Assembly: GCA_021324755.1 (NCBI GenBank) | Contig: JAJPIL010000007.1 | Span: forward strand, 310,001-374,000 | Length of the DNA: 64,000 bases | Direction: 5' to 3' | Source of the DNA: Pseudomonadota bacterium | GTDB lineage: Bacteria; Desulfobacterota; Binatia; Binatales; Binataceae | Shown here: positions 1 through 64,000 of the stretch, one piece after another | How the letters are laid out: each line of letters begins with the position of its first letter | Position numbering within the stretch: the stretch's first letter is position 1 | Notes under the pieces: model-generated | What the model saw: the letters and a program-made list of their open reading frames with translations, nothing else | What the model was told of the DNA's origin: nothing | The model's database searches: none | Made by a program: the position numbers and the translations under genes

Positions 1-333
1 TCGTTCAACCAGTTCGGGATCTTCTCGCCCCCATTCTGCTCTGTGTGGAAAATACGCAGCAGATCGCCGAACGAGCCGCTCAGTTATCTCCTGACAAAGC
101 CCGCCTACGACTTGACGACCGCGCCCGTCGTCGAGGGTGAGTAACAGGATTATCATTCCGCCGGTCGCAAGTCCCCCGAGATATCCGAGTCGCTCGACCA
201 AAATCACCTCAGCACCGGCGCGCGCAGCCGCAACTGCAGCTGCCACACCGGCGCTTCCGCCGCCAACCACCAAGACATCGGTATGCGCCTTGACCGGCGT
301 CTTACGCTCAGGCTCCAAAACAAACCTTTGCAT
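1..333 (-). CDS. FAD-dependent oxidoreductase, N-terminal part (runs off the left edge)
   Basis: The 111 visible residues are the N-terminus of a flavoprotein. A beta strand leads into a GGGSAG dinucleotide-binding loop at residues 24-29. An acidic residue ends the second strand (Glu47 in the ILVER segment), and an LGGLATGG stretch follows at 52-59. That last pattern is typical of the FAD-dependent oxidoreductase family with Pfam FAD_oxidored-like architecture. The start is the ATG at 333-331; no strong Shine-Dalgarno is visible. The substrate cannot be named because the catalytic and C-terminal parts lie outside the window. Confidence 0.85.
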   Translation of the reverse strand, partial: MQRFVLEPERKTPVKAHTDVLVVGGGSAGVAAAVAAARAGAEVILVERLGYLGGLATGGMIILLLTLDDGRGRQVVGGLCQEITERLVRRSAAYFPHRAEWGREDPELVER

Positions 334-543
334 ACTTTTTAACGGCTAACCTAAGTCTATCCGCACTACGTCGCGGTTGCCACTGGCGGTCTGTAAAATT
401 TCTTCGCGAAAGCCGCCTACTATGAGTTTCACCAGCGACGCTGTTGTCAGCACGCCCTTTTTATTTGACGGCGCGGCACGCTAGGTTTAAGCGTTAGCTG
501 TTGTGCTTTACAATTTGTTTTCGGTTTCGGGGGAAAATGAGCT

Positions 544-1719
544 ATGCCTACGTCGAAGGCTACTTCCAAAGCCAGCACTAGGAAAAAGAGCACGCGCCTT
601 CCGGGAAAGGCTTCATACCGCGTCTTTTCAGCAAGCCTTGAGCCGATCTGGACGCGCGACCTCGACGAAGTCGTGGCGATGACGCCCGAAGGGATGGCGC
701 GGGCTTCGTTGCTGGTGATGTCGAGTTACGACTACCTTTTGCTCTCGGCGCGAAGCCTTGGCAATTCGGAGTATCGCCGGCTCATGACCGAATGTCTGGT
801 CGCGCCCAAAGTGACCTTCCTTGAAATGTATCCTACCGAAGCGGACCGCCGGCGTTTGTTCGACGAAATGGTAGCCCGTGGATACTTCAACAAGGAAGAT
901 TCCCCTGATTACGTGTGGCCACCCGGACATATGACACCGCAGAGCTATCTCACCACGCCAGCAAGCCACAACGACTTTTACAACGCCTTTCCCGGAGGCC
1001 TCGCTGTAACCGTAGCCTACAACGTACGAATGGCTGAGGAATATACCCGTCATTATCGCCAGTTATACGGCGTGCCGATAAACCGCGACCTGCCAGTGGC
1101 AGCGCTGTGCGTGCACGAATACCCGAAGACCTGGCTCTACCAGTGGCAAAACGACGGCTCCTGGCTGGAGGAGCCGCGCACGATTTTCGACGACACTTGG
1201 CATGCTCACTGTATATACGTTACGGCCGAGCTGATGCATCGGCGGTGCGATTCGGCGCTCGTCACCGCGGTCGCTGCCGCCCATCTGCTGTCCGCCTTCG
1301 AATCGGTGCGACGCGGGCGGCGTACCACCGTAAGATGGTTCGGCTTAGAGCGCGTCGCAGACTTTATAAAGGCCGCAGCCGTCATGGCTCAGGTCGATCC
1401 GGTCGATTACGGCCTGCTGGAGCGTAACGGCAAGGAACCAGTCCTTCCGCCACTGCCGGCTGAACAGTGGGTTACCCATCTGGCCGACATGAATTGGCCG
1501 TACGCGATGGGCGCAGCCCATCTTCACACTTATCCTCTGCTCAAGCAAATCGCCCGCGACGACTACGGAATCAGTGACAAAGATCTCTCTGGGCGCGTTT
1601 TCAACCAGTTCAAGAACTACATATGGTCGCAGCTCGGTCAGATCACGCTTTACGAGGTTTTGGTGCGCGAGGGTTATGAAGCAGCTAGACGCACAATCCA
1701 TCGCTTGATAAGCAGGTAA
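544..1719 (+). CDS. Unknown 391-aa protein, possibly HD-superfamily-like
   Basis: I do not recognise this protein with certainty. It is soluble, with no signal peptide, and has a lysine-rich tail (residues 1-22). The middle carries a spaced set of histidines and acidic residues: His142 in an SHNDFYNAFPGG segment, His191-Glu192 followed by Lys195, His220/His222, His232 and His247. The order (H, then H-acidic-K, then two helices each with a histidine) resembles a diverged HD metal-dependent phosphohydrolase. This is an inference from spacing only. The ATG at 544 follows a purine-rich GGGGGAAAATGAG stretch that can act as ribosome-binding site. It stands alone, flanked by gaps on both sides. Confidence 0.75.
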   Translation: MPTSKATSKASTRKKSTRLPGKASYRVFSASLEPIWTRDLDEVVAMTPEGMARASLLVMSSYDYLLLSARSLGNSEYRRLMTECLVAPKVTFLEMYPTEADRRRLFDEMVARGYFNKEDSPDYVWPPGHMTPQSYLTTPASHNDFYNAFPGGLAVTVAYNVRMAEEYTRHYRQLYGVPINRDLPVAALCVHEYPKTWLYQWQNDGSWLEEPRTIFDDTWHAHCIYVTAELMHRRCDSALVTAVAAAHLLSAFESVRRGRRTTVRWFGLERVADFIKAAAVMAQVDPVDYGLLERNGKEPVLPPLPAEQWVTHLADMNWPYAMGAAHLHTYPLLKQIARDDYGISDKDLSGRVFNQFKNYIWSQLGQITLYEVLVREGYEAARRTIHRLISR

Positions 1720-1749
1720 GCCACTGAAATTCCTTGTCGATTCGGAAAA

Positions 1750-1774
1750 GCGAGAGCACCAGGTGGCCTCTCGC
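1750..1774. terminator. Hairpin downstream of the HD-like gene
   Basis: Arms GCGAGAG (1750-1756) and CTCTCGC (1768-1774) pair perfectly around an 11-nt loop, 31 nt after the stop codon at 1719. There is no U-run, so this is a possible, not a canonical, intrinsic terminator. Confidence 0.4.
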
Positions 1775-2324
1775 GTAAAGCAGGCAACTGCATACTAACC
1801 CGTCGCTCTGCTTGCGAGCTTGCGGAATCCCAGTCCGAATCTCGGGCGTGGCACGTTATCCTCGTTATCTGCCACGTGTAAATTCAGTTGCTGATGCTCT
1901 GCAAGTTGTCGCGATGTGGAACAGTCAAAACCGCGGTTTTCTCACGCTATCACAACGTCGAGCAAATTTAACTTTCTCTTCGCGGTCTTTAGCGCAAGTT
2001 ATTTCTTTCCATCCAAAAGTCACGTACCCCAAACCACAATATGGGGAAAACGTGCTCGAACCGGGCAAATCGAAAGCTTGATTCGCACGTCCAAATTCCG
2101 CGAGCATGTTGGTGTTAGCAACAACTTTCCGCGGAAGCTTTTAGAGGCTACCTGAGCGTGCATCAGGCTTTCAGCCACCAAAAGCTCGCCTGGCATACGA
2201 GATTTACTGCGACTGGCGACTCGAAATCGTTCGCCAGGCTTAAAATTTTCAAAAACGTACAAACGATACTTTAGTCCGGCCTTAAAGTAAGTGCTCGCAT
2301 CACCTGACATCGGCGCGAGCACTG

Positions 2325-2358
2325 TATTTCTTCGTATTTCTTCTTTTATTTCTTCTTT
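2325..2358 (+). repeat. Three tandem TATTTCTTC-type repeats ahead of the lipoprotein ribosome-binding site
   Basis: Copy 1 is TATTTCTTCG (2325-2334). Copies 2 and 3 are identical 12-mers TATTTCTTCTTT (2335-2346 and 2347-2358). They run straight into the TATAGGAGG ribosome-binding segment at 2359-2367. An array in this place could change promoter or leader length by slippage; that is an inference. Confidence 0.7.
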
Positions 2359-2377
2359 TATAGGAGGTAACGAAGTG

Positions 2378-2965
2378 ATGAGACGTGTGGCGATGCTGTT
2401 GCTGGCGATCGTGGGGTTGTCCGGTTGCATGTTAGTCTCCACTCCTGGGTTTCAGCAGTTGAGCCAGCTAACCGGGACCTCCGGCAGCGCCTTTAGCGAG
2501 TTTGGCGGCACTGAATCCACCGTCGAAGTCAACAAGTCGTGGATCGACATCAACAAACTTCAGACAAAATATACGAGGTTGCAGATGAAGAACATCGAGT
2601 CGCAAAATCGCGCTGCTTCCATAAGACAAGCTACCACGCTTGGAATACTACGTGATGTCGAAGCAGCTGAAGGAGGCAACCCAAACATCGCGGACATGAT
2701 TCTGTATGTCCAAAATGGTGGCGATCCACAATTCGCTCTGAACTACGCGCTTCGCTCAGAACAAGAGTATAGGCATGAAAGGGAACTTCGCCATATTACG
2801 CTAGTTCTGCTAGAGCAAATGGCAGCTCGGCCCGACGCTGATTCTAATTTGAGGTATTTGACCGCTTGGGTGGAGGCTGGGGGAGACCCAGAGTTGGCGC
2901 TCAACTACGCGCTAAACCACCAAAGATCGCAAAACAATCCTGCTACTCTATCCGCGGTTCCGTAG
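2378..2965 (+). CDS. Lipoprotein with an internally duplicated C-terminal domain
   Basis: A 195-aa predicted lipoprotein. There is an Arg-Arg n-region, a hydrophobic core and a lipobox L-S-G-C with Cys17. A helical segment (about 47-90) follows. Then come two related units: GGDPQFALNYAL at 114-125 and GGDPELALNYAL at 168-179, exactly 54 residues apart, each preceded by a hydrophobic helix. I do not recognise the family; the repeats look like helical-hairpin (TPR/Sel1-like) units, which is inference. The start is set by the strong GGAGG at 2363-2367, which serves either GTG 2375 or ATG 2378. An upstream in-frame ATG at 2291 would bury the signal peptide and is rejected. Confidence 0.8.
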   Translation: MRRVAMLLLAIVGLSGCMLVSTPGFQQLSQLTGTSGSAFSEFGGTESTVEVNKSWIDINKLQTKYTRLQMKNIESQNRAASIRQATTLGILRDVEAAEGGNPNIADMILYVQNGGDPQFALNYALRSEQEYRHERELRHITLVLLEQMAARPDADSNLRYLTAWVEAGGDPELALNYALNHQRSQNNPATLSAVP

Positions 2966-3208
2966 CCACCTACCAGCGTTTCTGGCCAACGCTTTTTTCG
3001 AGCTTTCGACCCGTGCGGGTTCCAGGTACGCGACCCGCACGTGCGGCTTTCAAGGCGTTTACTTCCTCTTATCTTTACCCGGCAGGATCGGCCTTGACCC
3101 GCCGGTTACGGTGTTCACCTTTGATAAAATTTCAGACTCGCGCCCAGTTCTCGAGTCATTCTTTGAACGACTTGCGTTTGGCGACGCAGGCAGAGTAGTG
3201 TTTCTGGT

Positions 3209-3685
3209 ATGGCCTTGAAGAGTCGGATCGCGGGTTTTGTGGCAGCGCTTGCGATTTGCGCCACAAGCGCCTGCAATAGGTTTTCGCGCGCGGAATATAG
3301 CGAGAAACGCTCCGACCGATCTGGGGTCGTTATCGTTCGGACTGCGAACGGCGACATAAAAAAGGCAGAGGACGCCAACCACGACGGCAAGCTAGATCTG
3401 GTGAAGACGTTCCACAACAATGAGCTTGTTCGAGTGGAACAAGACCGGAACGCCGACGGCCAGATCGACCTCGTGCGCGAGTACCTTCATGGGGAGATTC
3501 AGCGCGAAATCTTCGACGACAACTTCGACGGCAAACCTGAAATCATCAAGACCTACCGCAGGGGCAAGCTAGCCATCGTTGAGTACGACCCAGACGGCTG
3601 CGGCTGGGCCCATCGCATCGACTACTACGACGACAACGGCAAGCTCATTCGAAGCGAAGTGCACGAGCCTCCGCAGGCTAAGTAG
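3209..3685 (+). CDS. Predicted lipoprotein with 24-residue Asp/Asn/Gly calcium-type repeats
   Basis: A 158-aa exported protein. The signal peptide ends at a weak lipobox T-S-A-C (Cys22). The mature part has four repeats at an exact 24-residue period: DANHDGKLD (55-63), DRNADGQID (79-87), DDNFDGKPE (103-111) and a degenerate one starting at Asp127. The first three match the DxNxDGxxD calcium-binding loop seen in EF-hand and dockerin loops. The intervening segments are beta-rich (LVRxE, IVEYD). A calcium-binding surface or periplasmic role is inferred. No neighbour suggests a partner. The ATG lacks a strong ribosome-binding site, so the start is moderately sure. Confidence 0.8.
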   Translation: MALKSRIAGFVAALAICATSACNRFSRAEYSEKRSDRSGVVIVRTANGDIKKAEDANHDGKLDLVKTFHNNELVRVEQDRNADGQIDLVREYLHGEIQREIFDDNFDGKPEIIKTYRRGKLAIVEYDPDGCGWAHRIDYYDDNGKLIRSEVHEPPQAK

Positions 3686-3898
3686 ACGAATATTTCCTTC
3701 CTACGACGACGTCGCGTTCAACGGGGACAGCAGCTTCCCGAGACTGAAAAGGCATTTTCCTGGTGGTGGCACAGTGCTGCGAAAACGGATTGCGGTGCCT
3801 TGTTCGCGCGCGCGCCGGCAAGGCTGGTTGCCGTCGCACACGCTTGCGACTACGAAGCTATCGCACCGCTCCGCTGTGCGCGTATCTTCGGCGATGCG

Positions 3899-5161
3899 CT
3901 AATAAGCGACACAGTCGTCCAGCGCGGGTTTTATGTGCCGCATAAATATGTCAAGCGCATCGATCACGGCTTGCGCGGGCATTTGCGCGTAATGGTAAAT
4001 TAGCGTTATGTACTCGGCCGGGAATTGCCGCCATTGCTCGACGAGTTGGCGACGCACCTCTTCGATGCTTCCCACCACCCATAACCCGTAGCGCGTCACC
4101 GCCTTTACCACGTCTTCCCAGGCGACGCGATGGCCTGCCATCGCCGCGTAAAAGTTGCGGAAAATATCCGCGTCGTATCGCATCACCGCTTGCTCGGCCT
4201 CTTCTCGCGTGCGCCCCATATGGGGAATTCGCACAAGTGCCTGATGCTGTCCCAGCGCAAGCTGGCGTCCCGTTTCCGCCGCCGTCTGTACGTACAGTTC
4301 GCCCATCTTAAGCGCCGTACGCAACGACGTGAAGTAGACCGGCACAAACCCGCGCCGCGCCGCGTAACTTACGCTGTCCGGAGAGCCGCTGGTGGCGACA
4401 AAAACCTGCGGATGGGGCCGCGTGTAGGGCGCAGGCACTACGCTGACTCGCCTAACGTTGCCTTGCTCGTCCACTTCGCCCGGCGCGCCAAAGCGGCCTG
4501 TAGTGCCGAACTTCGCAAGCGGCCAGTCCTCCACACCGGTTTCATAGGGATACGGGATCTGCCAAGTAGGGCCGCTGTGCTCGATGCTGTCTTGGGTCCA
4601 TGCTTTGAGCACGATCTCGACCTGTTCCTCGAAAATACGCCGGTTAACCTCGTCTTCCTTTATGTCCTTGTCGCGCACCTCCTTGCCGAACATCCGCGTC
4701 GGTTCTAACTGCGCCACCGCCGGCGACGTCGTGGCGCGAGTACCCAGATGCTGCCCGAGAACGTTGGTCCATCGCGACTGATAGCCACGGGCAAAACCGA
4801 CAAAAAAGCGCCCGCGCGTAAGATGGTCCAAAATAGCCGTTTCTTCCGCCACGCGAATCGGGTCCTGGGCGCTCATCACATAGCCTAACTGCCCTATTCT
4901 GACGTTCTTGGTAATCGCCGCCCAGTAAGCGTTCAGCACGCCTGGATTCGGCCCCACCTCGTAACCTTCCGACCAGAAGTGATGCTCAATCGTGGCCACA
5001 CCCCAAAGTCCCATCTCGTCGGCGGCTTTGATAATCTCATGCCACCCAGAAAGCGTCTGCTGATAAAGGTCGCGGTTTCGTCCGATCGGGCGCAAAGCAG
5101 CGCGCTCCTCTTCGCTTGCCGCCGGGATTACTGGATACAGCTGGAGAATCACCTTGACCAT
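3899..5161 (-). CDS. LLM-class flavin-dependent monooxygenase
   Basis: A 420-aa bacterial-luciferase-like oxidoreductase. It has the (beta/alpha)8 features of the family: N-terminal strand MVKVILQLYP, the GLWGVATIEHHF segment carrying the conserved His pair, LTRGRFFVGFARGYQ (phosphate-binding region) and the C-terminal GSIEEVRRQL motif. Such enzymes use FMNH2 or F420H2 to oxygenate organic substrates; the substrate here is unknown. It is somewhat longer than the usual 340-380 residues, through an insert around residues 205-250. The start ATG at 5161 has GGGGGAAG upstream on the minus strand. It follows the methanethiol oxidase pair on the same strand, but a 350-bp gap argues for its own promoter. 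Confidence 0.93.
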   Translation of the reverse strand: MVKVILQLYPVIPAASEEERAALRPIGRNRDLYQQTLSGWHEIIKAADEMGLWGVATIEHHFWSEGYEVGPNPGVLNAYWAAITKNVRIGQLGYVMSAQDPIRVAEETAILDHLTRGRFFVGFARGYQSRWTNVLGQHLGTRATTSPAVAQLEPTRMFGKEVRDKDIKEDEVNRRIFEEQVEIVLKAWTQDSIEHSGPTWQIPYPYETGVEDWPLAKFGTTGRFGAPGEVDEQGNVRRVSVVPAPYTRPHPQVFVATSGSPDSVSYAARRGFVPVYFTSLRTALKMGELYVQTAAETGRQLALGQHQALVRIPHMGRTREEAEQAVMRYDADIFRNFYAAMAGHRVAWEDVVKAVTRYGLWVVGSIEEVRRQLVEQWRQFPAEYITLIYHYAQMPAQAVIDALDIFMRHIKPALDDCVAY

Positions 5162-5512
5162 CTCACGCTTCCCCCATATCGTTGCCGCTACGCGGGGATC
5201 ACTCCCGCGTGGCCATTACGGCCAACTCCAATCTTAAGCCAACACCTCAAAGACAAATTAAATTATCGCTCCCGCTCAAGCCCAGATCGATTCAGCGGTC
5301 TACAAAACCATATAACACATCGCAAAGCGACCCGGATGCCTGAGTCATAGCCAATTGAACCGACAGCGCCACCCGCTTGTCGTTTACGTTTTTACCAAAC
5401 AATGCAAAAAGGAAAGCCTCGCTCGGCTTGCGGCAAGCGAAAAGCTTTTCGGTGTGTGGAGCCGAGCTCGCCACCGACAAAAACTATCTCCCAGCATGCG
5501 AACAAGCGCCTA
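5162..5512. other. Gap of about 350 bp between monooxygenase and membrane-protein gene
   Basis: Apart from the palindrome at 5190-5210 I see no gene or RNA here. It lies between two minus-strand genes and probably carries the terminator of the upstream pair and the promoter of the monooxygenase. Confidence 0.45.
5190..5210 (-). promoter_or_regulatory. Palindrome in the leader of the LLM monooxygenase
   Basis: ACGCGGG (5190-5196) and CCCGCGT (5204-5210) form a perfect 7-bp inverted repeat around GATCACT, centred about 39 nt upstream of the start codon at 5161. It could be an operator or a leader hairpin. Confidence 0.35.
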
Positions 5513-6178
5513 TCAAATTACGAGACATATGACGCCGGCTGTGATAAGGGCGCTAGCCCATATCAGGTCGAGGTTGATCCAGGCGCGGCGCAAAATCGCA
5601 AGGCCGATCCAGTTGTATACCGCGAGCGCCAACGTACACATCACGGCAAGCATCGCCGCGGTATGCACCATAACGAGTGCTGCGGCCTGCACAACGAGCG
5701 CGTGATGGGCGGGCGCAGAAGGAGAGGAAAGAGCCGATACGGCACCAAAATGTCCGTGCACGTGGGTCGGAGCTGGTACGCCGAGCAGCACCGGCACAAA
5801 CATCAATCCGGCACCGTGCGCGGTGGCCATCATGAACGACCACAGTGCTAGCTCCCAAGGCTTAACGCGCATCCCACCGAGCCGCGGGTGGGCTCGCGGA
5901 CGGTACAGGCGAAACGCGCCAAATGCGACCAGCGCTGCGGCGCTGAGACCCCGCAAAAGTGACGCTGATATGGAAAGGCGCGCGGCGGCTAATGCCAAGA
6001 CGACCGCACCGACAGCAAAAAGATGGCCGACCCCGATCGGGACAAGCGAGCCAATGAGTTTCGTTCGACTTCGCTCCTGAAGACCCAGGGCGACGGCGAA
6101 CAGCCATCCCATCGACGGGTCCAGCCCGTGGTACGCGCCAAGCGCCGCCGCAGCGACCCACGGCCAGACATCGCTCAC
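5513..6178 (-). CDS. Multi-pass membrane protein, putative metal permease coupled to methanethiol oxidase
   Basis: A 221-aa protein with about six hydrophobic segments. The N-terminal helix carries GAYHGLDPSMGW, reminiscent of the His/Asp motifs of RcnA/UreH/NiCoT-type nickel-cobalt transporters. A second His-rich patch (THVHGHFG) sits in a loop, and ATAHGAGL lies in a later helix. Metal transport is therefore an inference. The start is GTG 6178-6176, whose GTGA overlaps the TGA stop (6177-6175) of the methanethiol oxidase, a classic translational coupling. An upstream TTG at 6205 is less likely. The tight coupling suggests that it serves the oxidase, for instance by supplying a metal or exporting a product. 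Confidence 0.82.
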   Translation of the reverse strand: MSDVWPWVAAAALGAYHGLDPSMGWLFAVALGLQERSRTKLIGSLVPIGVGHLFAVGAVVLALAAARLSISASLLRGLSAAALVAFGAFRLYRPRAHPRLGGMRVKPWELALWSFMMATAHGAGLMFVPVLLGVPAPTHVHGHFGAVSALSSPSAPAHHALVVQAAALVMVHTAAMLAVMCTLALAVYNWIGLAILRRAWINLDLIWASALITAGVICLVI

Positions 6179-7584
6179 GGAAAACAGTACGAGTCGGACG
6201 AGCAATCGCCGCCTTCGAGATGAATCTGATGAGGCCGCTCGTCTTTGAAGGGAACGAAAAAGTCGGGATCAAGCGTCATGCCGCCAGCTGGATTGACGTC
6301 AATTTTGGCGACCCAGCCTTTGATCCCATCGGGATAGAACTGCTCGTCCCAGCTTGCGTAAAGCGAGTTGCTAGCGTAGAGGCGCCGACCGTCGCGACTA
6401 AGCTCGACCATCTGCGGTGCGCCGTTAACTGCTCCAGCCTTCGGATGAGGCGTGCGCGCCGCGATTCCGCCAAGGCGCACAGAGCCTGTAAGCTTCGGCG
6501 CGAACGGGTCGCTGACGTCGTACTGACGCACCTCACCCGTACCCCAGCACGCGACGTAAAGAAACTTGTCATCCAGGCTAAGAATGTGATCGGTCACCAG
6601 CGGTGGAACGGCCTTAAACGGCTTGAGCGCGGGCGGCAGCTTATCTGGGTCCGCAGGCTCGGGAGGGATTTCGATCACTTTGCGCACAGCCCACTTGCCC
6701 CGCTCCAAATACCAAGTCCAGATCGAAGCAGAAAGGTCTTTGGTCGATACCACCACGCCGACAAATCCGTACGGCTTGGTAGGATCGTGGGCTGGCCGAA
6801 GCTCCAAAGTCATTTGATGCTCGGGACCGAGCTCCAGCCGCTCGAGATGTCTACGCCGGCGCAAGTCCCACACATGGATCGCGTGGCCATATTCGTTCTT
6901 GAGCAGTAGGTCGGGGACGAGGCCGCCCTCAACCATCTTGGGCGTCCCCCATTCGCTGGTGATGCCGACGTCATAGCCGAGATGCCACCAAAAATCGTAA
7001 GCGAGAAACTGCGGACCCCGGTCTACCTCGAAGCGCCCCAGCACGTCGAAGCTGTCGTGGTCGAGCAGAAAAATCCCACCTGGTCCGTCACCGTTGGGAG
7101 AGCCAAGCGCGCTGACGTAGATAGCATCTGGTCCGCAGTGAATCGTATGGGGCCGACTGTAGCCCGCGCGCTCGGCTATTTCCTCGGCCGAGATCACCTT
7201 CACTACGCGAGGATTTCGCGGGTCAGGCTTGGTATCGATCACGTGAATACGCGAAGAGCGAAGCCCAGGAACCAGCAAATACCGCCGCTCGACATGAGGA
7301 TGAGGCGCGTAGGGACATAGGGCCGAGCTACACGCGTTCCATCCGAAGTGATGTAGCTCGTCGCCCTTACCGGGCATCTCGACACGCCCCACGACCTGCC
7401 CGTAGGTAGGCGAACTCGGGTCGAGGTCAAGCACGCAAATTGCGTCGTGCCGCCCGTTGCCGTTCGCTCGGCCCAGCGCAGTGTTAGGGTCGAACGTAGC
7501 AACGTAACCGAAACGCTCGCGCGGCGCGCGCATCGCAAGCGTCGGCGACGGATAAAAAGTCTGATCGGGCTTCCAAAGCTCCAT
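6175..7584 (-). CDS. SBP56-type selenium-binding protein / methanethiol oxidase
   Basis: A 469-aa member of the SBP56 family, whose characterised bacterial members oxidise methanethiol to formaldehyde, H2S and H2O2. Family hallmarks are present: TFYPSP near the N-terminus, GKGDELHHFGWNACSS with the conserved selenium-binding cysteine (Cys85), SRPHTIHCG, FWWHLGYDVGITSEWG, and the C-terminal HQIHLEGGDCSSD. Several His/Glu residues in these motifs are proposed metal ligands. There is no in-frame TGA, so it is not itself a selenoprotein. The start at 7584 is chosen because GGGGG (7595-7599) lies 10 nt upstream. ATG 7593 is too close to it and TTG 7620 lacks a site. It is co-translated with the membrane protein downstream. 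Confidence 0.95.
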   Translation of the reverse strand: MELWKPDQTFYPSPTLAMRAPRERFGYVATFDPNTALGRANGNGRHDAICVLDLDPSSPTYGQVVGRVEMPGKGDELHHFGWNACSSALCPYAPHPHVERRYLLVPGLRSSRIHVIDTKPDPRNPRVVKVISAEEIAERAGYSRPHTIHCGPDAIYVSALGSPNGDGPGGIFLLDHDSFDVLGRFEVDRGPQFLAYDFWWHLGYDVGITSEWGTPKMVEGGLVPDLLLKNEYGHAIHVWDLRRRRHLERLELGPEHQMTLELRPAHDPTKPYGFVGVVVSTKDLSASIWTWYLERGKWAVRKVIEIPPEPADPDKLPPALKPFKAVPPLVTDHILSLDDKFLYVACWGTGEVRQYDVSDPFAPKLTGSVRLGGIAARTPHPKAGAVNGAPQMVELSRDGRRLYASNSLYASWDEQFYPDGIKGWVAKIDVNPAGGMTLDPDFFVPFKDERPHQIHLEGGDCSSDSYCFP

Positions 7585-7716
7585 AAAACGCATACCCCCA
7601 ATAATTAGTGACGAGGACAAAAGGGCCTGAGCTCAGGGTGTTAAGCTTATGTTAACGCGCCCTTCGAGAAACCGCAAGTCGAGACTTTCGGCCGCCTACA
7701 AAAGGTCTCGGACGTT

Positions 7717-9390
7717 TTATTTAACCTGCGGACTTGCGCCGTTTGTGCCAAATCGCTTCGCTATTTCGCGCAGCACAACCTTCTGAATCTTGCCGCTTGC
7801 CGTCTTCGGAAGGCTTTCCACTACCTCGAGGCGCTCGGGCCAGTAGTTGCGCGCAAGACCCTTCTCTTTGAGGAAGTTAAGAAGCTCTTCGAGGGTAAGC
7901 GAGGTCCCCTGGCGCAGCACGACGAAGGCGCAAGCTCGCTCGCCTAACCTCGCGTCTGGCATCCCAACCACGGCGACTTCGAGCACGGACGGATGCTGGT
8001 ATATGAGCTGTTCGACCTCTACCACAGGAACGTTTTCGCCGCCACGAATGATGATATCTTTGACCCGACCGGTGATTCGAACGTAGCCGTCGGAATCGAT
8101 ACGCGCCAGATCGCCCGTGTCGAACCAGCCGTCGGCGTCGACGCCGTACCATTGAGGCCGTTTCAGGTAGCCCACGAAATTCGATGCACCCCGAACTTTA
8201 AGTCTTCCCTCCACGTTCGGCGCAAGCCAGCGCCCGTGCTCGTCGGTCACGCAGATCTCCATCCCGTCGATCGGACACCCGTCGGTCTCGAAAGCTTTTT
8301 CGTCCGGATCGTCCGCAAGAGTCGTAGTAACAGCGCCGTTTTCCGTCATCCCCCAAGCCGATATGATCCGTGCGTCCAACGCCTGCGTGGCCCGCCGTAC
8401 AAGAGCGCGCGGAATAGGCGCGCCCGCCGAAACGAACACCCGAAGACTGCAAGGCGGCCGGCCACGGCGCACAGCCTCGTCCGTTAGATCGCTTAGAAAA
8501 GGCGTGGCCCCCATCGTGAAAGTCACGCGCTCGGCTTCGATGATCTCGAAAGCTTGACGGGGATCCCAAATGTCCTGAAAGACGGTTTTGCATCCGAGAT
8601 GGAACGGCATCATCATGCCGTATAAAAACCCGGTCTGATGGGCAATCGGCGAGGACATCAGCACTGCGTCGTTCCCGCCCAGGCTGAAACGCCGCGCCAT
8701 TGGGATGATAGCGCTAAACAGAGTGTTGGAGGTGTGCATCACTCCTTTCGGCTCGCCCGTCGTTCCCGAAGTGTACATCAGCTGAATTACGTCGTCGGCC
8801 GAAAGTGTGCGTGCTGTGAAATACCCGCTCGGCTCGCTCCGCTCGAGGGCTTTGCCCCTAGCAAGTAGCCGCTCGAACGACAACTCACCCTCGCCACCAA
8901 CTACCACCACATGTTCTAAAGCGGGCAATCGCGCGCGCAGCGCCTGGGCCATTGCGGGATAATCAAAGTTTCTAAAGCGGTGCGGGACAACAAAAATCCT
9001 CGATTCTGCGAGCTTGAGCATAAACTCGAGCTCGCGCTCACGAAAGATCGGCATGAGCGGATTGCTTATCGCACCAAGCCGCAAAAGCGCAAGATGGAGT
9101 ACTGCGAACTCCCACCAGTTTGGCGACTGATAAGAGACGATCTCACCGGCCTCCACGCCAAGCTCGGCTAGGCTGCGCGCCATCGCTGCGCTCAGCCTAG
9201 CTAGCTCACCGTAAGTGATAACGTGGGGATGAGAACTTCTGGAGGAGTAATTTACGACCGCCACCCGCTCGGGCGCCTCTTTTGCCCATCGGTCCACGTC
9301 ATCGAGCAACAACCGGTCTCGCCAAAAGCCGGCAGCCTTCATCGCTTGTATTCGCTCGACCGGCAAAATTGGATCTGCAACTTTGGCCAC
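7717..9390 (-). CDS. Acyl-CoA synthetase (AMP-forming), cyclohexanecarboxylate/medium-chain type
   Basis: A 557-aa ANL-superfamily ligase that activates a carboxylic acid with ATP and CoA. Motifs in order: MYTSGTTGEPKGVMHT (P-loop A3), SAWGMTENG (A5), DGWFDTGDLARID (A7), GRVKDIIIRGGENV (A8) and the C-terminal PKTASGKIQK with the catalytic lysine (A10). The N-terminal SPNWWEFAVLHLALLRLG and PLMPIFRERELEFML segments resemble cyclohexane-1-carboxylate or short/medium-chain fatty acid CoA ligases; the substrate is inferred. The start is GTG 9390 with an AAGGGGG site 7-14 nt upstream. A TTG 30 nt earlier lacks one. Same strand as, but 130 bp upstream of, the methanethiol oxidase. Confidence 0.93.
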   Translation of the reverse strand: MAKVADPILPVERIQAMKAAGFWRDRLLLDDVDRWAKEAPERVAVVNYSSRSSHPHVITYGELARLSAAMARSLAELGVEAGEIVSYQSPNWWEFAVLHLALLRLGAISNPLMPIFRERELEFMLKLAESRIFVVPHRFRNFDYPAMAQALRARLPALEHVVVVGGEGELSFERLLARGKALERSEPSGYFTARTLSADDVIQLMYTSGTTGEPKGVMHTSNTLFSAIIPMARRFSLGGNDAVLMSSPIAHQTGFLYGMMMPFHLGCKTVFQDIWDPRQAFEIIEAERVTFTMGATPFLSDLTDEAVRRGRPPCSLRVFVSAGAPIPRALVRRATQALDARIISAWGMTENGAVTTTLADDPDEKAFETDGCPIDGMEICVTDEHGRWLAPNVEGRLKVRGASNFVGYLKRPQWYGVDADGWFDTGDLARIDSDGYVRITGRVKDIIIRGGENVPVVEVEQLIYQHPSVLEVAVVGMPDARLGERACAFVVLRQGTSLTLEELLNFLKEKGLARNYWPERLEVVESLPKTASGKIQKVVLREIAKRFGTNGASPQVK

Positions 9391-9540
9391 GGCGCCTTCC
9401 CCCTTTCGACTTGGACACAAAACTCAATTCACGCACCCGCGTCAACGAATCAAAACTACCGTCAAGCTACTCTGGTGAACGATTGGCGGTTACGTACTAC
9501 GAGCTTCTAGCGATTACGGCAGAACTGCTAACTACGACAC

Positions 9541-10425
9541 CTATGGAAAGAAAGGGTAATAGCCCGGGTAGAAACCCGGCATGAACCCAGCTCCACCGCC
9601 ACCGATGAAGCTCAACCCGATCATGCCCCCGATCGCCAAAAGCGGCAAGGCATAACTTAACCAGGACGAAGAAGAGGATGACGAGGATTGGCTCTGGTAT
9701 GCGCTCGCGCTTCCAACGGGGACGGGAGGATTGGGATTGAGCGGATAGGCTGAATTGGCTACTGACTGTGCAGTACTAGAAGTCAAGCTTTGCGCCATGT
9801 TCTGTTCTTGGTTTCCCGTACTATGACCGAGTCGCAAGAGCTGGGGACGCACTTTTATTTCGTTAATGATGAGAATGTCCGGCTTGCCAAGAAGCTTGCG
9901 CACCTTTGCCTCGGCGTCAGCTTTACCGAATGGCGAGGCAACGAAACCATACAGCACGACCTCTCGCTGACCCGTCACGTCGCGCCTAACTTCAGCTTGA
10001 ACCAAAGGAAGACGATGATGTTGAAGGTAATTCGTAATCTCCTGGCTTTGCTGGTCCAAAGTTCCGCTTATCACCGGCAACCGGTCTGTGCCAGAAGATG
10101 TACGAGTCGAGGATAGACCTTGCGAGGAGAAGTTTTCGCTTTCCAAAGCGGCGCCACTCGAGTTTTGCCCGAAGCCGCCACCCGTTCCGCTAGCGGACCC
10201 CAAGCCCCCAGCCGGAGCGCCGTAATAAGGCGACACGCCAGAGGCTGGCATCGTCGCACACGATTGCTCTAGCGGCGCTAATCCCGCGATCAAGAGGGTA
10301 ACAAAAAGCGCCTTTCTGGAGCGAACAATAGATAACATCGCCGCGTTACACACTTCCGCTAACCCTCGCTGCTGCTTGGCGACGACTTTGGAGGGAAACC
10401 GATCACCCCAAAGCGCCTGTCTCAA
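9541..10425 (-). CDS. Exported BON-like-domain protein, predicted lipoprotein
   Basis: A 294-aa protein using a TTG start (10425) with a perfect GGAGG at 10434-10438, 8 nt upstream. A long n-region leads to a hydrophobic signal (about 38-52) and Cys56, a possible lipidation site (E-Q-S-C). A Gly/Ser-rich linker follows. A BON-like domain lies at about 120-210 (strand VVLYGFVASPFGKADAEAK then IINEIKV). After a serine run comes a hydrophobic segment (about 255-275). The C-terminus is rich in Gly, Pro and aromatic residues (GFMPGFYPGYYPFFP). BON domains bind membranes or partner proteins at the cell envelope. An alternative start at ATG 10338 would give a conventional signal length but has no ribosome-binding site. 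Confidence 0.78.
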   Translation of the reverse strand: MRQALWGDRFPSKVVAKQQRGLAEVCNAAMLSIVRSRKALFVTLLIAGLAPLEQSCATMPASGVSPYYGAPAGGLGSASGTGGGFGQNSSGAALESENFSSQGLSSTRTSSGTDRLPVISGTLDQQSQEITNYLQHHRLPLVQAEVRRDVTGQREVVLYGFVASPFGKADAEAKVRKLLGKPDILIINEIKVRPQLLRLGHSTGNQEQNMAQSLTSSTAQSVANSAYPLNPNPPVPVGSASAYQSQSSSSSSSSWLSYALPLLAIGGMIGLSFIGGGGAGFMPGFYPGYYPFFP

Positions 10426-10924
10426 TAAAATTGCCTCCTAGACAAGCTCGAATGAGCGCCGCCAAAGCGATCCGTTACGCGACTTAAAGCTCATCCATCC
10501 ACGTACCTAATATACCTGGCAAAAGCCCAAGACCATAGTATCGCGAACCCACGGAATAGTTACACCGGTTGCGACCAAAAGCCTTTTCTACGACGAAAGC
10601 CCAGCGAGTCACCAACGCTGACTCAACTCGCGTCGCGCCGGGGCGTCCTACGAAGTTTGCACTGCGACATCCAAGCCGTGGCAGCGTCGCGTCAACCAAG
10701 CCGATCGCAGGCCAGCTAGGTACGTTGTGGGCTGTGCGCGCGCTCAGCGCCGACTACATGCACCTGACGAATCAATAGATACGGACTTGCAGTGCGGCTC
10801 GGTCTATGAAAAACTTAGTTTGAACACAGACTGTTTGAGTTAGTACGTTTTGCGAGCGAAGTTTCGGTTAGCGTTGAAAGCGGCGGTACATACCCAGAAC
10901 GCCTGTGTCAGAGCCGAACGTGGA
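10426..10924. other. Gap of about 500 bp between divergent genes
   Basis: This is the divergent region between the BON protein (minus) and the MarR operon (plus), so promoters for both are expected. A minus-strand reading frame (about 10484-10699) is open but has no good start and no recognisable content. No repeats or RNA genes are seen. Confidence 0.45.
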
Positions 10925-11392
10925 ATGGATGTTGTGCGCGCACTTGCCGAGGCTTATTTCGCCTTTATGCGGGCTAGCGAGCAACACATTCGCATGCTCG
11001 GGCTCACGGCACCGCAGTTCGACGTAATTGCCACGCTCGGCAATACCGAAGGCATGTCGTGCAAAGAGCTGGCGAGCAGAACGCTGGTAACCAAGGGAAC
11101 GTTAACCGGCGTGCTCGACCGCTTGGAGCGCCGAGGGTTGATTGCTCGCGATATCCATCCCGGCGACCGGCGGCGTATTCACGTGCGACTTACCGAGAAG
11201 GGCCAGACCGTGTTCGCAAAGGTCTTCCCCGCTCACATGGCCTTTCTTAAACCGTACCTGAAGCGCGCACTTGCTTGCGTCGATACCGCCGCCCTTAAAT
11301 CCGCACTTCGGAGCTTCGCTGCTGCCTTTCGCGCCGAAGTTACGAAAGCGCACTTACCAAAAAAGCAGGCGACAAACCGAAAAGGGAGGTGA
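10925..11392 (+). CDS. MarR-family transcriptional regulator
   Basis: A 155-aa winged-helix regulator. An N-terminal dimerisation helix is followed by LGLTAPQFDVIATLG. The helix-turn-helix SCKELASRTLVTKGTLTGVLDRLERRGL comes next, then the wing RDIHPGDRRRIHVRLTEKG, and C-terminal dimer helices. MarR proteins usually repress their own operon and a neighbour and respond to phenolic or oxidative ligands. The stop at 11390-11392 overlaps the ribosome-binding region of the DoxX gene, so the two are one operon. The reading frame is open up to TTG 10850, and the ATG at 10925 is chosen because it gives a normal-length N-terminus. Neither has a strong Shine-Dalgarno. Confidence 0.9.
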   Translation: MDVVRALAEAYFAFMRASEQHIRMLGLTAPQFDVIATLGNTEGMSCKELASRTLVTKGTLTGVLDRLERRGLIARDIHPGDRRRIHVRLTEKGQTVFAKVFPAHMAFLKPYLKRALACVDTAALKSALRSFAAAFRAEVTKAHLPKKQATNRKGR

Positions 11393-11397
11393 GTTGG

Positions 11398-11871
11398 ATG
11401 AAAGCGTTGTTCAAAACTGAAGCTGGATGGAGCGGTCTGGTTTTGCGACTTTTGCTGGGGATAGTAATGTTTCCCCATGGAGCCCAAAAGGTACTGGGGT
11501 GGTTCGGCGGCTACGGTTTTTCGGCGTCGCTCAATTTTTTCACCAACACTTTGCACGTTCCTGCGCCATTGGCAATTTTGGTGTTCGCGCTCGAATTTTT
11601 CGGTTCGCTCGCGCTTATAATCGGTTTTCTTACGCGGCTTGTGGCGCTCGGGCTTCTGATCGAGATGATCGTCGCTATCGCGATGATACACGGCCATTAC
11701 GGTTTTTTCATGAATTGGTTTGGCAAGCAGGCAGGCGAAGGCTTTGAGTACCACCTTTTGGTGATCGCCATTTGCTTGGCTCTGCTGATCGGCGGCGCGG
11801 GCAACCTATCGGTCGATCAAGTCCTAACCGAAAGCATGACGGAACCGACACCTGCTGTGGCGAAAAGTTGA
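11398..11871 (+). CDS. DoxX-family membrane protein
   Basis: A 157-aa protein with four predicted transmembrane helices and the family signature FPHGAQKVLGWFGGYG near the end of helix 1. DoxX proteins are small quinone- or thiol-redox-linked membrane proteins, often under MarR-type control. The start is ATG 11398 with GGGAGG at 11384-11389 (8 nt). The GTG at 11389 overlaps that site and is rejected. It follows the regulator with 5 nt between the stop and this start. A pirin gene lies 233 bp downstream. Confidence 0.92.
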   Translation: MKALFKTEAGWSGLVLRLLLGIVMFPHGAQKVLGWFGGYGFSASLNFFTNTLHVPAPLAILVFALEFFGSLALIIGFLTRLVALGLLIEMIVAIAMIHGHYGFFMNWFGKQAGEGFEYHLLVIAICLALLIGGAGNLSVDQVLTESMTEPTPAVAKS

Positions 11872-12104
11872 GCCATTTGGCTTGAGGTAGGATTCACAAT
11901 GTGGACCCAAGTATGGGCGCCTTCGTATTTGATTTCGACGTCACGCGATTTATAGGCACTTTTTGCGCCCCGACAGGTACAACCGTATTTCGGCGGTTTC
12001 GTGAGCGCCAACCATCGTATGCAACGGCTTGGGTCGATTACGTTCAAACAGCTTTTGTCGCTTATTAGGCTTGACGCCGTCAATTTCAGAGGTTGCAAGC
12101 GCCC

Positions 12105-12845
12105 ATGGAAAGAGCAAGAGATTTGTTGAATGCAAAATCGAGAGTAGAAATAAGACGCGCAAACGAGCGCTTCGTCACGCAAACCGACTGGCTGCTTTCG
12201 TACCACAGCTTCAGCTTCGGCCCACATTATGACTTGAACAACACCCGTCACGGTCTTCTCGTGGTAAACAACGAAGACATCGTGAAGCCTATGCGCGGCT
12301 TTGCCACCCATGCGCATCGCGACATGGAGATCGTAACCTGGGTGCTCGAAGGCGAGCTCGAACATCGTGACTCAACCGGGCGATGTGGCGTGATCTACCC
12401 AGGTCTCGTTCAGCGGATGAGCGCTGGCCGAGGCATAAGCCACTCGGAGATGAATCCCAGCGATCGAGATCCCGTTCATTTCGTCCAGATGTGGATTCTC
12501 CCCGACCGGAAGGGCATCGAACCGAACTACGAGCAATGCGATGTTAGCTCGGAGCTTAAGCAGGGCAGACTTATCCCTGTCGCCTCTGGCAAGAAAGGGC
12601 GCGGGGCAATTTCGCTTGCCCAGCGGGGCGCGACGTTATGGGTGGGGCGGCTTGCGCCCAACAGTAGCGTAACGATTCCCGAGGCGCCGTTCGTTCATCT
12701 TTTCGTTGCCGCAGGGACCATCCAACTGGACGGGCGGTTTAGCTTATTGGCAGGCGACGCAGCGCGACTTACAAGTGCAGAGAGCTTGTCGGCTAGAACT
12801 GGTGAGCAGGGTGCCGAGATTCTCGTATGGGAGATGCACCCTTGA
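12105..12845 (+). CDS. Pirin-family bicupin protein
   Basis: A 246-aa pirin. The N-terminal cupin holds the metal ligands in GFATHAHRDMEIVTWVL and LEHRDSTG, and the second motif RMSAGRGISHSEMN supplies the last His/Glu. The conserved opening IRRANERFVTQTDWLLSYHSFSFG is present. It carries about 17 extra residues before that point compared with typical pirins. Bacterial pirins such as YhhW act as quercetin 2,3-dioxygenases or redox sensors; the role here is not determined. The ATG 12105 start is weakly supported (AGAGG 13 nt upstream). It converges with the rhodanese gene, leaving only 19 bp between the stops. Confidence 0.92.
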   Translation: MERARDLLNAKSRVEIRRANERFVTQTDWLLSYHSFSFGPHYDLNNTRHGLLVVNNEDIVKPMRGFATHAHRDMEIVTWVLEGELEHRDSTGRCGVIYPGLVQRMSAGRGISHSEMNPSDRDPVHFVQMWILPDRKGIEPNYEQCDVSSELKQGRLIPVASGKKGRGAISLAQRGATLWVGRLAPNSSVTIPEAPFVHLFVAAGTIQLDGRFSLLAGDAARLTSAESLSARTGEQGAEILVWEMHP

Positions 12846-12864
12846 GATGCCCGATTGGGCGCGG

Positions 12865-13749
12865 TCAAGCTGATACTACTGATGTGGCCTGAGTCGGCGT
12901 CGTTGTCGGCTCAAGCGGGTAGCCGGCCTCGCGCCAAGCATTGAGGCCGCCCAGAAGCACTTTGACGTCTTTTATTCCACTCTGTTTCAAGGCGAGCGCC
13001 GCCCGGGCGCTTGATGCTTCGCCGTGTCAACTACAGTAGACGACTACCGGCTTGTCGCGCGGCAGTATTGAAAGCCATCCCGAAAGCTCGTTCGGTTCGG
13101 CTCGTAGAGCACCAATAATCTTCTCGGCCTTGGGCTTCGTGTTGACGTCCAGCACCGCCACCGTCCCAGCGTCAATCATTCGCTTGAGCTCATGTACGCT
13201 GATTCGTTCCACTTCATCAGTAGTTTGCTTTCCGTTTGGCAAGCTGTCGGCACTGGTAATCTTTTTCTGGTTAGCTAGCAAAGGTGCGGCGCATTCGATA
13301 CAGCTCGGCAGCACCGCTTCGTAACATTGAAAAAGTGTGGGATTTTCGGTGCGGCGCGCCTGGCGCACGAGCGGCTCTATTCGCTGCCATACGGCGAGCG
13401 CATCCGCACCGATCGTGGGAAGGATGTGGTTCTGGTCGATAATGCCGGTTACTATCAAATGGCCTACGCGGTCGTAGAAGCCTGCCACTCGGCGAAAGGC
13501 ACGCTCGAGCTCGCTTCCGCGCCCCATCGCTACGAAATCATCCCATGTTTGTACAGGAAGCTTGTGAAGGAGAAGCAATTGATCGTCTTGAAAGTCTCGA
13601 CTCTGCCAGATCTCGAACAAACTGCTTCCCACGGCAAATTCGCGGTCCTTGGATTCCTGCCGCAACTGATACACAACGAAAATAGTCCCCGCCACTATTG
13701 CCAAGGCCGAGACTACACTAGCCAGAGTATTTACGATCTGCCATTCCAC
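12865..13749 (-). CDS. Selenocysteine-containing membrane-anchored rhodanese (in-frame TGA read as Sec241)
   Basis: Read through the TGA at 13029-13027, this is a 294-aa protein. Residues 10-28 form a membrane anchor, and 30-165 resemble a DUF4760-type domain. A rhodanese domain spans about 183-285: VHELKRMIDAGTVAVLDVN, then PVVVYCS, Sec241, HGEASSARAALAL, and the closing KVLLGGLNAWREAGYPLE. In Cys homologues this loop reads YCSCPxEASSAR, so the TGA replaces the catalytic cysteine. Everything after the TGA is highly family-like, which excludes a random tail. A hairpin (12995-13011) follows 15 nt after the TGA. The GTG start at 13749 has GAGGGGAG upstream. Rhodaneses transfer sulfane sulfur; a Sec version could handle sulfur or selenium. 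A recent nonsense mutation is the alternative. Confidence 0.85.
12995..13029 (-). promoter_or_regulatory. Candidate bacterial SECIS of the rhodanese gene
   Basis: After the TGA (13029-13027) and a 15-nt spacer, AGCGCC (13011-13006) pairs with GGCGCU (13000-12995) around the 5-nt loop CGGGC, which contains the guanines expected in a SelB-binding apical loop. An outer GGCGA/UCGCC pair can extend the structure with an internal bulge. The loop begins 21 nt after the TGA, within the bacterial SECIS range. Confidence 0.6.
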
Positions 13750-14296
13750 GAAAAGGCGCTCCCCTCGCTTCTCTTCTTTTCGCTGCCGCCCACTAAATCT
13801 TTATAACGCTCTAGTCTCCCTGCGCTCAACTGCGACGTCAAAAGTAGCCTGAAGGGCGGTCAAAACGTTCTTATCCAAGTTTCCGCGTTGGTCTGCCCGG
13901 GGAGCAATGTGCGGCAATTTTAAAGCCCAAAGAGCAAACCGCTTGCGTTTTAAAAAAGCAAGGTGCGCTCTTGGGAGACGCGATCTGCGGTTTACTACTC
14001 GGCACCTTTTGCCACCCGTGCCGTACCAGGCAATTCGGCGTTAAGAACTTCACTAAATTTGAACGGCCGTAACTAAGCTTATAAAGGCAGATCAATGTTT
14101 CCTGAGAAGAGTGCTTCGTAGTCGGAACAAGCGTCAAGGGTCGATTTGCATTAAGCCGGTCGTTGTTGTAGTTTAAAGCGTTTCACTCTTGAATACGTTT
14201 TAAAGGGCACTCGATTCGGCTCCGAACGAAACAAAGCACCGCTATTCCCAACGAAAGAAATAAATCAACTGCTATACAATTCGAAGAGGATTTATC
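13750..14296. other. Gap of about 550 bp with a nested hairpin
   Basis: No convincing gene. At 13926-13975, CCCAAAGAGC pairs with GCTCTTGGG (one bulged A). Inside it CTTGC (13942-13946) pairs with GCAAG (13958-13962). This may be a structured RNA element or a terminator, but it lacks a U-run. The gap is the divergent promoter region of the rhodanese gene and the gene at 14297. Confidence 0.4.
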
Positions 14297-14683
14297 GTGG
14301 TCAAAGAGTTTGGCGCGACAAGCCAAGGAGCTTTCCAAAGCTACGAACCGTGGCCCGTCGGTTTTCGTATCGTCGAGGTTATTGAAGCCTGCCACGGCAA
14401 ATACCGCGTGGTCGCAACGGTGGGGACGATATCGGACGACACTAACTTTGTGGCCCTTGAAGTTTATTTCGAGGACTCCATCACCGGCCAATCCAGGGCT
14501 GGCTTTACCAGTGAGCTCGCTATTGCCGAGTTAGTCCGCATGATGGAAGACGGGATGAGCTCTTACGCGGCAAAGAATAACGCCACTTTTTCAATAATTC
14601 CAGTCGATCCGCCATTTGGCCGCGCGGAATTTGAGGCAGCCGTGGGTGCTCGAGCGATATCCCAAGATTTGCCGACCGCGTAA
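14297..14683 (+). CDS. Hypothetical 128-aa protein
   Basis: Not recognised. A small, acidic, soluble protein. It has a beta-rich core (FRIVEVIEACHGKYRVVATVGTI) followed by NFVALEVYFEDS and a helix with ELAIAELVRMMEDGM. No signal peptide, metal motif or membrane segment is seen. It is supported as a gene by the GAGGA at 14286-14290, placed 6 nt before the GTG start, and by normal amino-acid composition. It stands alone. Confidence 0.6.
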   Translation: MVKEFGATSQGAFQSYEPWPVGFRIVEVIEACHGKYRVVATVGTISDDTNFVALEVYFEDSITGQSRAGFTSELAIAELVRMMEDGMSSYAAKNNATFSIIPVDPPFGRAEFEAAVGARAISQDLPTA

Positions 14684-14796
14684 GGATTTCGACGCAGTGC
14701 GTCAGCTGGAGTCGACCCGGTTCCCGCAGCCATCACACTGCCGCCCCGGACTGGGTGAAGGAAACGCGCCAACAACCGCCACCCAGCGTGCGAAAT

Positions 14797-15411
14797 TTAG
14801 GCAATGCTAGATGGTGAAGTTGGGCGCGCACCTAATGAACTGATCGTGCGTCGCAAATCAGCAAGCCCGTTCACCACCTGTTCAAGCTTAAGCCCAATTA
14901 GGTCCAGCCCGTGACGGTTGTCTACCTTGAAACGTTCCAGGCGGGCTTCTATACCAGCCAGATGCGTCGCTATTTTATCGGCTGCCGGAGCCTGAGCGGG
15001 CCGCTGCGCCACCTCAACTGCGTTTGCCACAAGCGACAAACTTGTCGCCAAACGGCTTGCGCTATCGTTAAGCGTGGCCAACGCCGCCTGAAGTTTTTCG
15101 CCCGCGCTTGCCACGTCGGAAGCAATACGGGCAAGCGTCGCGAGCCGTTCTCTTATTTCGCGTTCCACGCTCTCGCTCAAGGCCGCCTGCGCAGACGTGT
15201 TCTGCGTCGTCGGTTCGATCTCGCTTGAAACCGGTTTCTTCAGCGTGCCCGTCGGCTTCCCTTTCTGCTTGGTTGCCGACGCTGCTTTTGCATTTTGCTT
15301 CGAAGAAGCTTGGACAGACTTAACCGTTTTCGCCCCGCGTTTAACTGTTGCAGACGATTTACCAAGATCAGCGTTCGTACTCACCCGCGATAACCGCTGT
15401 TTTGTAGCCAC
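14797..15411 (-). CDS. Lys/Ala-rich protein with a C-terminal coiled coil (histone H1-like or phasin-like)
   Basis: A 204-aa protein. The first 75 residues are a low-complexity Lys/Ala/Ser/Thr tail like those of histone H1-like or polyhydroxyalkanoate-associated proteins. Residues from about 85 onward form amphipathic helices (REIRERLATLARIASDVAS, then LQAALATLNDSASRLATSL and LEQVVNGLADLRRTI) suited to a coiled-coil oligomer. DNA binding or granule association is an inference. The start is GTG 15411 with GGGAGG placed 10 nt upstream. An earlier in-frame start at 15480 has no site. Its tail is codon-normal, so it does not look like a spurious frame. Confidence 0.7.
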   Translation of the reverse strand: MATKQRLSRVSTNADLGKSSATVKRGAKTVKSVQASSKQNAKAASATKQKGKPTGTLKKPVSSEIEPTTQNTSAQAALSESVEREIRERLATLARIASDVASAGEKLQAALATLNDSASRLATSLSLVANAVEVAQRPAQAPAADKIATHLAGIEARLERFKVDNRHGLDLIGLKLEQVVNGLADLRRTISSLGARPTSPSSIA

Positions 15412-15951
15412 GTCTTGAAAACCTCCCAGTTTTAACCTTGCCGCTTCAGTGATAGGCCCGAACAGCAGACCCGGCAACAAAATGAATACGGACTAAGGAT
15501 TCACGCGGGCCCAAGGCCTAACGTTTTAGCTCACGAATTTTCGTCTACCTGAATTGTTTCCATTCAGATGGCATAGTCACGAGCGCAAATGGATCAAAGG
15601 CGCGCTATCCCGAACTATAATAAAATGCTTCCTGCCGCGATACCTCGTTCTTGAAAGCGGCAGAGCCTGGTGGCGCCACCTAACCTACACACATTTAGGT
15701 AAACGATTAATGCGAGCCCGTCAAAGGTTGAGCCTAAGGATAAGCGTTTGTCACAACTTCTGGTCGGCGAGAGGTTACGCAGCTTCACGTGGCATCGCAC
15801 TGTTACGTCAAGGGAGAGCGCTACCACATTAACTGCCCCCTGCAACGGCTACGGTGGAAAACGGCGGACGAGAATGAGCTAACGAACTACAGTACCAGGA
15901 AAGAATGCTATAAAGCCGTTACGGCGCCAACACAAACAGAGTGAAAACTGC
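15412..15951. other. Gap of about 540 bp between divergent genes
   Basis: Short frames are open on both strands, but none has family-like content or a good start. The region should hold promoters for the flanking divergent genes. I see no repeats, tRNA or riboswitch. Confidence 0.4.
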
Positions 15952-17316
15952 ATGAAACGAGAATTTCCCAGTGCAGAGACGGGCAACCTGGCCGAAGCTA
16001 CAAGAACCTCGGGCGAGCTTCGCCGGGCCCTCAGTGTGGGAACCGCAACCGCGATTGTTATCGCCAACATGGTGGGAAGCGGAATCTACACAACCGCAGG
16101 TTTTATCGCGCGCGAAGTGGGCAACCCATGGGTCATGCTTGGCCTTTGGGTCGTTGGAGGAATCGTAGCGCTTTGTGGAGCGCTTTGTTTCGCCGAGCTC
16201 GGTGCGGCGATGCCACAGGCTGGAGGAGAGTATATTTTTTTGCGCGAGGCTTACGGGCAGATGATCGCCTTTTTGAGCGGATGGATGTCGATATTTATCG
16301 GCTTTAGCGGAGCTTTGGCAGCCGTAACGCTTACCTTTGTAAGCTACATCCATCGCTTCTTCCCCGCGCTGACGGCAGGCGGCATGAGCGGCAAATTGGT
16401 TGCGCTGTGCGTGTTGTGGATTCTCGCCACGGCTCATCTAGTCGGGCTCGGTCCGGGAAGCGTGGTCCAGCGAGCACTTGCCGCGGCTACCGTTTGCGCG
16501 CTGGTCGTGCTAGTTGGCGCGGGATTTGTCTTCGGTCGCGGCAGCGCAAGCCACTTCTTTAGCGCCGCCCCGCCTCATGGCAACGCGGCCGTGGCGCTGA
16601 TCTATGTGCAGTACGCCTACGCTGGATGGGGTGCGGCGGCTTATGTCGCCGGCGAAATTCGCGATCCCGCGTATACTCTTCCGCGCGCCCTTCTGTCGGG
16701 GACCTCAATCGTGACGGCGCTCTATCTAGCGATCAACGCACTGTATTTGTACGCGTTGCCGCCTGCCGCGCTCGCCAATGTCATGGCAGTGGCCGAGCGT
16801 AGCGCGGCGGCGCTCTTCTCGCCGCATGCGGCCGACTTGGTCAGCCTCGTTATCGCACTTTCGGTGCTAGATACGGCGAGCGGGATGGTAATGGCAGCGC
16901 CACGAATATGTTACGCGATGGGACGAGATGGCCTTGTACCGTTGAAGGCAGACACGGTTCACCCGCGCCTGGGTACACCCGCACGAGCAATCTTGCTTAC
17001 CGCGTCTTGGGCGAGCGTCTTGATCTTGTTTTTTAGCGCCTTTCAACGTCTTTTGGTTTACGTAGGTTTCGTGGTGACAGTTTTCAGCGCGCTCGCTGTG
17101 GGCGCAGTAATCGTCCTGCGCTATCGCAATCCCGAACTTGCGCGCCCCTTCCGCGTGCCGCTCTTCCCAGTCCTTCCAGGTATCTACCTTGCGGTGTCGT
17201 TCTGGATCGCGGTTTACGTGCTCTTAGAACGCCCGCGAGAAGCGTTGCTTGGAATCCTGACGGTCGTCGCCGGCTTGCCCTTTTACTGGTTTCAGCGTCG
17301 TCGCAAAAGCACTTAA
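15952..17316 (+). CDS. APC-superfamily amino acid permease
   Basis: A 454-aa transporter with about 12 hydrophobic segments. Helix 1 carries VIANMVGSGIYT, the GSGI motif that binds the substrate carboxylate and amine in the APC/LeuT fold. Other family features are ELGAAMPQAGGEYIFLREAYG after helix 2, YAYAGWGAAAYVAGEIRDPAYTLPRAL in helix 6 and the following loop, and PRICYAMGRDGLVP after helix 8. It probably imports an amino acid or polyamine by proton symport; the substrate is not deducible. The ATG has only a weak ribosome-binding site. It converges with the thioesterase gene downstream. Confidence 0.93.
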   Translation: MKREFPSAETGNLAEATRTSGELRRALSVGTATAIVIANMVGSGIYTTAGFIAREVGNPWVMLGLWVVGGIVALCGALCFAELGAAMPQAGGEYIFLREAYGQMIAFLSGWMSIFIGFSGALAAVTLTFVSYIHRFFPALTAGGMSGKLVALCVLWILATAHLVGLGPGSVVQRALAAATVCALVVLVGAGFVFGRGSASHFFSAAPPHGNAAVALIYVQYAYAGWGAAAYVAGEIRDPAYTLPRALLSGTSIVTALYLAINALYLYALPPAALANVMAVAERSAAALFSPHAADLVSLVIALSVLDTASGMVMAAPRICYAMGRDGLVPLKADTVHPRLGTPARAILLTASWASVLILFFSAFQRLLVYVGFVVTVFSALAVGAVIVLRYRNPELARPFRVPLFPVLPGIYLAVSFWIAVYVLLERPREALLGILTVVAGLPFYWFQRRRKST

Positions 17317-17401
17317 GTAGTCGCGCTCTTTAATCTGGCTTCCTGACGCCTAGGCGCTGCGTCTCCTTCATAAAGATGCATCCAGACGCTTTCAAAAAGC
17401 G

Positions 17402-17803
17402 CTAACCTTCGAGCACTATCTGTGTCTGGATTACCAGGGCGAGCAGCTTTCCCGTCTCGTTTGTGATCCGCGTCTGCCACACCATCGTACGCCGCCCGCG
17501 ATGAAGCGGCGTGCACTCGGCAAAGACCTTCGCGCCCACACGCGCCGGGGCGAAAAAGTTGGTCTTAGACTCGATAGTGGTAGTCGAAAAGCCCTCCGGA
17601 AGATTGAGCACGGTAGCAAGCGCGCCTAGCGAGTCGGCAAACGCCATCATCGCGCCGCCGTGCATCACTGAAGAGTCCGTGCCTAGCTCTTCGCGCACCA
17701 CAAGTTCTGCCTTGACGCAATCGGGCGTGGCGCTTATCACTTGGACGCCAATTAACTCCGCAAAAGGCATGTTTGGCTGCTTGGCTTGCCCGGCAATATC
17801 CAC
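17402..17803 (-). CDS. PaaI-type hotdog-fold thioesterase
   Basis: A 133-aa hotdog protein. It has VMHGGAMMAFADSLGALAT, with the HGG motif and catalytic acidic residue on the central helix, and the strand TTTIESKTNFFAPARVG. These enzymes hydrolyse aryl- or acyl-CoA esters and rescue CoA from dead-end thioesters. The start is GTG 17803 with TCCTCC on the plus strand (GGAGGA) placed correctly upstream. It has no operon partner here. Confidence 0.92.
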   Translation of the reverse strand: MDIAGQAKQPNMPFAELIGVQVISATPDCVKAELVVREELGTDSSVMHGGAMMAFADSLGALATVLNLPEGFSTTTIESKTNFFAPARVGAKVFAECTPLHRGRRTMVWQTRITNETGKLLALVIQTQIVLEG

Positions 17804-18829
17804 GATTTCCTCCTCTTGCCATTCCGATTAACCTTCTTCGAGTCAGCGCGACAATCCAAAATACTATTTCCATCGCGATCGTTCGTAGCAAGCGAGCCGC
17901 TCACTCGAGGCTCGCCAGGAATCGCTCACGTAATTCCGACCTAATTTAGGCAAAAAGACATCGCGAGGGCTCGTACCCCAGCTCCTTAAATTGAATACAT
18001 AGCTTTTACGCAAAAGCAGCGAGACCCGGGGCGTTGCACTTAAAGCGACAGGTGCCGCCGAAGCGAGTATCGCGCCCACAGCCTCAGCCGAGTTCTTGAC
18101 GCTAAGGCAGGTAAGTGAAGAGTTGGACGGCAATTTTTGGGCGCGAGGTGCCTAATCTGGTCTACTTCTTCGCCCGACTCGACGACGAATGCAACTTTGT
18201 TTGCCTTCGGGAGTTAGAGCCATGCGCGAAGGTCTTCGCCAGATGTAAATAAATTAGGAAGATGGGCTATGGCAATTTAGCTGCGATTTTTAATCGACGA
18301 CGATTACGAGCGGGAAGTGGCGCAAGGGATGCGTGCAGGTGCGATGAAGCTCACACCAACCAACATCCCTGAATTACTGCCCCCTAAAGTGAGTGATTTT
18401 CCCCAAAAGCCTGAAAAAAGCCTGCCGGGCTGAACCTTGTCGGCGCGTAATTTTCTTCGTTATGGCCCTCCTATTCGGCCAGACCAGTGTGCGGTCATAG
18501 CAAAAACAGACAACCCGAGCGGCTTAGTTTGGATCAGTTCTTACTACGACTGCTTCGTAAGGTTTGACCTTCGCCATTATATAGCGACCCTCCGCGACTG
18601 ACCCGTACTTATGACGAAGGTCTACGTGCAAGAGTCGATTTTACCAAGAAAAAAGCGCATTTAGGTAAAAAGGTCGTCGTCACGTTGGAGGTGAGCAGCG
18701 AATCGTGAAGTGCTAATCTCGGAATTCGCCACGTATTCTTGTGTGCGGGTAAAGAAAATAGGCGCTTTCACCCTTTGCGCTATCGACCGGTAGCCTCGGA
18801 GCTGTGAATTCTTGACCAGGAGGACGTTG
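17804..18829. other. Long gap of about 1 kb without a supported gene
   Basis: The short open frames in the gap lack starts and recognisable content. A plus-strand stretch near 18280-18430 translates plausibly (LRFLIDDDYEREVAQGM) and could be a relic, but I cannot assign it. No tRNA, repeat or CRISPR is seen. The last part carries the ribosome-binding site AGGAGG (18818-18823) for the next gene. Confidence 0.4.
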
Positions 18830-20044
18830 ATGATTTCTCTGCGCTGGCCGCTTGGCGTCGCGATGCCGGACGATCCGCCCATTATGCATGCCGTCGCTGA
18901 ACTTGTGCCGACGATTAAGGCTTACGCCGATGAAGCGGAGCGAAGCCGTAGGATTCCAGAGCAAATCCTGGCGGCGCTCAGAAATGTAGGGGTGTTCGCG
19001 ATGGCGATGCCGCGCGCGTGGGGCGGTCTGGAGCTCGACCCGATCACGCAAGTGCGTGTCCTCGAGACGCTAGGTGCAGCCCACGGTTCGACCGGGTGGT
19101 GCGCGATGGTCGGATGCGATGGCGGCTACATGAGCGCCTTCCTTGATCAAGAAGTAGCCCGCGAGATGTATGCAGATGTCAATGTAGCCACCGCTCCGAC
19201 GATCACGCCGACCGGAAAGGCTATCAAAGCCAACGGCGGATATCGGGTGAGCGGCCGTTTCCCGTTCGCCAGTGGGTGCGAGCACAGCACCTGGATGGTG
19301 GCGGGATGCGTTGTTCACAACGAAGGCGGCTCACCATCACAAAGCCAAAACGGCGTACCCGAAACGCGCCAGTGCTTCATCCCGGCTTCCCAATGCCGCA
19401 TCGTAGACACCTGGGAAGCGATCGGACTCCGTGCCACCGGTAGCCACGACTACATCGTTGAAGACGTCTTCGTTCCACTCGAGCGCACCTTCTCATTCCA
19501 GACGCTTACGATCAGGCGGCCGGGTCCGCTTTATGCGTTTCCTTGGATGTTTTTGGTCAAAGCGGCTGCTCCGCTGCTTGGGATCGCTCGCCAAGCCATC
19601 GATGCTGCCGCAGCCGCGGCGGTCCGGAGACCTGCGCGCCGATATATAATCGGCGGTTCGATTGAAGCAGAGAAAAAGCTATCCGACGAAGCCTTGGTCC
19701 AGGGCGCGATTGCGCGCGCCGAAGCGCTCCTGGGATGTGCGCGAAGCTATCTCTTCGATTCTATCGGCAGTCTTTGGGATTCGCTTTGCGAAGGCCGGCC
19801 GATAACGCATGAGCAGGCAGCGCGTCTCGTCACGCTGTACGCCACCGTGGCAGAGCTTTGTGTCAACGCGGCAGAAACTTCCTACAGGGCCTTGGGCGGC
19901 CACGCGGTCTACACTTCCTGCGAGGCGGAGCGTTGTTTGCGCGACTTGTTCGCGGCGCGCCAGCACGTGATGGGTTCGTTAAAGATGTACGAGGTCGCAG
20001 GCCAATTGCTGCTAGGACTCTCGCCTGCACAGTGGTTCTTGTAA
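18830..20044 (+). CDS. Acyl-CoA-dehydrogenase-fold flavoprotein (HsaA/DszC-like monooxygenase type)
   Basis: A 404-aa protein of the acyl-CoA dehydrogenase fold. An N-terminal helical domain has EQILAALRNVGVFAMAMPRAWGG. A middle beta-barrel has GGYRVSGRFPFASGCEHSTWMV and EAIGLRATGSHDYIVEDVFVP. The C-terminal helices end in GGHAVYTSCEAERCLRDLFAARQH. The pattern SGRFPFASG plus the absence of the canonical catalytic Glu region points to the reduced-flavin-dependent monooxygenase branch (as in HsaA, HpaB-C2 or DszC) rather than a true dehydrogenase. ATG 18830 is fixed by AGGAGG 6 nt upstream. No reductase partner is adjacent. Confidence 0.88.
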   Translation: MISLRWPLGVAMPDDPPIMHAVAELVPTIKAYADEAERSRRIPEQILAALRNVGVFAMAMPRAWGGLELDPITQVRVLETLGAAHGSTGWCAMVGCDGGYMSAFLDQEVAREMYADVNVATAPTITPTGKAIKANGGYRVSGRFPFASGCEHSTWMVAGCVVHNEGGSPSQSQNGVPETRQCFIPASQCRIVDTWEAIGLRATGSHDYIVEDVFVPLERTFSFQTLTIRRPGPLYAFPWMFLVKAAAPLLGIARQAIDAAAAAAVRRPARRYIIGGSIEAEKKLSDEALVQGAIARAEALLGCARSYLFDSIGSLWDSLCEGRPITHEQAARLVTLYATVAELCVNAAETSYRALGGHAVYTSCEAERCLRDLFAARQHVMGSLKMYEVAGQLLLGLSPAQWFL

Positions 20045-20506
20045 GCCTCGCTTTCTGCCAGCAAGCTTGTGAATCTCAAGCTTGTGAATCCTTAAGATGA
20101 AGATGAAAATGTGAACGTCGGCGTTCGCGCAACAGACCTCCCGAGCCGGTTTTTTGTGGCGCTCGCCGGGCGCGGCGACATCGGGATACGGACGTTGCCG
20201 ACGATGAAATTGTTTTGAGACCACGTATCGACTAGTACCATCGCCTACCGTCACGAAACGCGAACCAGACGCCTACTTTATCTTTTCCGAGTGGCTGCAT
20301 GCGTCGCGCCTACATGGTCAAGGCCAGGGCGCGGCGATAAAAGAGCAGATGCGGTTCTACTCGCTTGACGAAAAGGCGATTTTTCGGTATGTGTAGACGA
20401 TTCTCGCCTAGGGGCAAATAAACGTCTTCGCCACGGGGGACCGCTCAAAGCCAGCAATGCTTCGAGCGCGCCAACTCGTCGAAAACCCTCACTCGGGAGC
20501 AACGCA
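20045..20506. other. Gap of about 460 bp
   Basis: Besides the tandem repeat at 20062-20091 nothing is supported. The minus-strand frame extending from 20278 into the methyltransferase gene is Ser/Arg-rich and looks like a shadow. Confidence 0.4.
20062..20091 (+). repeat. Two 15-bp tandem repeats after the flavoprotein gene
   Basis: CAAGCTTGTGAATCT (20062-20076) is followed directly by CAAGCTTGTGAATCC (20077-20091), differing only in the last base. It starts 18 bp after the stop codon. Confidence 0.75.
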
Positions 20507-21523
20507 ATGAATGCATGGCCGCCAGCCGACAAGCTTTTTGAACTTGGGTTTGGGTTTGCCGTATCCAAGGTGTTTCTAAGCGCGGTTGAGCTGGGGGTGT
20601 TCACAGAGCTCAACCGAGCCGGTGCGCTTGACTGCGAGGAACTTGGCGCGCGCCTTAAAATCGCAAAGCGTGGCGCGCGCGACTTTTTTGACGCACTCGT
20701 TGCGATGGGACTGCTCGAACGGCACGACGGCCGCTTTGCAAATACGCCTATCTCGGACATTTACCTCGTGCGGGGCAAGCCTACCTATATCGGCGGGCTG
20801 TTCGAGATGGCAAATGCGCGGCTTTACGGTTTTTGGGGCGCTCTGAGCGAGGCGCTGCGCACAGGCCTTCCGCAAAACGAAATTAAGCATGGCGAGAACC
20901 TCTTCGACGCTCTCTACAGCGATCCCTCCCGCTTGAGACTTTTCCTTAGCGCGATGACTGGTCTTAGCCTGGCAAGCGCTGAGGCGCTTGCGCTCAAGTT
21001 TCCATGGCAACAATATCGCACGTTTATCGACGTCGGCTGTGCGCAGGGATGTGTGCCTGTGCGGCTTGCGCTCGCGCATGACCATCTGCGCGGCGGCGGT
21101 TTTGACCTTACCGAGGTCGGGACGATCTTCAACGACTACGTCCAGGCTCACGGGCTTGCCGAGCGTTTATGCTTCTATGCCGGCAACTTTTTAGCTGAGC
21201 CATTGCCCAGCGCGGACGTACTCATCATGGGACATATTCTGCACGACTGGGACCTCGATACCAAATTGATGCTGCTCAGAAAGGCCCACAGCGCCCTTCC
21301 CACGGGCGGCGCACTGATAGTGTACGAGCATATGATCGACGGCGAGCGCCGCCAAAACCTGTACGGTCTTCTGATGAGCCTGAACATGCTGATCGAGACC
21401 ACGGGCGGATTCGACTATACCTGGGATGACCTGAGCGCGTGGATGAAAGACGTGGGGTTTGCACCAACGCCTGCGATTAATCTCTGGGGTCCGCAATGGA
21501 TGGTCGTTGGACACAAGGTGTAA
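20507..21523 (+). CDS. SAM-dependent O-methyltransferase (plant-type/CrtF-like class)
   Basis: A 338-aa methyltransferase with the two-domain layout of hydroxyneurosporene/acetylserotonin O-methyltransferases. The N-terminal winged helix (about 1-95: LSAVELGVFTELN, ELGARLKIAKRGARDFFDALVAMGLL) mediates dimerisation. The Rossmann domain has motif I in TFIDVGCAQGCVPVRLA and the catalytic-base region MGHILHDWD (His-Asp). The C-terminus GPQWMVVGHKV is typical. It methylates a hydroxyl on a small molecule; the substrate is unknown. ATG 20507 is preceded by a GGGAG site. Confidence 0.92.
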   Translation: MNAWPPADKLFELGFGFAVSKVFLSAVELGVFTELNRAGALDCEELGARLKIAKRGARDFFDALVAMGLLERHDGRFANTPISDIYLVRGKPTYIGGLFEMANARLYGFWGALSEALRTGLPQNEIKHGENLFDALYSDPSRLRLFLSAMTGLSLASAEALALKFPWQQYRTFIDVGCAQGCVPVRLALAHDHLRGGGFDLTEVGTIFNDYVQAHGLAERLCFYAGNFLAEPLPSADVLIMGHILHDWDLDTKLMLLRKAHSALPTGGALIVYEHMIDGERRQNLYGLLMSLNMLIETTGGFDYTWDDLSAWMKDVGFAPTPAINLWGPQWMVVGHKV

Positions 21524-22188
21524 ATCAGAGCGTGCGACCGATGTTGTTATTTACCCTGGATTTTATGTAGGAGTGCGAATCGCAAAAGGCCAGTTCGAAA
21601 ATATAGCGCTTGATGGACTTGGCTTGGTCTTTGTGACTCATGGCCCGGAGCGCTACATTGATGTGCGGTCGACTTCGGGGTCAAGCGAGGACACGGATCG
21701 ATGTACACGGTAGTGCAAACGCCTAACGGAGTGGCACGATAAGTCACAACGTCGGGCCCTCTGGATAGAAAAGAGCGGTTAGCTCTGCTTTTCGCGCGGT
21801 TACGTTAAGCGACGAGATTTCACCGCTCTTTCTCCCTTGTCCGATGAGTGCGCTTAAGTCTTTAAAATTGCGTCTTTTCCTCATTTAGGTTGATGCGCCC
21901 TGACAAGAGCGGTCTTGTGGGCGTCTAGCAAGCTCGTCTCAAAGCCTAGAGCGCAGGAGCCCGAGGGAAAGCTTGCCTTTGGTGCCGCTACCAAAAGCTC
22001 GCCTGCTATTATCAAGCGTCTGTGGCAGCAACAACCTGCCTTAGTAGCAACCTGCCTTAGGAAAATTGCTCCTCGCTCCCTAAGCTCTCAAAACCATGCT
22101 GCAAGGGAAGCAGGAAGATTTGATGTCGCTTTATCGAACGGCCTAACTTAGAGGAGTTGAGGAGCGGATCGAAAAGGGAACCTTCGAC
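21524..22188. other. Gap of about 665 bp with a small hairpin and a tandem repeat
   Basis: No supported gene. AGAGC (21772-21776) and GCTCT (21782-21786) form a small hairpin followed by GCTTTTC, a weak terminator candidate for the methyltransferase. The tandem CAACCTGCCTTAG repeat lies at 22032-22060. The end of the gap carries AAGGGAA, the ribosome-binding site of the next gene. Confidence 0.4.
22032..22060 (+). repeat. Tandem 13-bp repeat separated by 3 bp
   Basis: CAACCTGCCTTAG occurs at 22032-22044 and again at 22048-22060, separated by TAG, a 16-bp period. It is noncoding as far as I can see. Confidence 0.7.
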
Positions 22189-22971
22189 ATGGCAGGGAAA
22201 CTTTTTGTTCGGGCTTTGAGTAATGATCGTGCGGTCGTGATCGTAAGCCTTTTTGTGGTAGCGGCTCTTGCCTGGGGTTATCTTCTGCTTGGAGGCGGCC
22301 TTCGAATGGAGGCGATGGATATGGGCGGGGGGCAGATGATGCCGATGGCGGCGAATTGGAGTCTCGGTTACGGCGCGCTCGTTTTCATAATGTGGTCAGT
22401 AATGATGGTTGCAATGATGCTGCCGTCAGCCGCCCCGATAACGCTTTTAATTGCGACAGTTGCCGGGCGCCAATCGGGAGCTAATTCGCGCGGTCTTACG
22501 GCGCTGTTCGTCGCTGGGTACCTCGCAGTGTGGGTGGGGTTCTCCACAGTTGCAACGGCGCTTCAATGGGCGCTCGACCAGGCCCGACTTTTGTCGCCAA
22601 CGATGGCTGTGAACAACAAGTCGTTCGCCGCAGGCATGCTCATAGCTGTCGGCCTCTACCAATGGACGCCGTGGAAGACGGCATGCCTTCGACATTGCCG
22701 TTCGCCGCTCGACTTCATCCTGTTCCATTGGCGCAGCAGCGCAAGCGGCGCATTCTTGAGCGGTGCCGAGCACGGGCTTTACTGCCTTGGCTGCTGCTGG
22801 ATGCTGATGGCGCTTTTGTTCGTGGGCGGCGTGATGAGCATTTTTTGGATCGGCGCACTTGCCCTTTTAGTGTTAGTTGAAAAAACGATGCCTTGGGGTG
22901 AATGGGTTTCCCGTCTGGTAGGCGTTGCTCTCACGCTGTGGGGAATCGGCTCGCTTGTGGAGGCTTTTTGA
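22189..22971 (+). CDS. DUF2182 predicted metal-binding integral membrane protein
   Basis: A 260-aa protein with about seven hydrophobic segments. The DUF2182 signatures are visible: the IMWSVMMVAMMLPSAAP helix, a Met-rich periplasmic loop (MEAMDMGGGQMMPM), LYQWTPWKTACLRHCRSP with paired cysteines, and AEHGLYCLGCCWMLM. Methionine, cysteine and histidine enrichment suggests copper or another soft metal, but no function is established for the family. The ATG at 22189 has AAGGGAA upstream. Confidence 0.9.
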   Translation: MAGKLFVRALSNDRAVVIVSLFVVAALAWGYLLLGGGLRMEAMDMGGGQMMPMAANWSLGYGALVFIMWSVMMVAMMLPSAAPITLLIATVAGRQSGANSRGLTALFVAGYLAVWVGFSTVATALQWALDQARLLSPTMAVNNKSFAAGMLIAVGLYQWTPWKTACLRHCRSPLDFILFHWRSSASGAFLSGAEHGLYCLGCCWMLMALLFVGGVMSIFWIGALALLVLVEKTMPWGEWVSRLVGVALTLWGIGSLVEAF

Positions 22972-23146
22972 GAGATGGCCCGAAAACAGTTGCTGTTCCG
23001 TCACAGGTAACGTATCGTCGCGCGAAAAAATTATGGGACTACGATGAATAAGCAAAATTCACTAGGCCGTTAAACTCTTGCTTGCCACAAGCGTCGACGT
23101 AGTATGTTAAGAATTCGGTCGTCTGCCGGATGAGGAGCCTCGTCAG

Positions 23147-24025
23147 ATGGAGTTGAAGCAGGTTGTCGCAAACCCGCTCGAGATTGCTTACCTTGAGCTC
23201 GGCCAACCGAACGGAGAAGCCGTGGTGGCTCTTCACGGATGGCCCGACGACGCCACGACATATCGAGCCGTGGCTGAGGAGCTAGGGCGCCACGGCTTCA
23301 GAGTCTTAGCGCCCTATTTGCGAGGCTTCGGACCGACCCGCTTCGCCGTTCCGATGACAAGCAAAAGCGGCCAGCTCACAGCATTGGCTGACGACTTGCG
23401 CGCTTTTGTCGACGCATTGGGATTCGACCGCTTCTACCTTATCGGTCACGACTGGGGCGCGCGAGCGGCATATATTTTCGCTGCTCTTTATCCGCAGCGG
23501 GTGCGCGGCTTGGTGGCGCTTTCGGTGGGTTACGGCACCAACGCGCCCGACCAGGCGCTTTCATACGAGCAGACGAGCCGATACTGGTATCATTGGTTCT
23601 TTGCCACCCCACGCGGCCGCTCAACCTTGGCAGCTGACCGGCGCGGGCTTTGCCGCTATTTGTGGCGCACCTGGGCGCCCAGATGGCGTTTTAGCGAACG
23701 CGAGTTCGAGGAGACCGCGCGCTCGTGGGACAACGAAGACTGGGTGACGATAACCCTCCATTCGTACCAGCATCGATGGGGTTTTGCACCTGGCGACCCG
23801 CGCTATGACGAACTTGAACGGCGGATGGCCGCGCTCCCAAAAATAAACGTGCCCACGATCGTGCTCCACGGCAAGCAGGATGGTGCAACGCTACCTGAAA
23901 CTAGCGCAGGCAAGGACCGCTTTTTTACCGCAGGCTACGAGCGACGCGTGCTGGAGGTAGGGCATTTTATTCCTCGCGAAGCACCAGAAGAGGTGGCTTT
24001 GGCGCTGCGGCAGCTTGCGCGATGA
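23147..24025 (+). CDS. Alpha/beta hydrolase, epoxide-hydrolase-like
   Basis: A 292-aa enzyme with the alpha/beta hydrolase fold. The oxyanion-hole motif is HGWPDD. The nucleophile elbow is GHDWGA with Asp as nucleophile, typical of epoxide hydrolases and haloalkane dehalogenases. A later acid lies in HGKQDGA, and the catalytic His is in VGHFIPREAPEEV. The lid region about 150-215 is helical and Trp/Tyr-rich. Epoxide hydrolase is the most likely activity; the substrate is unknown. The start ATG 23147 follows a GAGGAG-type site about 10-15 nt upstream. Confidence 0.92.
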   Translation: MELKQVVANPLEIAYLELGQPNGEAVVALHGWPDDATTYRAVAEELGRHGFRVLAPYLRGFGPTRFAVPMTSKSGQLTALADDLRAFVDALGFDRFYLIGHDWGARAAYIFAALYPQRVRGLVALSVGYGTNAPDQALSYEQTSRYWYHWFFATPRGRSTLAADRRGLCRYLWRTWAPRWRFSEREFEETARSWDNEDWVTITLHSYQHRWGFAPGDPRYDELERRMAALPKINVPTIVLHGKQDGATLPETSAGKDRFFTAGYERRVLEVGHFIPREAPEEVALALRQLAR

Positions 24026-24217
24026 CCCGCAAGCTCGAGCATCCGCCAAAGCCTACCACTGACCTTTGATGAAAACCAGGAGCTATTCCGGTCCTTCGCC
24101 CACAATCGAACATGTCAGATGAGGGCGTAGGACGCAAAGTAGAAACGCACTGCGGTAGCTCGCCTCGATAGAAGGTTTAGTCTAAGCCTTGCGGCCGGGA
24201 TCGATGCCACTGTTTAG

Positions 24218-24517
24218 CTACTTAAGAGCTTTTGCCAAGGGCAGGAAACGATCCCAGGGCGTGGCAAGCCACGTCTCGGTCGTAGCATGTCCGAAAGAGC
24301 GTACCAGCAGTGCCACTTTGGTTGCTGTTTCCGTATCCGGAGCCTCGAAGATGTCAAGATAATCGCAACCGCCGAGAACAGCGTAATTAGCAACCCATTT
24401 CACGTTCGGACACTCTTTGCGAATTTTGTCGGCCACCTGATTGTTCAAGTCCTCGAGCTTTGATGGGTTAGTGACGGCTTCTGGCGCAAGCTTCGTCAAC
24501 ATTACGTACGTCGCCAT
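24218..24517 (-). CDS. GYD-domain protein
   Basis: A 99-aa member of the GYD family, a ferredoxin-like dimeric alpha-beta fold. The opening is ATYVMLTKLAPEA, and the family pattern appears as VLGGCDYLDIFEAPDTETATKVAL, here with Cys in place of Tyr of the name-giving G-Y-D (G-C-D). The ATG at 24517 is set by GGAGG (24530-24526), exactly 8 nt upstream. The TTG at 24526 overlaps that site. The function is unknown; these proteins often sit in catabolic regions. Confidence 0.9.
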   Translation of the reverse strand: MATYVMLTKLAPEAVTNPSKLEDLNNQVADKIRKECPNVKWVANYAVLGGCDYLDIFEAPDTETATKVALLVRSFGHATTETWLATPWDRFLPLAKALK

Positions 24518-24651
24518 CGCAAGCACCTCCTTAGGACTCTTTGTTAATATGGTACCACGCAGGCTTGCTTTGGACAGGGCGCCGGCCTAACGACGGCGCT
24601 CTTTAAGGCGATAATCTGGCGAGCTTGCCGTCTCTAACGCTCGGACAGGCG

Positions 24652-24704
24652 GGAAAGCGATAGAGCGTTCAGGCATCACAAACCTCGAACGCTCTATGCT
24701 TTCC
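24652..24704. repeat. 18-bp inverted repeat with a 16-nt loop
   Basis: The left arm is GGAAAGC (24652-24658), one unpaired G, then ATAGAGCGTTC (24660-24670). The right arm is GAACGCTCTAT (24687-24697) then GCTTTCC (24698-24704). All 18 pairs are Watson-Crick. It lies between the acetamidase and GYD genes (both minus strand), about 88 bp beyond the acetamidase stop. No U-run follows on either strand, so it may be a terminator, a protein-binding site or a structured RNA. Confidence 0.8.
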
Positions 24705-24792
24705 ACATAGCGACACACGCAGACCGAAAAGATTTAAGCTTAAAGTAAGACGCGAAACCTTGCGCCTTTAACAACCTTCAGCCACGACCGGA

Positions 24793-26091
24793 TCAGACGC
24801 GCTCGAAGATTCCTCGGGGCACCGTCATCGACACGACCCAGTTCGGAATATCGACTACTTCGCTTATCTTGAGGTCGCCGACTACGCTGCAGATAGCATA
24901 TGCCTCATGAAGGCTTAAGCCCTCTTCATGCACCAGCCAATCGATCATCTCGCGCGCGGCCTTTTTCGCATTCTCCATCAAATCGGGTCCCACACCGACC
25001 GTGTGGTAAAAACCTTTTTCCCGCATCTCCGGAGTCATCGCGCTAAGCGTTGGATCGGACGTCGGAACGATGGCGCGGGGACTTTCGATGATCTGGTGTT
25101 TGATCACGCGAAAGCTGAGCGTCACAGCCATCAACGTTTCCACCGCGGTGACGCATATCTCCCCATCGCCCTGTGCCATATGTCCATCGCCAACCGAAAA
25201 TTTCGCTCCCTCGACGTAGACCGGATACTGGATACGCGCCCCCTTGACGAAATGCTTGATGTCGGCGTTGCCGCCGATGCCGCCGCTTACGTTAGGAGGC
25301 ACCGTACGGTACATTCCCTTGCGCAGGGGCGCGACGCCGTAAACGCCCATGAACGGCGCGATAGGAATTTTGGCGCGCTTGCCCGTGTCCTTGCCCACAA
25401 ACTGGGCAAACCCGGTGCTCTGACCCTTGTTAAAGGTGAATATCTGCACAAAAGGAGCACCGGCGTTGTACGGCTGATCCTCGGGGATCGCGCTTGGCAC
25501 CTTGCCGGGTGCGGGGTCGCTCAACTCGCTAGCCTCAATGAACTGGGCAAAAGGTGCAAGTGGCTCGGGCCGCAAGCTTCCGAAAAGCCCCAGCAGCGGC
25601 CCCATCACGACGTAACCGAAGTCGACCAGCGGCGCGACATCGAGCACCTCCACTTCAAGAATATCTCCGGGCTTGGCTCCCTCAACGTAAACCGGCCCCG
25701 TAAGCGGATGAATCTTGCCGAGGTCAAGCTTCAGTGTACCGTCAGGCGTAAGCGTCTGCGCCGCGCTGCCGATATCGAGCGCGTCGCGACATAAAAATTG
25801 AACCGCCTGTCCCTGCTTGACCGTGGCCACCGGCTTGAGGTCCTGATTAAAGCGGTTATGAAGGGTTTTCGAAAAACCGTCAATTTTAACCTCTGGCTCG
25901 ACTGGGTCGTCGGATGTAGGTGCCCCAATTACAGCGTCGGGCCGCCCCACGCCGGCAACGTAAATTCCCTGCTCCGCTGCAGCAAGCTTTTTGCCAACGC
26001 TCGCTATCGCCGCTGCGGCGGCAGTCCCAACTGATACGCGCTGTATGAATTTCCTTCGCGAAAGAGAATAGTCTGAATGGATAAAACACAT
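24793..26091 (-). CDS. Tat-exported acetamidase/formamidase-family protein
   Basis: A 432-aa protein with a twin-arginine signal (SRRKFIQRV at residues 11-19, then an Ala-rich hydrophobic stretch). The mature part is the acetamidase/formamidase (FmdA/AmdA) beta-sandwich: LTGPVYVEGAKPGDILEVEVLDV, PIAPFMGVYGVAP, NVSGGIGGNADIKHF, and GDGHMAQGDGEICVTAVE, whose His/Asp/Glu residues form the metal site. It hydrolyses short amides in the periplasm if the family role holds. The ATG 26091 has GGGGGG about 10 nt upstream. The family is usually cytoplasmic, so Tat export marks a distinct subfamily. Confidence 0.92.
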   Translation of the reverse strand: MCFIHSDYSLSRRKFIQRVSVGTAAAAAIASVGKKLAAAEQGIYVAGVGRPDAVIGAPTSDDPVEPEVKIDGFSKTLHNRFNQDLKPVATVKQGQAVQFLCRDALDIGSAAQTLTPDGTLKLDLGKIHPLTGPVYVEGAKPGDILEVEVLDVAPLVDFGYVVMGPLLGLFGSLRPEPLAPFAQFIEASELSDPAPGKVPSAIPEDQPYNAGAPFVQIFTFNKGQSTGFAQFVGKDTGKRAKIPIAPFMGVYGVAPLRKGMYRTVPPNVSGGIGGNADIKHFVKGARIQYPVYVEGAKFSVGDGHMAQGDGEICVTAVETLMAVTLSFRVIKHQIIESPRAIVPTSDPTLSAMTPEMREKGFYHTVGVGPDLMENAKKAAREMIDWLVHEEGLSLHEAYAICSVVGDLKISEVVDIPNWVVSMTVPRGIFERV

Positions 26092-26503
26092 GCTTCGTAT
26101 AGCCCCCCTTCCTTAGAGCTTACATATGGCGCTTTTATGGCCGCGCTCTGCGCGAATTTATCGAGCCCAACCTTCGCATCCCCTTCCAAGGAAAATGTCC
26201 CGCTCAAAAACTTTGAACCAAAACCAACGAGATTTACGGTTTCGCCTTCGCATCAGCTTGTCCCTTCCCCATTTGTCGGTCAAGCTTTCGCGAAAAAAGC
26301 GTGCGAGTTGGGGTCAACACACGCGATCGGTTAAAAACATGAGCCGAGCACGCCACAGAGAAAACGATAGCGCGCCTGCCTTGAGCGCTCAGAGCAAAAC
26401 TTTCACGAAAGAAGCGTTTTTCTAACCGGATGAACTTCTCTCAAGCAAGCCACGACGCCGCGATTTTTGCTGCGCTTGTGACAACTTCTCCCGAGGGCCG
26501 CTC
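26092..26503. other. Gap of about 410 bp
   Basis: The region is AT-richer than its neighbours and lies between two minus-strand genes. I find no gene, repeat or RNA, and expect a terminator for the aldolase gene and the acetamidase promoter. Confidence 0.4.
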
Positions 26504-27460
26504 TTATCGGATCAAAGCACCGTCCCTGCGCACGCCGGCGCGAGCGAGAGCAACCCGAATACGCTCGATTTCATGCGGCGGAAGCTTGATGAGAGGCGGG
26601 CGCACCACCGCCCGTTTAAGGCGACCTAAAATAACCAGTGCTTCCTTCATCCGATTGTGCATGTCGACCCACGGCTCGGCGTAAAATACCTCGGCCAGAG
26701 AAGAAATGCGCTCGTAGACGGAGCGCGCGCCAACCAGATCGCCGTCTCGCACGGCACGGTAAAGCGCGACATGCAAATCGGCGATAACGCTTCCCGAACC
26801 CGAGAGGATTCCGTCGCATCCCAGAACCAGCGAGCTTAAAAGCCACGCGCTGTGAGTGGTAAGCACGCTTATCGGACGGGCCAAGCTGTGAAGCGTCCGA
26901 ATATGCTTTTCGTGGAGCACTGGATCGCCGCACCAATCCTTTATGGCGCAGATACTGGGTATTTCCTCGGCAAGCCCGACAAGCGTATCGATAGGATAGC
27001 CCTGACCGCTCGAAAGCGGATACTGAAATACAATCAGCGGCAGGTCCGTGGCGTCAGCGATCGTCCGGAAATGCGCGAGTGCCATCTCGGGGCGTCGCTG
27101 CGCTCCCATCACAAACGGATTTGGCGGAAATACGAGCAAGGCAGAAGCTCCGGCTGCCTGTGCCATACGCGCAAGTCGAGCGGCTTCAAGGCTTCCGTCC
27201 GCGTAGACGCCGCTTACAAGCGGTATGCGCCCACCAACCTCGTCGGCCGCGATCTCGATTACCCGCTTCTGTTCGTCAAAGGTAAGCGACGGCACTTCAC
27301 AAGAATGACCGTTCACGGTGATCGCTGAGATACCGTCTGTCGCGGCCAGAAAACGCAAATGCTCACGAAATGAGGGGTCGTCGAGCGAAAAATCCTCGTT
27401 GAACGGCAGAAGGCAAGCAGGAATCACACCCACCGGCTCAAAGGTTCGAAAAGCCGCCAT
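26504..27460 (-). CDS. Dihydrodipicolinate synthase (DapA)-family aldolase/lyase
   Basis: A 318-aa (beta/alpha)8 class I aldolase. The Schiff-base lysine is in SICAIKDWCGDP, the conserved Tyr in LIVFQYPLSSGQ, and the ligand loop reads ITVNGHSCEVPSL, with the usual GTTGE replaced by GHSCE. That change argues against true DapA and for a catabolic pyruvate-aldolase or decarboxylase member. The start is ATG 27460 with GGGAG 9 nt upstream. An ATG 24 nt earlier has no site. No lysine-pathway neighbour is present, which agrees with a catabolic role. Confidence 0.9.
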   Translation of the reverse strand: MAAFRTFEPVGVIPACLLPFNEDFSLDDPSFREHLRFLAATDGISAITVNGHSCEVPSLTFDEQKRVIEIAADEVGGRIPLVSGVYADGSLEAARLARMAQAAGASALLVFPPNPFVMGAQRRPEMALAHFRTIADATDLPLIVFQYPLSSGQGYPIDTLVGLAEEIPSICAIKDWCGDPVLHEKHIRTLHSLARPISVLTTHSAWLLSSLVLGCDGILSGSGSVIADLHVALYRAVRDGDLVGARSVYERISSLAEVFYAEPWVDMHNRMKEALVILGRLKRAVVRPPLIKLPPHEIERIRVALARAGVRRDGALIR

Positions 27461-27677
27461 CCCTAGATTCTCCCATCCCGGCATTATCCACGCGCTGTCG
27501 TCTTCTTTACTCTACTTCACACGTTAGCGTCGGGGAAATGCGGCAAGGATTTAGCCGCTAGCCAACCCTAGCGCAGGCCAGTTTCGCTCGACTACCGGTG
27601 ATGAAATGTGCGATACCTAAGTCAGCGAACGTTTGCTTGACTGCCAGCGACCGTACGGTGAGCGAGGAGATGTGGAC

Positions 27678-28349
27678 ATGGTCAAAGCGATTTATTTTCT
27701 TAAGCGCAAAGACGGCCTAAGCGTCAAGGAGTTCGGGAATTACTGGCGCACTCAGCACGCGCAGCTGGTGCGTCGGATTCCCGAGCTTCGCCGTTACGTT
27801 CAATGCCATACGATTCGCTCGGTTTACCGCACGCGCGAACCGCTCTATGACGGTGTGGCCGAGTTGTGGTACGACGACGTCGAGACGATGCGCCGAATCG
27901 CCGAGCGGCCGGAAAGCCGCGCCGCGCTTGCTGACAACCAGGCGTTCGTCGACCTGTCCAAGATGAGCTTTATCGTAACCGAGGAACGTATTCAAAAAGA
28001 CGGGCCTAGCAGCTCGACTATGATGCACATGCTAGTGTTCGTGCGCCGCAAACCCGGTATGGAGGTGGAAACATTTCAGCGTTATTGGCGCGAAACCCAC
28101 GGCCCACTGGTAACACAGATTCCTCAGCTTCGCCGCTACGTCCAAAGCCACGTCCGCCTCGGGGCATACCGCGCCGGACTTGAGCCCGTTTACGATGGCG
28201 TAGCCGAACTATGGTTCGATTCCACCGATGCAATCCGCGAGGCGGCAGCGAGCCAGCAGTATCAGGCAGTGCGAGCTGACGAAACGAACTTTCTCGACGT
28301 TTCGCGCCCTATCCCGTTTATCATCACTCAGGACTTTGTCGTGATCTAG
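27678..28349 (+). CDS. Tandem EthD-domain protein
   Basis: A 223-aa protein made of two EthD (ferredoxin-like) domains. The first starts VKAIYFLKRKDGLSVKEFGNYW and has THAQLVRRIPELRRYVQ-like content (here QHAQLVRRIPELRRYVQ). The second starts MHMLVFVRRKPGMEVETFQRYW and has THGPLVTQIPQLRRYVQ. Each ends with YDGVAELW. EthD proteins are linked to degradation of ethers and other xenobiotics; the molecular role is often unclear. The start ATG 27678 has GAGGAG (27664-27669) 8 nt upstream. Confidence 0.93.
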   Translation: MVKAIYFLKRKDGLSVKEFGNYWRTQHAQLVRRIPELRRYVQCHTIRSVYRTREPLYDGVAELWYDDVETMRRIAERPESRAALADNQAFVDLSKMSFIVTEERIQKDGPSSSTMMHMLVFVRRKPGMEVETFQRYWRETHGPLVTQIPQLRRYVQSHVRLGAYRAGLEPVYDGVAELWFDSTDAIREAAASQQYQAVRADETNFLDVSRPIPFIITQDFVVI

Positions 28350-28596
28350 CGCGGGCGCAACGGCGCGAACGGCCTGCTGAGACTCAAAAGTCGTGCCATC
28401 GTTCGACCAAAAGCGGCTGCTGTCGGGGGTTTTATCGCTCAGCACTAAGAACACTTAAGTCAGACGTTGGCTTAGACCTAAGCATCGAGCCTCGGATGCC
28501 CCATACGTGAAAGATCCCGGCAACAAGCTGTTTCCGATGCGCGACGGCATGGGGAGCACCACAATTCCTGGCTCGTTCTTCTCTTAGCTGCCAACG

Positions 28597-31047
28597 CTAG
28601 GGTGTTTGCCTCCGGCCGATCGGAACCGTCAACGTGCTATAAAGTGCTCGCCTGGGGCCGTACATCGGAGCAAAAATGCCGATTCCGCTCCCCTGCCGGA
28701 TCAGATAAACGTGGTCGAACACGTTGATCGCGCTTATACGCCACTGCACGTCGCCGACGCGGGGCACGTAAAAGTTGCGCGCCACGGCCGCGTTGACCTG
28801 AAGGTAGGGAAGCTGATTTTCTAAGTTGGCGAAGCCGAACCGGTAACCGCTTCCCCACAAACCATCGACGCTAAACAGGTACCGGCCCCAACGGTAACTC
28901 AAGCCGGCAGACGACGTAAACTCCTGGTCGTCGTCGAGATTTACCCAATGATGGGCGATATAGTTTAGCTCCTCCGGGTCGTCAACCAAAAACTGACCGG
29001 CAACGACATTTTTGCCTTCGACGATCGTGTAAGAAAAGTTAAAATAGGCAGACAGGTGCTCGGTATTTTTCACCAGGCTGAAATCCGCACCCCACATCCT
29101 GCCGTGCTGGTACTGAAGCGGGGCGAAAATATAGGTGCTGCCAAATTGGGCCAGGTCCAGCTTGTTCGTGGCCCACATGAAAAAGCCTTCCACACTGGCA
29201 TTAAAGCCAAAAGGCAGTCGCTGGGTTATACCTGCGTCGAAAAACTCGTCGTCCTCGGCCTTGATGTTCTGATTGCCTGACGTAATAGCCGAGGCACCGG
29301 TTGTATTTGCGAACTTATTTACGGTCTCGAGCAGAACGGACTCGAACGGTGGAAGTTGGAAGTAACGAGCATAGCCGGCATTCAACGTAGTGGTGGGAGT
29401 CAAACTGTATACCAGGCCCAGGCGCGGGCTGAACTGATATTGCCAGCTCAGATAGTCGAGCACGTCGAAACGAGCGCCGATGGTGATTTCCAACTTTTCA
29501 GTTGGGCGCCACTGATCTTGCCCATAAAAACCAAGAACCAGGTCGTAGCCGTTGAAATCGTCGATGATCGTTTCCGGCTGGGTGCTGGTAGGCTCGCCCT
29601 GCGAATTTGCGGGGAAAACAAGTGCTCGATTGTCTTCCTCGATCGTTTCGCCGCTGATGTAGAAACCCGCTTGCAACGTATGGTGAGCGTTCAGGCGATA
29701 GGAGGTATCTTCCTGGATGCCGTTGATGAAACCGGTGTGAAGCACTCGGTCGGCAATGCCGTTGTATGCAAGGTCGCCTATCGGGTCCGGATCGTACTGA
29801 AGAGCATAGTAGCGGCTGAAGTACGCGATTTGATAGTCGAGCTTCGAGCCAACGGTGCCTTGAAGGGCAAGGACTGCGTAGTAATTCTGCTCGAGCTCGT
29901 GTGCGCTGGTGTCGGCAGAGTTCGGATAATTGAACACGCCGGCGATCGGGAAAGCGACGGGCAAATTGGGCTGGCCCGGAATTTGGAAAAAATTGATCGC
30001 GGTGCCGGCTATAAGGCTCAGGCGCGTGGTCGGGCTTAAAAGATAGGAAAAGTAGCCGAAACCTTGACCTTGGTCGGTGCGGTCATGCTCGGGGGTCGGG
30101 GTGGGAGTAGGCGACTGCACGCCAAGAGCGCTCTGCAGGGCAAAGGCGCTGACGTAGTAACTCAAATTGCCGCTACATCCGCCATACTGAAAGCTCGGCT
30201 GGATCGTGGCTCGCTGTCCGCCGAAGTACTCAGCCTGACCGCCATTATCGAGGCATCCGTCCTTTGTGTGGATATCGACCACGCCCTCGTTGCGAAAGCC
30301 GAACTGGGCTGGCTGAAAGTTGTCGATAAGCGATACGCTCTTGATGAAATAGGGACTGAAGAGCTGACCGAAGCTACTGACCGCCTCGGGCAAAAAGATT
30401 CCGTTTAGGCGGTACTGAATCCCGCCACCATTTAACCCGTGAATGTGGATCTGATCCTGCCCCTGGCCATAGCCGTCTTGTGATACGCCAGGCGCCTGAG
30501 CCAAAACTTGATTGAGCGGAGTATTGTCGCCCTGAGGTAGCTGGTCGATATCCTTGTCGGTAAACCTGTACACACTGCTGCCCGTCTCGGGCGAAAGGGC
30601 ATTTCGCGCCTTGTTCAAGGCCGCGATCACCTCTACGGTCAGAGGTTTTTCGGATTCCATCGTAAGCTCAAGAGACCTCGCCTGTGGGCTTTTTACGACC
30701 GCGGTCGCGGTTTTGAAGCCTTTCTTTTTGGCAACGATGGCGTAAATACCGGGTGCGACTTTTTTGAATTCGAAACGGCCTTGCTGATCACTCGTGGCAT
30801 GGCTAACTATTTTGCCGTCGGCCGACCTAAGTTCGAGCGAAACGCCCGAAAGCGGTCGCTTGAGCGCATCTTCTACCTTGCCGCTGAGCCTCGCTGGTCC
30901 ACCCAACTGGCTTTGTTCAGAAACTTGAGCCCAGCTCGGAGTGGCGCAAAAAATCAAAGCCGTTAGAAGCGCTATAACAACTGACATGCCCCCCATTAAA
31001 GAGCGCCCTATCTTGCTGTTTTGCCAACCGACAAAATTTGAAGGCAT
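28597..31047 (-). CDS. TonB-dependent outer-membrane receptor (paralogue 1)
   Basis: An 816-aa receptor. A signal peptide (to about Ala40) is followed by a carboxypeptidase-regulatory-like beta-sandwich (about 50-135: LSGKVEDALKRPLSGVSLELRS, GRFEFKKVAPGIYAIVAKKKGF). The plug domain (about 140-270) has IDQLPQGDNTPLNQVLAQ and IHIHGLNGGGIQYRLNG. A 22-strand type barrel ends in the beta signal LYSTLTVPIG. A conserved cysteine pair (TKDGC and YGGC) flanks the plug-barrel junction. The ligand is unknown. It is clearly paralogous to the receptor at 33701-36094 throughout. The start ATG 31047 has AAGG 5 nt upstream; ATG 30996 is an alternative. Confidence 0.95.
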   Translation of the reverse strand: MPSNFVGWQNSKIGRSLMGGMSVVIALLTALIFCATPSWAQVSEQSQLGGPARLSGKVEDALKRPLSGVSLELRSADGKIVSHATSDQQGRFEFKKVAPGIYAIVAKKKGFKTATAVVKSPQARSLELTMESEKPLTVEVIAALNKARNALSPETGSSVYRFTDKDIDQLPQGDNTPLNQVLAQAPGVSQDGYGQGQDQIHIHGLNGGGIQYRLNGIFLPEAVSSFGQLFSPYFIKSVSLIDNFQPAQFGFRNEGVVDIHTKDGCLDNGGQAEYFGGQRATIQPSFQYGGCSGNLSYYVSAFALQSALGVQSPTPTPTPEHDRTDQGQGFGYFSYLLSPTTRLSLIAGTAINFFQIPGQPNLPVAFPIAGVFNYPNSADTSAHELEQNYYAVLALQGTVGSKLDYQIAYFSRYYALQYDPDPIGDLAYNGIADRVLHTGFINGIQEDTSYRLNAHHTLQAGFYISGETIEEDNRALVFPANSQGEPTSTQPETIIDDFNGYDLVLGFYGQDQWRPTEKLEITIGARFDVLDYLSWQYQFSPRLGLVYSLTPTTTLNAGYARYFQLPPFESVLLETVNKFANTTGASAITSGNQNIKAEDDEFFDAGITQRLPFGFNASVEGFFMWATNKLDLAQFGSTYIFAPLQYQHGRMWGADFSLVKNTEHLSAYFNFSYTIVEGKNVVAGQFLVDDPEELNYIAHHWVNLDDDQEFTSSAGLSYRWGRYLFSVDGLWGSGYRFGFANLENQLPYLQVNAAVARNFYVPRVGDVQWRISAINVFDHVYLIRQGSGIGIFAPMYGPRRALYSTLTVPIGRRQTP

Positions 31048-31687
31048 CGAAGCCTTGCAGGGCGCAGTTACGAGCTATAGCTGCGCAAGCCTTATAGCAC
31101 ATCCGCGGCCGAACGAGCTAAGAAGTTATTTCCACTTGCTCCCGCCCAGCATTGGAAAAAGTTCCCGAAATTTGTCGGAGATAATTCCAAATCTTCCCGA
31201 TAACAAGCACAAAAAGTCGTCCGGACTTTTGACTTCTCGTTGAACTTTCGGCGGCGAAATAAAGGGTAGAAAGCTACACACGCTCTGATGGGTTAAAGCC
31301 GACAATTTTTTAGGACGTCTTGTTGCCGCGCCTGTATGCTCATGTGACAGCGGCGCGCTTTACACGGCCAGGGTGAAAAAACGCCGCTTTGGCCGTGACA
31401 AAGACAATCGCTCTTTAGGATTTCACCATTCGAGGACGCGCGCTGCGGAGAGTTCGCGGAGTTCAACTATTAAGGATTTATGGCAGCTCATCCCGCGACC
31501 CACAAACTTTTCCGAAAAAACTCTTTATGCTCTGTGAAGCTTGGGCGACAGGTAGCTGTTTTCCCCGCGTCGAAAAAGAGTTGTTCGAGCGGCAAACTCG
31601 AGGGCCCTCGCTCGGCGAGGCAAGGCTTATCCAGTTGGCATAAGGCGCGCGGCAGACCATAATCGCCCGCAGGAGGTGAGAGATCTT
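31048..31687. other. Divergent promoter region of about 640 bp
   Basis: No gene is supported. The region contains the two inverted repeats at 31327-31397 and the AGGAGG site at 31671-31676 for the ACT-domain gene. Promoters for that gene and for the receptor are expected here. No cobalamin-riboswitch consensus is seen upstream of the receptor. Confidence 0.45.
31327..31397. promoter_or_regulatory. Two adjacent inverted repeats between a receptor gene and an ACT-domain gene
   Basis: The first hairpin has arms CGCGCCTGT (31327-31335) and ACA-GC-GGCGCG (31347-31357, two-base bulge) around an 11-nt loop. The second has arms CACGGCCA (31363-31370) and TGGCCGTG (31390-31397) around 19 nt. They lie in the divergent promoter region and could be operators or leader structures. 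Confidence 0.45.
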
Positions 31688-32128
31688 ATGGCGGTCACTG
31701 TCAAAAAAGCTCGACTGTGGCGAAAAGAGGTGAGCAATCGTCCCGGCGCTCTAGCCGAGACGCTGGCGCCTTTGGCGGACGCCGGCGCAAACCTAAAGGT
31801 AGTCATCGGTTACGCGATGGCGGAAAATCAGAGCGCCGGCGGGGTCGTTGAAGTATTCCCAGTAAGTGGGAAGCGACAGAACGAGGCTGCCCGAAACGCG
31901 GGCTTAACTGAAGGCTCGGCGCCATGCCTGATTGTCGAAGGCGACGACCGTCCGGGGCTGGGACATAAAATCGCCCAAGCGATCGGCGACGCAGGAATCA
32001 ACTTATCCTTTGTCGTGGCGCAAGTCGTTGGCCGCAAGTTTTCCGCGGTTTTGGGGTTCGATTCGGAGCCCGATGCCACACGGGCGGCGGGGCTGATTCG
32101 TAGAATAGGCACAGCTAAAAAACGATAA
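31688..32128 (+). CDS. ACT-domain protein with two ACT repeats
   Basis: A 146-aa protein of two ACT domains and no catalytic partner. Domain 1 is WRKEVSNRPGALAETLAPLADAGANLKVV. Domain 2 is IVEGDDRPGLGHKIAQAIGDAGINLSFVVAQVVG. Each has the conserved RPG turn, where amino acids usually bind. Stand-alone ACT proteins act as amino-acid-sensing regulators or subunits. The ATG 31688 has GGAGG (31672-31676) 11 nt upstream. A GTG at 31676 overlaps the site. Confidence 0.88.
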   Translation: MAVTVKKARLWRKEVSNRPGALAETLAPLADAGANLKVVIGYAMAENQSAGGVVEVFPVSGKRQNEAARNAGLTEGSAPCLIVEGDDRPGLGHKIAQAIGDAGINLSFVVAQVVGRKFSAVLGFDSEPDATRAAGLIRRIGTAKKR

Positions 32129-32387
32129 TCGGACGCCGGGCTGACAAAGTTTAATAGCTCGCCTGGTTCGACAAAAGTATCCCACAGAGCAAACGATACT
32201 CAACAGGAATAACTATTTGCGCGCCCTGCTCTTGGCCTTCGTTCCCGCGGGCTTATGCAGTTTGGCTAGCTGAGGCTTCGGCTTTCATGCGTGGCCACGA
32301 GCTGCGGATAAAATGCGCTTGGCGCGCAAAAGGCACGAAACGCGATGACTCGAATGGTTAACGGGGGCAAGCTTAAAACTCCCGCGC

Positions 32388-32897
32388 TCAGTTCTCGTCT
32401 ATTCGCGTCAGATGCACCACCAAGCCCCAGAACTGAACTGCGGCCGGAACCAGAAGCCATATAGCGCCGGTCAAATACACGGCGAACGAGCCGAAAGATA
32501 CATTCAAAAATTGGAGCAGAGAGATCGCGGGTGTTGGCAGGGCGAGAAGGTAAAGTACGGTCTTACTCGAGTGCGTGGGGACGTCAGCAGAGGGTCCCAG
32601 TTCCTTGATTCGCAGGAGCTGGGCAACGGTTTCGAAAGCTAGAAAAGTGCCAAGCATCAAACTGGCCCCTCGCCAAACCCATATCTCTGTTTTGCCGACC
32701 AGCCAGTAGAACAATAGATAGGGAAAAACTGCGGAAAAAAGCAGCGCGAACTGATGGTCGAGGATGAGCTTAATGCCTACCAATTGATGGCGGGCAAGTG
32801 GCCGGCGACCTTGCGTCATCAAGGGCAAGACAGCGGTGAAAACTGCAAACTGAAGCCCGATTTGCGCGAGCTTGATTAAAAAATGCTCACCAGTCAT
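32388..32897 (-). CDS. Hypothetical integral membrane protein
   Basis: A 169-aa protein with about four to five hydrophobic segments (ISLLQFLNVSFGSFAVYLTGAIWLLVPAAVQFWGLVV-type content split over two helices at the C-terminus). Charged loops lie between the helices (TQGRRPLARHQ, RIKELGPSADVPTHSSK). I do not recognise the family. It lies between the two receptor genes on their strand, but 1.3 kb downstream of one and 800 bp from the other, so no operon is evident. The start is ATG 32897; the site upstream (AAGAG) is weak, and TTG 32906 is possible. Confidence 0.7.
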   Translation of the reverse strand: MTGEHFLIKLAQIGLQFAVFTAVLPLMTQGRRPLARHQLVGIKLILDHQFALLFSAVFPYLLFYWLVGKTEIWVWRGASLMLGTFLAFETVAQLLRIKELGPSADVPTHSSKTVLYLLALPTPAISLLQFLNVSFGSFAVYLTGAIWLLVPAAVQFWGLVVHLTRIDEN

Positions 32898-33700
32898 CGC
32901 CAACAACTCTTAACCGGGATCCTCGTTTTAACTCTCCCACTACATCTGCTCGTATAGACCGAGCGTACTTATCTTGCAAGGTTTTAGACTGGTTCTGATC
33001 CCCCATTGCCAAAGCGACGCCGAAAAGGGGCGTTTCACGTCCCCAGGGTAAGCGGCAGCAGAAATCTTCGTTTTCCAAGCACTTTTTTACATACACTTAT
33101 CGCGCTGCCCCAGCGTCATCATCGGGATCTACTTTGAGGTCTACTTTGCCCTGCGCTCGCGCTATTCCACTGAAAAAGGTGGCGCCCGGTGCCGCATTTA
33201 TCCTCTTCGGCCAACGGGGTCACAGATCGCCTGCTGAAGCAGATCGACCAGCCACAGCTAGCTATTCTCGCCTCGCCGGAAATCGCCCAACTATTGGCCC
33301 ACCAATTCGACCAAGCCGAAACGTCCATCCAGCTCGCGCATCAGGATCAAACCGCCCCGGAAGTGACTTGCAGACCGTCAAACCCAACCCACAGAAAGCC
33401 GTCAAACGAGAACTGAAAGTACTGTCTTTGCGTCCCACCCACGATTCACCCTCCCACACAACACCTTACGCGCCCCAAGCCTGCACGTATCAAAGTTGTT
33501 TTCGTACGACCGAATTCAGAGATGGGGATGCGGGTTAAGTAACTGAGCTGACGCAAGCCTCGATTCGCGAGTCCGTTCCGTCTTATAATCGAATAGAAGC
33601 GTTAGCGTTCTCCAAGCGTCTTACTCAGCTATAACAACCATTCGGACCCTGATAGCTGCAATCCTCACGGCTGCAAACAAGTTGTGTGAGCGCGCACGCC
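32898..33700. other. Gap of about 800 bp, mostly empty
   Basis: Only the weak frame at 33189-33416 is of note. No tRNA, repeat or clear hairpin was found. It follows the 3' end of receptor paralogue 2 and should contain its terminator. Confidence 0.35.
33189..33416 (+). CDS. Possible small protein, weak
   Basis: A 75-codon frame with a GTG start and AAGGTGG upstream. The first 50 residues form a plausible amphipathic helix (DRLLKQIDQPQLAILASPE). There is no homology I can recognise, and the opposite strand is also open here. It ends at a TGA that could be read through, but the extension is not family-like. Confidence 0.25.
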   Translation: MPHLSSSANGVTDRLLKQIDQPQLAILASPEIAQLLAHQFDQAETSIQLAHQDQTAPEVTCRPSNPTHRKPSNEN

Positions 33701-36094
33701 TCACATAGCTGGCAGCGGCACTTTTACCCCGGCATAGGCGGCAAAACGAGGCGCGTAAGCTGGGGCGAAAATACCAACTCCCGTGCCGTTGCGAAGAAGA
33801 TTCGTGCGGTCGAATATGTTGATAAGCGCCAGCCGAAGCGAGGCAGGCCCGATTCCCGGCAGTTCCACCTTACGGGCGACTCCTAGATTGATTTGCCAGT
33901 TGTAGGGGAGTTGAACCGTGTTGGCAAAACCTGCTCTAAGCCCGCTCCCGTAAAGGCCGTCTATGCTGAACAAGTAGGGTCCCCAAAGGTAAGTCGCCCA
34001 TCCGGAAGCGGTGTAGAACTGTTGATGGTCCAGATAAATGTAGTGGTTCTGCGCGTACGCCAGTTCTTGCTCGGTAAAGTTGAACTGCCCGGTTACGACG
34101 TCTTTCCCTTCGGCGACTGAAGCAGTAAAACTGGCGCCCATCGTAAACTGCTTGCCGACGCGATAGCTTACCGAGCTTTCGGAACCGTAGATACGTCCGT
34201 CGAGATAGTTGAAGGGAATAAAAATCGGCACAAACCCAAACTGACCTAGATCGAGCACGTCGTGAGCAAATTCGTAGTACGCGTCTTCCTCGATCTGAAG
34301 CCCTGGCGCAAGTTCGTGGATCGCGCCGACGTCGAAGTACCAATCCCGCTCAGGTTTTGGCGTAAGCACACCTGGCTCGACCGCCGCTGTTGTATTGGCA
34401 AAAGAAGCAAAGCTGAGCGGCGAGATGGTATAGAACGACGGTGTCTCGAAAAAGCGCGCAACCCCGGCGTGAAACGTGGTGTCCTTGGTCGGCGACCAGA
34501 TTAAATTAAACCGCGGACTCAGCTGGTTGGCCGACTCGAAAGAAGCCAGCATCTCATCCCAACGGAGACCGTAAACCAAACTCCACTGTTCGCTAAGCCG
34601 CCAAGTATCTTGAGCGTAGATTCCGAACAGCCAGTTAAGGCTGTCGAAATTGTTCACGATAGCGATCGGAACGTCGCTCGTCTGCTGCCCGGAGCTGTTG
34701 GCGGGAAAGGCGAGCGAACGATCGTGAAAATAGTCCGCGTATTGACCCGCATAGAAGCCAAAGCCTAGCAAATGGCTCTGACTGTGACGATATGTGAAGT
34801 CACCCTGCAGGCTGTTGGCGATTTCGTAATGGTCCTCGTTCGACGCCACTCCCTGATATATGAGATCGCCTATTGGATCTGGAAAGAAGTGAATCGTGTT
34901 GTACTTCGTGGTGAAAGCGAGTTGGTAGTCGAGCTTCGTGCCGACCGTACCTTGGAGAGCCAAAATTGCGAAATAGTACTGCTGAAACAGGCTCTCGTTG
35001 AGCATCGTGGACGGATAAGTAGCGGGATTGACGCCCGCGAGCGAATATTGAGGTACTTGAAACGGCCAGTCGGGAAATTGATTACCCTGCACAGAAATCC
35101 CCGTGATCAAACTCAAACGCGTGGTGGGATTAAGAAAGTATGAAAAGTAGCCAAAGCCCTGGCCTTGATTGGTGTTGTCATGGATCGGCGTCGGCGCCGG
35201 CGTGGCAGAGCTAAGGCCAAGGTCGCTGTGCAGAAAAAAGCCTGTGACGTAGTAACTGAAACTGCCCTCGCATCCTCCGTATTCGAAGTTGGGCTTCGCT
35301 GTTTCGCGCTGACCACCGAAAAGCTCGAAGTTTCCGCCGCGGTCCGAGCAGCCGTCCTTGGTTTGGATGTCGAGCACGCCGCTGTTGCGGTAGCTATACT
35401 GAGCTGGCAAAGCCCCGTCCGTTAAGCTTATCGACCGTATGAAATAGGACGACAGCACCTGACCGAAGCCGCTGAACGTGTCAAACGGCAGCATGACGCC
35501 ATTGATCCGCCACTGTAAATCAGCGTGGGCACCCCGCACGTGAATCTGCCCGTCTTCGTCCTGAACCACACCGGGCATCTGGAGCAGAACCTGGTTTATC
35601 GGCGTATCCTCGCCTTCCGGCAGTCCCTCGATGTTCTGTTCGGTCAGGGTGTAAGCGCTGTTGCCCGCTGGCGAAAGGCGGTTAGCTGCCTGGTTTAGTC
35701 GGCTTGCGCTGACCGCCACAGTGAGAGGCTTGAGAGACTCCATCGTTAAAGTAATTGGCCCAAAGCGTTCGCCGCCGCGCAGTTGCGCGATTTCTGAGGC
35801 GAGGTGGTAACGCTCTTTTTCCGCCACCACCAGGTAGATTCCTTCACGCACTCCGGTGAAGGAAAACAGCCCGCTGGCGTCTGTTTTCGTCTTCGCCACG
35901 TCGTGACCGTGGCTGGCCTTAAGAGTTACAGTGACCCCTGCTATCGGCTTGCCTAATGAATCCTTCACCACGCCGGTGATCACACCGGCACCCGACGTTT
36001 TTTCCGCCGCGGTGGCCAAGCCGAAGGTGCATTGCAGCATTGCCGCAGCTAAAACCAATGTCAGTCGAAGCCCGCAGAGTCGACTCCTGCGCAT
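33701..36094 (-). CDS. TonB-dependent outer-membrane receptor (paralogue 2)
   Basis: A 797-aa receptor with the same layout as the one at 28597-31047. A signal peptide (MRRSRLCGLRLTLVLAA to about Ala30) is followed by a carboxypeptidase-regulatory-like domain (TGVVKDSLGKPIAGVTVTL, GLFSFTGVREGIYLVVAEKERY), a plug (IEGLPEGEDTPINQVLLQMPG, IHVRGAHADLQWRING) and a barrel ending in AYAGVKVPL. The same cysteine pair (TKDGC, YGGC) and the PTPIHDNTNQGQGFGYFSY stretch are shared. The start ATG 36094 is fixed by GGGAG 6 nt upstream; longer upstream starts would bury the signal peptide. The ligand is unknown. Confidence 0.95.
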   Translation of the reverse strand: MRRSRLCGLRLTLVLAAAMLQCTFGLATAAEKTSGAGVITGVVKDSLGKPIAGVTVTLKASHGHDVAKTKTDASGLFSFTGVREGIYLVVAEKERYHLASEIAQLRGGERFGPITLTMESLKPLTVAVSASRLNQAANRLSPAGNSAYTLTEQNIEGLPEGEDTPINQVLLQMPGVVQDEDGQIHVRGAHADLQWRINGVMLPFDTFSGFGQVLSSYFIRSISLTDGALPAQYSYRNSGVLDIQTKDGCSDRGGNFELFGGQRETAKPNFEYGGCEGSFSYYVTGFFLHSDLGLSSATPAPTPIHDNTNQGQGFGYFSYFLNPTTRLSLITGISVQGNQFPDWPFQVPQYSLAGVNPATYPSTMLNESLFQQYYFAILALQGTVGTKLDYQLAFTTKYNTIHFFPDPIGDLIYQGVASNEDHYEIANSLQGDFTYRHSQSHLLGFGFYAGQYADYFHDRSLAFPANSSGQQTSDVPIAIVNNFDSLNWLFGIYAQDTWRLSEQWSLVYGLRWDEMLASFESANQLSPRFNLIWSPTKDTTFHAGVARFFETPSFYTISPLSFASFANTTAAVEPGVLTPKPERDWYFDVGAIHELAPGLQIEEDAYYEFAHDVLDLGQFGFVPIFIPFNYLDGRIYGSESSVSYRVGKQFTMGASFTASVAEGKDVVTGQFNFTEQELAYAQNHYIYLDHQQFYTASGWATYLWGPYLFSIDGLYGSGLRAGFANTVQLPYNWQINLGVARKVELPGIGPASLRLALINIFDRTNLLRNGTGVGIFAPAYAPRFAAYAGVKVPLPAM

Positions 36095-36516
36095 GTGCAG
36101 CTCCCGCCAATTGACTGGCACCATACGCGCAAGCGGTCTGAGCCCTTGCGCATGGCGCGTCGATTGTTTCACAGTGCGCTGCGACAGGCTGGAGCGAGAC
36201 CCAACGAAAAGCTTGCGCGCGGACAATCCCCCTGCCAAATCAAAGCTACCCTGGGGCGAAAATGGGGCCCACGCTTCCCGTAGCCGGTTGGGCCTCGCTT
36301 AGGCGGATCGGCTCGCTAGAGGGTAGGGCTCGCGGTCAGCGGCCCAAACCTTGCCGCTCGAACGCAATCAGCACTACCAAGCGAAAGCACACTTCGCGCT
36401 CGTAAGCGGTTCGATCGCACCGGCAAACGCCAGTCAAGCCCTTGCGCCGCACCATCAGTGTTGTTGCGATTTTAAGCGAACCGAAAGCCCCGTCCGCAGC
36501 CTATTTCAACTACGTC
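36095..36516. other. Gap of about 420 bp ahead of receptor paralogue 2
   Basis: No gene or riboswitch consensus is recognised. The receptor's ribosome-binding site GGGAG lies at the end next to 36094. Confidence 0.35.
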
Positions 36517-36849
36517 TTAAGATACGGCGGGGCAATTGGGCGGAGCCCGGCTTAGCCAGACTCCATGATAGGCTTGAAGGACACAACGGCTGTCAGAAAG
36601 TTTCGGTGGACAAGGAGCCGCACCGGGTGCAGGTAAGCTGGGTGGCGATGGCAGGTCGAGCGTAGAGTGCAGGGCGAAATCGTCGAAAGGACAGAAGCTT
36701 ACGCCACTGCTGAAAGTCGGAACGATGGAGTGCCGGTCGGCCGTAGCGGCGGTTGCGGCGAACAGAATCGAGAGCGCCGCCAGCAGCGCCACAGGCATCA
36801 GGAAACCACGCCTCTTCGCCTGTGGAGAATCGCCAAGTGCTCTAATCAT
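36517..36849 (-). CDS. Possible small secreted protein upstream of receptor paralogue 2
   Basis: A 110-aa frame with a convincing signal peptide (RRGFLMPVALLAALSILF, cleavage near AATAD). It is followed by a Pro/Ser-rich mature part with a few cysteines, somewhat like the small DUF2946-type proteins found near copper-related receptors. There is no strong ribosome-binding site, and the C-terminal half is low complexity. It is same-strand and 420 bp upstream of the receptor gene, so a shared transcript is possible. Confidence 0.35.
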   Translation of the reverse strand: MIRALGDSPQAKRRGFLMPVALLAALSILFAATAATADRHSIVPTFSSGVSFCPFDDFALHSTLDLPSPPSLPAPGAAPCPPKLSDSRCVLQAYHGVWLSRAPPNCPAVS

Positions 36850-37475
36850 CTTGCTGTTTAATCGGCCTTCACTGTAGTCCAGCAACGAACGTCAGACACC
36901 CCAGATCGGCTTGCCTGAGCTAGTATAGGTCAAGTTCTCCCACTGATGTCAACACGTAATTTTGGCTCTGCGTTCCCCACCCGTATTTAACGCACGGTCG
37001 AAGCAATCCCTTTTGGCTGCAATCTGCTCTAGGTCACCAAAAAACCCGTCCTAGTGCGGCCCGATCACCTTAGAACTTAGGCGGACATGTCGCGGCCACG
37101 ATTTTGCGCAAGCCTACACGCAGGTCGTCACTCGCTGCTTTGCGAATGTCCGCAGTTGCGCCCTGAACCAGGTTAGGAGGCTACAACGAAGCTTGCAGGC
37201 CGGCTCCGGCTGACGGCGAACCCTTCAAATTAAAGGCACGGACGAACGGCTTGATGCGCGCCACGGAAAACTCAAAGAACATCACTGTGCAAAAAGTCAT
37301 TTTCGATCGCCGCTGCGGTTTTACGCATGCCAAACTCGGTGGCGCCCAAGGAAAACTACACGAAACCCAGGCAATAGAACGCCAATACAGACCCGTTCGC
37401 TTCACTGAAAAAGTGACGCCTTGCTTGCGTATGGTTCAAAACATCTGACACGATAATGCGCCGAGGTCACGTGCG
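36850..37475. other. Gap of about 625 bp
   Basis: A minus-strand frame at about 37181-37405 is open but has no supporting start or family content. Nothing else is seen. GAGG at 37463-37466 is the ribosome-binding site of the following gene. Confidence 0.35.
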
Positions 37476-37784
37476 TTGGGCGTTTGCGCCGTCGAAATCT
37501 ATCTTGGTCTTGCGATCGCCTCGGGGCGCTTCATCTTCGTCGACGCTTATCCACAACATTGGATTTACGATTGGGTCAACATTCCCGCAATTCAGACGCT
37601 GACCCACCACACGAGCACCGTCCTAGTGGCAATAGTGCTTTCCTGGCTGGTTGGACTTGCGGTCCATCACTTTCTGCACGAGGGCATAGTCAAGAAGGTT
37701 ATCTTCTGGATCGAGGAGCTGATTCTTTTTGCCTTGCTGCTCTACTTTGCTTATGAACTTTTCGGTTATTTCACTTCGGAATGA
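37476..37784 (+). CDS. Small two-helix membrane protein with a TTG start
   Basis: A 102-aa protein. An N-terminal hydrophobic segment (AVEIYLGLAIASGRFIFVDAY) is followed by HWIYDWVNIPAIQTLTHH. A transmembrane helix has VLVAIVLSWLVGLAVHHFLHEG. A second has ELILFALLLYFAYELFGYF. No upstream ATG is in frame. TTG 37476 with GAGG 9 nt before it is the best start. The family is not recognised; the His-containing boundaries (LTHH, VHHFLHEG) are notable. Confidence 0.6.
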   Translation: MGVCAVEIYLGLAIASGRFIFVDAYPQHWIYDWVNIPAIQTLTHHTSTVLVAIVLSWLVGLAVHHFLHEGIVKKVIFWIEELILFALLLYFAYELFGYFTSE

Positions 37785-38209
37785 TGCGAACATTGACAAC
37801 GCTTTTTGCCGCCACCCATTTCGGCGAACAAGTACTTGCAGCCAGTACGCGATGAATTGTAACGGCTTCGCCAAGATGGACACCGAAAGTGCATCACGAC
37901 AAAGCGGAGACGCGTAACTCAACTAATTCGGGCCAACAGGCGCGGCAGCACTACTAAGTCCCACTAACAGCATTTCGCTGTCGCCAGCACCATCGTGTTC
38001 CTCAAAAGGTGCTTAGCGTTTCGACCAGTGAATGAGTAACTTTCCGCGGATTGCAAGACGAGCCTTGAGAGCATGCAGCTGACGGCGCCTTCGAGCGCGT
38101 TTAATCGGCGCAAACAGCCCAGGCCGCTTTCACTTCTCTTACAGCCAAAAATGTGCTGAGCCGTTTTATCTCAGGTGCGCGAAACAAGTGGCCGTTATGG
38201 TGCGGACTC
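37785..38209. other. Gap of about 425 bp
   Basis: No supported gene or repeat. The end may include the N-terminus of the next gene if it starts at GTG 38153. Confidence 0.35.
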
Positions 38210-38992
38210 ATGCAATACCGGATAATCAACGACTTCTTTTTGGGCAAATTTAGAAAAAGCACGCTACTTCTAGTGCTCGCTCCACTGCTTTTCGTGTCTT
38301 ACTTCGCGGTACTTGTCGTAGCCGTTTGGTTGTTTCCCAGCAAATACGAGTGGTATCACAAGTCGATTTCGAAGCTTCTTTACCCCGCAAACAATCCCAC
38401 CTTCTACGCGATACCATCATCGGGCTTGACCATAAGCGGTTTCCTTATTTTCCCATTTGCCGCATACATAAGCAGAGGTTTACGCGCCGAGTGGCGGCTT
38501 TGCGCCGAAGTTGGTTTCGGTGCCTTTGCCACGGGTGCGATTTCCCTGGTCCTTGCAAGCGTGGTGGTTTGGCCACTTCCTTTTGGCAGCGTTATTCTTT
38601 TGAGACTTCATGAAACTTTTGCACGCATTTGCGCACTTGCCTTGGGTGTTGGGATGCTCGCCTTTTATGCCTGCGCGGTCAGGGCAAACCTAAGCCCTCG
38701 CCGACGACGATTACTTGTCGCCTCATGGAGCATCGTCACAGTGCCGGGAATTGTTGCCGTCGCCTTGAGGCTTCTTGTCGCAGCCAAACTTGAATGCTTA
38801 AACCGGCTATGTATTTGGCTTAAAAACCCACAGCTCTGGCAACTAGGTTTTTGGGAGTGGGCAGGCTCGGTGGGGGTATTTATCTTTCTGCTTAGCGGAA
38901 TCATTTTGCTACCTGAGTCCCCTGAGTCTCGGCGACCACTTAAAGACCGATGCGTCGTTGAGAGCGATCACCGCGAGCGTCAAACGTGTTAA
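38210..38992 (+). CDS. DUF998-like integral membrane protein
   Basis: A 260-aa protein with six predicted transmembrane helices. It begins LLLVLAPLLFVSYFAVLVVAVWLFP and has a first extracellular loop YEWYHKSISKLLYPANNP. That loop is similar to the DUF998 and frataxin-unrelated HHxS-type loops of small bacterial membrane proteins. The C-terminal tail is charged. No function is known. The start is uncertain: ATG 38210 has no strong site, and GTG 38153 would add 19 residues. Confidence 0.75.
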   Translation: MQYRIINDFFLGKFRKSTLLLVLAPLLFVSYFAVLVVAVWLFPSKYEWYHKSISKLLYPANNPTFYAIPSSGLTISGFLIFPFAAYISRGLRAEWRLCAEVGFGAFATGAISLVLASVVVWPLPFGSVILLRLHETFARICALALGVGMLAFYACAVRANLSPRRRRLLVASWSIVTVPGIVAVALRLLVAAKLECLNRLCIWLKNPQLWQLGFWEWAGSVGVFIFLLSGIILLPESPESRRPLKDRCVVESDHRERQTC

Positions 38993-39254
38993 GCGCGGCT
39001 TCAGGAAATATGCGACGTTCTCCAATAAGCGCCCGGATAGGCTGAGCTGCTTTCGAAAGACGCCTAAGCGACCAAGCTCCATCCAAGCGCAAGAGCGGAT
39101 TCGCCACAATCGTTGAACAACGGACCGGAGCTATCTCGCAGGCTCGGGCTCAGAAAGCTTTGCGGATCGCTTTCACGTTTTAGCGCGCTCTTAAGTCGCG
39201 AACTGTCAGCTACACGGCCTTCACTTTCCCCCTATCCTCTGGTCACCATAGGTT

Positions 39255-41078
39255 GTGAAAAGAATGTGTCAGGTTCAGCTGACCGTGCAATCCGCCCGAT
39301 TTAGGCGGGCAGCGACGTTATCGACGGTTTGGTGCGTTGTGTTTTTGTCGCTTTTGTGCCTCGTGCTCTACCTGCCCGGTATAGCGCGTATTCCGCCGTG
39401 GGATAGGGACGAGGCGGTATACGCCCAAGGCACTAAGGAGATGATCGAAACCGGCGACTTCATACGTCCTCGTTTTCACGGCAAGGGTTTTTACAAAAAG
39501 CCGATTGGAATCTACTGGCTTCAAGCCGCGATGGCTCTCGCTGTTAATCCTTCCAATCGCACCCGTATTTGGGTGTACCGCATACCATCGGTGGCAGGCG
39601 CTCTGGCAGCCGTACTTACGACTTTTTGGATCGGCTCCAAACTGTTCGGCAACGCAGTCGCTTTGCTAGGTGCAAGCCTCCTGGCAACCTCGGTGGTGTT
39701 AGTCGTGGAAGCCGCCCTTGCTACCACCGACGCGGTACTGCTGGCGTGTGTGACATGGGCTCAAGGCTGTTTGGCGGCATTGTATCTGTGGCCAGCCAGG
39801 TGTGGCACGCCTCCGTGGGGATATGCGGCTCAGATGTGGATCGCGCTTGGCCTGGGAATCTTAGTAAAGGGGCCAGTGATAGTTGGAGTCGTCGGCCTGA
39901 CCGTGATCGCCTTGGCTGTTTGGGAGCGGCTTGGAGTGGACAAGCCGTTTTCCGCGGAGGGACGAAAGGTTCATTTGTTCGAGCGTTCGGGCTGGTGGTG
40001 GGGAATTCCATTGATGGCCGCGATCGTGATGCCTTGGGCGATTGCGATCGGACGCGCCACCCATAATGAATTTTACCGCGAGTCGTTTTTCGGCGATATT
40101 TGGCCCAAGCTCGTCGGAGGCCAGGAGGGCCACTTTGCTCCTCCAGGTTACTACGCCGCAAGTGCACTGATAACGTTCTGGCCGGGGTCTTTGCTGGCGG
40201 GTGCCGCGGTCTGGAATGCGTTTCAGCGCCGGACAGAACCTTACGAGCGCCTGCTTCTAGCATGGCTAATCCCATGCTGGGTAGCTTTTGAACTTGCGCC
40301 AACCAAACTACCCCATTACACTTTGCCGACCTACCCTGCTCTGGCGCTTCTGACCGCTCGGTTTGCCTGTGACCCTGCCGCCGGCAGCTCGCGGCTGGTG
40401 CGCGTCGAGGGATGTATCTGGGGCGTGGCTACGCTCTTAGGCGCAACCGTGATAGTCAGCGCCCCGATAGTTTTAGGCCACGGCTTAAGTTGGCTGAGTT
40501 CGATTCCGTGCGGCGCTCTGGTGTTCGTTGCGCTGACTGCGACTCGCTTAAGCGTACGGGGCAACCCGGTTAAAGCTGCCTGGGTGGCGGTACTGAGCAC
40601 AGTCTTAATCGTACCTCCTTTGCGTCTGTGGGTGATTCCTAGCTTAAATAGCCTTTGGGTGAGCCGCTCTGTGGCCGAAGCCGTCTCGGCGCAAGAGCGC
40701 GCCTGCAAGTGCCAGCGTCCGCTTGCAACCGTGGGGTACCGTGAGCCAAGCTTGATTTTCCTTCTTGGAACGCAAACCCAGATTTTGGGGCCCAAAGAAG
40801 CGGTTGCTTTTTTGCAAAGCAACCCTCAAGGGCTCGTGCTGGTGACAGGTCCGCTCGAGCAGGCGTTTCTACAGGCGGCGCGACGCAAAGGTCTACTGCT
40901 CGAAGAATTATGGTCTACAAGTGGAATTAATTACACCAAAGGAATCAAGCTGACGCTTAAACTTTTTGCTCGACGAGTCACCACGTCTTACCTTGAGCGG
41001 CGAAAGTTGTTTTTTCCTTCACTCCTCAAGCGCCTTTGCGCCCCTATTGTGCTGCCAGAGCGGCTGTGGCGGCGTTAA
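39255..41078 (+). CDS. ArnT/PMT-type glycosyltransferase (GT39/GT83)
   Basis: A 607-aa polytopic enzyme that transfers a sugar from a polyprenyl-phosphate donor to lipid A, protein or another envelope acceptor. The first periplasmic loop has the catalytic motif PPWDRDEAVYAQGTKEM followed by GKGFYKKPIGIYWLQA, hallmarks of the family. About 11-12 transmembrane helices (to about residue 460) precede a soluble C-terminal domain. The C-terminus overlaps the convergent flavoprotein gene by 35 bp (41044-41078). The start is GTG 39255 or ATG 39264. The receiving polymer is unknown; no arn operon is adjacent. Confidence 0.92.
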   Translation: MKRMCQVQLTVQSARFRRAATLSTVWCVVFLSLLCLVLYLPGIARIPPWDRDEAVYAQGTKEMIETGDFIRPRFHGKGFYKKPIGIYWLQAAMALAVNPSNRTRIWVYRIPSVAGALAAVLTTFWIGSKLFGNAVALLGASLLATSVVLVVEAALATTDAVLLACVTWAQGCLAALYLWPARCGTPPWGYAAQMWIALGLGILVKGPVIVGVVGLTVIALAVWERLGVDKPFSAEGRKVHLFERSGWWWGIPLMAAIVMPWAIAIGRATHNEFYRESFFGDIWPKLVGGQEGHFAPPGYYAASALITFWPGSLLAGAAVWNAFQRRTEPYERLLLAWLIPCWVAFELAPTKLPHYTLPTYPALALLTARFACDPAAGSSRLVRVEGCIWGVATLLGATVIVSAPIVLGHGLSWLSSIPCGALVFVALTATRLSVRGNPVKAAWVAVLSTVLIVPPLRLWVIPSLNSLWVSRSVAEAVSAQERACKCQRPLATVGYREPSLIFLLGTQTQILGPKEAVAFLQSNPQGLVLVTGPLEQAFLQAARRKGLLLEELWSTSGINYTKGIKLTLKLFARRVTTSYLERRKLFFPSLLKRLCAPIVLPERLWRR

Positions 41079-42531
41079 TGCCAGCGATTCGGCCGAAAAC
41101 CGCACCTGAGGTGAGGCCCGTACCTCCGGGGTAGTTGAAGTAAAAAAGGCCGCCCACTAATTCGCCTGCGGCGTAAAGCCCGGGAATCGGCAAACCGTCG
41201 GTACTGACCACCTGAGCTTGCGGGGTGATCCGAAGACCGCCGAAAGTGAAGGTTATTCCACAGGTGACAGCGAACGCCAAAAACGGGGGCGTGTCGATCG
41301 GATTTGCCCAGTTGCTTTTCGGAGGACTGATTCCTCGTGTACCCCGGCCGTCCTTGATATTGGGATTGAACGGCACCTCGGTCATAACCGCAGAATTGAA
41401 CTCGCGTACCGTCTTTAGAAACCTCTCGGCGTCGACATTTTCGAGCTTTCGCGCCAGCTCTTCGAGCGTCTGCGCCTGAACGCGCGTCACCTGGCGTATA
41501 CGGTATTCGTCGCGCAACAGATGCGCGACCTTGCCGTCGAACACCTGCCAGGCGAACTGATGGGGCTGCTCTAGGATCGCGCGGCCATAGCGAGCGTACG
41601 TGTAGTTGCGAAAGTCGGCTCCTTCGTCGATAAAACGCTCGCCCCTGGCGTTCACTACGATTCCAAGCGGATAGCTGTGCTTTTGGAAACCGTCCCCGAC
41701 CGAAAGGTCGCCGTAGTCGGGCGCGTTGCGGTCCCAGGCCACCGCATGGCAGCCAGACCAATGGCCATGCGGCTCAGCACCTATCTCTAGCGCCATCCTA
41801 ATTCCGTCGCCAGTGTTAAAGCGTGTTCCTCTGACCTTGGCCAGATCCCAGTTAGGTCCGAGGTAGCGCGCCCGCCACTCAGCGTTGGCTTCGAATCCGC
41901 CGCAAGCAAGCACTACAGCGCCAGCTTGCTCTTCGCGCAGTACGCCGTTTTGCCTTACCTTCACACCGTGGACGCCGCCCTCGTCAGCGAGCAGCTCGCG
42001 CGCGGGGCTTTCGTAGCGAATCTCGACGCCGTTGCGCTCGGCGGCGCGGTACAGCGCGTCGACCAACCCTTTTCCGCCGCCTACAGCCTCCACTACAAGG
42101 CCACCCCAAAACTTGAACTTGCCCTCAACCTTGAAGGCTTGCCGACCATACATCGGGGCGAACCTCACGCCCTTGCTTCTCATCCAGCGCAACGTCGAAC
42201 GGCTATGCCCCACCAGTGCCTCGACCAGCTCGGGATCAGCCCGGTAGTCAGTCACTCGACACATGTCATCGAAGAATTCACGCTCCGTGTAAGTTCCGAA
42301 GTCGGTCATTCTGCGCTCTTCTTCGCTCAAGTCAGGGATAAGCTCGACTAGGTCATCAACATTCTCGTAAGCAACGCGAAAAGCTCCAGCCGTGAAAGCC
42401 GAATTCCCGCCGCGCAAAGCTTTAGGCGCCCGTTCGAGCAAAAGCACCCTTGCGCCAAGCTCGCGCGCAGCCAGCGCGGCACAAAGGGCGGCGTTACCGC
42501 CTCCGACCACTATCACGTCGTACTTCCTCAT
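41044..42531 (-). CDS. FAD-dependent dehydrogenase, tricarballylate dehydrogenase-like
   Basis: A 495-aa flavoprotein of the succinate dehydrogenase/fumarate reductase flavoprotein class. It opens with YDVIVVGGGNAALCAALAARELG and LLLERAPKALRGGNSAFTAGAFR, closely matching TcuA. GTRFNTGDGIRMALEIGAEP follows. The C-terminal FAD part is GLYAAGELVGGLFYFNYPGGTGLTSGAVFGRIAG. TcuA oxidises tricarballylate to cis-aconitate; related enzymes reduce 3-ketosteroids or fumarate, so the substrate is tentative. No tcuB neighbour is seen. ATG 42531 has AAGG upstream. The 3' end overlaps the glycosyltransferase gene by 35 bp. Confidence 0.9.
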   Translation of the reverse strand: MRKYDVIVVGGGNAALCAALAARELGARVLLLERAPKALRGGNSAFTAGAFRVAYENVDDLVELIPDLSEEERRMTDFGTYTEREFFDDMCRVTDYRADPELVEALVGHSRSTLRWMRSKGVRFAPMYGRQAFKVEGKFKFWGGLVVEAVGGGKGLVDALYRAAERNGVEIRYESPARELLADEGGVHGVKVRQNGVLREEQAGAVVLACGGFEANAEWRARYLGPNWDLAKVRGTRFNTGDGIRMALEIGAEPHGHWSGCHAVAWDRNAPDYGDLSVGDGFQKHSYPLGIVVNARGERFIDEGADFRNYTYARYGRAILEQPHQFAWQVFDGKVAHLLRDEYRIRQVTRVQAQTLEELARKLENVDAERFLKTVREFNSAVMTEVPFNPNIKDGRGTRGISPPKSNWANPIDTPPFLAFAVTCGITFTFGGLRITPQAQVVSTDGLPIPGLYAAGELVGGLFYFNYPGGTGLTSGAVFGRIAGINAATAALAAQ

Positions 42532-42951
42532 ATGCCTTACGAGATTGCGAACCAGCTCTAAACCTTTCGCCTGCCAAATACTATCGTTGGGCGCTTAAGT
42601 AACACAGACCCGAATTGCACTTAATTCAGCAAGTACACCTTTCATAGGGTGTGGCGAGAATTGTTTCAAACTTTCCGGGCGCTTCAAGCTAAGCTCAAGC
42701 TGGCTAGACTTTTTCCGCTTGGATCTGCGCGCCTATGCATGGCGCTTGCGCGCCGGCTCGGTCGCACTATCTCTAAAAAAACGAGCGCGGCGCTCCGAAA
42801 AATCGTGGCAACGAGTGGCTACGATCCTTAAGCCTTTAGGCTAGGCGCTAAGTCTGGGCAAACGGAAAGTTCCTTCCTCGCATTGAGAGCCGCCAAATGC
42901 CGATTTTAATTTGCGGGCTTAAAACACGAGCTGGTTAAGCTGCGATAAAAT
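42532..42951. other. Gap of about 420 bp
   Basis: It lies between two minus-strand genes. No gene, hairpin or repeat of note is seen. Confidence 0.35.
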
Positions 42952-43431
42952 CTAACGCCGTTTGCGCTCGTACGTACCTATAAGCCTCGCTTCGGCAATC
43001 ACATGACCCTTCATCGCGCGCTCGAGCTCCGCCTTGCGCGCTGGCACGAGTTTGGGCAGCACGATATCGAGGGCGTAAAGCTTGTGAAAGTAGCGATGGC
43101 GCCCCACCGGAGGGCAGGGCCCGCCGTAACCAGGACGACCCCAATCGTTTAAGCCCTGTTCGGTGCCCGGCGGAAGCTGCGAATCGGTTACCCCTTCGGG
43201 AAGTCCTGTGCAATCTGGCGGAAGATTGTAGAGCACCCAATGCACCCACACCATTCGGGGAGCTTTGGGGTCAGGCGCGTCGGGGTCGTCCACGATAAGG
43301 GCAAGGCTCTTACAATTGGCGGGTACACCCGACCAACTAAGCGGCGGAGAGATATCTTGTCCGTCGCAGGTGTAACGCTCCGGTATTTCACCCTGGTCGA
43401 CGAAGGCGCTTGAACTAAGCGTCAGAGCCAT
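42952..43431 (-). CDS. YbhB/YbcL-family PEBP protein
   Basis: A 159-aa phosphatidylethanolamine-binding-protein fold. The ligand-pocket motifs are present: ERYTCDGQDISPPLSWSGVP, LIVDDPDAPDPKAPRMVWVHWVLYNLP (DDPDAP and WVHW), and GPCPPVGRHRYFHKLYALD (GPCPP...HRY). Bacterial members bind small anionic ligands and have no clear catalytic role. The start is ATG 43431 with GGAGGG 9-10 nt upstream. The ATG at 43440 abuts that site and is rejected. Confidence 0.94.
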   Translation of the reverse strand: MALTLSSSAFVDQGEIPERYTCDGQDISPPLSWSGVPANCKSLALIVDDPDAPDPKAPRMVWVHWVLYNLPPDCTGLPEGVTDSQLPPGTEQGLNDWGRPGYGGPCPPVGRHRYFHKLYALDIVLPKLVPARKAELERAMKGHVIAEARLIGTYERKRR

Positions 43432-43654
43432 AGCTGCCATCCCTCCTTTCGTAATTGGCAGGCGCTTTGGCGGCGGACTTTCCCATTTGGGTTACACGAT
43501 TAACCTTTTCGAAAACGGCGTTGCATATCGCCGAGCCAAAAAGCCGCCAAGATCGCAGACTTTTAGCATGGCATAAGCGTTGCACAGGAAGCAGCTTGGA
43601 GACTTTACGACCACCATAGACCAACTCTTTGACCAATACCAACGGCCTATACCA

Positions 43655-45676
43655 ATGAATTCGGCAGAATCAATCTCGTTTATTCGAATCACGTCTCCAT
43701 TAAACTCGATTCTTGCGCGGCTACGCCAGCATCCAGTGGTCCGCTTCCTAGGCTACACTCGGCCCCATCTAGGGCGAGCGCTAGGGGCGGCTGTCATGGG
43801 TATCCTCAAGTTTACGTTGCCGCTTGCTTATCCTTTGGGGTTCAAGTACGTCGTCGACGTTCTGTTGTTGCCCCAAAGTGCTGAGGGCGCTTCTGCTTTG
43901 TCTTTGGCGAGCCACGATTCCGTGGACCTGACCATCGACCGCTGGTGCACCGCTCTAGCCTCTGCCCTGGGATTGGGTACTTCGGGCCAGGCGCGGCTCG
44001 AGGCTTTGACGCTTGCCCTGTTTGCGGTTTACGTGCTTCAGGGCATAGCCTCCTATTATCGCAACTTTTGGGGCCTTACTGCCGGAAGCGGTCTCATCTA
44101 CGACCTTCGCGCCGCCATCTATCGCCATTTGCAGCGCCTTCCTCACAGCTACTTCGACAAGACGCCGCCCGGCGCCATCTTCTCTCGCGTGGTAATCGAC
44201 GTTGACCTGGCGCAGGAATTCGTGTTCTCGGCGCTGACCAACGTCTGGATCGACGTGGTACTGCTTGCAACGGTCGCCTTCGGTCTTTTTGCACTAGACC
44301 ACACGTTGGCTCTAATTGCGCTGGTCGTGATGCCGTTCTATGCGGCGGTCATTCGTTATTACGCGCCGCGTATAAAGGATACGACCCATCGGCTGCAAGA
44401 GGTCGTCGAGATTTTCGCCGGCGATCTTCAAGAGCGAATCACGGGCGCGGCAACCATAAAGGCTTTTGCCCGCGAAGAAGCCGAAATCGAACGCTTCAAC
44501 GCGCAAACGCGCGTGATGTACGACCGGACGGTGGAGAAGATTCGCGAGGCCTCGTGGCAACAGGGATGGACTGAATTCATGACCAAGCTTGCGCCTTCAC
44601 TCGTCGTCCTGGTGGCAGGTGAGATGGTGATGCGGGGGTCGGTATCGCTCGGAACGCTGGTCGCTTTCACCGGAATAATGACCTACATGTATACTCCGCT
44701 CGAGCGGCTTGCCGCCCTGTCGATCGTGATGGCCACGGCGACGGCCGCAATCGAGCGAATTTTCAAGTTCCTCGATTTGAAGCCGCAGATTACCGACCAC
44801 GTGCTTGCGCGCCCACTCAAGGTTCGTGAAGGTTGCATACGGTTCGAGAACGTGAGCTTTTGTTATCCGACGAGCGACGGCTCGCAGGGACGCGTGGCCT
44901 TGAGCGACATCAACCTTCGGATCGAAGGAGGCACCACTGTAGCGCTCGTCGGTCGCTCTGGAGCGGGCAAGACGACTCTTGCAAGCTTGATTCCTCGCTT
45001 CTACGACGTAACGAGCGGGCGCATCCTTATCGATAACCGCGACATTCGCCACGTAACGCTCAAGTCGCTGCGCGAAAACATCGGCATCGTCACCCAAGAA
45101 ACCCACGTCTTCAATGGCACCGTGCGCGACATTCTAGCCTTTGCCAAACCGCAGGCAAGCGAAGAGCAGATGTGGGCCGCACTCGAGCAGGCAAACCTTG
45201 CCGACTTTGTGCGCGCACTGCCCGGAGGGCTCGATGCTTGGATCGGCGAGCGCGGCACCAAGATCTCCGGCGGACAACGCCAGCGCCTTGCCTTGGCGCG
45301 GGTATTTCTTAAAAACCCGCCTATTCTCATTCTGGATGAGGCAACGTCAGCTCTGGACGCCGAATCCGAAAAGCTCGTGCACGAGGCGATGGCGCGCCTG
45401 ATGCGCGGGCGCACCTGCATCCTCATCGCCCATCGGCTGCGCAGCGCGGTCGAGGCCGACCTTATCGTGGTGCTTGACCAGGGACGCGTGGTAGAGACCG
45501 GCACCCATCACGCCCTGCTGCGCCGAGGTGGTCTTTACGCTCGGCTCTTCGAGGAGCAAGCGCGCGGACTTTCGCTCATCCCGCCTCGGGAACCGTACGG
45601 CGGGCCAGGCTCCGTTGGCCTAACCCAGGCGATTATGGAAAGCACACGCGTAGCAAGTCCGGTCGCCGGCGCATGA
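43655..45676 (+). CDS. ABC exporter half-transporter (MsbA/lipid-exporter type)
   Basis: A 673-aa fused permease-ATPase. Six transmembrane helices occupy about residues 45-350, with an expanded first periplasmic loop. The nucleotide-binding domain follows: Walker A in LVGRSGAGKTTLAS, Q-loop GIVTQETHVFNG, signature ISGGQRQRLALARVF, Walker B ILILDEATSALD, and switch His in LIAHRLRSA. It works as a homodimer or heterodimer exporting lipids or hydrophobic compounds. The frame is open to TTG 43580; ATG 43655 is chosen, but neither has a good ribosome-binding site. Closeness to the polysaccharide locus (1.4 kb) does not prove a link. Confidence 0.92.
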   Translation: MNSAESISFIRITSPLNSILARLRQHPVVRFLGYTRPHLGRALGAAVMGILKFTLPLAYPLGFKYVVDVLLLPQSAEGASALSLASHDSVDLTIDRWCTALASALGLGTSGQARLEALTLALFAVYVLQGIASYYRNFWGLTAGSGLIYDLRAAIYRHLQRLPHSYFDKTPPGAIFSRVVIDVDLAQEFVFSALTNVWIDVVLLATVAFGLFALDHTLALIALVVMPFYAAVIRYYAPRIKDTTHRLQEVVEIFAGDLQERITGAATIKAFAREEAEIERFNAQTRVMYDRTVEKIREASWQQGWTEFMTKLAPSLVVLVAGEMVMRGSVSLGTLVAFTGIMTYMYTPLERLAALSIVMATATAAIERIFKFLDLKPQITDHVLARPLKVREGCIRFENVSFCYPTSDGSQGRVALSDINLRIEGGTTVALVGRSGAGKTTLASLIPRFYDVTSGRILIDNRDIRHVTLKSLRENIGIVTQETHVFNGTVRDILAFAKPQASEEQMWAALEQANLADFVRALPGGLDAWIGERGTKISGGQRQRLALARVFLKNPPILILDEATSALDAESEKLVHEAMARLMRGRTCILIAHRLRSAVEADLIVVLDQGRVVETGTHHALLRRGGLYARLFEEQARGLSLIPPREPYGGPGSVGLTQAIMESTRVASPVAGA

Positions 45677-45684
45677 TTTATACA

Positions 45685-45703
45685 GCCTGCTTCGCCAGCA
45701 GGC
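45685..45703 (+). terminator. Hairpin after the ABC exporter gene
   Basis: GCCTGCT (45685-45691) pairs with AGCAGGC (45697-45703) around TCGCC, 8 nt after the stop codon. No U-run is present. Confidence 0.5.
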
Positions 45704-45724
45704 CAAGACTTCACTCTCCCCACG

Positions 45725-45753
45725 CCGCTACGCGCACCCCCCACGCGTGGCGG
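45725..45753. terminator. Strong hairpin in the convergent gap
   Basis: CCGCTACGCG (45725-45734) pairs with CGCGTGGCGG (45744-45753) with a single U-G wobble around a CACCCCCCA loop. It lies between the convergent exporter and DsrE genes and may stop both transcripts. Confidence 0.45.
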
Positions 45754-46021
45754 CCGACGAAGGATGCGGGACCTCAGTTAGCTGGAGGTTCCGCTCCTTC
45801 CCTCCTTATAGCTGACGCGACTTGCGTCAAACTGCTTCCAGCCGCCAGATAGTTTGATTTAATCGGCGAGCTTTAATAGCTCATCGCCTCGAACCCAAAA
45901 AAACATCCCTGCAAGCCGATACTGCACGGCAAACAACCACTTTTCGGCACGCCCTTGGCACAAGCTGTGTGGCGCGAATTTCCACGGGCCATTTGGCGAG
46001 CCCGGCTTGAACCAGAAATCG

Positions 46022-46381
46022 CTACGAAATAACGCGGTCGACCGTTGCCATTTTCTCAGCGAGCCATTGCGGCGTCACATAACCCATCCCCGACCAGCTC
46101 CGCACCACATCCTCCGCGACACCCCTGCCGCGGCAGCACGCCCCTCAGCCATAAACGGGGATCTTGTTGTCGCGGGCGAATTGCATCAGTTCGCGAAGCG
46201 GCGGCAACCCAACTCCCTGGACGTTGGCGGCGACCACATCGTTAAACAACACTACCCCATCCCCCAAAAGCGCGATCTCAGCCTCGTGACCTGCCTCCTT
46301 GGCGCCTTTAGCCAAAAGGAAGGGCAGAGTTGCGCGCGTAGGGTCCTCAAAGCCGTGAGTGCCAATATAAAGAAACTTCAT
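46022..46381 (-). CDS. Selenocysteine-containing DsrE/TusD-like sulfur-relay protein (in-frame TGA read as Sec79)
   Basis: Read through the TGA at 46147-46145, this is a 119-aa DsrE-fold protein, the normal family length. It opens MKFLYIGTHGFEDPTRATLP, continues KEAGHEAEIALLGDGVVLF and LRELMQFARDNKIPVYG, then Sec79-GACCRGRGV and VTPQWLAEKMATVDRVI. In TusD the active Cys78 sits in an NVC-AAALRRGV context, and Sec79 aligns exactly with it. The 40 residues after the TGA are fully family-like. A strong SECIS-like hairpin follows. The ATG 46381 is fixed by GGGGG (46392-46388) 6 nt upstream. DsrE proteins pass sulfane sulfur between carriers. Truncation at the TGA would lose a third of the fold. 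Confidence 0.88.
46114..46147 (-). promoter_or_regulatory. Candidate bacterial SECIS of the DsrE gene
   Basis: Eleven nt after the TGA (46147-46145), CCGCGGC (46133-46127) pairs with GUCGCGG (46120-46114), seven pairs with one G-U, around the hexaloop AGGGGU (46126-46121). The E. coli fdhF element has the hexaloop AGGUCU, closed by a C-G pair, starting 17 nt after UGA. Here the loop starts 18 nt after and is also closed by C-G. Confidence 0.72.
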
Positions 46382-47108
46382 CGCTTTCCCCCTGTCGGTC
46401 GTTTTCGACAAAGCCTTTACTTTATTGCTACACGGTTGTGGCTCGACAGGCTACCGCGCTACTTGCGTGCTCTTGTCGCGCCCGCATCAGGAGTTCGAGG
46501 CGCGTTTCGGCTCCGTCGCCGCGAAAGCCTATCCTTTCCCGAGTATGAACCACTTGAGCCATTGGATCCCTAATTTCAATCCGAACGTCTCGCCGGCTCA
46601 CCACGCCAAAGCAAACGCCATCACCGCAAGCTCGCATCGGCAGGAACGCTCGCCCACACTCGGCAACCCGTGCAATCGAAAACTTCAAACACCCGGCCTG
46701 CCATCACAAGCTTTTTCTTGCTTCAATTTTCCTTGCTTGTCCGTTTTTACCCAACTGTGGCGCAATTCTTCACCACGAAAATGCGCTCCTAGCCCATCTC
46801 GTTCACTGGACGATAGTTGAGCAGGCGATCCAACCGAGCGAGCAAACCAGCAGCCTTGCTCGAGCCGAGCAATGGATGGCGTCCTTGCTAATTCGGGCGC
46901 GTTGAATGGTGCACGACGAAAGGCCAAATCGAGACAAGCCTTTGGTGCGGTGATCTTGCTGAATCGATTCTTCCTCTTGGCGCTTTAGCTTCTCGCCCTC
47001 TTACAACTACGCGTTCGTAATGCTATTCAGTTTCGTGCACTCTTCTGTAAAAATTTGCAAAACCAGCGCAAGGACGAATCCTGTTTGGCAGGCAAGTAGA
47101 GAGTCACC
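46382..47108. other. Gap of about 730 bp ahead of the polysaccharide locus
   Basis: This divergent region should hold the promoter for the locus starting at 47109 and for the DsrE gene. Several frames are open on both strands but show no family content. No transposon ends or direct repeats bounding the locus are recognised. Confidence 0.4.
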
Positions 47109-47885
47109 GTGAAAGTAGCGATACTAGCGGGCGGGATGGGAACCCGGCTGCGGGAGGAGACGGAGTTTCGGCCCAAGCCGATGGTGGAAATAGGCGGCCG
47201 TCCCATCCTGTGGCACATAATGAAACTTTACTCGCATTTCGGCTTTAACGAGTTCATCATCTGCCTGGGTTACAAGGGCGAAGTGATCCGCGACTACTTC
47301 CTGAACTATGAGCTTCGCAGCTGCGACTTCACCGTGACGTTGGGTTCGCGCGAGATCGAGCTTCACGGGAGTTGCGACGAGCGAGGATGGAAGGTCACGC
47401 TCGCGGATACGGGGCTCGACACGATGACCGGCGGGCGCATAAAGCGCATCTCGCGGTATATCGGCGGCGAAACCTTTATGGCTACTTACGGCGACGGCGT
47501 CGCCAACGTGGATATCCGAAGATTGCTTGACTTCCACGCAAGCCGTAAGCGCCTGGCCACGGTCACCGGCGTTCGCCCGCTTTCGCGCTACGGCGAGCTT
47601 CAGGTGCAAGACGGCGTGGTCAAGGTCTTTCGCGAAAAACCCCAGGTTCATCAGGGGCTTATCAACGGCGGCTTTTTCGTGTTCGAGCCCCAGGTGCTCG
47701 ATCTCATCGAGGGCGACCACGACACGCTCGAGGCCGGTCTCTTGACCAAGCTTGCCGACATGGGGCAGCTTGCTGTCTACGAGCACGACGGCTTTTGGCA
47801 GTGCATGGATACCTATCGCGAGATGAGGCTTCTGAACGAGCTGTGGAACAGGGGCGAGGCTGCCTGGAAGATTTGGCGCGATTAA
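47109..47885 (+). CDS. rfbF: Glucose-1-phosphate cytidylyltransferase
   Basis: A 258-aa nucleotidyltransferase making CDP-glucose from CTP and glucose-1-phosphate. It has the pyrophosphorylase signature AGGMGTRLREETEFRPKPMVEIGGRPILWHIM, then FMATYGDGVANVD (metal-binding Asp), and GFWQCMDTYREMRLLNELW at the C-terminus, all characteristic of RfbF. The start is GTG 47109. It is the first gene of the plus-strand polysaccharide locus. CDP-glucose normally needs a 4,6-dehydratase next. The short-chain dehydrogenase that usually follows is reduced to a remnant here. Confidence 0.95.
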   Translation: MKVAILAGGMGTRLREETEFRPKPMVEIGGRPILWHIMKLYSHFGFNEFIICLGYKGEVIRDYFLNYELRSCDFTVTLGSREIELHGSCDERGWKVTLADTGLDTMTGGRIKRISRYIGGETFMATYGDGVANVDIRRLLDFHASRKRLATVTGVRPLSRYGELQVQDGVVKVFREKPQVHQGLINGGFFVFEPQVLDLIEGDHDTLEAGLLTKLADMGQLAVYEHDGFWQCMDTYREMRLLNELWNRGEAAWKIWRD

Positions 47886-47909
47886 GCTTCCCTACGGGAG
47901 GTTCAAGGC

Positions 47910-48065
47910 TTGGAAGCGATACGAAACGTTCTAGTAACCGGCTCGCAAGGGTTGCGCCTCGATCTGGTCGTCAATAACTTGCTCGGATGGGGATTCACCA
48001 CGGGCAAAATCCGCATCGAAACTGGCCAGCTCGACGAGACGCTGCGGTGGAGGAAGCCCAATTAA
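47910..48065 (+). pseudogene. Internally deleted NAD-dependent epimerase/dehydratase remnant (51 codons)
   Basis: A TTG-started frame with GGGAGG (47896-47901) 8 nt upstream. It reads as three joined pieces of a short-chain dehydrogenase. The N-terminal Rossmann start IRNVLVTGSQG jumps directly to RLDLVVNNLLGWGFTTGKIRI, normally near residue 180-200 of sugar-nucleotide epimerases. A C-terminal-like tail LDETLRWRKPN follows. About 250-280 residues are missing, yet the frame is kept. In related loci a full epimerase lies between rfbF and rfbC. It cannot be an active enzyme. An assembly collapse is the alternative. Confidence 0.65.
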
Positions 48066-48077
48066 GGAGTTGCCACG

Positions 48078-48608
48078 ATGGAGTTCGTCGAACTGCCGCT
48101 TGCCGGCGCCTACCTTCTGAAGCTCGAGCCCCGCGTCGACGAGCGCGGCTTCTTTTCCCGGGCGTTCTGCGTGCGCGAGTTCGAGCAGCACGGCCTCAAC
48201 CCTCGCGTAACGCAATGCAACTTGTCGTACAACCACAAGCGGGCAACGCTTCGCGGGATGCACTATCAGCTCGCCCCGCACGCGGAAGTAAAGCTCGTAA
48301 GATGCACGGCCGGAGTCATCTACGACGTAATTATCGACCTTCGGTGCAACTCACCGACGTATTTGAAATGGTACGGCGTCGAGTTGAGCGCCGAAAACCG
48401 GCTTCAACTGTACGTTCCCGAAGGCTTTGCCCACGGCTATATCACGCTTACCGACAATGCTGAGGTCTTTTACCAAGTCTCCGAGTTCTACCATCCAGAG
48501 AGCGAGCGCGGCGTGCGCTGGAACGACCCGCTTTTCAAGATCGATTGGCCGCTAAAGCCTGAGGTTATCTCAGCCAAAGACGCAAACTATCCCGACTTTC
48601 AGCCATGA
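48078..48608 (+). CDS. rfbC: dTDP-4-dehydrorhamnose 3,5-epimerase family protein
   Basis: A 176-aa RmlC-type cupin epimerase acting on a nucleotide 4-keto-6-deoxy sugar. It shows VDERGFFSRAFCVREFEQHGL, the catalytic His in TLRGMHYQLAP, YDVIIDLRCNSPTY, and the catalytic Tyr region VFYQVSEFY. Next to rfbF, the substrate may be a CDP rather than a dTDP sugar; that is inferred. The ATG 48078 follows AAGGAG. Its TGA overlaps the ATG of the next gene (48605-48608). Confidence 0.93.
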   Translation: MEFVELPLAGAYLLKLEPRVDERGFFSRAFCVREFEQHGLNPRVTQCNLSYNHKRATLRGMHYQLAPHAEVKLVRCTAGVIYDVIIDLRCNSPTYLKWYGVELSAENRLQLYVPEGFAHGYITLTDNAEVFYQVSEFYHPESERGVRWNDPLFKIDWPLKPEVISAKDANYPDFQP

Positions 48609-49528
48609 AACGCGTGCTTATCACAGGAGCAACCGGGTTTATCGGCCGCCACGCGATACGACCGCTTTTAGAACGTGGCTTCGAAGTGCACGCCACCTAC
48701 CATAAGCGCCCGGCGCTCGGGGGCGACGCCGTGTGGCATCGGGTGGACCTGCTCGACTCGAGCGCCACGACCGAACTTGTCAAATCGGTAAAACCGTCCC
48801 ATTTGCTGCACTTCGCCTGGTACATATTCCCGCGCGACTGGCGCGAATCTCCCGAAAACCTGAGATGGCTTTCCGCAAGCGTCCATCTGCTCACTTCCTT
48901 TGCCGAGGCCGGAGGCTTCCGCGCCGTCTTTACCGGCACCTGTTTCGAATACGACCAGAGCTGGGGGCTCTTCTCCGAGTCCGAGACTCCCGCTGCGCCA
49001 AATACGCTTTACGCTACTTGCAAGAACGCGCTTCGTGAAGTGATGCTTGCGTTTGCAAAGCAGGCGGGACTTAGCGCCGCATGGGGCCGTATCTTCTACC
49101 TGTACGGTCCTTACGAATCCGAGCAGCGCTTGGTTCCCTCGGTGATCCGCTCGCTACTCAAGGGCGAGCGCGCCAAATGCACCCACGGACGCCAGATCCG
49201 GGACTTTCTTTACGTCGAGGACGTAGCCGACGCGGTCGTGGCGCTGCTCGACAGCAAAGTCGAAGGCGTTGTCAATATCGCTTCGGGAGAGCCGACAACC
49301 GTAAGACAGATTGTCGAGCTAATTGCGGCGATGCTCGGCGCGCAAGACAGAGTAGACTTTGGCGCCGTCACACCTGTCGCGACCGACCCGCCGGTTGCGG
49401 TGGCAAACGTAAACCGCCTTCAGTTCGAAGTTGGATGGCGCCCTCGATGGACGCTCGAGAAGGGTCTTGCATCTACGATCGAATGGTGCGTGGAACTGAC
49501 AAAGCCGACCACCAATTTGAAGCGTTGA
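48605..49528 (+). CDS. NAD-dependent epimerase/dehydratase (extended SDR)
   Basis: A 307-aa extended short-chain dehydrogenase. The Rossmann motif is LITGATGFIGRHA, the active-site Tyr/Lys pair is in LYATCKNALREV (YxxxK), and the conserved segment FLYVEDVADAVVALLD and NIASGEPTTVRQIVELI follow. It is a reductase or epimerase finishing a nucleotide-deoxysugar. It is translationally coupled to the epimerase upstream by ATGA. It overlaps the flippase start region downstream by up to 46 bp. Confidence 0.93.
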   Translation: MKRVLITGATGFIGRHAIRPLLERGFEVHATYHKRPALGGDAVWHRVDLLDSSATTELVKSVKPSHLLHFAWYIFPRDWRESPENLRWLSASVHLLTSFAEAGGFRAVFTGTCFEYDQSWGLFSESETPAAPNTLYATCKNALREVMLAFAKQAGLSAAWGRIFYLYGPYESEQRLVPSVIRSLLKGERAKCTHGRQIRDFLYVEDVADAVVALLDSKVEGVVNIASGEPTTVRQIVELIAAMLGAQDRVDFGAVTPVATDPPVAVANVNRLQFEVGWRPRWTLEKGLASTIEWCVELTKPTTNLKR

Positions 49529-51024
49529 GCCTGACGTCGGGCGGCTTGCTCGCCCGCAACGCGCTGTGGAACCTGGTGGGCGAAACTGTGCCGCTGTTTG
49601 CCGCGCTGATAGCGGTTCCACTTCTGGTTAAAGGCATCGGGGTTGACCGTTTCGGCGTACTCGCTCTGGCTTCCAGCGTCGTCGGCTACATGGGTCTATT
49701 CGACTTCGGGCTCGGCCGTGCCGCTTCCAAGCTAATCGCTGAAGCGCTAGGTGCCGGCCGGCGCGCGCAGGTCCCAGGGCTGTTCTGGACATCGCTGTAT
49801 CTGATGGCGGCTTTCGGCGCTTGCGGCACTCTCTTGCTCGCCGTATTCACCGGCGCGCTGGTCGCCTCGGCTCTCTCCGTGCCGGCCGCACTTCGCACTG
49901 AGAGCGCCCGCGCCTTCTATTTGCTCGCCTTATCCCTGCCTTTTGTTATCAGCGCTGCCAGTCTGCGCGGCACGCTGGCTGCTTTTCAGCGCTTCGACTT
50001 AGTAAATGCCGTGCGCGTTCCCCAGGGAATATTTTCGCTTGTCGGGCCAGTGTTGGTGCTGCCGTTTTCCCGAAGCTTGGTCTATCTGGTAGGCTCGATG
50101 GTTTTGGTAAGAATCGCCGCGTGGTTCGCCATGCTGGCCTTGTGCCTCAAGGTGATGCCGGAACTAAGCTCCAATAAGCGTTTGGCCCCGCAGCTAATCA
50201 AACCTTTATTGGGCTTTGGTGGTTGGGTCACCGTATCAAGTGTGGTAAGTCCCTTGATGGTCGAGGCTGACCGCTTTCTGATCGCGGCCATGTTATCCGT
50301 AGCCGCGGTGGCGTACTATGCCGTGCCCTACCAGGTGATAACCAAGCTTTGGATACTTCCCTACGCTATCGTGGCGGTCCTCTTTCCCGCCTTTTCCGCC
50401 AGCTTCGCTCATAACCAGGCACGCGTGGCGTTTTTGTTCGAACGCGGCGTTAAGTACATCTTCCTGGCGCTGTTTGTGCCGATCCTGTTGGTTGTCGCAT
50501 TCGCGCCTGAAGCGCTGCGCCTGTGGCTCGGAAGCAGCTTCAGTGCCCACAGCAGCGGCGTATTGCGATGGCTTGCGATAGGCGTTCTCATAAACAGCCT
50601 CGCCCACGTTCCTTTCGCTCTGGTTCAAGCGGCCCATCGGCCGGACCTCACGGCCAAACTTCATGTGGTCGAACTGCCTCTTTACATGGGCTTTCTGTGG
50701 TTGGCGTTACGCCTCTGGGGCCTGGAAGGCGCCGCTTTCGCGTGGACGGCGCGCGTCAGCGTCGACGCCTTGGCGCTGTTCGCGATGGCTGCCTGGGTGA
50801 TGCCCACCGCGACAGCTTCACTGCGGCAAACGGCCTTGCTTGTTTGTGCCGCTATAGTAGCCTTGATGGCTGCCTGGTTCACGAGAGGTGTCCAAGCCAA
50901 GCTGGCCTTCTCTGTCGGCATTCTGACTTTTTCTGCGTGGGCAGCCTGGCAATGGGTTTTCGACCGCGAGGAACGCAGCCAGCTTAAGGGATTGCTGCGT
51001 TATCTCCAGGCGTTGATTTGCTAG
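49483..51024 (+). CDS. Polysaccharide flippase (Wzx/MATE-like, oligosaccharidyl-lipid)
   Basis: A 513-aa membrane protein with 12-14 helices. It opens GLLARNALWNLVGETVPLFAALIAVPLLVKGIG and VLALASSVVGYMGLFDFGLGRAASKLIAEALG, the typical Wzx/RfbX start. It would move undecaprenyl-linked repeat units across the inner membrane. The start is ambiguous: ATG 49483 overlaps the previous gene by 46 bp, and TTG 49525 would use a TTGA overlap. The frame stays open further upstream inside the previous gene, but that part is a shadow. Confidence 0.9.
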   Translation: MVRGTDKADHQFEALSLTSGGLLARNALWNLVGETVPLFAALIAVPLLVKGIGVDRFGVLALASSVVGYMGLFDFGLGRAASKLIAEALGAGRRAQVPGLFWTSLYLMAAFGACGTLLLAVFTGALVASALSVPAALRTESARAFYLLALSLPFVISAASLRGTLAAFQRFDLVNAVRVPQGIFSLVGPVLVLPFSRSLVYLVGSMVLVRIAAWFAMLALCLKVMPELSSNKRLAPQLIKPLLGFGGWVTVSSVVSPLMVEADRFLIAAMLSVAAVAYYAVPYQVITKLWILPYAIVAVLFPAFSASFAHNQARVAFLFERGVKYIFLALFVPILLVVAFAPEALRLWLGSSFSAHSSGVLRWLAIGVLINSLAHVPFALVQAAHRPDLTAKLHVVELPLYMGFLWLALRLWGLEGAAFAWTARVSVDALALFAMAAWVMPTATASLRQTALLVCAAIVALMAAWFTRGVQAKLAFSVGILTFSAWAAWQWVFDREERSQLKGLLRYLQALIC

Positions 51025-51034
51025 GAGGACGGCT

Positions 51035-52123
51035 ATGGAAGCGTCGGACCTAAGACTTTCTGAACAAAGCGGGGCATCAAATACCGAGATTCGCGCCCGA
51101 GCCTGTCCGAACTGTTACCTGTGCGGAAGCAAAGGCGAGCCGCTCTATGAAGATTTGACCGACCGGCTTTTCGGCGCTCCTGGCAAGTGGAGCTTGAGCC
51201 GCTGCCCCAATCGGGGATGCGGTCTGGCCTGGCTTAATCCGATGCCGCTCGAGAGCGACATCGCCAGGGCCTATGCCAACTACTTCACTCACGAGGATTT
51301 TACACCGCCCCGACGACCCGTAAATTTGGGTCTCGTTAGGCGAACCTGGCGTTGGATGAAGACCGCGTATTTGGCGGAAGAATTTGGATGTGGCGAAATT
51401 GCGCCAGGTATGCGCCGCAAGCTCGCCTGTTTAGCGGTAAAGATGCTGCCGCCGTTTCGAGAGCAGCTCGAAGCACCGTACCGTTACCTTCCACGGCAGA
51501 AAAAGGGACGAGTTTTGGACGTCGGTTGCGGCAATGGCGAGATGCTGCAGGTCGCGCAACGAATGGGATGGGATGCTGAGGGCGTGGAAGTCGATCCGCA
51601 GGCGGTCGCGGCTGCTAAAAAGCGAGGTCTTCGGGTGCACCAGGGCTCGTTGGCCGAACAGAACTTTGCCGACGATTCATTTGATCTCATACTGATGAAC
51701 CACGTCATCGAGCACGTCCACGATCCGCTTGGGCTTTTGCGCGAGTGCTATCGCGTGCTTCGCCCTGGTTGTCTTTTGGTGGTGTGGACGCCTAACCTGG
51801 ACAGTTGGGGGCACCGACAGTTCGGCCCGTCCTGGCGTGGGCTCGAGCCGCCCCGCCATCTCTATCTCTTCAACCGCAAGAACCTCGTGGACCTTGCGCA
51901 AAGAGCGGGCTTCATCGAACCCAGAGTGACGAGCACAGTTCGCCCCACGGTAGGCATTTTTCTGGAAAGTCCTAGAATCCGCTCTTCCGGTCGGGGCGAT
52001 CCGAACCGAGCACCCAACTTTGCCGAGCTGACGCGCGCGTACTCTGCGGCGTTCGCCGAGGCAGCTTTGCGTCTTTTCGATCCGTTTGCGGGCGACGAGC
52101 TTCTGCTGGAGGCGCGCAAATGA
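51035..52123 (+). CDS. Class I SAM methyltransferase with N-terminal zinc-binding motif
   Basis: A 362-aa methyltransferase. The N-terminus has a Cys4-type knuckle (CPNCYLCGSKGE and LSRCPNRGCGLAWLNPMP). After a helical insert comes the SAM domain: motif I in RVLDVGCGNGEML, LILMNHVIEHVHDPLGLLRECYRVLRPG, and GLEPPRHLYLFNRKNL. This architecture is common in O-antigen and EPS loci, methylating sugars or lipid-linked glycans. The start ATG 51035 has AGGAGG upstream. It overlaps the next gene by ATGA at 52120. Confidence 0.92.
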   Translation: MEASDLRLSEQSGASNTEIRARACPNCYLCGSKGEPLYEDLTDRLFGAPGKWSLSRCPNRGCGLAWLNPMPLESDIARAYANYFTHEDFTPPRRPVNLGLVRRTWRWMKTAYLAEEFGCGEIAPGMRRKLACLAVKMLPPFREQLEAPYRYLPRQKKGRVLDVGCGNGEMLQVAQRMGWDAEGVEVDPQAVAAAKKRGLRVHQGSLAEQNFADDSFDLILMNHVIEHVHDPLGLLRECYRVLRPGCLLVVWTPNLDSWGHRQFGPSWRGLEPPRHLYLFNRKNLVDLAQRAGFIEPRVTSTVRPTVGIFLESPRIRSSGRGDPNRAPNFAELTRAYSAAFAEAALRLFDPFAGDELLLEARK

Positions 52124-53121
52124 GCGAGCGGATGCGCCTGTCTATTGCGATGGCCGTGTACAACGGCGAGCGGTTTATCCGCGAGCAGCTCGAGAGCTAC
52201 CTTGCGCAGACCCGGCTTCCCGACGAACTGGTGGTGAGCGACAACGCTTCCACCGACCGCACGCGCGAAATCGTCCTCGAGTTCGCCAAGCGTGCCCCCT
52301 TCGAAGTCAAACTCAACGTCAACGAAACCAACCTCGGCACGTGCCGTAACTTCGAGCGCGCCTTCATGAACTGCACGGGCGACATCATCTTTTGGAGCGA
52401 CTGCGACGACGTCTGGCATCCTCGCAAAGTTGAAGCCGTAGAAGAGGTATTTTTAGAGCATCCGAAGGTAGGCGTAGTTTGCCATGACGCTGAGATGATC
52501 GACGAGAGGGGGCGGCCAATTGGACTTACCCTTTGGAGGGCGTCAAACTTCCGCTTGCGAAAGCTTACCATCTACCCACCGGGCAAAGCTACTTTCACAC
52601 AGTTGTGCCGATGGTCGCCTCCTCTTTTTGGCATGAGCATGGCGATGCGTAGGTCAGCCATCGCCCATTTCCTGCCCAGCCCGTTGAACCCTAACCGAAA
52701 AGCCAGAGCAGACCTGGATGGCTGGTTGGGCCTGCTCAGCGCCGCTTCTTGGGAGAGAGCGGCGCTTCCGCTGAAGCTTGCCTACTACCGACGCCACCCA
52801 CAGCAGTTTTCGTCTCAAGCAGCATTCACATTAAGTGAAAAAGTCAGAAAAAGGAAGGAACTGGTCATTGAAGACGACGAGGTTAGACTCTTCTCAGAGG
52901 TAGCGAAGCGCCTTGAAGCAACCGACCCTGCGATCGCTGCCGTGGCACAAACGATGAGTGGCTTCCTCCAATTCAGGCAGTCACTATGCAGCCTTCCGAA
53001 ACTACGCCGCGTAATCCCGGTTTTAAGTCAACTCCTGTCTGGAAACTATCACAATTTCACACCCAGACCCTACTTGAGTGCGCTCAAGGATTTGGCGTTC
53101 GTATCCTACCTAATTCGCTGA
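52120..53121 (+). CDS. GT2-family glycosyltransferase (rhamnosyltransferase-like)
   Basis: A 333-aa inverting GT-A glycosyltransferase. It starts RLSIAMAVYNGERFIREQLESYLAQT with DNASTDRTREIV, then the metal-binding region IIFWSDCDDVWHPRKVE (DxD-like). The C-terminal part is helical. It resembles alpha-L-rhamnosyltransferases of O-antigen clusters; the donor is not certain. The ATG overlaps the stop of the methyltransferase (ATGA), indicating coupled translation. Confidence 0.92.
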   Translation: MSERMRLSIAMAVYNGERFIREQLESYLAQTRLPDELVVSDNASTDRTREIVLEFAKRAPFEVKLNVNETNLGTCRNFERAFMNCTGDIIFWSDCDDVWHPRKVEAVEEVFLEHPKVGVVCHDAEMIDERGRPIGLTLWRASNFRLRKLTIYPPGKATFTQLCRWSPPLFGMSMAMRRSAIAHFLPSPLNPNRKARADLDGWLGLLSAASWERAALPLKLAYYRRHPQQFSSQAAFTLSEKVRKRKELVIEDDEVRLFSEVAKRLEATDPAIAAVAQTMSGFLQFRQSLCSLPKLRRVIPVLSQLLSGNYHNFTPRPYLSALKDLAFVSYLIR

Positions 53122-53199
53122 GCCAGAAGCTTGATCCGAAGCTCGAAGGGAGCTTATCGATGCGCTTGCCCAGCAACTCCCCGTAAAGGATCGACAACA

Positions 53200-54414
53200 A
53201 TGAAGGTGGCTATCGCGCACTATCCTTATCCACCGTATTTCCAAGGTGGAGGAGAAACCGTCGTTGCCACGCTTGCGCAGCGGCTCGTCAGCGCGGGTCA
53301 TGAGGTCACCGTCGTTTCGCTCACGCCAGAGCGGCGAATCAAAACCGAGCATGTCTCAGGCGTCAAGGTAGTCAGAATCCCTCACGCCAACATTTACTGG
53401 GTGCTTAAAGACTTTCGGGCAAAGCGCTTTTTAAAGCCGCTGTGGCACGTCGTCGATCTATTCAATTTTGTCATCGCGGATCGGGTGCAAAGAGTTCTCG
53501 AGGCCGAAAAGCCCGACGTTGTCCATACCCACGGCATCGCAGGGATGTCCCCATTGTTGTGGAGAAGTGCCAAAGCCCTTGGCCTCGGCATAGTGCATAC
53601 GACGCACTGCTACAATTTGATCTGTCCCAGGGCATCCATGTTCCGCAGGGGACGAAACTGCTCGAGGATCTGTGCCGAGTGCCGCGGGTTTGCGTTGGTA
53701 AAGCGCGCGATGAGCCGGCACGTGGACGCTGCCATAGGCGTGAGCAATTTTATCTTGCACCGCCACCTCAGCTTCGGATTTTTCCCCAACGCTTTCATCC
53801 GCCAGGCGGTCCACAACGGTATCACGCCTGAGAAAGAAAGCATAAGCATACCGAATCATGAAGAGTTACGCCCAACCCTAAGCTTCGGCTTTTTAAGTAG
53901 GCTACCTACAATTAAGGGCGCTGGGCTCTTGCTCCAAGAGTTCGCGCGCTTAGACGGCATGCCAGCCGAGCTGCTAATCGGTGGTAGCGGAGAGAGCGCG
54001 TACGAGCGACGGGTCAGAGAGCGATCGGGAGAGAAGGTCAAGCTACTCGGTTTCGTGAACCCGCGCGAGTTTTTCAAAAACGTAGGGGTTTTGATCGTTC
54101 CGTCTCTGTGGCACGAACCATTCGGAATGGTGACTCTCGAGGCCTACTCTTATGGCGTGCCGGTTATAGGCTCGAAAAGAGGCGGAATACCGGAGCTCAT
54201 TGAAGATGGAAAAACAGGGTTCCTTTTCGAGCCGGACAATCCGGGAGAACTGGCGCAAGTCATGCAACGCTTCGTCGAGCGCCCGCAGCTCGCGAGGGAG
54301 CTCGGCGCCAATGCGCGCGAGCACGCCATCGAGAACTTCTCGGTCGAGCGGATGGTCAACGACTACGTGGACGTCTACACACGAACGATCGAGGTCATGC
54401 GGCAAAAGGTATGA
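53200..54414 (+). CDS. GT4-family glycosyltransferase
   Basis: A 404-aa retaining GT-B enzyme. The N-terminal domain starts MKVAIAHYPYPPYFQGGGETVVATLAQRLV and has VVHTHGIAGMSPLLW. A cysteine-containing loop (CPRASMFRRGRNCSRICAEC) is seen in a subset of GT4 enzymes. The C-terminal domain holds the donor motif PSLWHEPFGMVTLEAYSYGVPV followed by GGIPELIEDGKTGFLF. The start ATG 53200 has AAAGGA 9 nt upstream. The frame's upstream extension is not supported. Confidence 0.93.
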   Translation: MKVAIAHYPYPPYFQGGGETVVATLAQRLVSAGHEVTVVSLTPERRIKTEHVSGVKVVRIPHANIYWVLKDFRAKRFLKPLWHVVDLFNFVIADRVQRVLEAEKPDVVHTHGIAGMSPLLWRSAKALGLGIVHTTHCYNLICPRASMFRRGRNCSRICAECRGFALVKRAMSRHVDAAIGVSNFILHRHLSFGFFPNAFIRQAVHNGITPEKESISIPNHEELRPTLSFGFLSRLPTIKGAGLLLQEFARLDGMPAELLIGGSGESAYERRVRERSGEKVKLLGFVNPREFFKNVGVLIVPSLWHEPFGMVTLEAYSYGVPVIGSKRGGIPELIEDGKTGFLFEPDNPGELAQVMQRFVERPQLARELGANAREHAIENFSVERMVNDYVDVYTRTIEVMRQKV

Positions 54415-54504
54415 GCGCCGCTGACCTTTGAGCTGCGTTCTAAGGTGAAAACATTGAGGCTATCAGGGGAAGCCGAAATGACTCGAAGCGTAGAGCGAAA
54501 TCTC

Positions 54505-54532
54505 CACTATAACCGACTTCACTATAACCGAC
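54505..54532 (+). repeat. 15-bp tandem repeat just before the polymerase start
   Basis: CACTATAACCGACTT (54505-54519) is followed by CACTATAACCGAC (54520-54532), ending 4 nt before the ATG at 54537. The repeat occupies the place of the ribosome-binding site, which is otherwise not visible. Confidence 0.75.
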
Positions 54533-54536
54533 GGCG

Positions 54537-55934
54537 ATGATCTCGCTGGGTCATTTCTCAACCAACCGCGAACTGGCGGCCGTTTTGAACCGGCGGGGCG
54601 CGACTGTCCACGGCACCCGGGTTCCGGTCACACGGTGGGTGCTTCTCTTCTACGTGCTGGCCGCCGTTATGATATCTGGGGATATCGTCTTTGTTTTCTC
54701 CGTTCCTATGACCGTCCGCTGGGCGCAACTGTGCCTGTTATTCCCCATTTCTCTCGCGTTAGCGAAAAGTAGGGCCGCTTTGAAGGTTCGCTGGCCCTTA
54801 GGTTTCCACTGGCTACTGCTCTGGACGCTGTTTATGTTCGCTTTCGTCCCCAATAGCAGCTTTCCCTTGTTCAGCGCCGAATACGCTGGCTGGTTGCTAT
54901 TCAATGTTGCACTCGTCTTTGCGACGGTCCAGCTATTTCATCTAGCCGAATTGACCGCTCTTATGCGCTGGTATGTGCTGTCATTTCTCGGGCCGGCTCT
55001 GTTCGGGCTCTTGCAGTTTATGGCCCCGGTATTTGGCATCCCTGTGCCGCTTACTCGCCAGTGGTGGATTCCGGGTGTCTTCGCTCGGATTAACGGATTC
55101 TCGTACGAGCCTTCTTACTTCGCGATGTATCTTGCGACTGGATGGGTAATGAGTGCCTACCTTCTTCGCCATCCAGTTCGCTGGATTTCGCGGAGATTGC
55201 TAAAGTTTTGCTTCCTCGTCGAAGGAGCCGCGTTGATGCTTTCCGGAGCCCGGACAGCGTGGCTTCTTTTTGGGGTCTGGTTTCTGCAATTTCCCCTGAG
55301 GCTTGCCGCAAAGCTCCTCACCGGCCGTGTCCATGTGCGTAGTCTAAGGATCACGCTGGGTGGGCTGACAATCGCCGTGCTTGGCGCGTTGTTGGTGGTA
55401 AGGCTAATCGGCGTGGATAACATCGCAATAGTGTTCAGAGGAACTGGCTTACTGGGACAGGATGCCTCATGGTCTTTCGCTCAGAGAGCCAATATGCTCA
55501 TGGATACGTTCCAGGCTTTCTGGAATTCTCCGCTGATAGGCAGAAGCCTCGGAGGCGTTAACGTGGCCGTTGCGGAGCTGCATGGTTACAAACCAGAGAC
55601 GTTTGAAGAGGCCTCAAAACTTTTCACCGGGTTAGGTGCGTTCCTCGAAGTGCTGGCGGCCAGCGGGGCGGTGGGCGTAATTCCATTCCTAATTTATTGG
55701 AGCCTTCTGATGTGGAAGCCTTGGGTGGCTCGAACGATCCTGCCGCCGAATGAGCGATCGACAATGCTGGCGCTAGTTGTCTCACTTGCAATGGCGACGG
55801 TAATTTTGCAAGTGAATCAAAACGTGCTGAGGCCATATCTCTGGTTTCACGTTGCCATATTGTCAGCGTACTACGACGCGGCGGTTCGCAGCGTGAGAAG
55901 CCTAAGGCTTTATCCGAAGTGCGGAAGCAGGTGA
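54537..55934 (+). CDS. O-antigen/EPS polymerase-like membrane protein (Wzy or O-antigen ligase type)
   Basis: A 465-aa polytopic protein with about 11-12 helices. The long periplasmic loop contains RINGFSYEPSYFAMYLATGW, a Glu-Pro-Ser motif typical of Wzy/O-antigen ligase-like proteins, and later an R-containing segment ARTAWLLFGVW. It would join lipid-linked repeat units in the periplasm. The start ATG 54537 has no visible Shine-Dalgarno; a tandem repeat sits there. It is preceded by a 120-bp gap and followed by a hairpin at 55945-55980. Confidence 0.85.
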   Translation: MISLGHFSTNRELAAVLNRRGATVHGTRVPVTRWVLLFYVLAAVMISGDIVFVFSVPMTVRWAQLCLLFPISLALAKSRAALKVRWPLGFHWLLLWTLFMFAFVPNSSFPLFSAEYAGWLLFNVALVFATVQLFHLAELTALMRWYVLSFLGPALFGLLQFMAPVFGIPVPLTRQWWIPGVFARINGFSYEPSYFAMYLATGWVMSAYLLRHPVRWISRRLLKFCFLVEGAALMLSGARTAWLLFGVWFLQFPLRLAAKLLTGRVHVRSLRITLGGLTIAVLGALLVVRLIGVDNIAIVFRGTGLLGQDASWSFAQRANMLMDTFQAFWNSPLIGRSLGGVNVAVAELHGYKPETFEEASKLFTGLGAFLEVLAASGAVGVIPFLIYWSLLMWKPWVARTILPPNERSTMLALVVSLAMATVILQVNQNVLRPYLWFHVAILSAYYDAAVRSVRSLRLYPKCGSR

Positions 55935-55944
55935 TGGCCAAAGC

Positions 55945-55980
55945 GCCGCCAAAGCCTAACGAATACTGATAATTGGCGGC
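55945..55980 (+). terminator. Inverted repeat after the polymerase gene
   Basis: GCCGCCAA (55945-55952) and TTGGCGGC (55973-55980) pair perfectly around 20 nt, 10 nt after the stop codon. No U-run follows, so termination is possible but not proven. Confidence 0.4.
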
Positions 55981-56098
55981 ACCATCTCATAGCCTTTTGA
56001 GGCACCAGAAGCCTATAATAGCGACCCGCGTGTTGCTGAACGATAACAGTGGAACCAGCACAGATGCGACGCTAATTTTCAGAAGGCGAGTTTTTAAG

Positions 56099-56251
56099 AT
56101 GGCGGAGTTGTCGAGCGCTTGCATGCTTTGCTCGAGTTCGGATTTACGAACGGTCGATTCTTCGATCGCGCTGTGTCAGTCCAACAGTTGCGCATTCTTC
56201 TTCAGAAACCCACGCTGCGAACTAACAGACCATCATGATCGTTGGCGTTGA
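56099..56251 (+). pseudogene. Methyltransferase N-terminal remnant
   Basis: About 50 codons starting MAELSSACMLCSSSDLRTVD and ending after CQSNSCAFFFRNPRCE. The spacing C-x2-C ... C-x4-C-x-F-x-F-x-N-P-R matches the zinc-knuckle start of SAM methyltransferases such as the one at 51035 in this locus. No methyltransferase domain follows: the glycosyltransferase ATG at 56235 begins before its stop. It is therefore a truncated relic or a free-standing knuckle peptide. An AAGG lies about 12 nt upstream. Confidence 0.5.
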
Positions 56252-57380
56252 GGCTCGGCTATTAAGCGGAAACAAAACCGGAATTGGGCGTTACGTCTTC
56301 GAGCTTTTGCGTAACCTCGAGAATTTGTTGCCTAAAGCGAGGTTTGTACTTTACTCGCCCTGGCCCTTTGAATGGAAGTACTCGAGTGACAGATGGCACA
56401 TTCGGATCGATCCGCTTGCCGATCTGCTATCAAAAGGTAGAAGCAGGTGGTTTACCAAGAATCTTTGGGCCATCCTGATGTTACCAAGGCTCGTCAGGGT
56501 TGACCGACTAGACGTTTTTTGGGCAACACAAGCACCTTTTATTCCTTTAGTTCGCGACGACAACGCTGGCCCGCCAGTTGTCACGACGCTGCACGATCTG
56601 CCACATAGAGTAGCTCCACGCACCCTGCGGCGGGTATCACTAGCCGGTCACCTGATACTCGAGTCGCGGTTGCGCCATGCTCACGCAATCGTAACTAACT
56701 CGCAAGGCACGGCAGAGCGCCTCAAGACTCACCTTGGACTAGACGCAACTGCAGTGGTTAATCCCGGCGTATCTAGTGAGTTTGCACCAAAAGGAGCTAC
56801 GGAAATCGCCGAATGTCTTAGGCGTTACGGTGTAGAGCGACCGTATCTTTTGGCGGTCGCTAGCGCAGACAAGCGGAAAAACCTAGAGGCTCTGGTAAAA
56901 GCTTTTATGGATTTCTGCAGTCTCAATTCCGTGCACAATTTAACACTGGCTATCGTTGGCGACGTCAGACAATCAAAGGCGTTGCGGCGCGTACAACGGC
57001 TCCTCAACCGGAAGGAGGCGGCAAGCATCCGCTGGCTGGGATTTGTGGCAGACTCTGACCTTCCAGCTCTTTACTCAGGAGCAGAAGGGCTGCTATTCCC
57101 TTCGCTTTACGAGGGATTTGGAATGCCGGTGCTGGAAGCCCGAGCTTGCGGAACGCCCGTGTTGACTTCTGACCTCCCGGAAACTCGCGAGGCTGGAGAG
57201 AACGACGCTATATACGTCACACCCACTGTGGAGGGAATAGTTTCCGGAATAGGGCAGCTATTGTCGCAATCGAAAAGGCCGAGCGTAGATCGCGACCGTT
57301 GGTCTTGGCGAAGAAGCGCGGAAATGATGGCAAGTGTCATCGAAGAGGTTGCTAGTGGTCGACGCACCCTCACGGGTTGA
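56235..57380 (+). CDS. GT4-family glycosyltransferase (mannosyltransferase-like)
   Basis: A 381-aa GT-B enzyme. It opens MIVGVEARLLSGNKTGIGRYVFELLR, with TTLHDLPHRVAPRTLRR and HAIVTNSQGTAERLK. The C-terminal domain has PYLLAVASADKRKNLEALVKAF and the donor motif LFPSLYEGFGMPVLEARACGTPVLTSDLPETREAG. The family includes mannosyl- and galactosyltransferases of EPS loci. The start ATG 56235 lies within the methyltransferase relic. Its TGA overlaps the TTG start of the following GT9 fragment. Confidence 0.92.
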   Translation: MIVGVEARLLSGNKTGIGRYVFELLRNLENLLPKARFVLYSPWPFEWKYSSDRWHIRIDPLADLLSKGRSRWFTKNLWAILMLPRLVRVDRLDVFWATQAPFIPLVRDDNAGPPVVTTLHDLPHRVAPRTLRRVSLAGHLILESRLRHAHAIVTNSQGTAERLKTHLGLDATAVVNPGVSSEFAPKGATEIAECLRRYGVERPYLLAVASADKRKNLEALVKAFMDFCSLNSVHNLTLAIVGDVRQSKALRRVQRLLNRKEAASIRWLGFVADSDLPALYSGAEGLLFPSLYEGFGMPVLEARACGTPVLTSDLPETREAGENDAIYVTPTVEGIVSGIGQLLSQSKRPSVDRDRWSWRRSAEMMASVIEEVASGRRTLTG

Positions 57381-57928
57381 GAACTGTGCGACACGCAAGG
57401 TACGGCGCGCGAAACATCTTACGCGAAAACGCGCTGCGGAGATGGCCGCTCGGGTCTTACGCGGAGCTAGCAGCCAAGCTTGTGAATTACGGCGCAAACG
57501 TGATCATCACTGGGGATGCGGGCGATGCTTGGGTCTCGGAGGCCTTCCGCGGCCTGCCGGTTCAAGACCTGGTAGGCAAGACCGAATTGGAGGACTTGCT
57601 CGCCGTGTACGCTGCGTGCGACGTCGTGGTGACACATGACAGCGGACCGTCGCATCTTGCCCAACTGGCGCGCACGCCGCTGGTCGCTCTTTTCGGGCCT
57701 ACGAATCCACATGAGTTCCTTCTGCATCTTTCCGGCGGTCAGCTTTTTTGGGGTGGAGCAGGGCTTTCTTGTCGCCCCTGCTATGACGGCAAAGATTTTG
57801 CGGCATGCAGCAACAACGTGTGCCTGCAAGAGATAGGCGTCGATAGCGTATACGATGCGGTGGTCGATGTGCTGCGCCGCAAAGGCAACGTTGCACCGTG
57901 TCCTCACCCTACAGGAGTCGGGGGATGA
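57377..57928 (+). pseudogene. GT9 heptosyltransferase-like gene lacking its N-terminal half
   Basis: A 183-codon frame containing only the C-terminal donor-binding half of an ADP-heptose:LPS heptosyltransferase-like protein: ARNILRENALRRWPLGSYAELAAKLV, VIITGDAGDAWV, VVVTHDSGPSHLAQLARTPLVALFGPTNP, and the disulfide-type motif CRPCYDGKDFAAC near the C-terminus. The first Rossmann domain of about 180 residues, which binds the acceptor, is absent, and the frame begins at the end of the upstream glycosyltransferase. It is probably inactive as a transferase. TTG 57377 or GTG 57386 could start translation. It overlaps the next relic by ATGA. Confidence 0.7.
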
Positions 57929-58146
57929 CCCGCGCATCCGGCTCGCGCGTTGTGGCATCGGACCTCCCTGAGGCGGGCAAGGCTGGCGAAGGCGACACAG
58001 TTTACATCGCCTCGAATGAACAGAGGATTCGCTTCGGCAACTTGAACGGTCAGCCTCGTAGAGCTGGATTGCGAGCACTGCTTGTCGGATCGCCGCGCGT
58101 CGTAGGTTTAGCCAGGCGAGATAAGCCGGTTGCGCCTTCAGTCTAA
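57925..58146 (+). pseudogene. GT4 glycosyltransferase C-terminal remnant
   Basis: A 73-codon frame with AGGAG upstream and an ATGA overlap with the GT9 fragment. It reads SGSRVVASDLPEAGKAGEGDTVYIAS, the segment that follows the donor-site motif in GT4 enzymes (compare ACGTPVLTSDLPETREAGENDAIYVTP in the gene at 56235). Everything before and the last helix are missing. It is a relic of a second, similar glycosyltransferase. Confidence 0.65.
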
Positions 58147-58177
58147 GCGGAGTCAAAGTAACCAACGAGGCAAGATT

Positions 58178-59419
58178 ATGCGGGTGGCGGTAGTGCACGA
58201 TTGGCTCGTCACTTATGCTGGAGCGGAGCGGGTGCTCGAGCAGATCTTGGCCCTTTTCCCTGAGGCGGACGTCTTTACCCTGGTGGACTTTCTACCTTCC
58301 GACCGCCGGCAGTTTCTCGACGGTCGCAAGGTGGTAACCTCTTTCATCCAGCGGCTGCCACGCGCGAGAAATGCCTACCGGAGCTATCTTCCACTGTTCC
58401 CCTTAGCCGTGGAACAGTTCGACCTGAGCAGTTACGATGTCGTTATCTCGTCGTCCCACGCCGCGGCAAAAGGCATCATCGCGCGGCCTGACCAAACCCA
58501 CATTTGCTACTGTCACACTCCAGCCCGCTATGCATGGGACCTGCAAGACCATTATTTGAACGATGCTCGCCTCGGCAAAGGAATCAAAGGCGCGCTCGTA
58601 CGGATCGTGCTCCATTACTTTCGGCTATGGGATGTCGCAGCTTCGTCGAGGGTGGACTACTTCGTCGCCAACTCGCATTACGTTGCCAGACGGCTTGCCA
58701 AAACCTACCGGCGCGACGCCGCTGTCATCTACCCTCCTGTCGACGTGGAACGTTTCACACCCGCTGACGCCAAACGAGACTACTACCTCACCGTCTCCCG
58801 CTTTGTGCCCTACAAAAAAATCGACCTTATCGTGGATGCGTTCCGCGCAATGCCGGACAGAAAGCTTGTGATAGTGGGGGACGGTCCGGAACGCGCCAAA
58901 ATTTTTGCCAAGGCCGCCGGAGCTAGCAATATCTCCATCCTCGGCTACAGGAGCGATTCAGAAGTGATTGAACTGATGCGGGGAGCGCGGGCGTTCGTTT
59001 ACTGCGCCGAAGAGGATTTCGGTATCGTTCTCGTCGAAGCACAGGCATGCGGCACGCCGGTCGTCGCTTATGGGAAAGGCGGCGCTGCCGAAACCGTGGT
59101 AGACGGCGTAACCGGAGTGTTGTACGACGCTCAGGTGCCGGAAGCCATTGTCGACGCGATAATGCGGGCGGAAAAAATTCGCTTCGACACTCGAACGATA
59201 AGAAATAAGGCCGAGCGTTTTTCTGCTGCCCGCTTCAGAAAAGAGTTTTCGGACTTTGTTCGAAGCGTTACCAACACGCGTTTTCCAGTTGCGTCGAACG
59301 CTAGCGACGACGCACTCGATTTGCAGCGCAAAAGCTCGACGCCTTACGGCATGGAAGCTCTTCCGATTTCCACCTGTACCAGTTCGAGTAAATTGCCAGA
59401 TAGGCAATCGACGGACTGA
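58178..59419 (+). CDS. GT4-family glycosyltransferase (WbaZ/mannosyltransferase-like)
   Basis: A 413-aa GT-B enzyme. It starts MRVAVVHDWLVTYAGAERVLEQILALFPEADVFTLVDFLP and has ICYCHTPARYAWDL and DYFVANSHYVARRLAKTYRRDAAVIYPPVD. The donor site is VYCAEEDFGIVLVEAQACGTPVVAYGKGG. This subgroup includes WbaZ and other O-antigen mannosyl- or rhamnosyltransferases. The C-terminal 40 residues are unusual and Ser/Thr-rich. The start ATG 58178 is fixed by GAGG (58167-58170) 7 nt upstream. Confidence 0.93.
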   Translation: MRVAVVHDWLVTYAGAERVLEQILALFPEADVFTLVDFLPSDRRQFLDGRKVVTSFIQRLPRARNAYRSYLPLFPLAVEQFDLSSYDVVISSSHAAAKGIIARPDQTHICYCHTPARYAWDLQDHYLNDARLGKGIKGALVRIVLHYFRLWDVAASSRVDYFVANSHYVARRLAKTYRRDAAVIYPPVDVERFTPADAKRDYYLTVSRFVPYKKIDLIVDAFRAMPDRKLVIVGDGPERAKIFAKAAGASNISILGYRSDSEVIELMRGARAFVYCAEEDFGIVLVEAQACGTPVVAYGKGGAAETVVDGVTGVLYDAQVPEAIVDAIMRAEKIRFDTRTIRNKAERFSAARFRKEFSDFVRSVTNTRFPVASNASDDALDLQRKSSTPYGMEALPISTCTSSSKLPDRQSTD

Positions 59420-59752
59420 GGCTCTTTCTGCCGACCGGCTCCGCCGTTTAGCCCAACCGGCAGATCGTTCGTCTGGCATCCAGAGAAAATGTAAGCTTTC
59501 TCTATAAGATTCTTTTTTAGCCTTTTGTTTTCCCTATCTGCTACCCAAAGATTCGACCCATCGTCAAAAGCTATTCCAGATAAATTGCGTCACCGCCTGT
59601 ATGGTTTGCCCTTGAAAAACCGAAAAGATCGCGTAAGATGTTGGTCACCGATCTATTCGAAAAGCTGAGGTTAGGGTAACGCTTGAACGTCAGGCTTGTA
59701 GCGATGATCTAGCCGAACACAACCGCACGTTCCAGGAGGGAGGGCGCTACTG
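59420..59752. other. Gap of about 330 bp within the locus
   Basis: No gene. The gap contains a T-rich run near 59508-59530, the promoter candidate at 59612-59639 and the strong AGGAGGGAGGG site for the next gene. It probably divides the locus into two transcripts. Confidence 0.45.
59612..59639 (+). promoter_or_regulatory. Possible sigma-70 promoter ahead of the priming transferase
   Basis: TTGAAA (59612-59617) and TAAGAT (59634-59639) are separated by 16 nt, 114 nt upstream of the start at 59753. The -35 box matches five of six consensus bases and the -10 box four of six. Confidence 0.35.
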
Positions 59753-61159
59753 GTGCTTAGACGAAAGCAAAGGTTATTTGCGCAAATCCTCTTGTGCGCC
59801 GACCTGGGAACGTTAGGCGCGAGCTGGGTTGGAGCGATTTTGGTTAGAAGCAAGCTTTTGCGGCCCACGTTGGGTCCGCTTCTTCCTTCCCCAACTTTCG
59901 AATACGACTGGGTGCCGTGGGCGGCGTTCGCGATCTGGGCTTTGAGCGAATACCAGTTCGACCTTTTCGACGCTTCGGTTTACAACGCTCCCGCAACGAT
60001 CGCGAAAAATCTCTTGAAAGCGCATCTGATGGCTTCACTTATTCTGATGAGCCTGGTCTACATGAGCGGCCCTCCAGCCATGAGCCGGTTCGTGGTGGAG
60101 TTCTTCATAGCCGCAAGCTACGTCACGCTCTTCGCGGAGAAAGTGGGCTTGACGTGGCTTTTGAGGAAAATAGCGATGCGCCGGCGCGCGCGCAAATTTT
60201 GGCAAGTGCTGTTGGTGGGAAACCCGGACGGGATGGCGGCGTTTCACGAACTTCTGCGCCAAAACCCGTACTGGAGCGCCGAAGTTGCGGGCGAAATTTC
60301 GGTGACGGACTCGAACGAAGCTAGCGCAGATCGCGACTGGCTCGAGCTTCTCAAGCGCTACGTCGTGGATGAGGTGGTCGTCGTCTGCGACCAGACCAGC
60401 GCAAGCACTTACTCCTCGCTTCAGAGCGCCTGCCAAGAGCGAGGGATCGTCTTTCGGATGCTGGTGGAGCTTCCTCGACCCGCGGTGGGCAAGTACGTAG
60501 TCGACGACCTGGGGGCCGGACGCTATTTAGTTTCCTTAGAAACCGTCCCGCAAGACATCCTGGCGCTGACCTTAAAGCGAGCGATAGACGTTTTGGGGTC
60601 GCTTGTGGGGCTCGTGATCTGCGGTCTCGTTTATCTTTGGTACCGTCCGCGCCTTGCGCGCGAAGCGCCAGGCCCCACGTTTTTCTTCCAGACTCGCATC
60701 GGTCAAAACGGCCGTATTTTTACCTGTTATAAGTTTCGAACCATGTATCTAGACGCTGAAAACCAGCTGGAGAAAATTCAACAGCTGAGCAAGAAGGGCG
60801 CCTTTTTTCTTAAGTTTGAAGACGATCCACGGGTTTTTCCGTCCGGAAAGACGCTGCGCCGATACCATTTGGACGAGTTGCCTCAGTTCTGGAACGTCTT
60901 GCGCGGCGAAATGAGCCTGGTCGGTCCGCGACCTGTGGCGTTGCGGGAGCTGGTCAGTTGGGACAGGCGCCATTTCCGCCGGTTGAGCATGAAGCCGGGA
61001 ATTACTGGTCTTTTTCAGATCTACGGGCACAACGCCGTTGACGGCTTCGACGATGTGGTTAGGCTTGACTGCGAATACATAGACAACTGGTCGCTGTGGT
61101 TGGACTTCAAAATCATGGCCAAGACCGTCGGGAAGGTCCTGCGTGGCGACGGGATGTGA
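59753..61159 (+). CDS. Priming polyprenyl-phosphate sugar-1-phosphate transferase (WcaJ/EpsZ type)
   Basis: A 468-aa polyisoprenyl-phosphate hexose-1-phosphate transferase that starts repeat-unit synthesis on undecaprenyl phosphate. Four N-terminal helices (to about 140) and a CoA-binding-like domain (FWQVLLVGNPDGMAAFHELL) precede the bacterial sugar-transferase domain: LKRAIDVLGSLVGLVICG, RIGQNGRIFTCYKFRTMY, DPRVFPSGKTLRRYHLDELPQFWNVLRGEMSLVGPRPV and the closing LDFKIMAKTVGKVLRGDG. The GTG start at 59753 has AGGAGGGAGGG ending 8 nt upstream. Confidence 0.95.
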   Translation: MLRRKQRLFAQILLCADLGTLGASWVGAILVRSKLLRPTLGPLLPSPTFEYDWVPWAAFAIWALSEYQFDLFDASVYNAPATIAKNLLKAHLMASLILMSLVYMSGPPAMSRFVVEFFIAASYVTLFAEKVGLTWLLRKIAMRRRARKFWQVLLVGNPDGMAAFHELLRQNPYWSAEVAGEISVTDSNEASADRDWLELLKRYVVDEVVVVCDQTSASTYSSLQSACQERGIVFRMLVELPRPAVGKYVVDDLGAGRYLVSLETVPQDILALTLKRAIDVLGSLVGLVICGLVYLWYRPRLAREAPGPTFFFQTRIGQNGRIFTCYKFRTMYLDAENQLEKIQQLSKKGAFFLKFEDDPRVFPSGKTLRRYHLDELPQFWNVLRGEMSLVGPRPVALRELVSWDRRHFRRLSMKPGITGLFQIYGHNAVDGFDDVVRLDCEYIDNWSLWLDFKIMAKTVGKVLRGDGM

Positions 61160-61465
61160 GAGGTTCGATTTTTGGATGGGCCGGCAGAAATGTCGGCAAG
61201 CTCAATAGAACTGTGCTATCGCTTGCTCAGCGGGCTATATCGGCCGGTAAAAACACGCAATTTCTACTTTTTGGCAGAGGTCTAGCTCGGCGAAATCAAT
61301 CCGCCTTGCCAGATAAGGCTTTTAGAAGGTTTCGAGACTTGTAGGCTTAGAGGTTCTTTCCACGGCCGGTTAAAGCTTGCACGGCGAGGGGGTTGCCACA
61401 AGTTGGCTTAACGTGAAAGATTCTGCCACACTGATTCGGCAGGAAGGAAACTTTAAGTAAACCTG
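61160..61465. other. Gap of about 305 bp
   Basis: No gene. A small TGCC/GGCA stem extended by TTC/GAA surrounds the GGCAGGAAGGAAAC site just before the next gene at about 61422-61446, possibly modulating its translation. Confidence 0.35.
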
Positions 61466-62431
61466 ATGGCTACAGGTGCGCACGACAAACTGAGAGGCGC
61501 TTCGCAACCGGAGCCGCTGGAGGCTCTAGTTACGCTGCCCCATCACCTGTACTACGAGGACGAGGTCGACTTAAGAGAGTACTTACGCCCGCTCGTTAAG
61601 CGATGGCGTTTTATTGCGGCCGTCACGGTGCTTGCGATGGCGGCCACGGGGAGCGTGACTGGCTTTTTGTTGCCTCGCTATTATCGGGCGGAAGCGGTGA
61701 TTCGGCCAGTAGCGCAACCTGCTTTGCAGGGACGATTGGCCGGTCTCTTGAGCAGCTTCGGCGGGAGCTCAGGGGCTGGCTTGGGGGGAATCGCCGCGGC
61801 GGTTGGTGGCGGAGGCGGAAGCGACGCTGAGGAATACTTGCCGATTTTAAAGAGCTATCCGTTCGTGATCGCGCTCGTAAAGAAGCATCATCTGTGGGAC
61901 CGGATGCTCGAGCAGACCCAGGACATGATCACCGGGCGTTTGCCGGAGCATCCGAGCTGGGCGATCTACTACCTTATGAAGAAGCGATTTTCGGCCGAGT
62001 ACTCGCTCAAAACCGGCAATGTGACCGTGGCTTACGAAGATCGCGACCGTGCGCAAGCCGAGCAGATTTTGAGCTATTTTATCGACGACCTGCGCGAGAA
62101 GCTTCGCGCTCGCCAAATCGACGAAACCACTGCCGCCGCTCAGGCGCTGCGCGAAGAAGCGGCGGCTACTTCCGACGCGCTGCTCCAGGCGCATCTTTAC
62201 GAGCTCATGGCGCGTCAGCTCGAGCGCAAAAAACTGGCCCAAGTGCAGGCCGATTTTGCGTTCGTGGTGCTTGTCCCGCCCAACGCCTCTGTAAAGCCTT
62301 ACCGGCCTAAAGTAGTGCTCGACACGGCGATCGCCGGGATGCTTGCGCTTATTCTGGCAATGGCATGGGTTTTACTTCGCGAGCCTTCGGCCGAACGCGC
62401 ACCCTCGCCTGCCCTCGGCCGCGCCGAATGA
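61466..62431 (+). CDS. Chain-length determinant (Wzz/PCP) family protein
   Basis: A 321-aa polysaccharide co-polymerase. A first transmembrane helix (about 50-70, FIAAVTVLAMAATGSVTGFL) is followed by a Gly-rich stretch (98-117). A long periplasmic helical domain has a coiled coil (DDLREKLRARQIDETTAAAQALREEAAATSDALLQ), then VPPNASVKPYRPKVVLDTAIAGMLALI, which gives the Pro-rich motif and second helix. No tyrosine kinase domain is attached. It would control polymer length with the polymerase at 54537. The ATG 61466 has GGAAGGAAAC upstream. Confidence 0.92.
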   Translation: MATGAHDKLRGASQPEPLEALVTLPHHLYYEDEVDLREYLRPLVKRWRFIAAVTVLAMAATGSVTGFLLPRYYRAEAVIRPVAQPALQGRLAGLLSSFGGSSGAGLGGIAAAVGGGGGSDAEEYLPILKSYPFVIALVKKHHLWDRMLEQTQDMITGRLPEHPSWAIYYLMKKRFSAEYSLKTGNVTVAYEDRDRAQAEQILSYFIDDLREKLRARQIDETTAAAQALREEAAATSDALLQAHLYELMARQLERKKLAQVQADFAFVVLVPPNASVKPYRPKVVLDTAIAGMLALILAMAWVLLREPSAERAPSPALGRAE

Positions 62432-62778
62432 GCAGGCCGCGCCCCTGGCCCGATTTGCGCCCAACACGATACCTAAGTAGGTGGATTACGTCTCTCTTTT
62501 TCCGGAAGCCTTGAGATACAGACAAGGGGCGACATCCTTTGCGCTGAGGGCTGACCCCAGGCTGGATAAATCAATGCTCAGGAAATTGGTCTTTACCGAA
62601 TCGCGATTATTCCTGCCGGGATTAGAGCAGCGCCTCGTGTACGCGTGCCTGCGATGAACGTGTACGTGGTAAGACTTGCTTATCGCCTGCCGCAGCTTGA
62701 AGATGGGTCACTGAGAAAAGCCGCCTTGAAGGGCAATTAACCTACGTCACTGTGAAAGGCGCGATCTTTAACGCACCC
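62432..62778. other. Gap of about 350 bp
   Basis: It separates the polysaccharide locus from the 3' end of the tmRNA gene. No gene or convincing terminator is seen. Confidence 0.4.
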
Positions 62779-63139
62779 TGGTGGAGGCGGGGGGAATCGA
62801 ACCCCCGTCCGGAAGCCCTCAGGCCACGGCCACTACACGCTTAGTCCGTGTATGTTTTCTCGCCAGCCGGCCGCCCACGGACAGGCTGCCGGATGGCCAG
62901 TCGCTTGAAAGCTCTCGGCTTTGCGCCCAAGCGACGAACTGCGAAAGCCTAGCCCGCTAGTCGACGCCCCACTCCGCCGCCGCGGGCGAGCAGCGGTAGG
63001 ACGCTAGCGGCACTTAGGCCGCTAGAGCGTAACCGTAATCGTCGGCAGGTAATTTTGCCGTCTGCTTGTTTTACGGGATAGCAGCACCCCGGCGTGCAGC
63101 CATGGTCCTCCTGCTTCCGTCGAACCCAGTTTCGCCCCC
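62779..63139 (-). ncRNA. ssrA: Transfer-messenger RNA (tmRNA)
   Basis: On the minus strand the 5' end GGGGGCGAAACTGGGTTCGACGG (here split: GGGGGCG then AAACTGG) starts at 63139. The 3' end carries a T-arm GGGTTCGATTCCC and an encoded CCA at 62779, with the acceptor stem pairing GGGGGCG to CGCCTCC. The tag frame runs from GCA at 63058 to the TAA at 63016-63014 and encodes AKLPADDYGYALAA, ending in the proteolysis signal ALAA. It rescues stalled ribosomes with SmpB, whose gene is divergent and 128 bp away. Confidence 0.96.
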
Positions 63140-63267
63140 TCTCTTTGTGCCTTTGTCTAACCAATATTTAATTTAGCACCAAGACAGCGTTTACCCAAGG
63201 TGGCGCGAGCGGTTATCACGTAGATATTGACTTACCATTTCCCTTTCGAAACGGTAGGCTAGACACG

Positions 63268-63753
63268 ATGTCGCAGCGGAAGGCAGCCTCAGAAAAATCC
63301 AGCTTCGAATTGGTTGCCGAGAACCGAAAAGCTCGACACGACTTTTTCATCGAGGATTCAATCGAGTGCGGAATCGCGCTCACCGGAACCGAGGTAAAGG
63401 CGCTCAGAGAGCACAAGGTTAGCTTGCGCAACAGCTACGCGCGGATTAGAAAAGGCGAGGTGTTTTTAACCAACGTCCATATCGGAGCATATGAAGCGGC
63501 TGGACACGGTGGCCACGACGAGAAAAGGGCGCGCAAGCTTCTTTTGCATCGGCACGAGATCGACAGGCTTTGGAGCAAAGTCCGTGAGCGAGGTTACACG
63601 CTCGTCCCGCTGCGGATATACTTCAAGCGAGGGTTAGCTAAGGTGGAGCTGGCACTCGTGCGCGGCAAACGTCAATACGACAAACGCGCCGCTATCGCGC
63701 GCAAGGAGGATCGGCGCGAAATGGAGCGCGTGATGAAACGAAAAGTTGGCTAA
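63268..63753 (+). CDS. smpB: SsrA-binding protein SmpB
   Basis: A 161-aa SmpB. It has ENRKARHDFFIEDSIECGIALTGTEVKALREHKVSLRNSYARI, GGHDEKRARKLLLHRHEIDRL, GYTLVPLRIYFKRGLAKVELALVRGKRQYDKR, and the basic C-terminal tail. It binds tmRNA and guides it to the empty A site. Divergently arranged with ssrA. The ATG at 63268 has only a weak ribosome-binding site. Confidence 0.97.
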   Translation: MSQRKAASEKSSFELVAENRKARHDFFIEDSIECGIALTGTEVKALREHKVSLRNSYARIRKGEVFLTNVHIGAYEAAGHGGHDEKRARKLLLHRHEIDRLWSKVRERGYTLVPLRIYFKRGLAKVELALVRGKRQYDKRAAIARKEDRREMERVMKRKVG

Positions 63754-63842
63754 ACCACGATGTTAGGTCAACCCGGTTGTCGGCACTTGTCCCAAGCGCG
63801 CGGACCGAGCAGCTTTTCGGGCTCGGATAGTTGTATTAGCGG

Positions 63843-63926
63843 GCCGGGGTGGTGGAAACGGTAGACACAGGGGACTTAAAATCCCCGGGCCGCAAGGCCG
63901 TACGGGTTCGAGTCCCGTCCCCGGCA
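63843..63926 (+). tRNA. tRNA-Leu (UAA)
   Basis: The acceptor GCCGGGG pairs with CCCCGGC (63919-63925), with A as discriminator at 63926. The anticodon stem GGGGA/TCCCC encloses the loop CTTAAAA with anticodon TAA at 63877-63879. A long variable arm (GGGCCGCAAGGCC region) and T-arm GGGTTCGAGTCCC mark a class II tRNA. CCA is not encoded. Confidence 0.97.
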
Positions 63927-64000
63927 TCGCAAAGCTTCCCGAGAAATCAAATTACCTACTTTTCAGCAGCCGATAAGATCGGCAAGTTCCGCCCCTCTGC

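What the first reader, a model, noticed from the sequence alone, without database searches (positions are those of the whole stretch)
46022..46381. DsrE/TusD-like selenoprotein with Sec at the sulfur-accepting cysteine
Seen: TGA at residue 79 is followed by 40 residues that complete the DsrE fold (GACCRGRGV, VTPQWLAEKM). Sec79 aligns with Cys78 of TusD. The hairpin after the TGA has a 7-bp stem, the hexaloop AGGGGU and nearly the same UGA-to-loop distance as E. coli fdhF. Two independent Sec candidates in one window make chance or sequencing error unlikely.
Basis: partly seen in the sequence, partly recalled or inferred. Interest (0 to 1): 0.9.

Follow-up and report, generated by a model that had tools for sequence, protein, structure and literature searches.

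The report
DsrE-like selenoprotein with UxxC motif
A small bacterial sulfur/redox protein is very probably made with the rare amino acid selenocysteine at its active site, encoded by a UGA that would otherwise be a stop; it is a solid new example of a selenoprotein family that was already described in 2005.

Summary
Window 46381..46022 encodes a 119-residue DsrE-family protein (PF02635, 50.1 bits, cut-off 22.7) with an in-frame TGA at codon 79; the 40 residues after it complete the fold. The genome has tRNA-Sec, SelA, SelB and a SelD that itself carries a TGA. Of 74 loci (window and relatives) with a residue at this column, 58 have Cys, 16 have TGA, none anything else. Among relatives, codons after the TGA are under purifying selection. 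The RNA after the TGA forms a hairpin within the published bacterial SECIS limits; only 1 of 100 synonymous recodings is as stable, and 57 Cys relatives show no mean excess. So UGA79 very probably encodes selenocysteine in the motif UGAC (UxxC). DsrE-like UxxC selenoproteins have been in print since 2005: a new member, not a new kind. 'TusD-like' is only partly right: Sec79 aligns with the TusD active cysteine, but the protein fails the TusD model, is the only PF02635 match in its genome, and its second cysteine fits a two-thiol DsrE protein such as YchN. I did not find the claimed second Sec candidate in the window. Side lead: three relatives carry TGA at the second position of the motif (CxxU).

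The parts
46022..46381 (-). dsrE-like selenoprotein gene, 119 codons plus stop TAG, ATG start
46145..46147 (-). in-frame TGA, codon 79, read as selenocysteine
46136..46138 (-). codon 82, the second cysteine of the UxxC motif (invariant Cys in alignment A4 of 35 sequences)
46114..46133 (-). predicted SECIS hairpin, 8-bp stem with loop GGGG at 46122-46125, loop 19 nt after the UGA
   Evidence: limits from PMC13188914
46388..46393 (-). Shine-Dalgarno-like AGGGGG, six bases before the ATG
   Evidence: read from the sequence

Best explanation
The gene is a DsrE/DsrF-family selenoprotein. UGA79 is decoded as selenocysteine by SelB and tRNA-Sec with the help of a hairpin just downstream (inferred from sequence, not shown by experiment). 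The protein is cytosolic by its lack of a leader, folds as a DsrE domain, and has Sec79 and Cys82 in a UxxC motif at the place where DsrE and TusD carry persulfide. Most likely mechanism (inferred, about 0.5 on its own): the Sec79 selenolate is the attacking group for sulfane sulfur or an oxidised thiol partner, and Cys82 resolves the Se-S bond, so it works as a two-thiol sulfur/redox protein, perhaps as a homo-oligomer like YchN, not as a subunit of a TusBCD complex.
For: PF02635 over the whole read-through frame. tRNA-Sec 66.5 bits, called SeC with anticodon tca by ARAGORN; SelB 400 bits, SelA 601 bits, SelD 381 bits with its own single TGA (14, 61). 74 of 80 loci aligned at column 79: 16 TGA, 58 Cys, 0 other. 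In 143 matches in 395 phylum genomes (my count of the printed table), 22 carry one in-frame stop, always TGA (32); 18 of the 22 are at the Sec79 column, 3 at the Cys82 column, 1 elsewhere. Purifying selection after the TGA: L062/L063/L066 pS 0.15-0.37 against pN 0.01-0.02 over 36 codons. Hairpin: 14 distinct Sec sequences mean z -2.64 against synonymous recodings, 57 Cys sequences -0.16; window 1 of 100 recodings as stable. 12 of 13 Sec-DsrE genomes have SelB over the cut-off, 17 of 26 Cys-DsrE genomes. AlphaFold model pLDDT 93.2; best solved folds are DsrE proteins: 3mc3 Z 15.0, YchN Z 13.6, DsrE of DsrEFH Z 12.2, TusD Z 12.1. Sulfur on DsrE-Cys78 was shown by mass spectrometry in PMC3397948 (passages).
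Against: No expression, labelling or mass data. Energy alone of the hairpin is ordinary. RNAalifold on the 14 Sec sequences found a different, weak consensus (-1.98 kcal/mol); counted on a named stem, 78.6% of cells pair (0 of 500 shuffles) but a slide by -1 shows as many changes on both sides. The strict loop test holds in 9 of 14 Sec sequences and also in 7 of 57 Cys ones. One of 13 Sec genomes lacks a SelB match over the cut-off (1.7 Mb). The window's own tail is its less conserved part: 15-16 of 39 identical to its nearest relatives, against 43-49 of 77 before the UGA. Function and partner are untested; no neighbour is conserved across the loci.
Confidence: 0.92

Rival explanations
1. The TGA is an ordinary stop: the gene makes a 78-residue DsrE fragment, or is a fresh pseudogene (TGC/TGT to TGA is one step).
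For: One base change from either Cys codon gives TGA. The window's tail is less conserved than its front. Hairpin energy alone is ordinary.
Against: The same column is TGA in relatives filed under several phyla (tree and titles) with open, conserved frames after it; purifying selection after the TGA (63); no TAA or TAG among the 22 stops; Sec machinery present; the part after the TGA holds the last strand of the fold.
Confidence: 0.05
2. Sequencing or assembly error at a Cys codon.
For: Metagenome-type contigs can contain errors; reads were not available.
Against: Relatives from separate records carry the same TGA, among them L035, L036, L037 (nearest, 50-56% identical).
Confidence: 0.01
3. 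UGA is read as another residue (for example Trp) or by general read-through, without selenium.
For: Frame openness alone cannot tell which residue is inserted.
Against: The column is Cys in all 58 non-TGA loci; tRNA-Sec with anticodon tca is present; genes in the window end in TGA followed by short unrelated frames, e.g. 57378 and 59417.
Confidence: 0.02
4. It is a true TusD/DsrE subunit of a TusBCD or DsrEFH sulfur relay.
For: Sec79 aligns with the TusD active cysteine; TusD and DsrE share the fold (Z 12.1 and 12.2).
Against: TusD model 12.4 bits against cut-off 92; only one PF02635 match in the genome, so no TusC-type partner was seen; TusD lacks the second cysteine, which is invariant in A4.
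Confidence: 0.05

Closest known systems
DsrE-like selenoproteins (UxxC), Pfam PF02635; PMC1088965, PMC1794560, PMC2398784, listed in PMC9312934 and PMC13188914
   Same: Same Pfam family, same UxxC motif, UGA in place of a conserved Cys, SECIS-like hairpin downstream (passages read).
   Different: I could not align the window protein with the published examples (Sargasso, GOS, Desulfovibrio vulgaris; WP_014524487.1), so which published subgroup it belongs to is open.
YchN of E. coli (1jx7) and DsrE/DsrF-like protein 3mc3 of Sulfolobus
   Same: Fold (Z 13.6 and 15.0); YchN has both cysteines of the CxxC aligned with Sec79 and Cys82, 3mc3 the first one.
   Different: They have Cys, not Sec; sequence identity 17-21%.
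TusD (2d1p_A) and DsrE of DsrEFH (2hy5_A)
   Same: Fold (Z 12.1, 12.2); active cysteine of TusD aligns with Sec79.
   Different: TusD has no second cysteine in that alignment; both work in hetero-hexamers; no partner found here.

Membership tests
DsrE/DsrF-like family (PF02635) | Score over the curated Pfam cut-off | tested here: met
   50.1 bits, cut-off 22.7, residues 1-118; 41.3 bits in the genome scan
DsrE-like selenoprotein (UxxC) | In-frame UGA where homologues have Cys | tested here: met
   16 TGA, 58 Cys, 0 other of 74 loci with that column; 6 of 80 loci did not reach it
DsrE-like selenoprotein (UxxC) | Second Cys three residues after Sec | tested here: met
   UGAC in the window; Cys82 invariant in A4, 35 sequences
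DsrE-like selenoprotein (UxxC) | Bacterial SECIS: loop 3-9 nt, stem 4-16 bp, G in first two loop bases, 16-37 nt from UGA, energy at most -7.5 (limits in PMC13188914) | tested here: met
   Loop 4 nt GGGG, stem 8 bp, 19 nt, -14.4 kcal/mol for 24 nt
DsrE-like selenoprotein (UxxC) | Host decodes UGA as Sec | tested here: met
   tRNA-Sec, SelB, SelA, SelD over their cut-offs
DsrE-like selenoprotein (UxxC) | Selenium in the purified protein | not testable with these tools
   needs labelling or mass spectrometry
TusD / DsrE subunit | NCBIfam TusD model over its cut-off | tested here: not met
   12.4 bits, cut-off 92
TusD / DsrE subunit | Partner subunits encoded in the genome | tested here: inconclusive
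   Only one PF02635 match in a 95.5% complete genome; TusB/DsrH and DsrC/TusE models were not searched
YchN-like two-thiol DsrE protein | CxxC at the active site and homohexamer (hexamer recalled) | tested here: inconclusive
   Both cysteines align with YchN (E 8.7e-7); oligomeric state not tested

The most novel reading that the evidence does not exclude
The window protein belongs to a group of two-thiol DsrE selenoproteins, patchily spread across phyla, in which selenium can sit at either catalytic position: UxxC in the window and most Sec relatives, CxxU in a CKAC subfamily of the same phylum (3 of 30 fetched members). The family would then be a natural Sec/Cys exchange series at both ends of one redox motif, with cytosolic and, in other clades, possibly Tat-exported forms.
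Probability: 0.5. Interest if true: 0.5.

Novelty: new member of a known kind. Interest (0 to 1): 0.33.

Why it matters
Automatic annotation would stop this gene at the UGA and lose the active site and the last third of the fold. It adds a well-supported case, with close Cys and Sec relatives, to a selenoprotein family whose function the 2026 review counts among those still largely uncharacterised (PMC13188914, passage). The mixed Sec/Cys family is a ready set for asking what selenium adds to DsrE-type sulfur chemistry.

Tried and rejected

Gene neighbours as a clue to function: 3-kb flanks of 36 fetched loci at most; no neighbour family is common to the set. Three Acidobacteria Cys relatives (L049, L057, L061) share neighbours that look like CcdA and a thioredoxin-like protein (names recalled, no family search). 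The window's neighbours are an ABC exporter and sugar-nucleotide genes, with no evident link. No sigma-70-like promoter or terminator match in 45700-46900.

Plasmid collection: no tblastn match at E 1e-3. PDB by single sequence: nothing below E 0.3. NCBIfam: no model over its cut-off for the window protein. RNAalifold consensus did not recover the hairpin.

Papers: no paper held in the library has both YchN and DsrE.

Full report
What is there. On the minus strand, 46381..46022, an ATG-led frame of 119 codons contains one TGA at codon 79 (46147-46145) and ends in TAG. An AGGGGG lies six bases before the ATG. Read with the TGA as a residue, the whole frame matches Pfam DsrE over residues 1-118, 50.1 bits against a cut-off of 22.7. 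Without it, the listed ORF stops at 46145 and ends ...NKIPVYG. It is the only PF02635 match in the genome.

Can the organism decode Sec? The genome in which the window lies (G000, 3.07 Mb, 29 contigs, 95.5% complete) has a tRNA-Sec of 66.5 bits that ARAGORN calls SeC with anticodon tca (the other hits of that search include ordinary tRNAs, two of which ARAGORN calls Ser and Cys). SelB scores 400 bits (cut-off 242), SelA 601 (268) and SelD 381 (125). SelD lies next to selB and has a single in-frame TGA near its start (...KAAGUAGK...), where Sec in SelD is known (recalled). So a second selenoprotein gene exists in the genome, though not in the window.

Column 79 in relatives. Loci L022-L101 were gathered by three searches. 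Of these 80, 74 have a residue aligned with codon 79: 16 TGA, 58 TGC or TGT, no other codon; six do not reach the column. The 16 include the window itself, one gene fetched twice (L023 and L065), and two close copies (L062, L063); after removing repeats in the first 60 nt, 14 Sec and 57 Cys remain (L063, L065, L090 dropped). Named Sec relatives come from records titled Deltaproteobacteria, Neomarinimicrobiota, Betaproteobacteria, Rokuibacteriota, Acidobacteria and Proteobacteria. The nearest are L035, L036 and L037 (56, 54 and 50% identical). In one search I count 143 matches in 99 of 395 genomes; 22 carry one in-frame stop, always TGA. Five of the 22 were among the loci fetched and 17 were fetched later: 18 have TGA at column 79, 3 at column 82 (L109, L110, L112; motif CKAU), 1 at another cysteine (L082). 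The earlier search did show one relative with a TAG (L026), in a different, Cys-type subgroup.

Selection after the TGA. Pairs of Sec relatives keep the downstream frame under purifying selection: for L062/L063/L066 pS 0.15-0.37 against pN 0.01-0.02 over 36 codons; for L035/L036/L037 pS 0.61-0.84 against pN 0.13-0.17. For the window against L035-L037 only 13 gap-free codons after the TGA could be compared (pS 0.41-0.61, pN 0.26-0.38), a weaker signal; its tail is 15-16 of 39 identical to them, its front 43-49 of 77.

The hairpin. The RNA after the UGA folds into an 8-bp stem with loop GGGG, which starts 19 nt after the UGA. A 2026 review (PMC13188914, passages) gives limits for bacterial SECIS elements: loop 3-9 nt, stem 4-16 bp, a G in the first two loop bases, 16-37 nt from the UGA, energy at most -7.5 kcal/mol. 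The window meets all (24-nt energy -14.4). E. coli fdhF gives loop GGUC closed by A-U, 18 nt after its UGA at codon 140. As a test I compared each sequence with 100 recodings that keep the protein. Sec sequences (14) have mean z -2.64; 11 of 14 have at most 5 of 100 recodings as stable, and all have at most 10; the window has 1. Cys sequences (57) have mean z -0.16. The difference in energy between groups has a Mann-Whitney p of 1e-7, not corrected for relatedness. Results against: the plain shuffle test on 53 nt is ordinary (z -1.11); a stricter test on loop position and G holds in 9 of 14 Sec and 7 of 57 Cys sequences; RNAalifold found another, weak structure; in the pair count, 78.6% of cells pair and 0 of 500 shuffles reach that, but a slide by -1 shows 5 pairs with changes on both sides against 4 for the named stem.

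Machinery against Sec state. Forty loci were put into a SelB search and lie in 39 genomes. SelB is over the cut-off in 12 of the 13 genomes with a Sec form, and in 17 of the 26 with a Cys form. The exception, G480 (L060), is a 1.7-Mb genome. This agrees with Sec decoding but separates the groups only weakly.

History. In a tree of 71 sequences the window joins L035-L037 with strong support (100/93), and the Sec label needs at least four changes; with only 117 columns many forks are unresolved, and the window's branch is long. In one search, of 41 genomes of the window's family (G000 included), three have a match: the window, G001 (Sec, 35% identical) and G012 (Cys, a different subgroup). So the gene is patchy and may have moved between lineages (inference).

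Fold and place of Sec. AlphaFold2 with alignment A4, Sec modelled as Cys, gives mean pLDDT 93.2 and pTM 0.87; the part after the UGA holds three helices and the last strand. Best solved matches are DsrE-family proteins: 3mc3 Z 15.0, 3pnx_B 13.7, YchN 13.6, 2qs7_A 12.3, DsrE of DsrEFH 12.2, TusD 12.1. In the profile alignments, Sec79 falls on the first cysteine of YchN's CKTC, with Cys82 on the second; it falls on the cysteine of TusD that by my count is Cys78, where the second position is Ala; in 3mc3 only the first cysteine is present. A persulfide on the matching DsrE-Cys78 of Allochromatium vinosum was shown by mass spectrometry, and that cysteine is essential in vivo (PMC3397948, abstract and passages).

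How it most likely works. Shown here by computation: gene, frame, motif, machinery, fold, conservation. Inferred: UGA79 is decoded as Sec; the selenolate attacks sulfane sulfur or an oxidised thiol; Cys82 resolves the Se-S bond; the protein acts on its own, perhaps as a homo-oligomer. Substrate and partner are unknown.

What is known. DsrE-like UxxC selenoproteins were reported from the Sargasso Sea (2 sequences; PMC1088965), Desulfovibrio vulgaris (PMC1794560) and the Global Ocean Sampling data (DsrE 1 and 2; PMC2398784) and are tabled in reviews (PMC9312934; PMC13188914). I saw passages of these papers only. The window gene is a new member of that kind.

Side lead. The three CKAU relatives prompted a search for their subfamily. 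Of 30 loci fetched, all have Cys at the first position; 27 have Cys and 3 TGA at the second. One of the three (L122) has a strong SECIS-like hairpin with 1 of 200 recodings as stable; the other two have none in the stretch tested, and their longer folds place a hairpin further away. Two Cys members (L129, L131) also fold unusually well, so the test is not clean. SelB was not checked in these three genomes. The passages I read list DsrE-like selenoproteins only as UxxC where a motif is given; a library search for selenoprotein, DsrE and CxxU found five papers, all already sampled by passage. That is no proof that CxxU DsrE is unpublished.

Noticed in passing
L109 306-659 (-), L110 268-621 (-), L112 336-695 (+); again as L120-L122: DsrE relatives with TGA at the second position of the motif (CKAU, i.e. 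CxxU); 3 of 30 fetched members of that subfamily, the other 27 have Cys there. Only L112/L122 has a clear SECIS-like hairpin.
   Followed up: partly
L038-L066, N-terminal ends: Many Chitinophagaceae, Verrucomicrobia and Acidobacteria relatives, Cys and Sec forms alike, start with leaders such as MIRRSFL... or MARRTFL..., which look like Tat signals (judged by eye, no predictor run); the window protein has none.
   Followed up: no
L082, match region (G299:C2:48377-48658): In-frame TGA at a different cysteine (GULQH where close relatives have GCLEH or GCLQH) while the CxxC position is Cys; could be a second Sec site or a lesion.
   Followed up: no
L018 (G000:C13:62117-63043): SelD of the same genome carries its own in-frame TGA near the start and lies next to selB.
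   Followed up: partly
L062 and L066 (both in G481): One Acidobacteria genome holds two Sec-type DsrE genes of this family.
   Followed up: no
window 62779-63139 (-): tmRNA gene, tag ADDYGYALAA; tRNA-Leu (taa) at 63843-63926.
   Followed up: no
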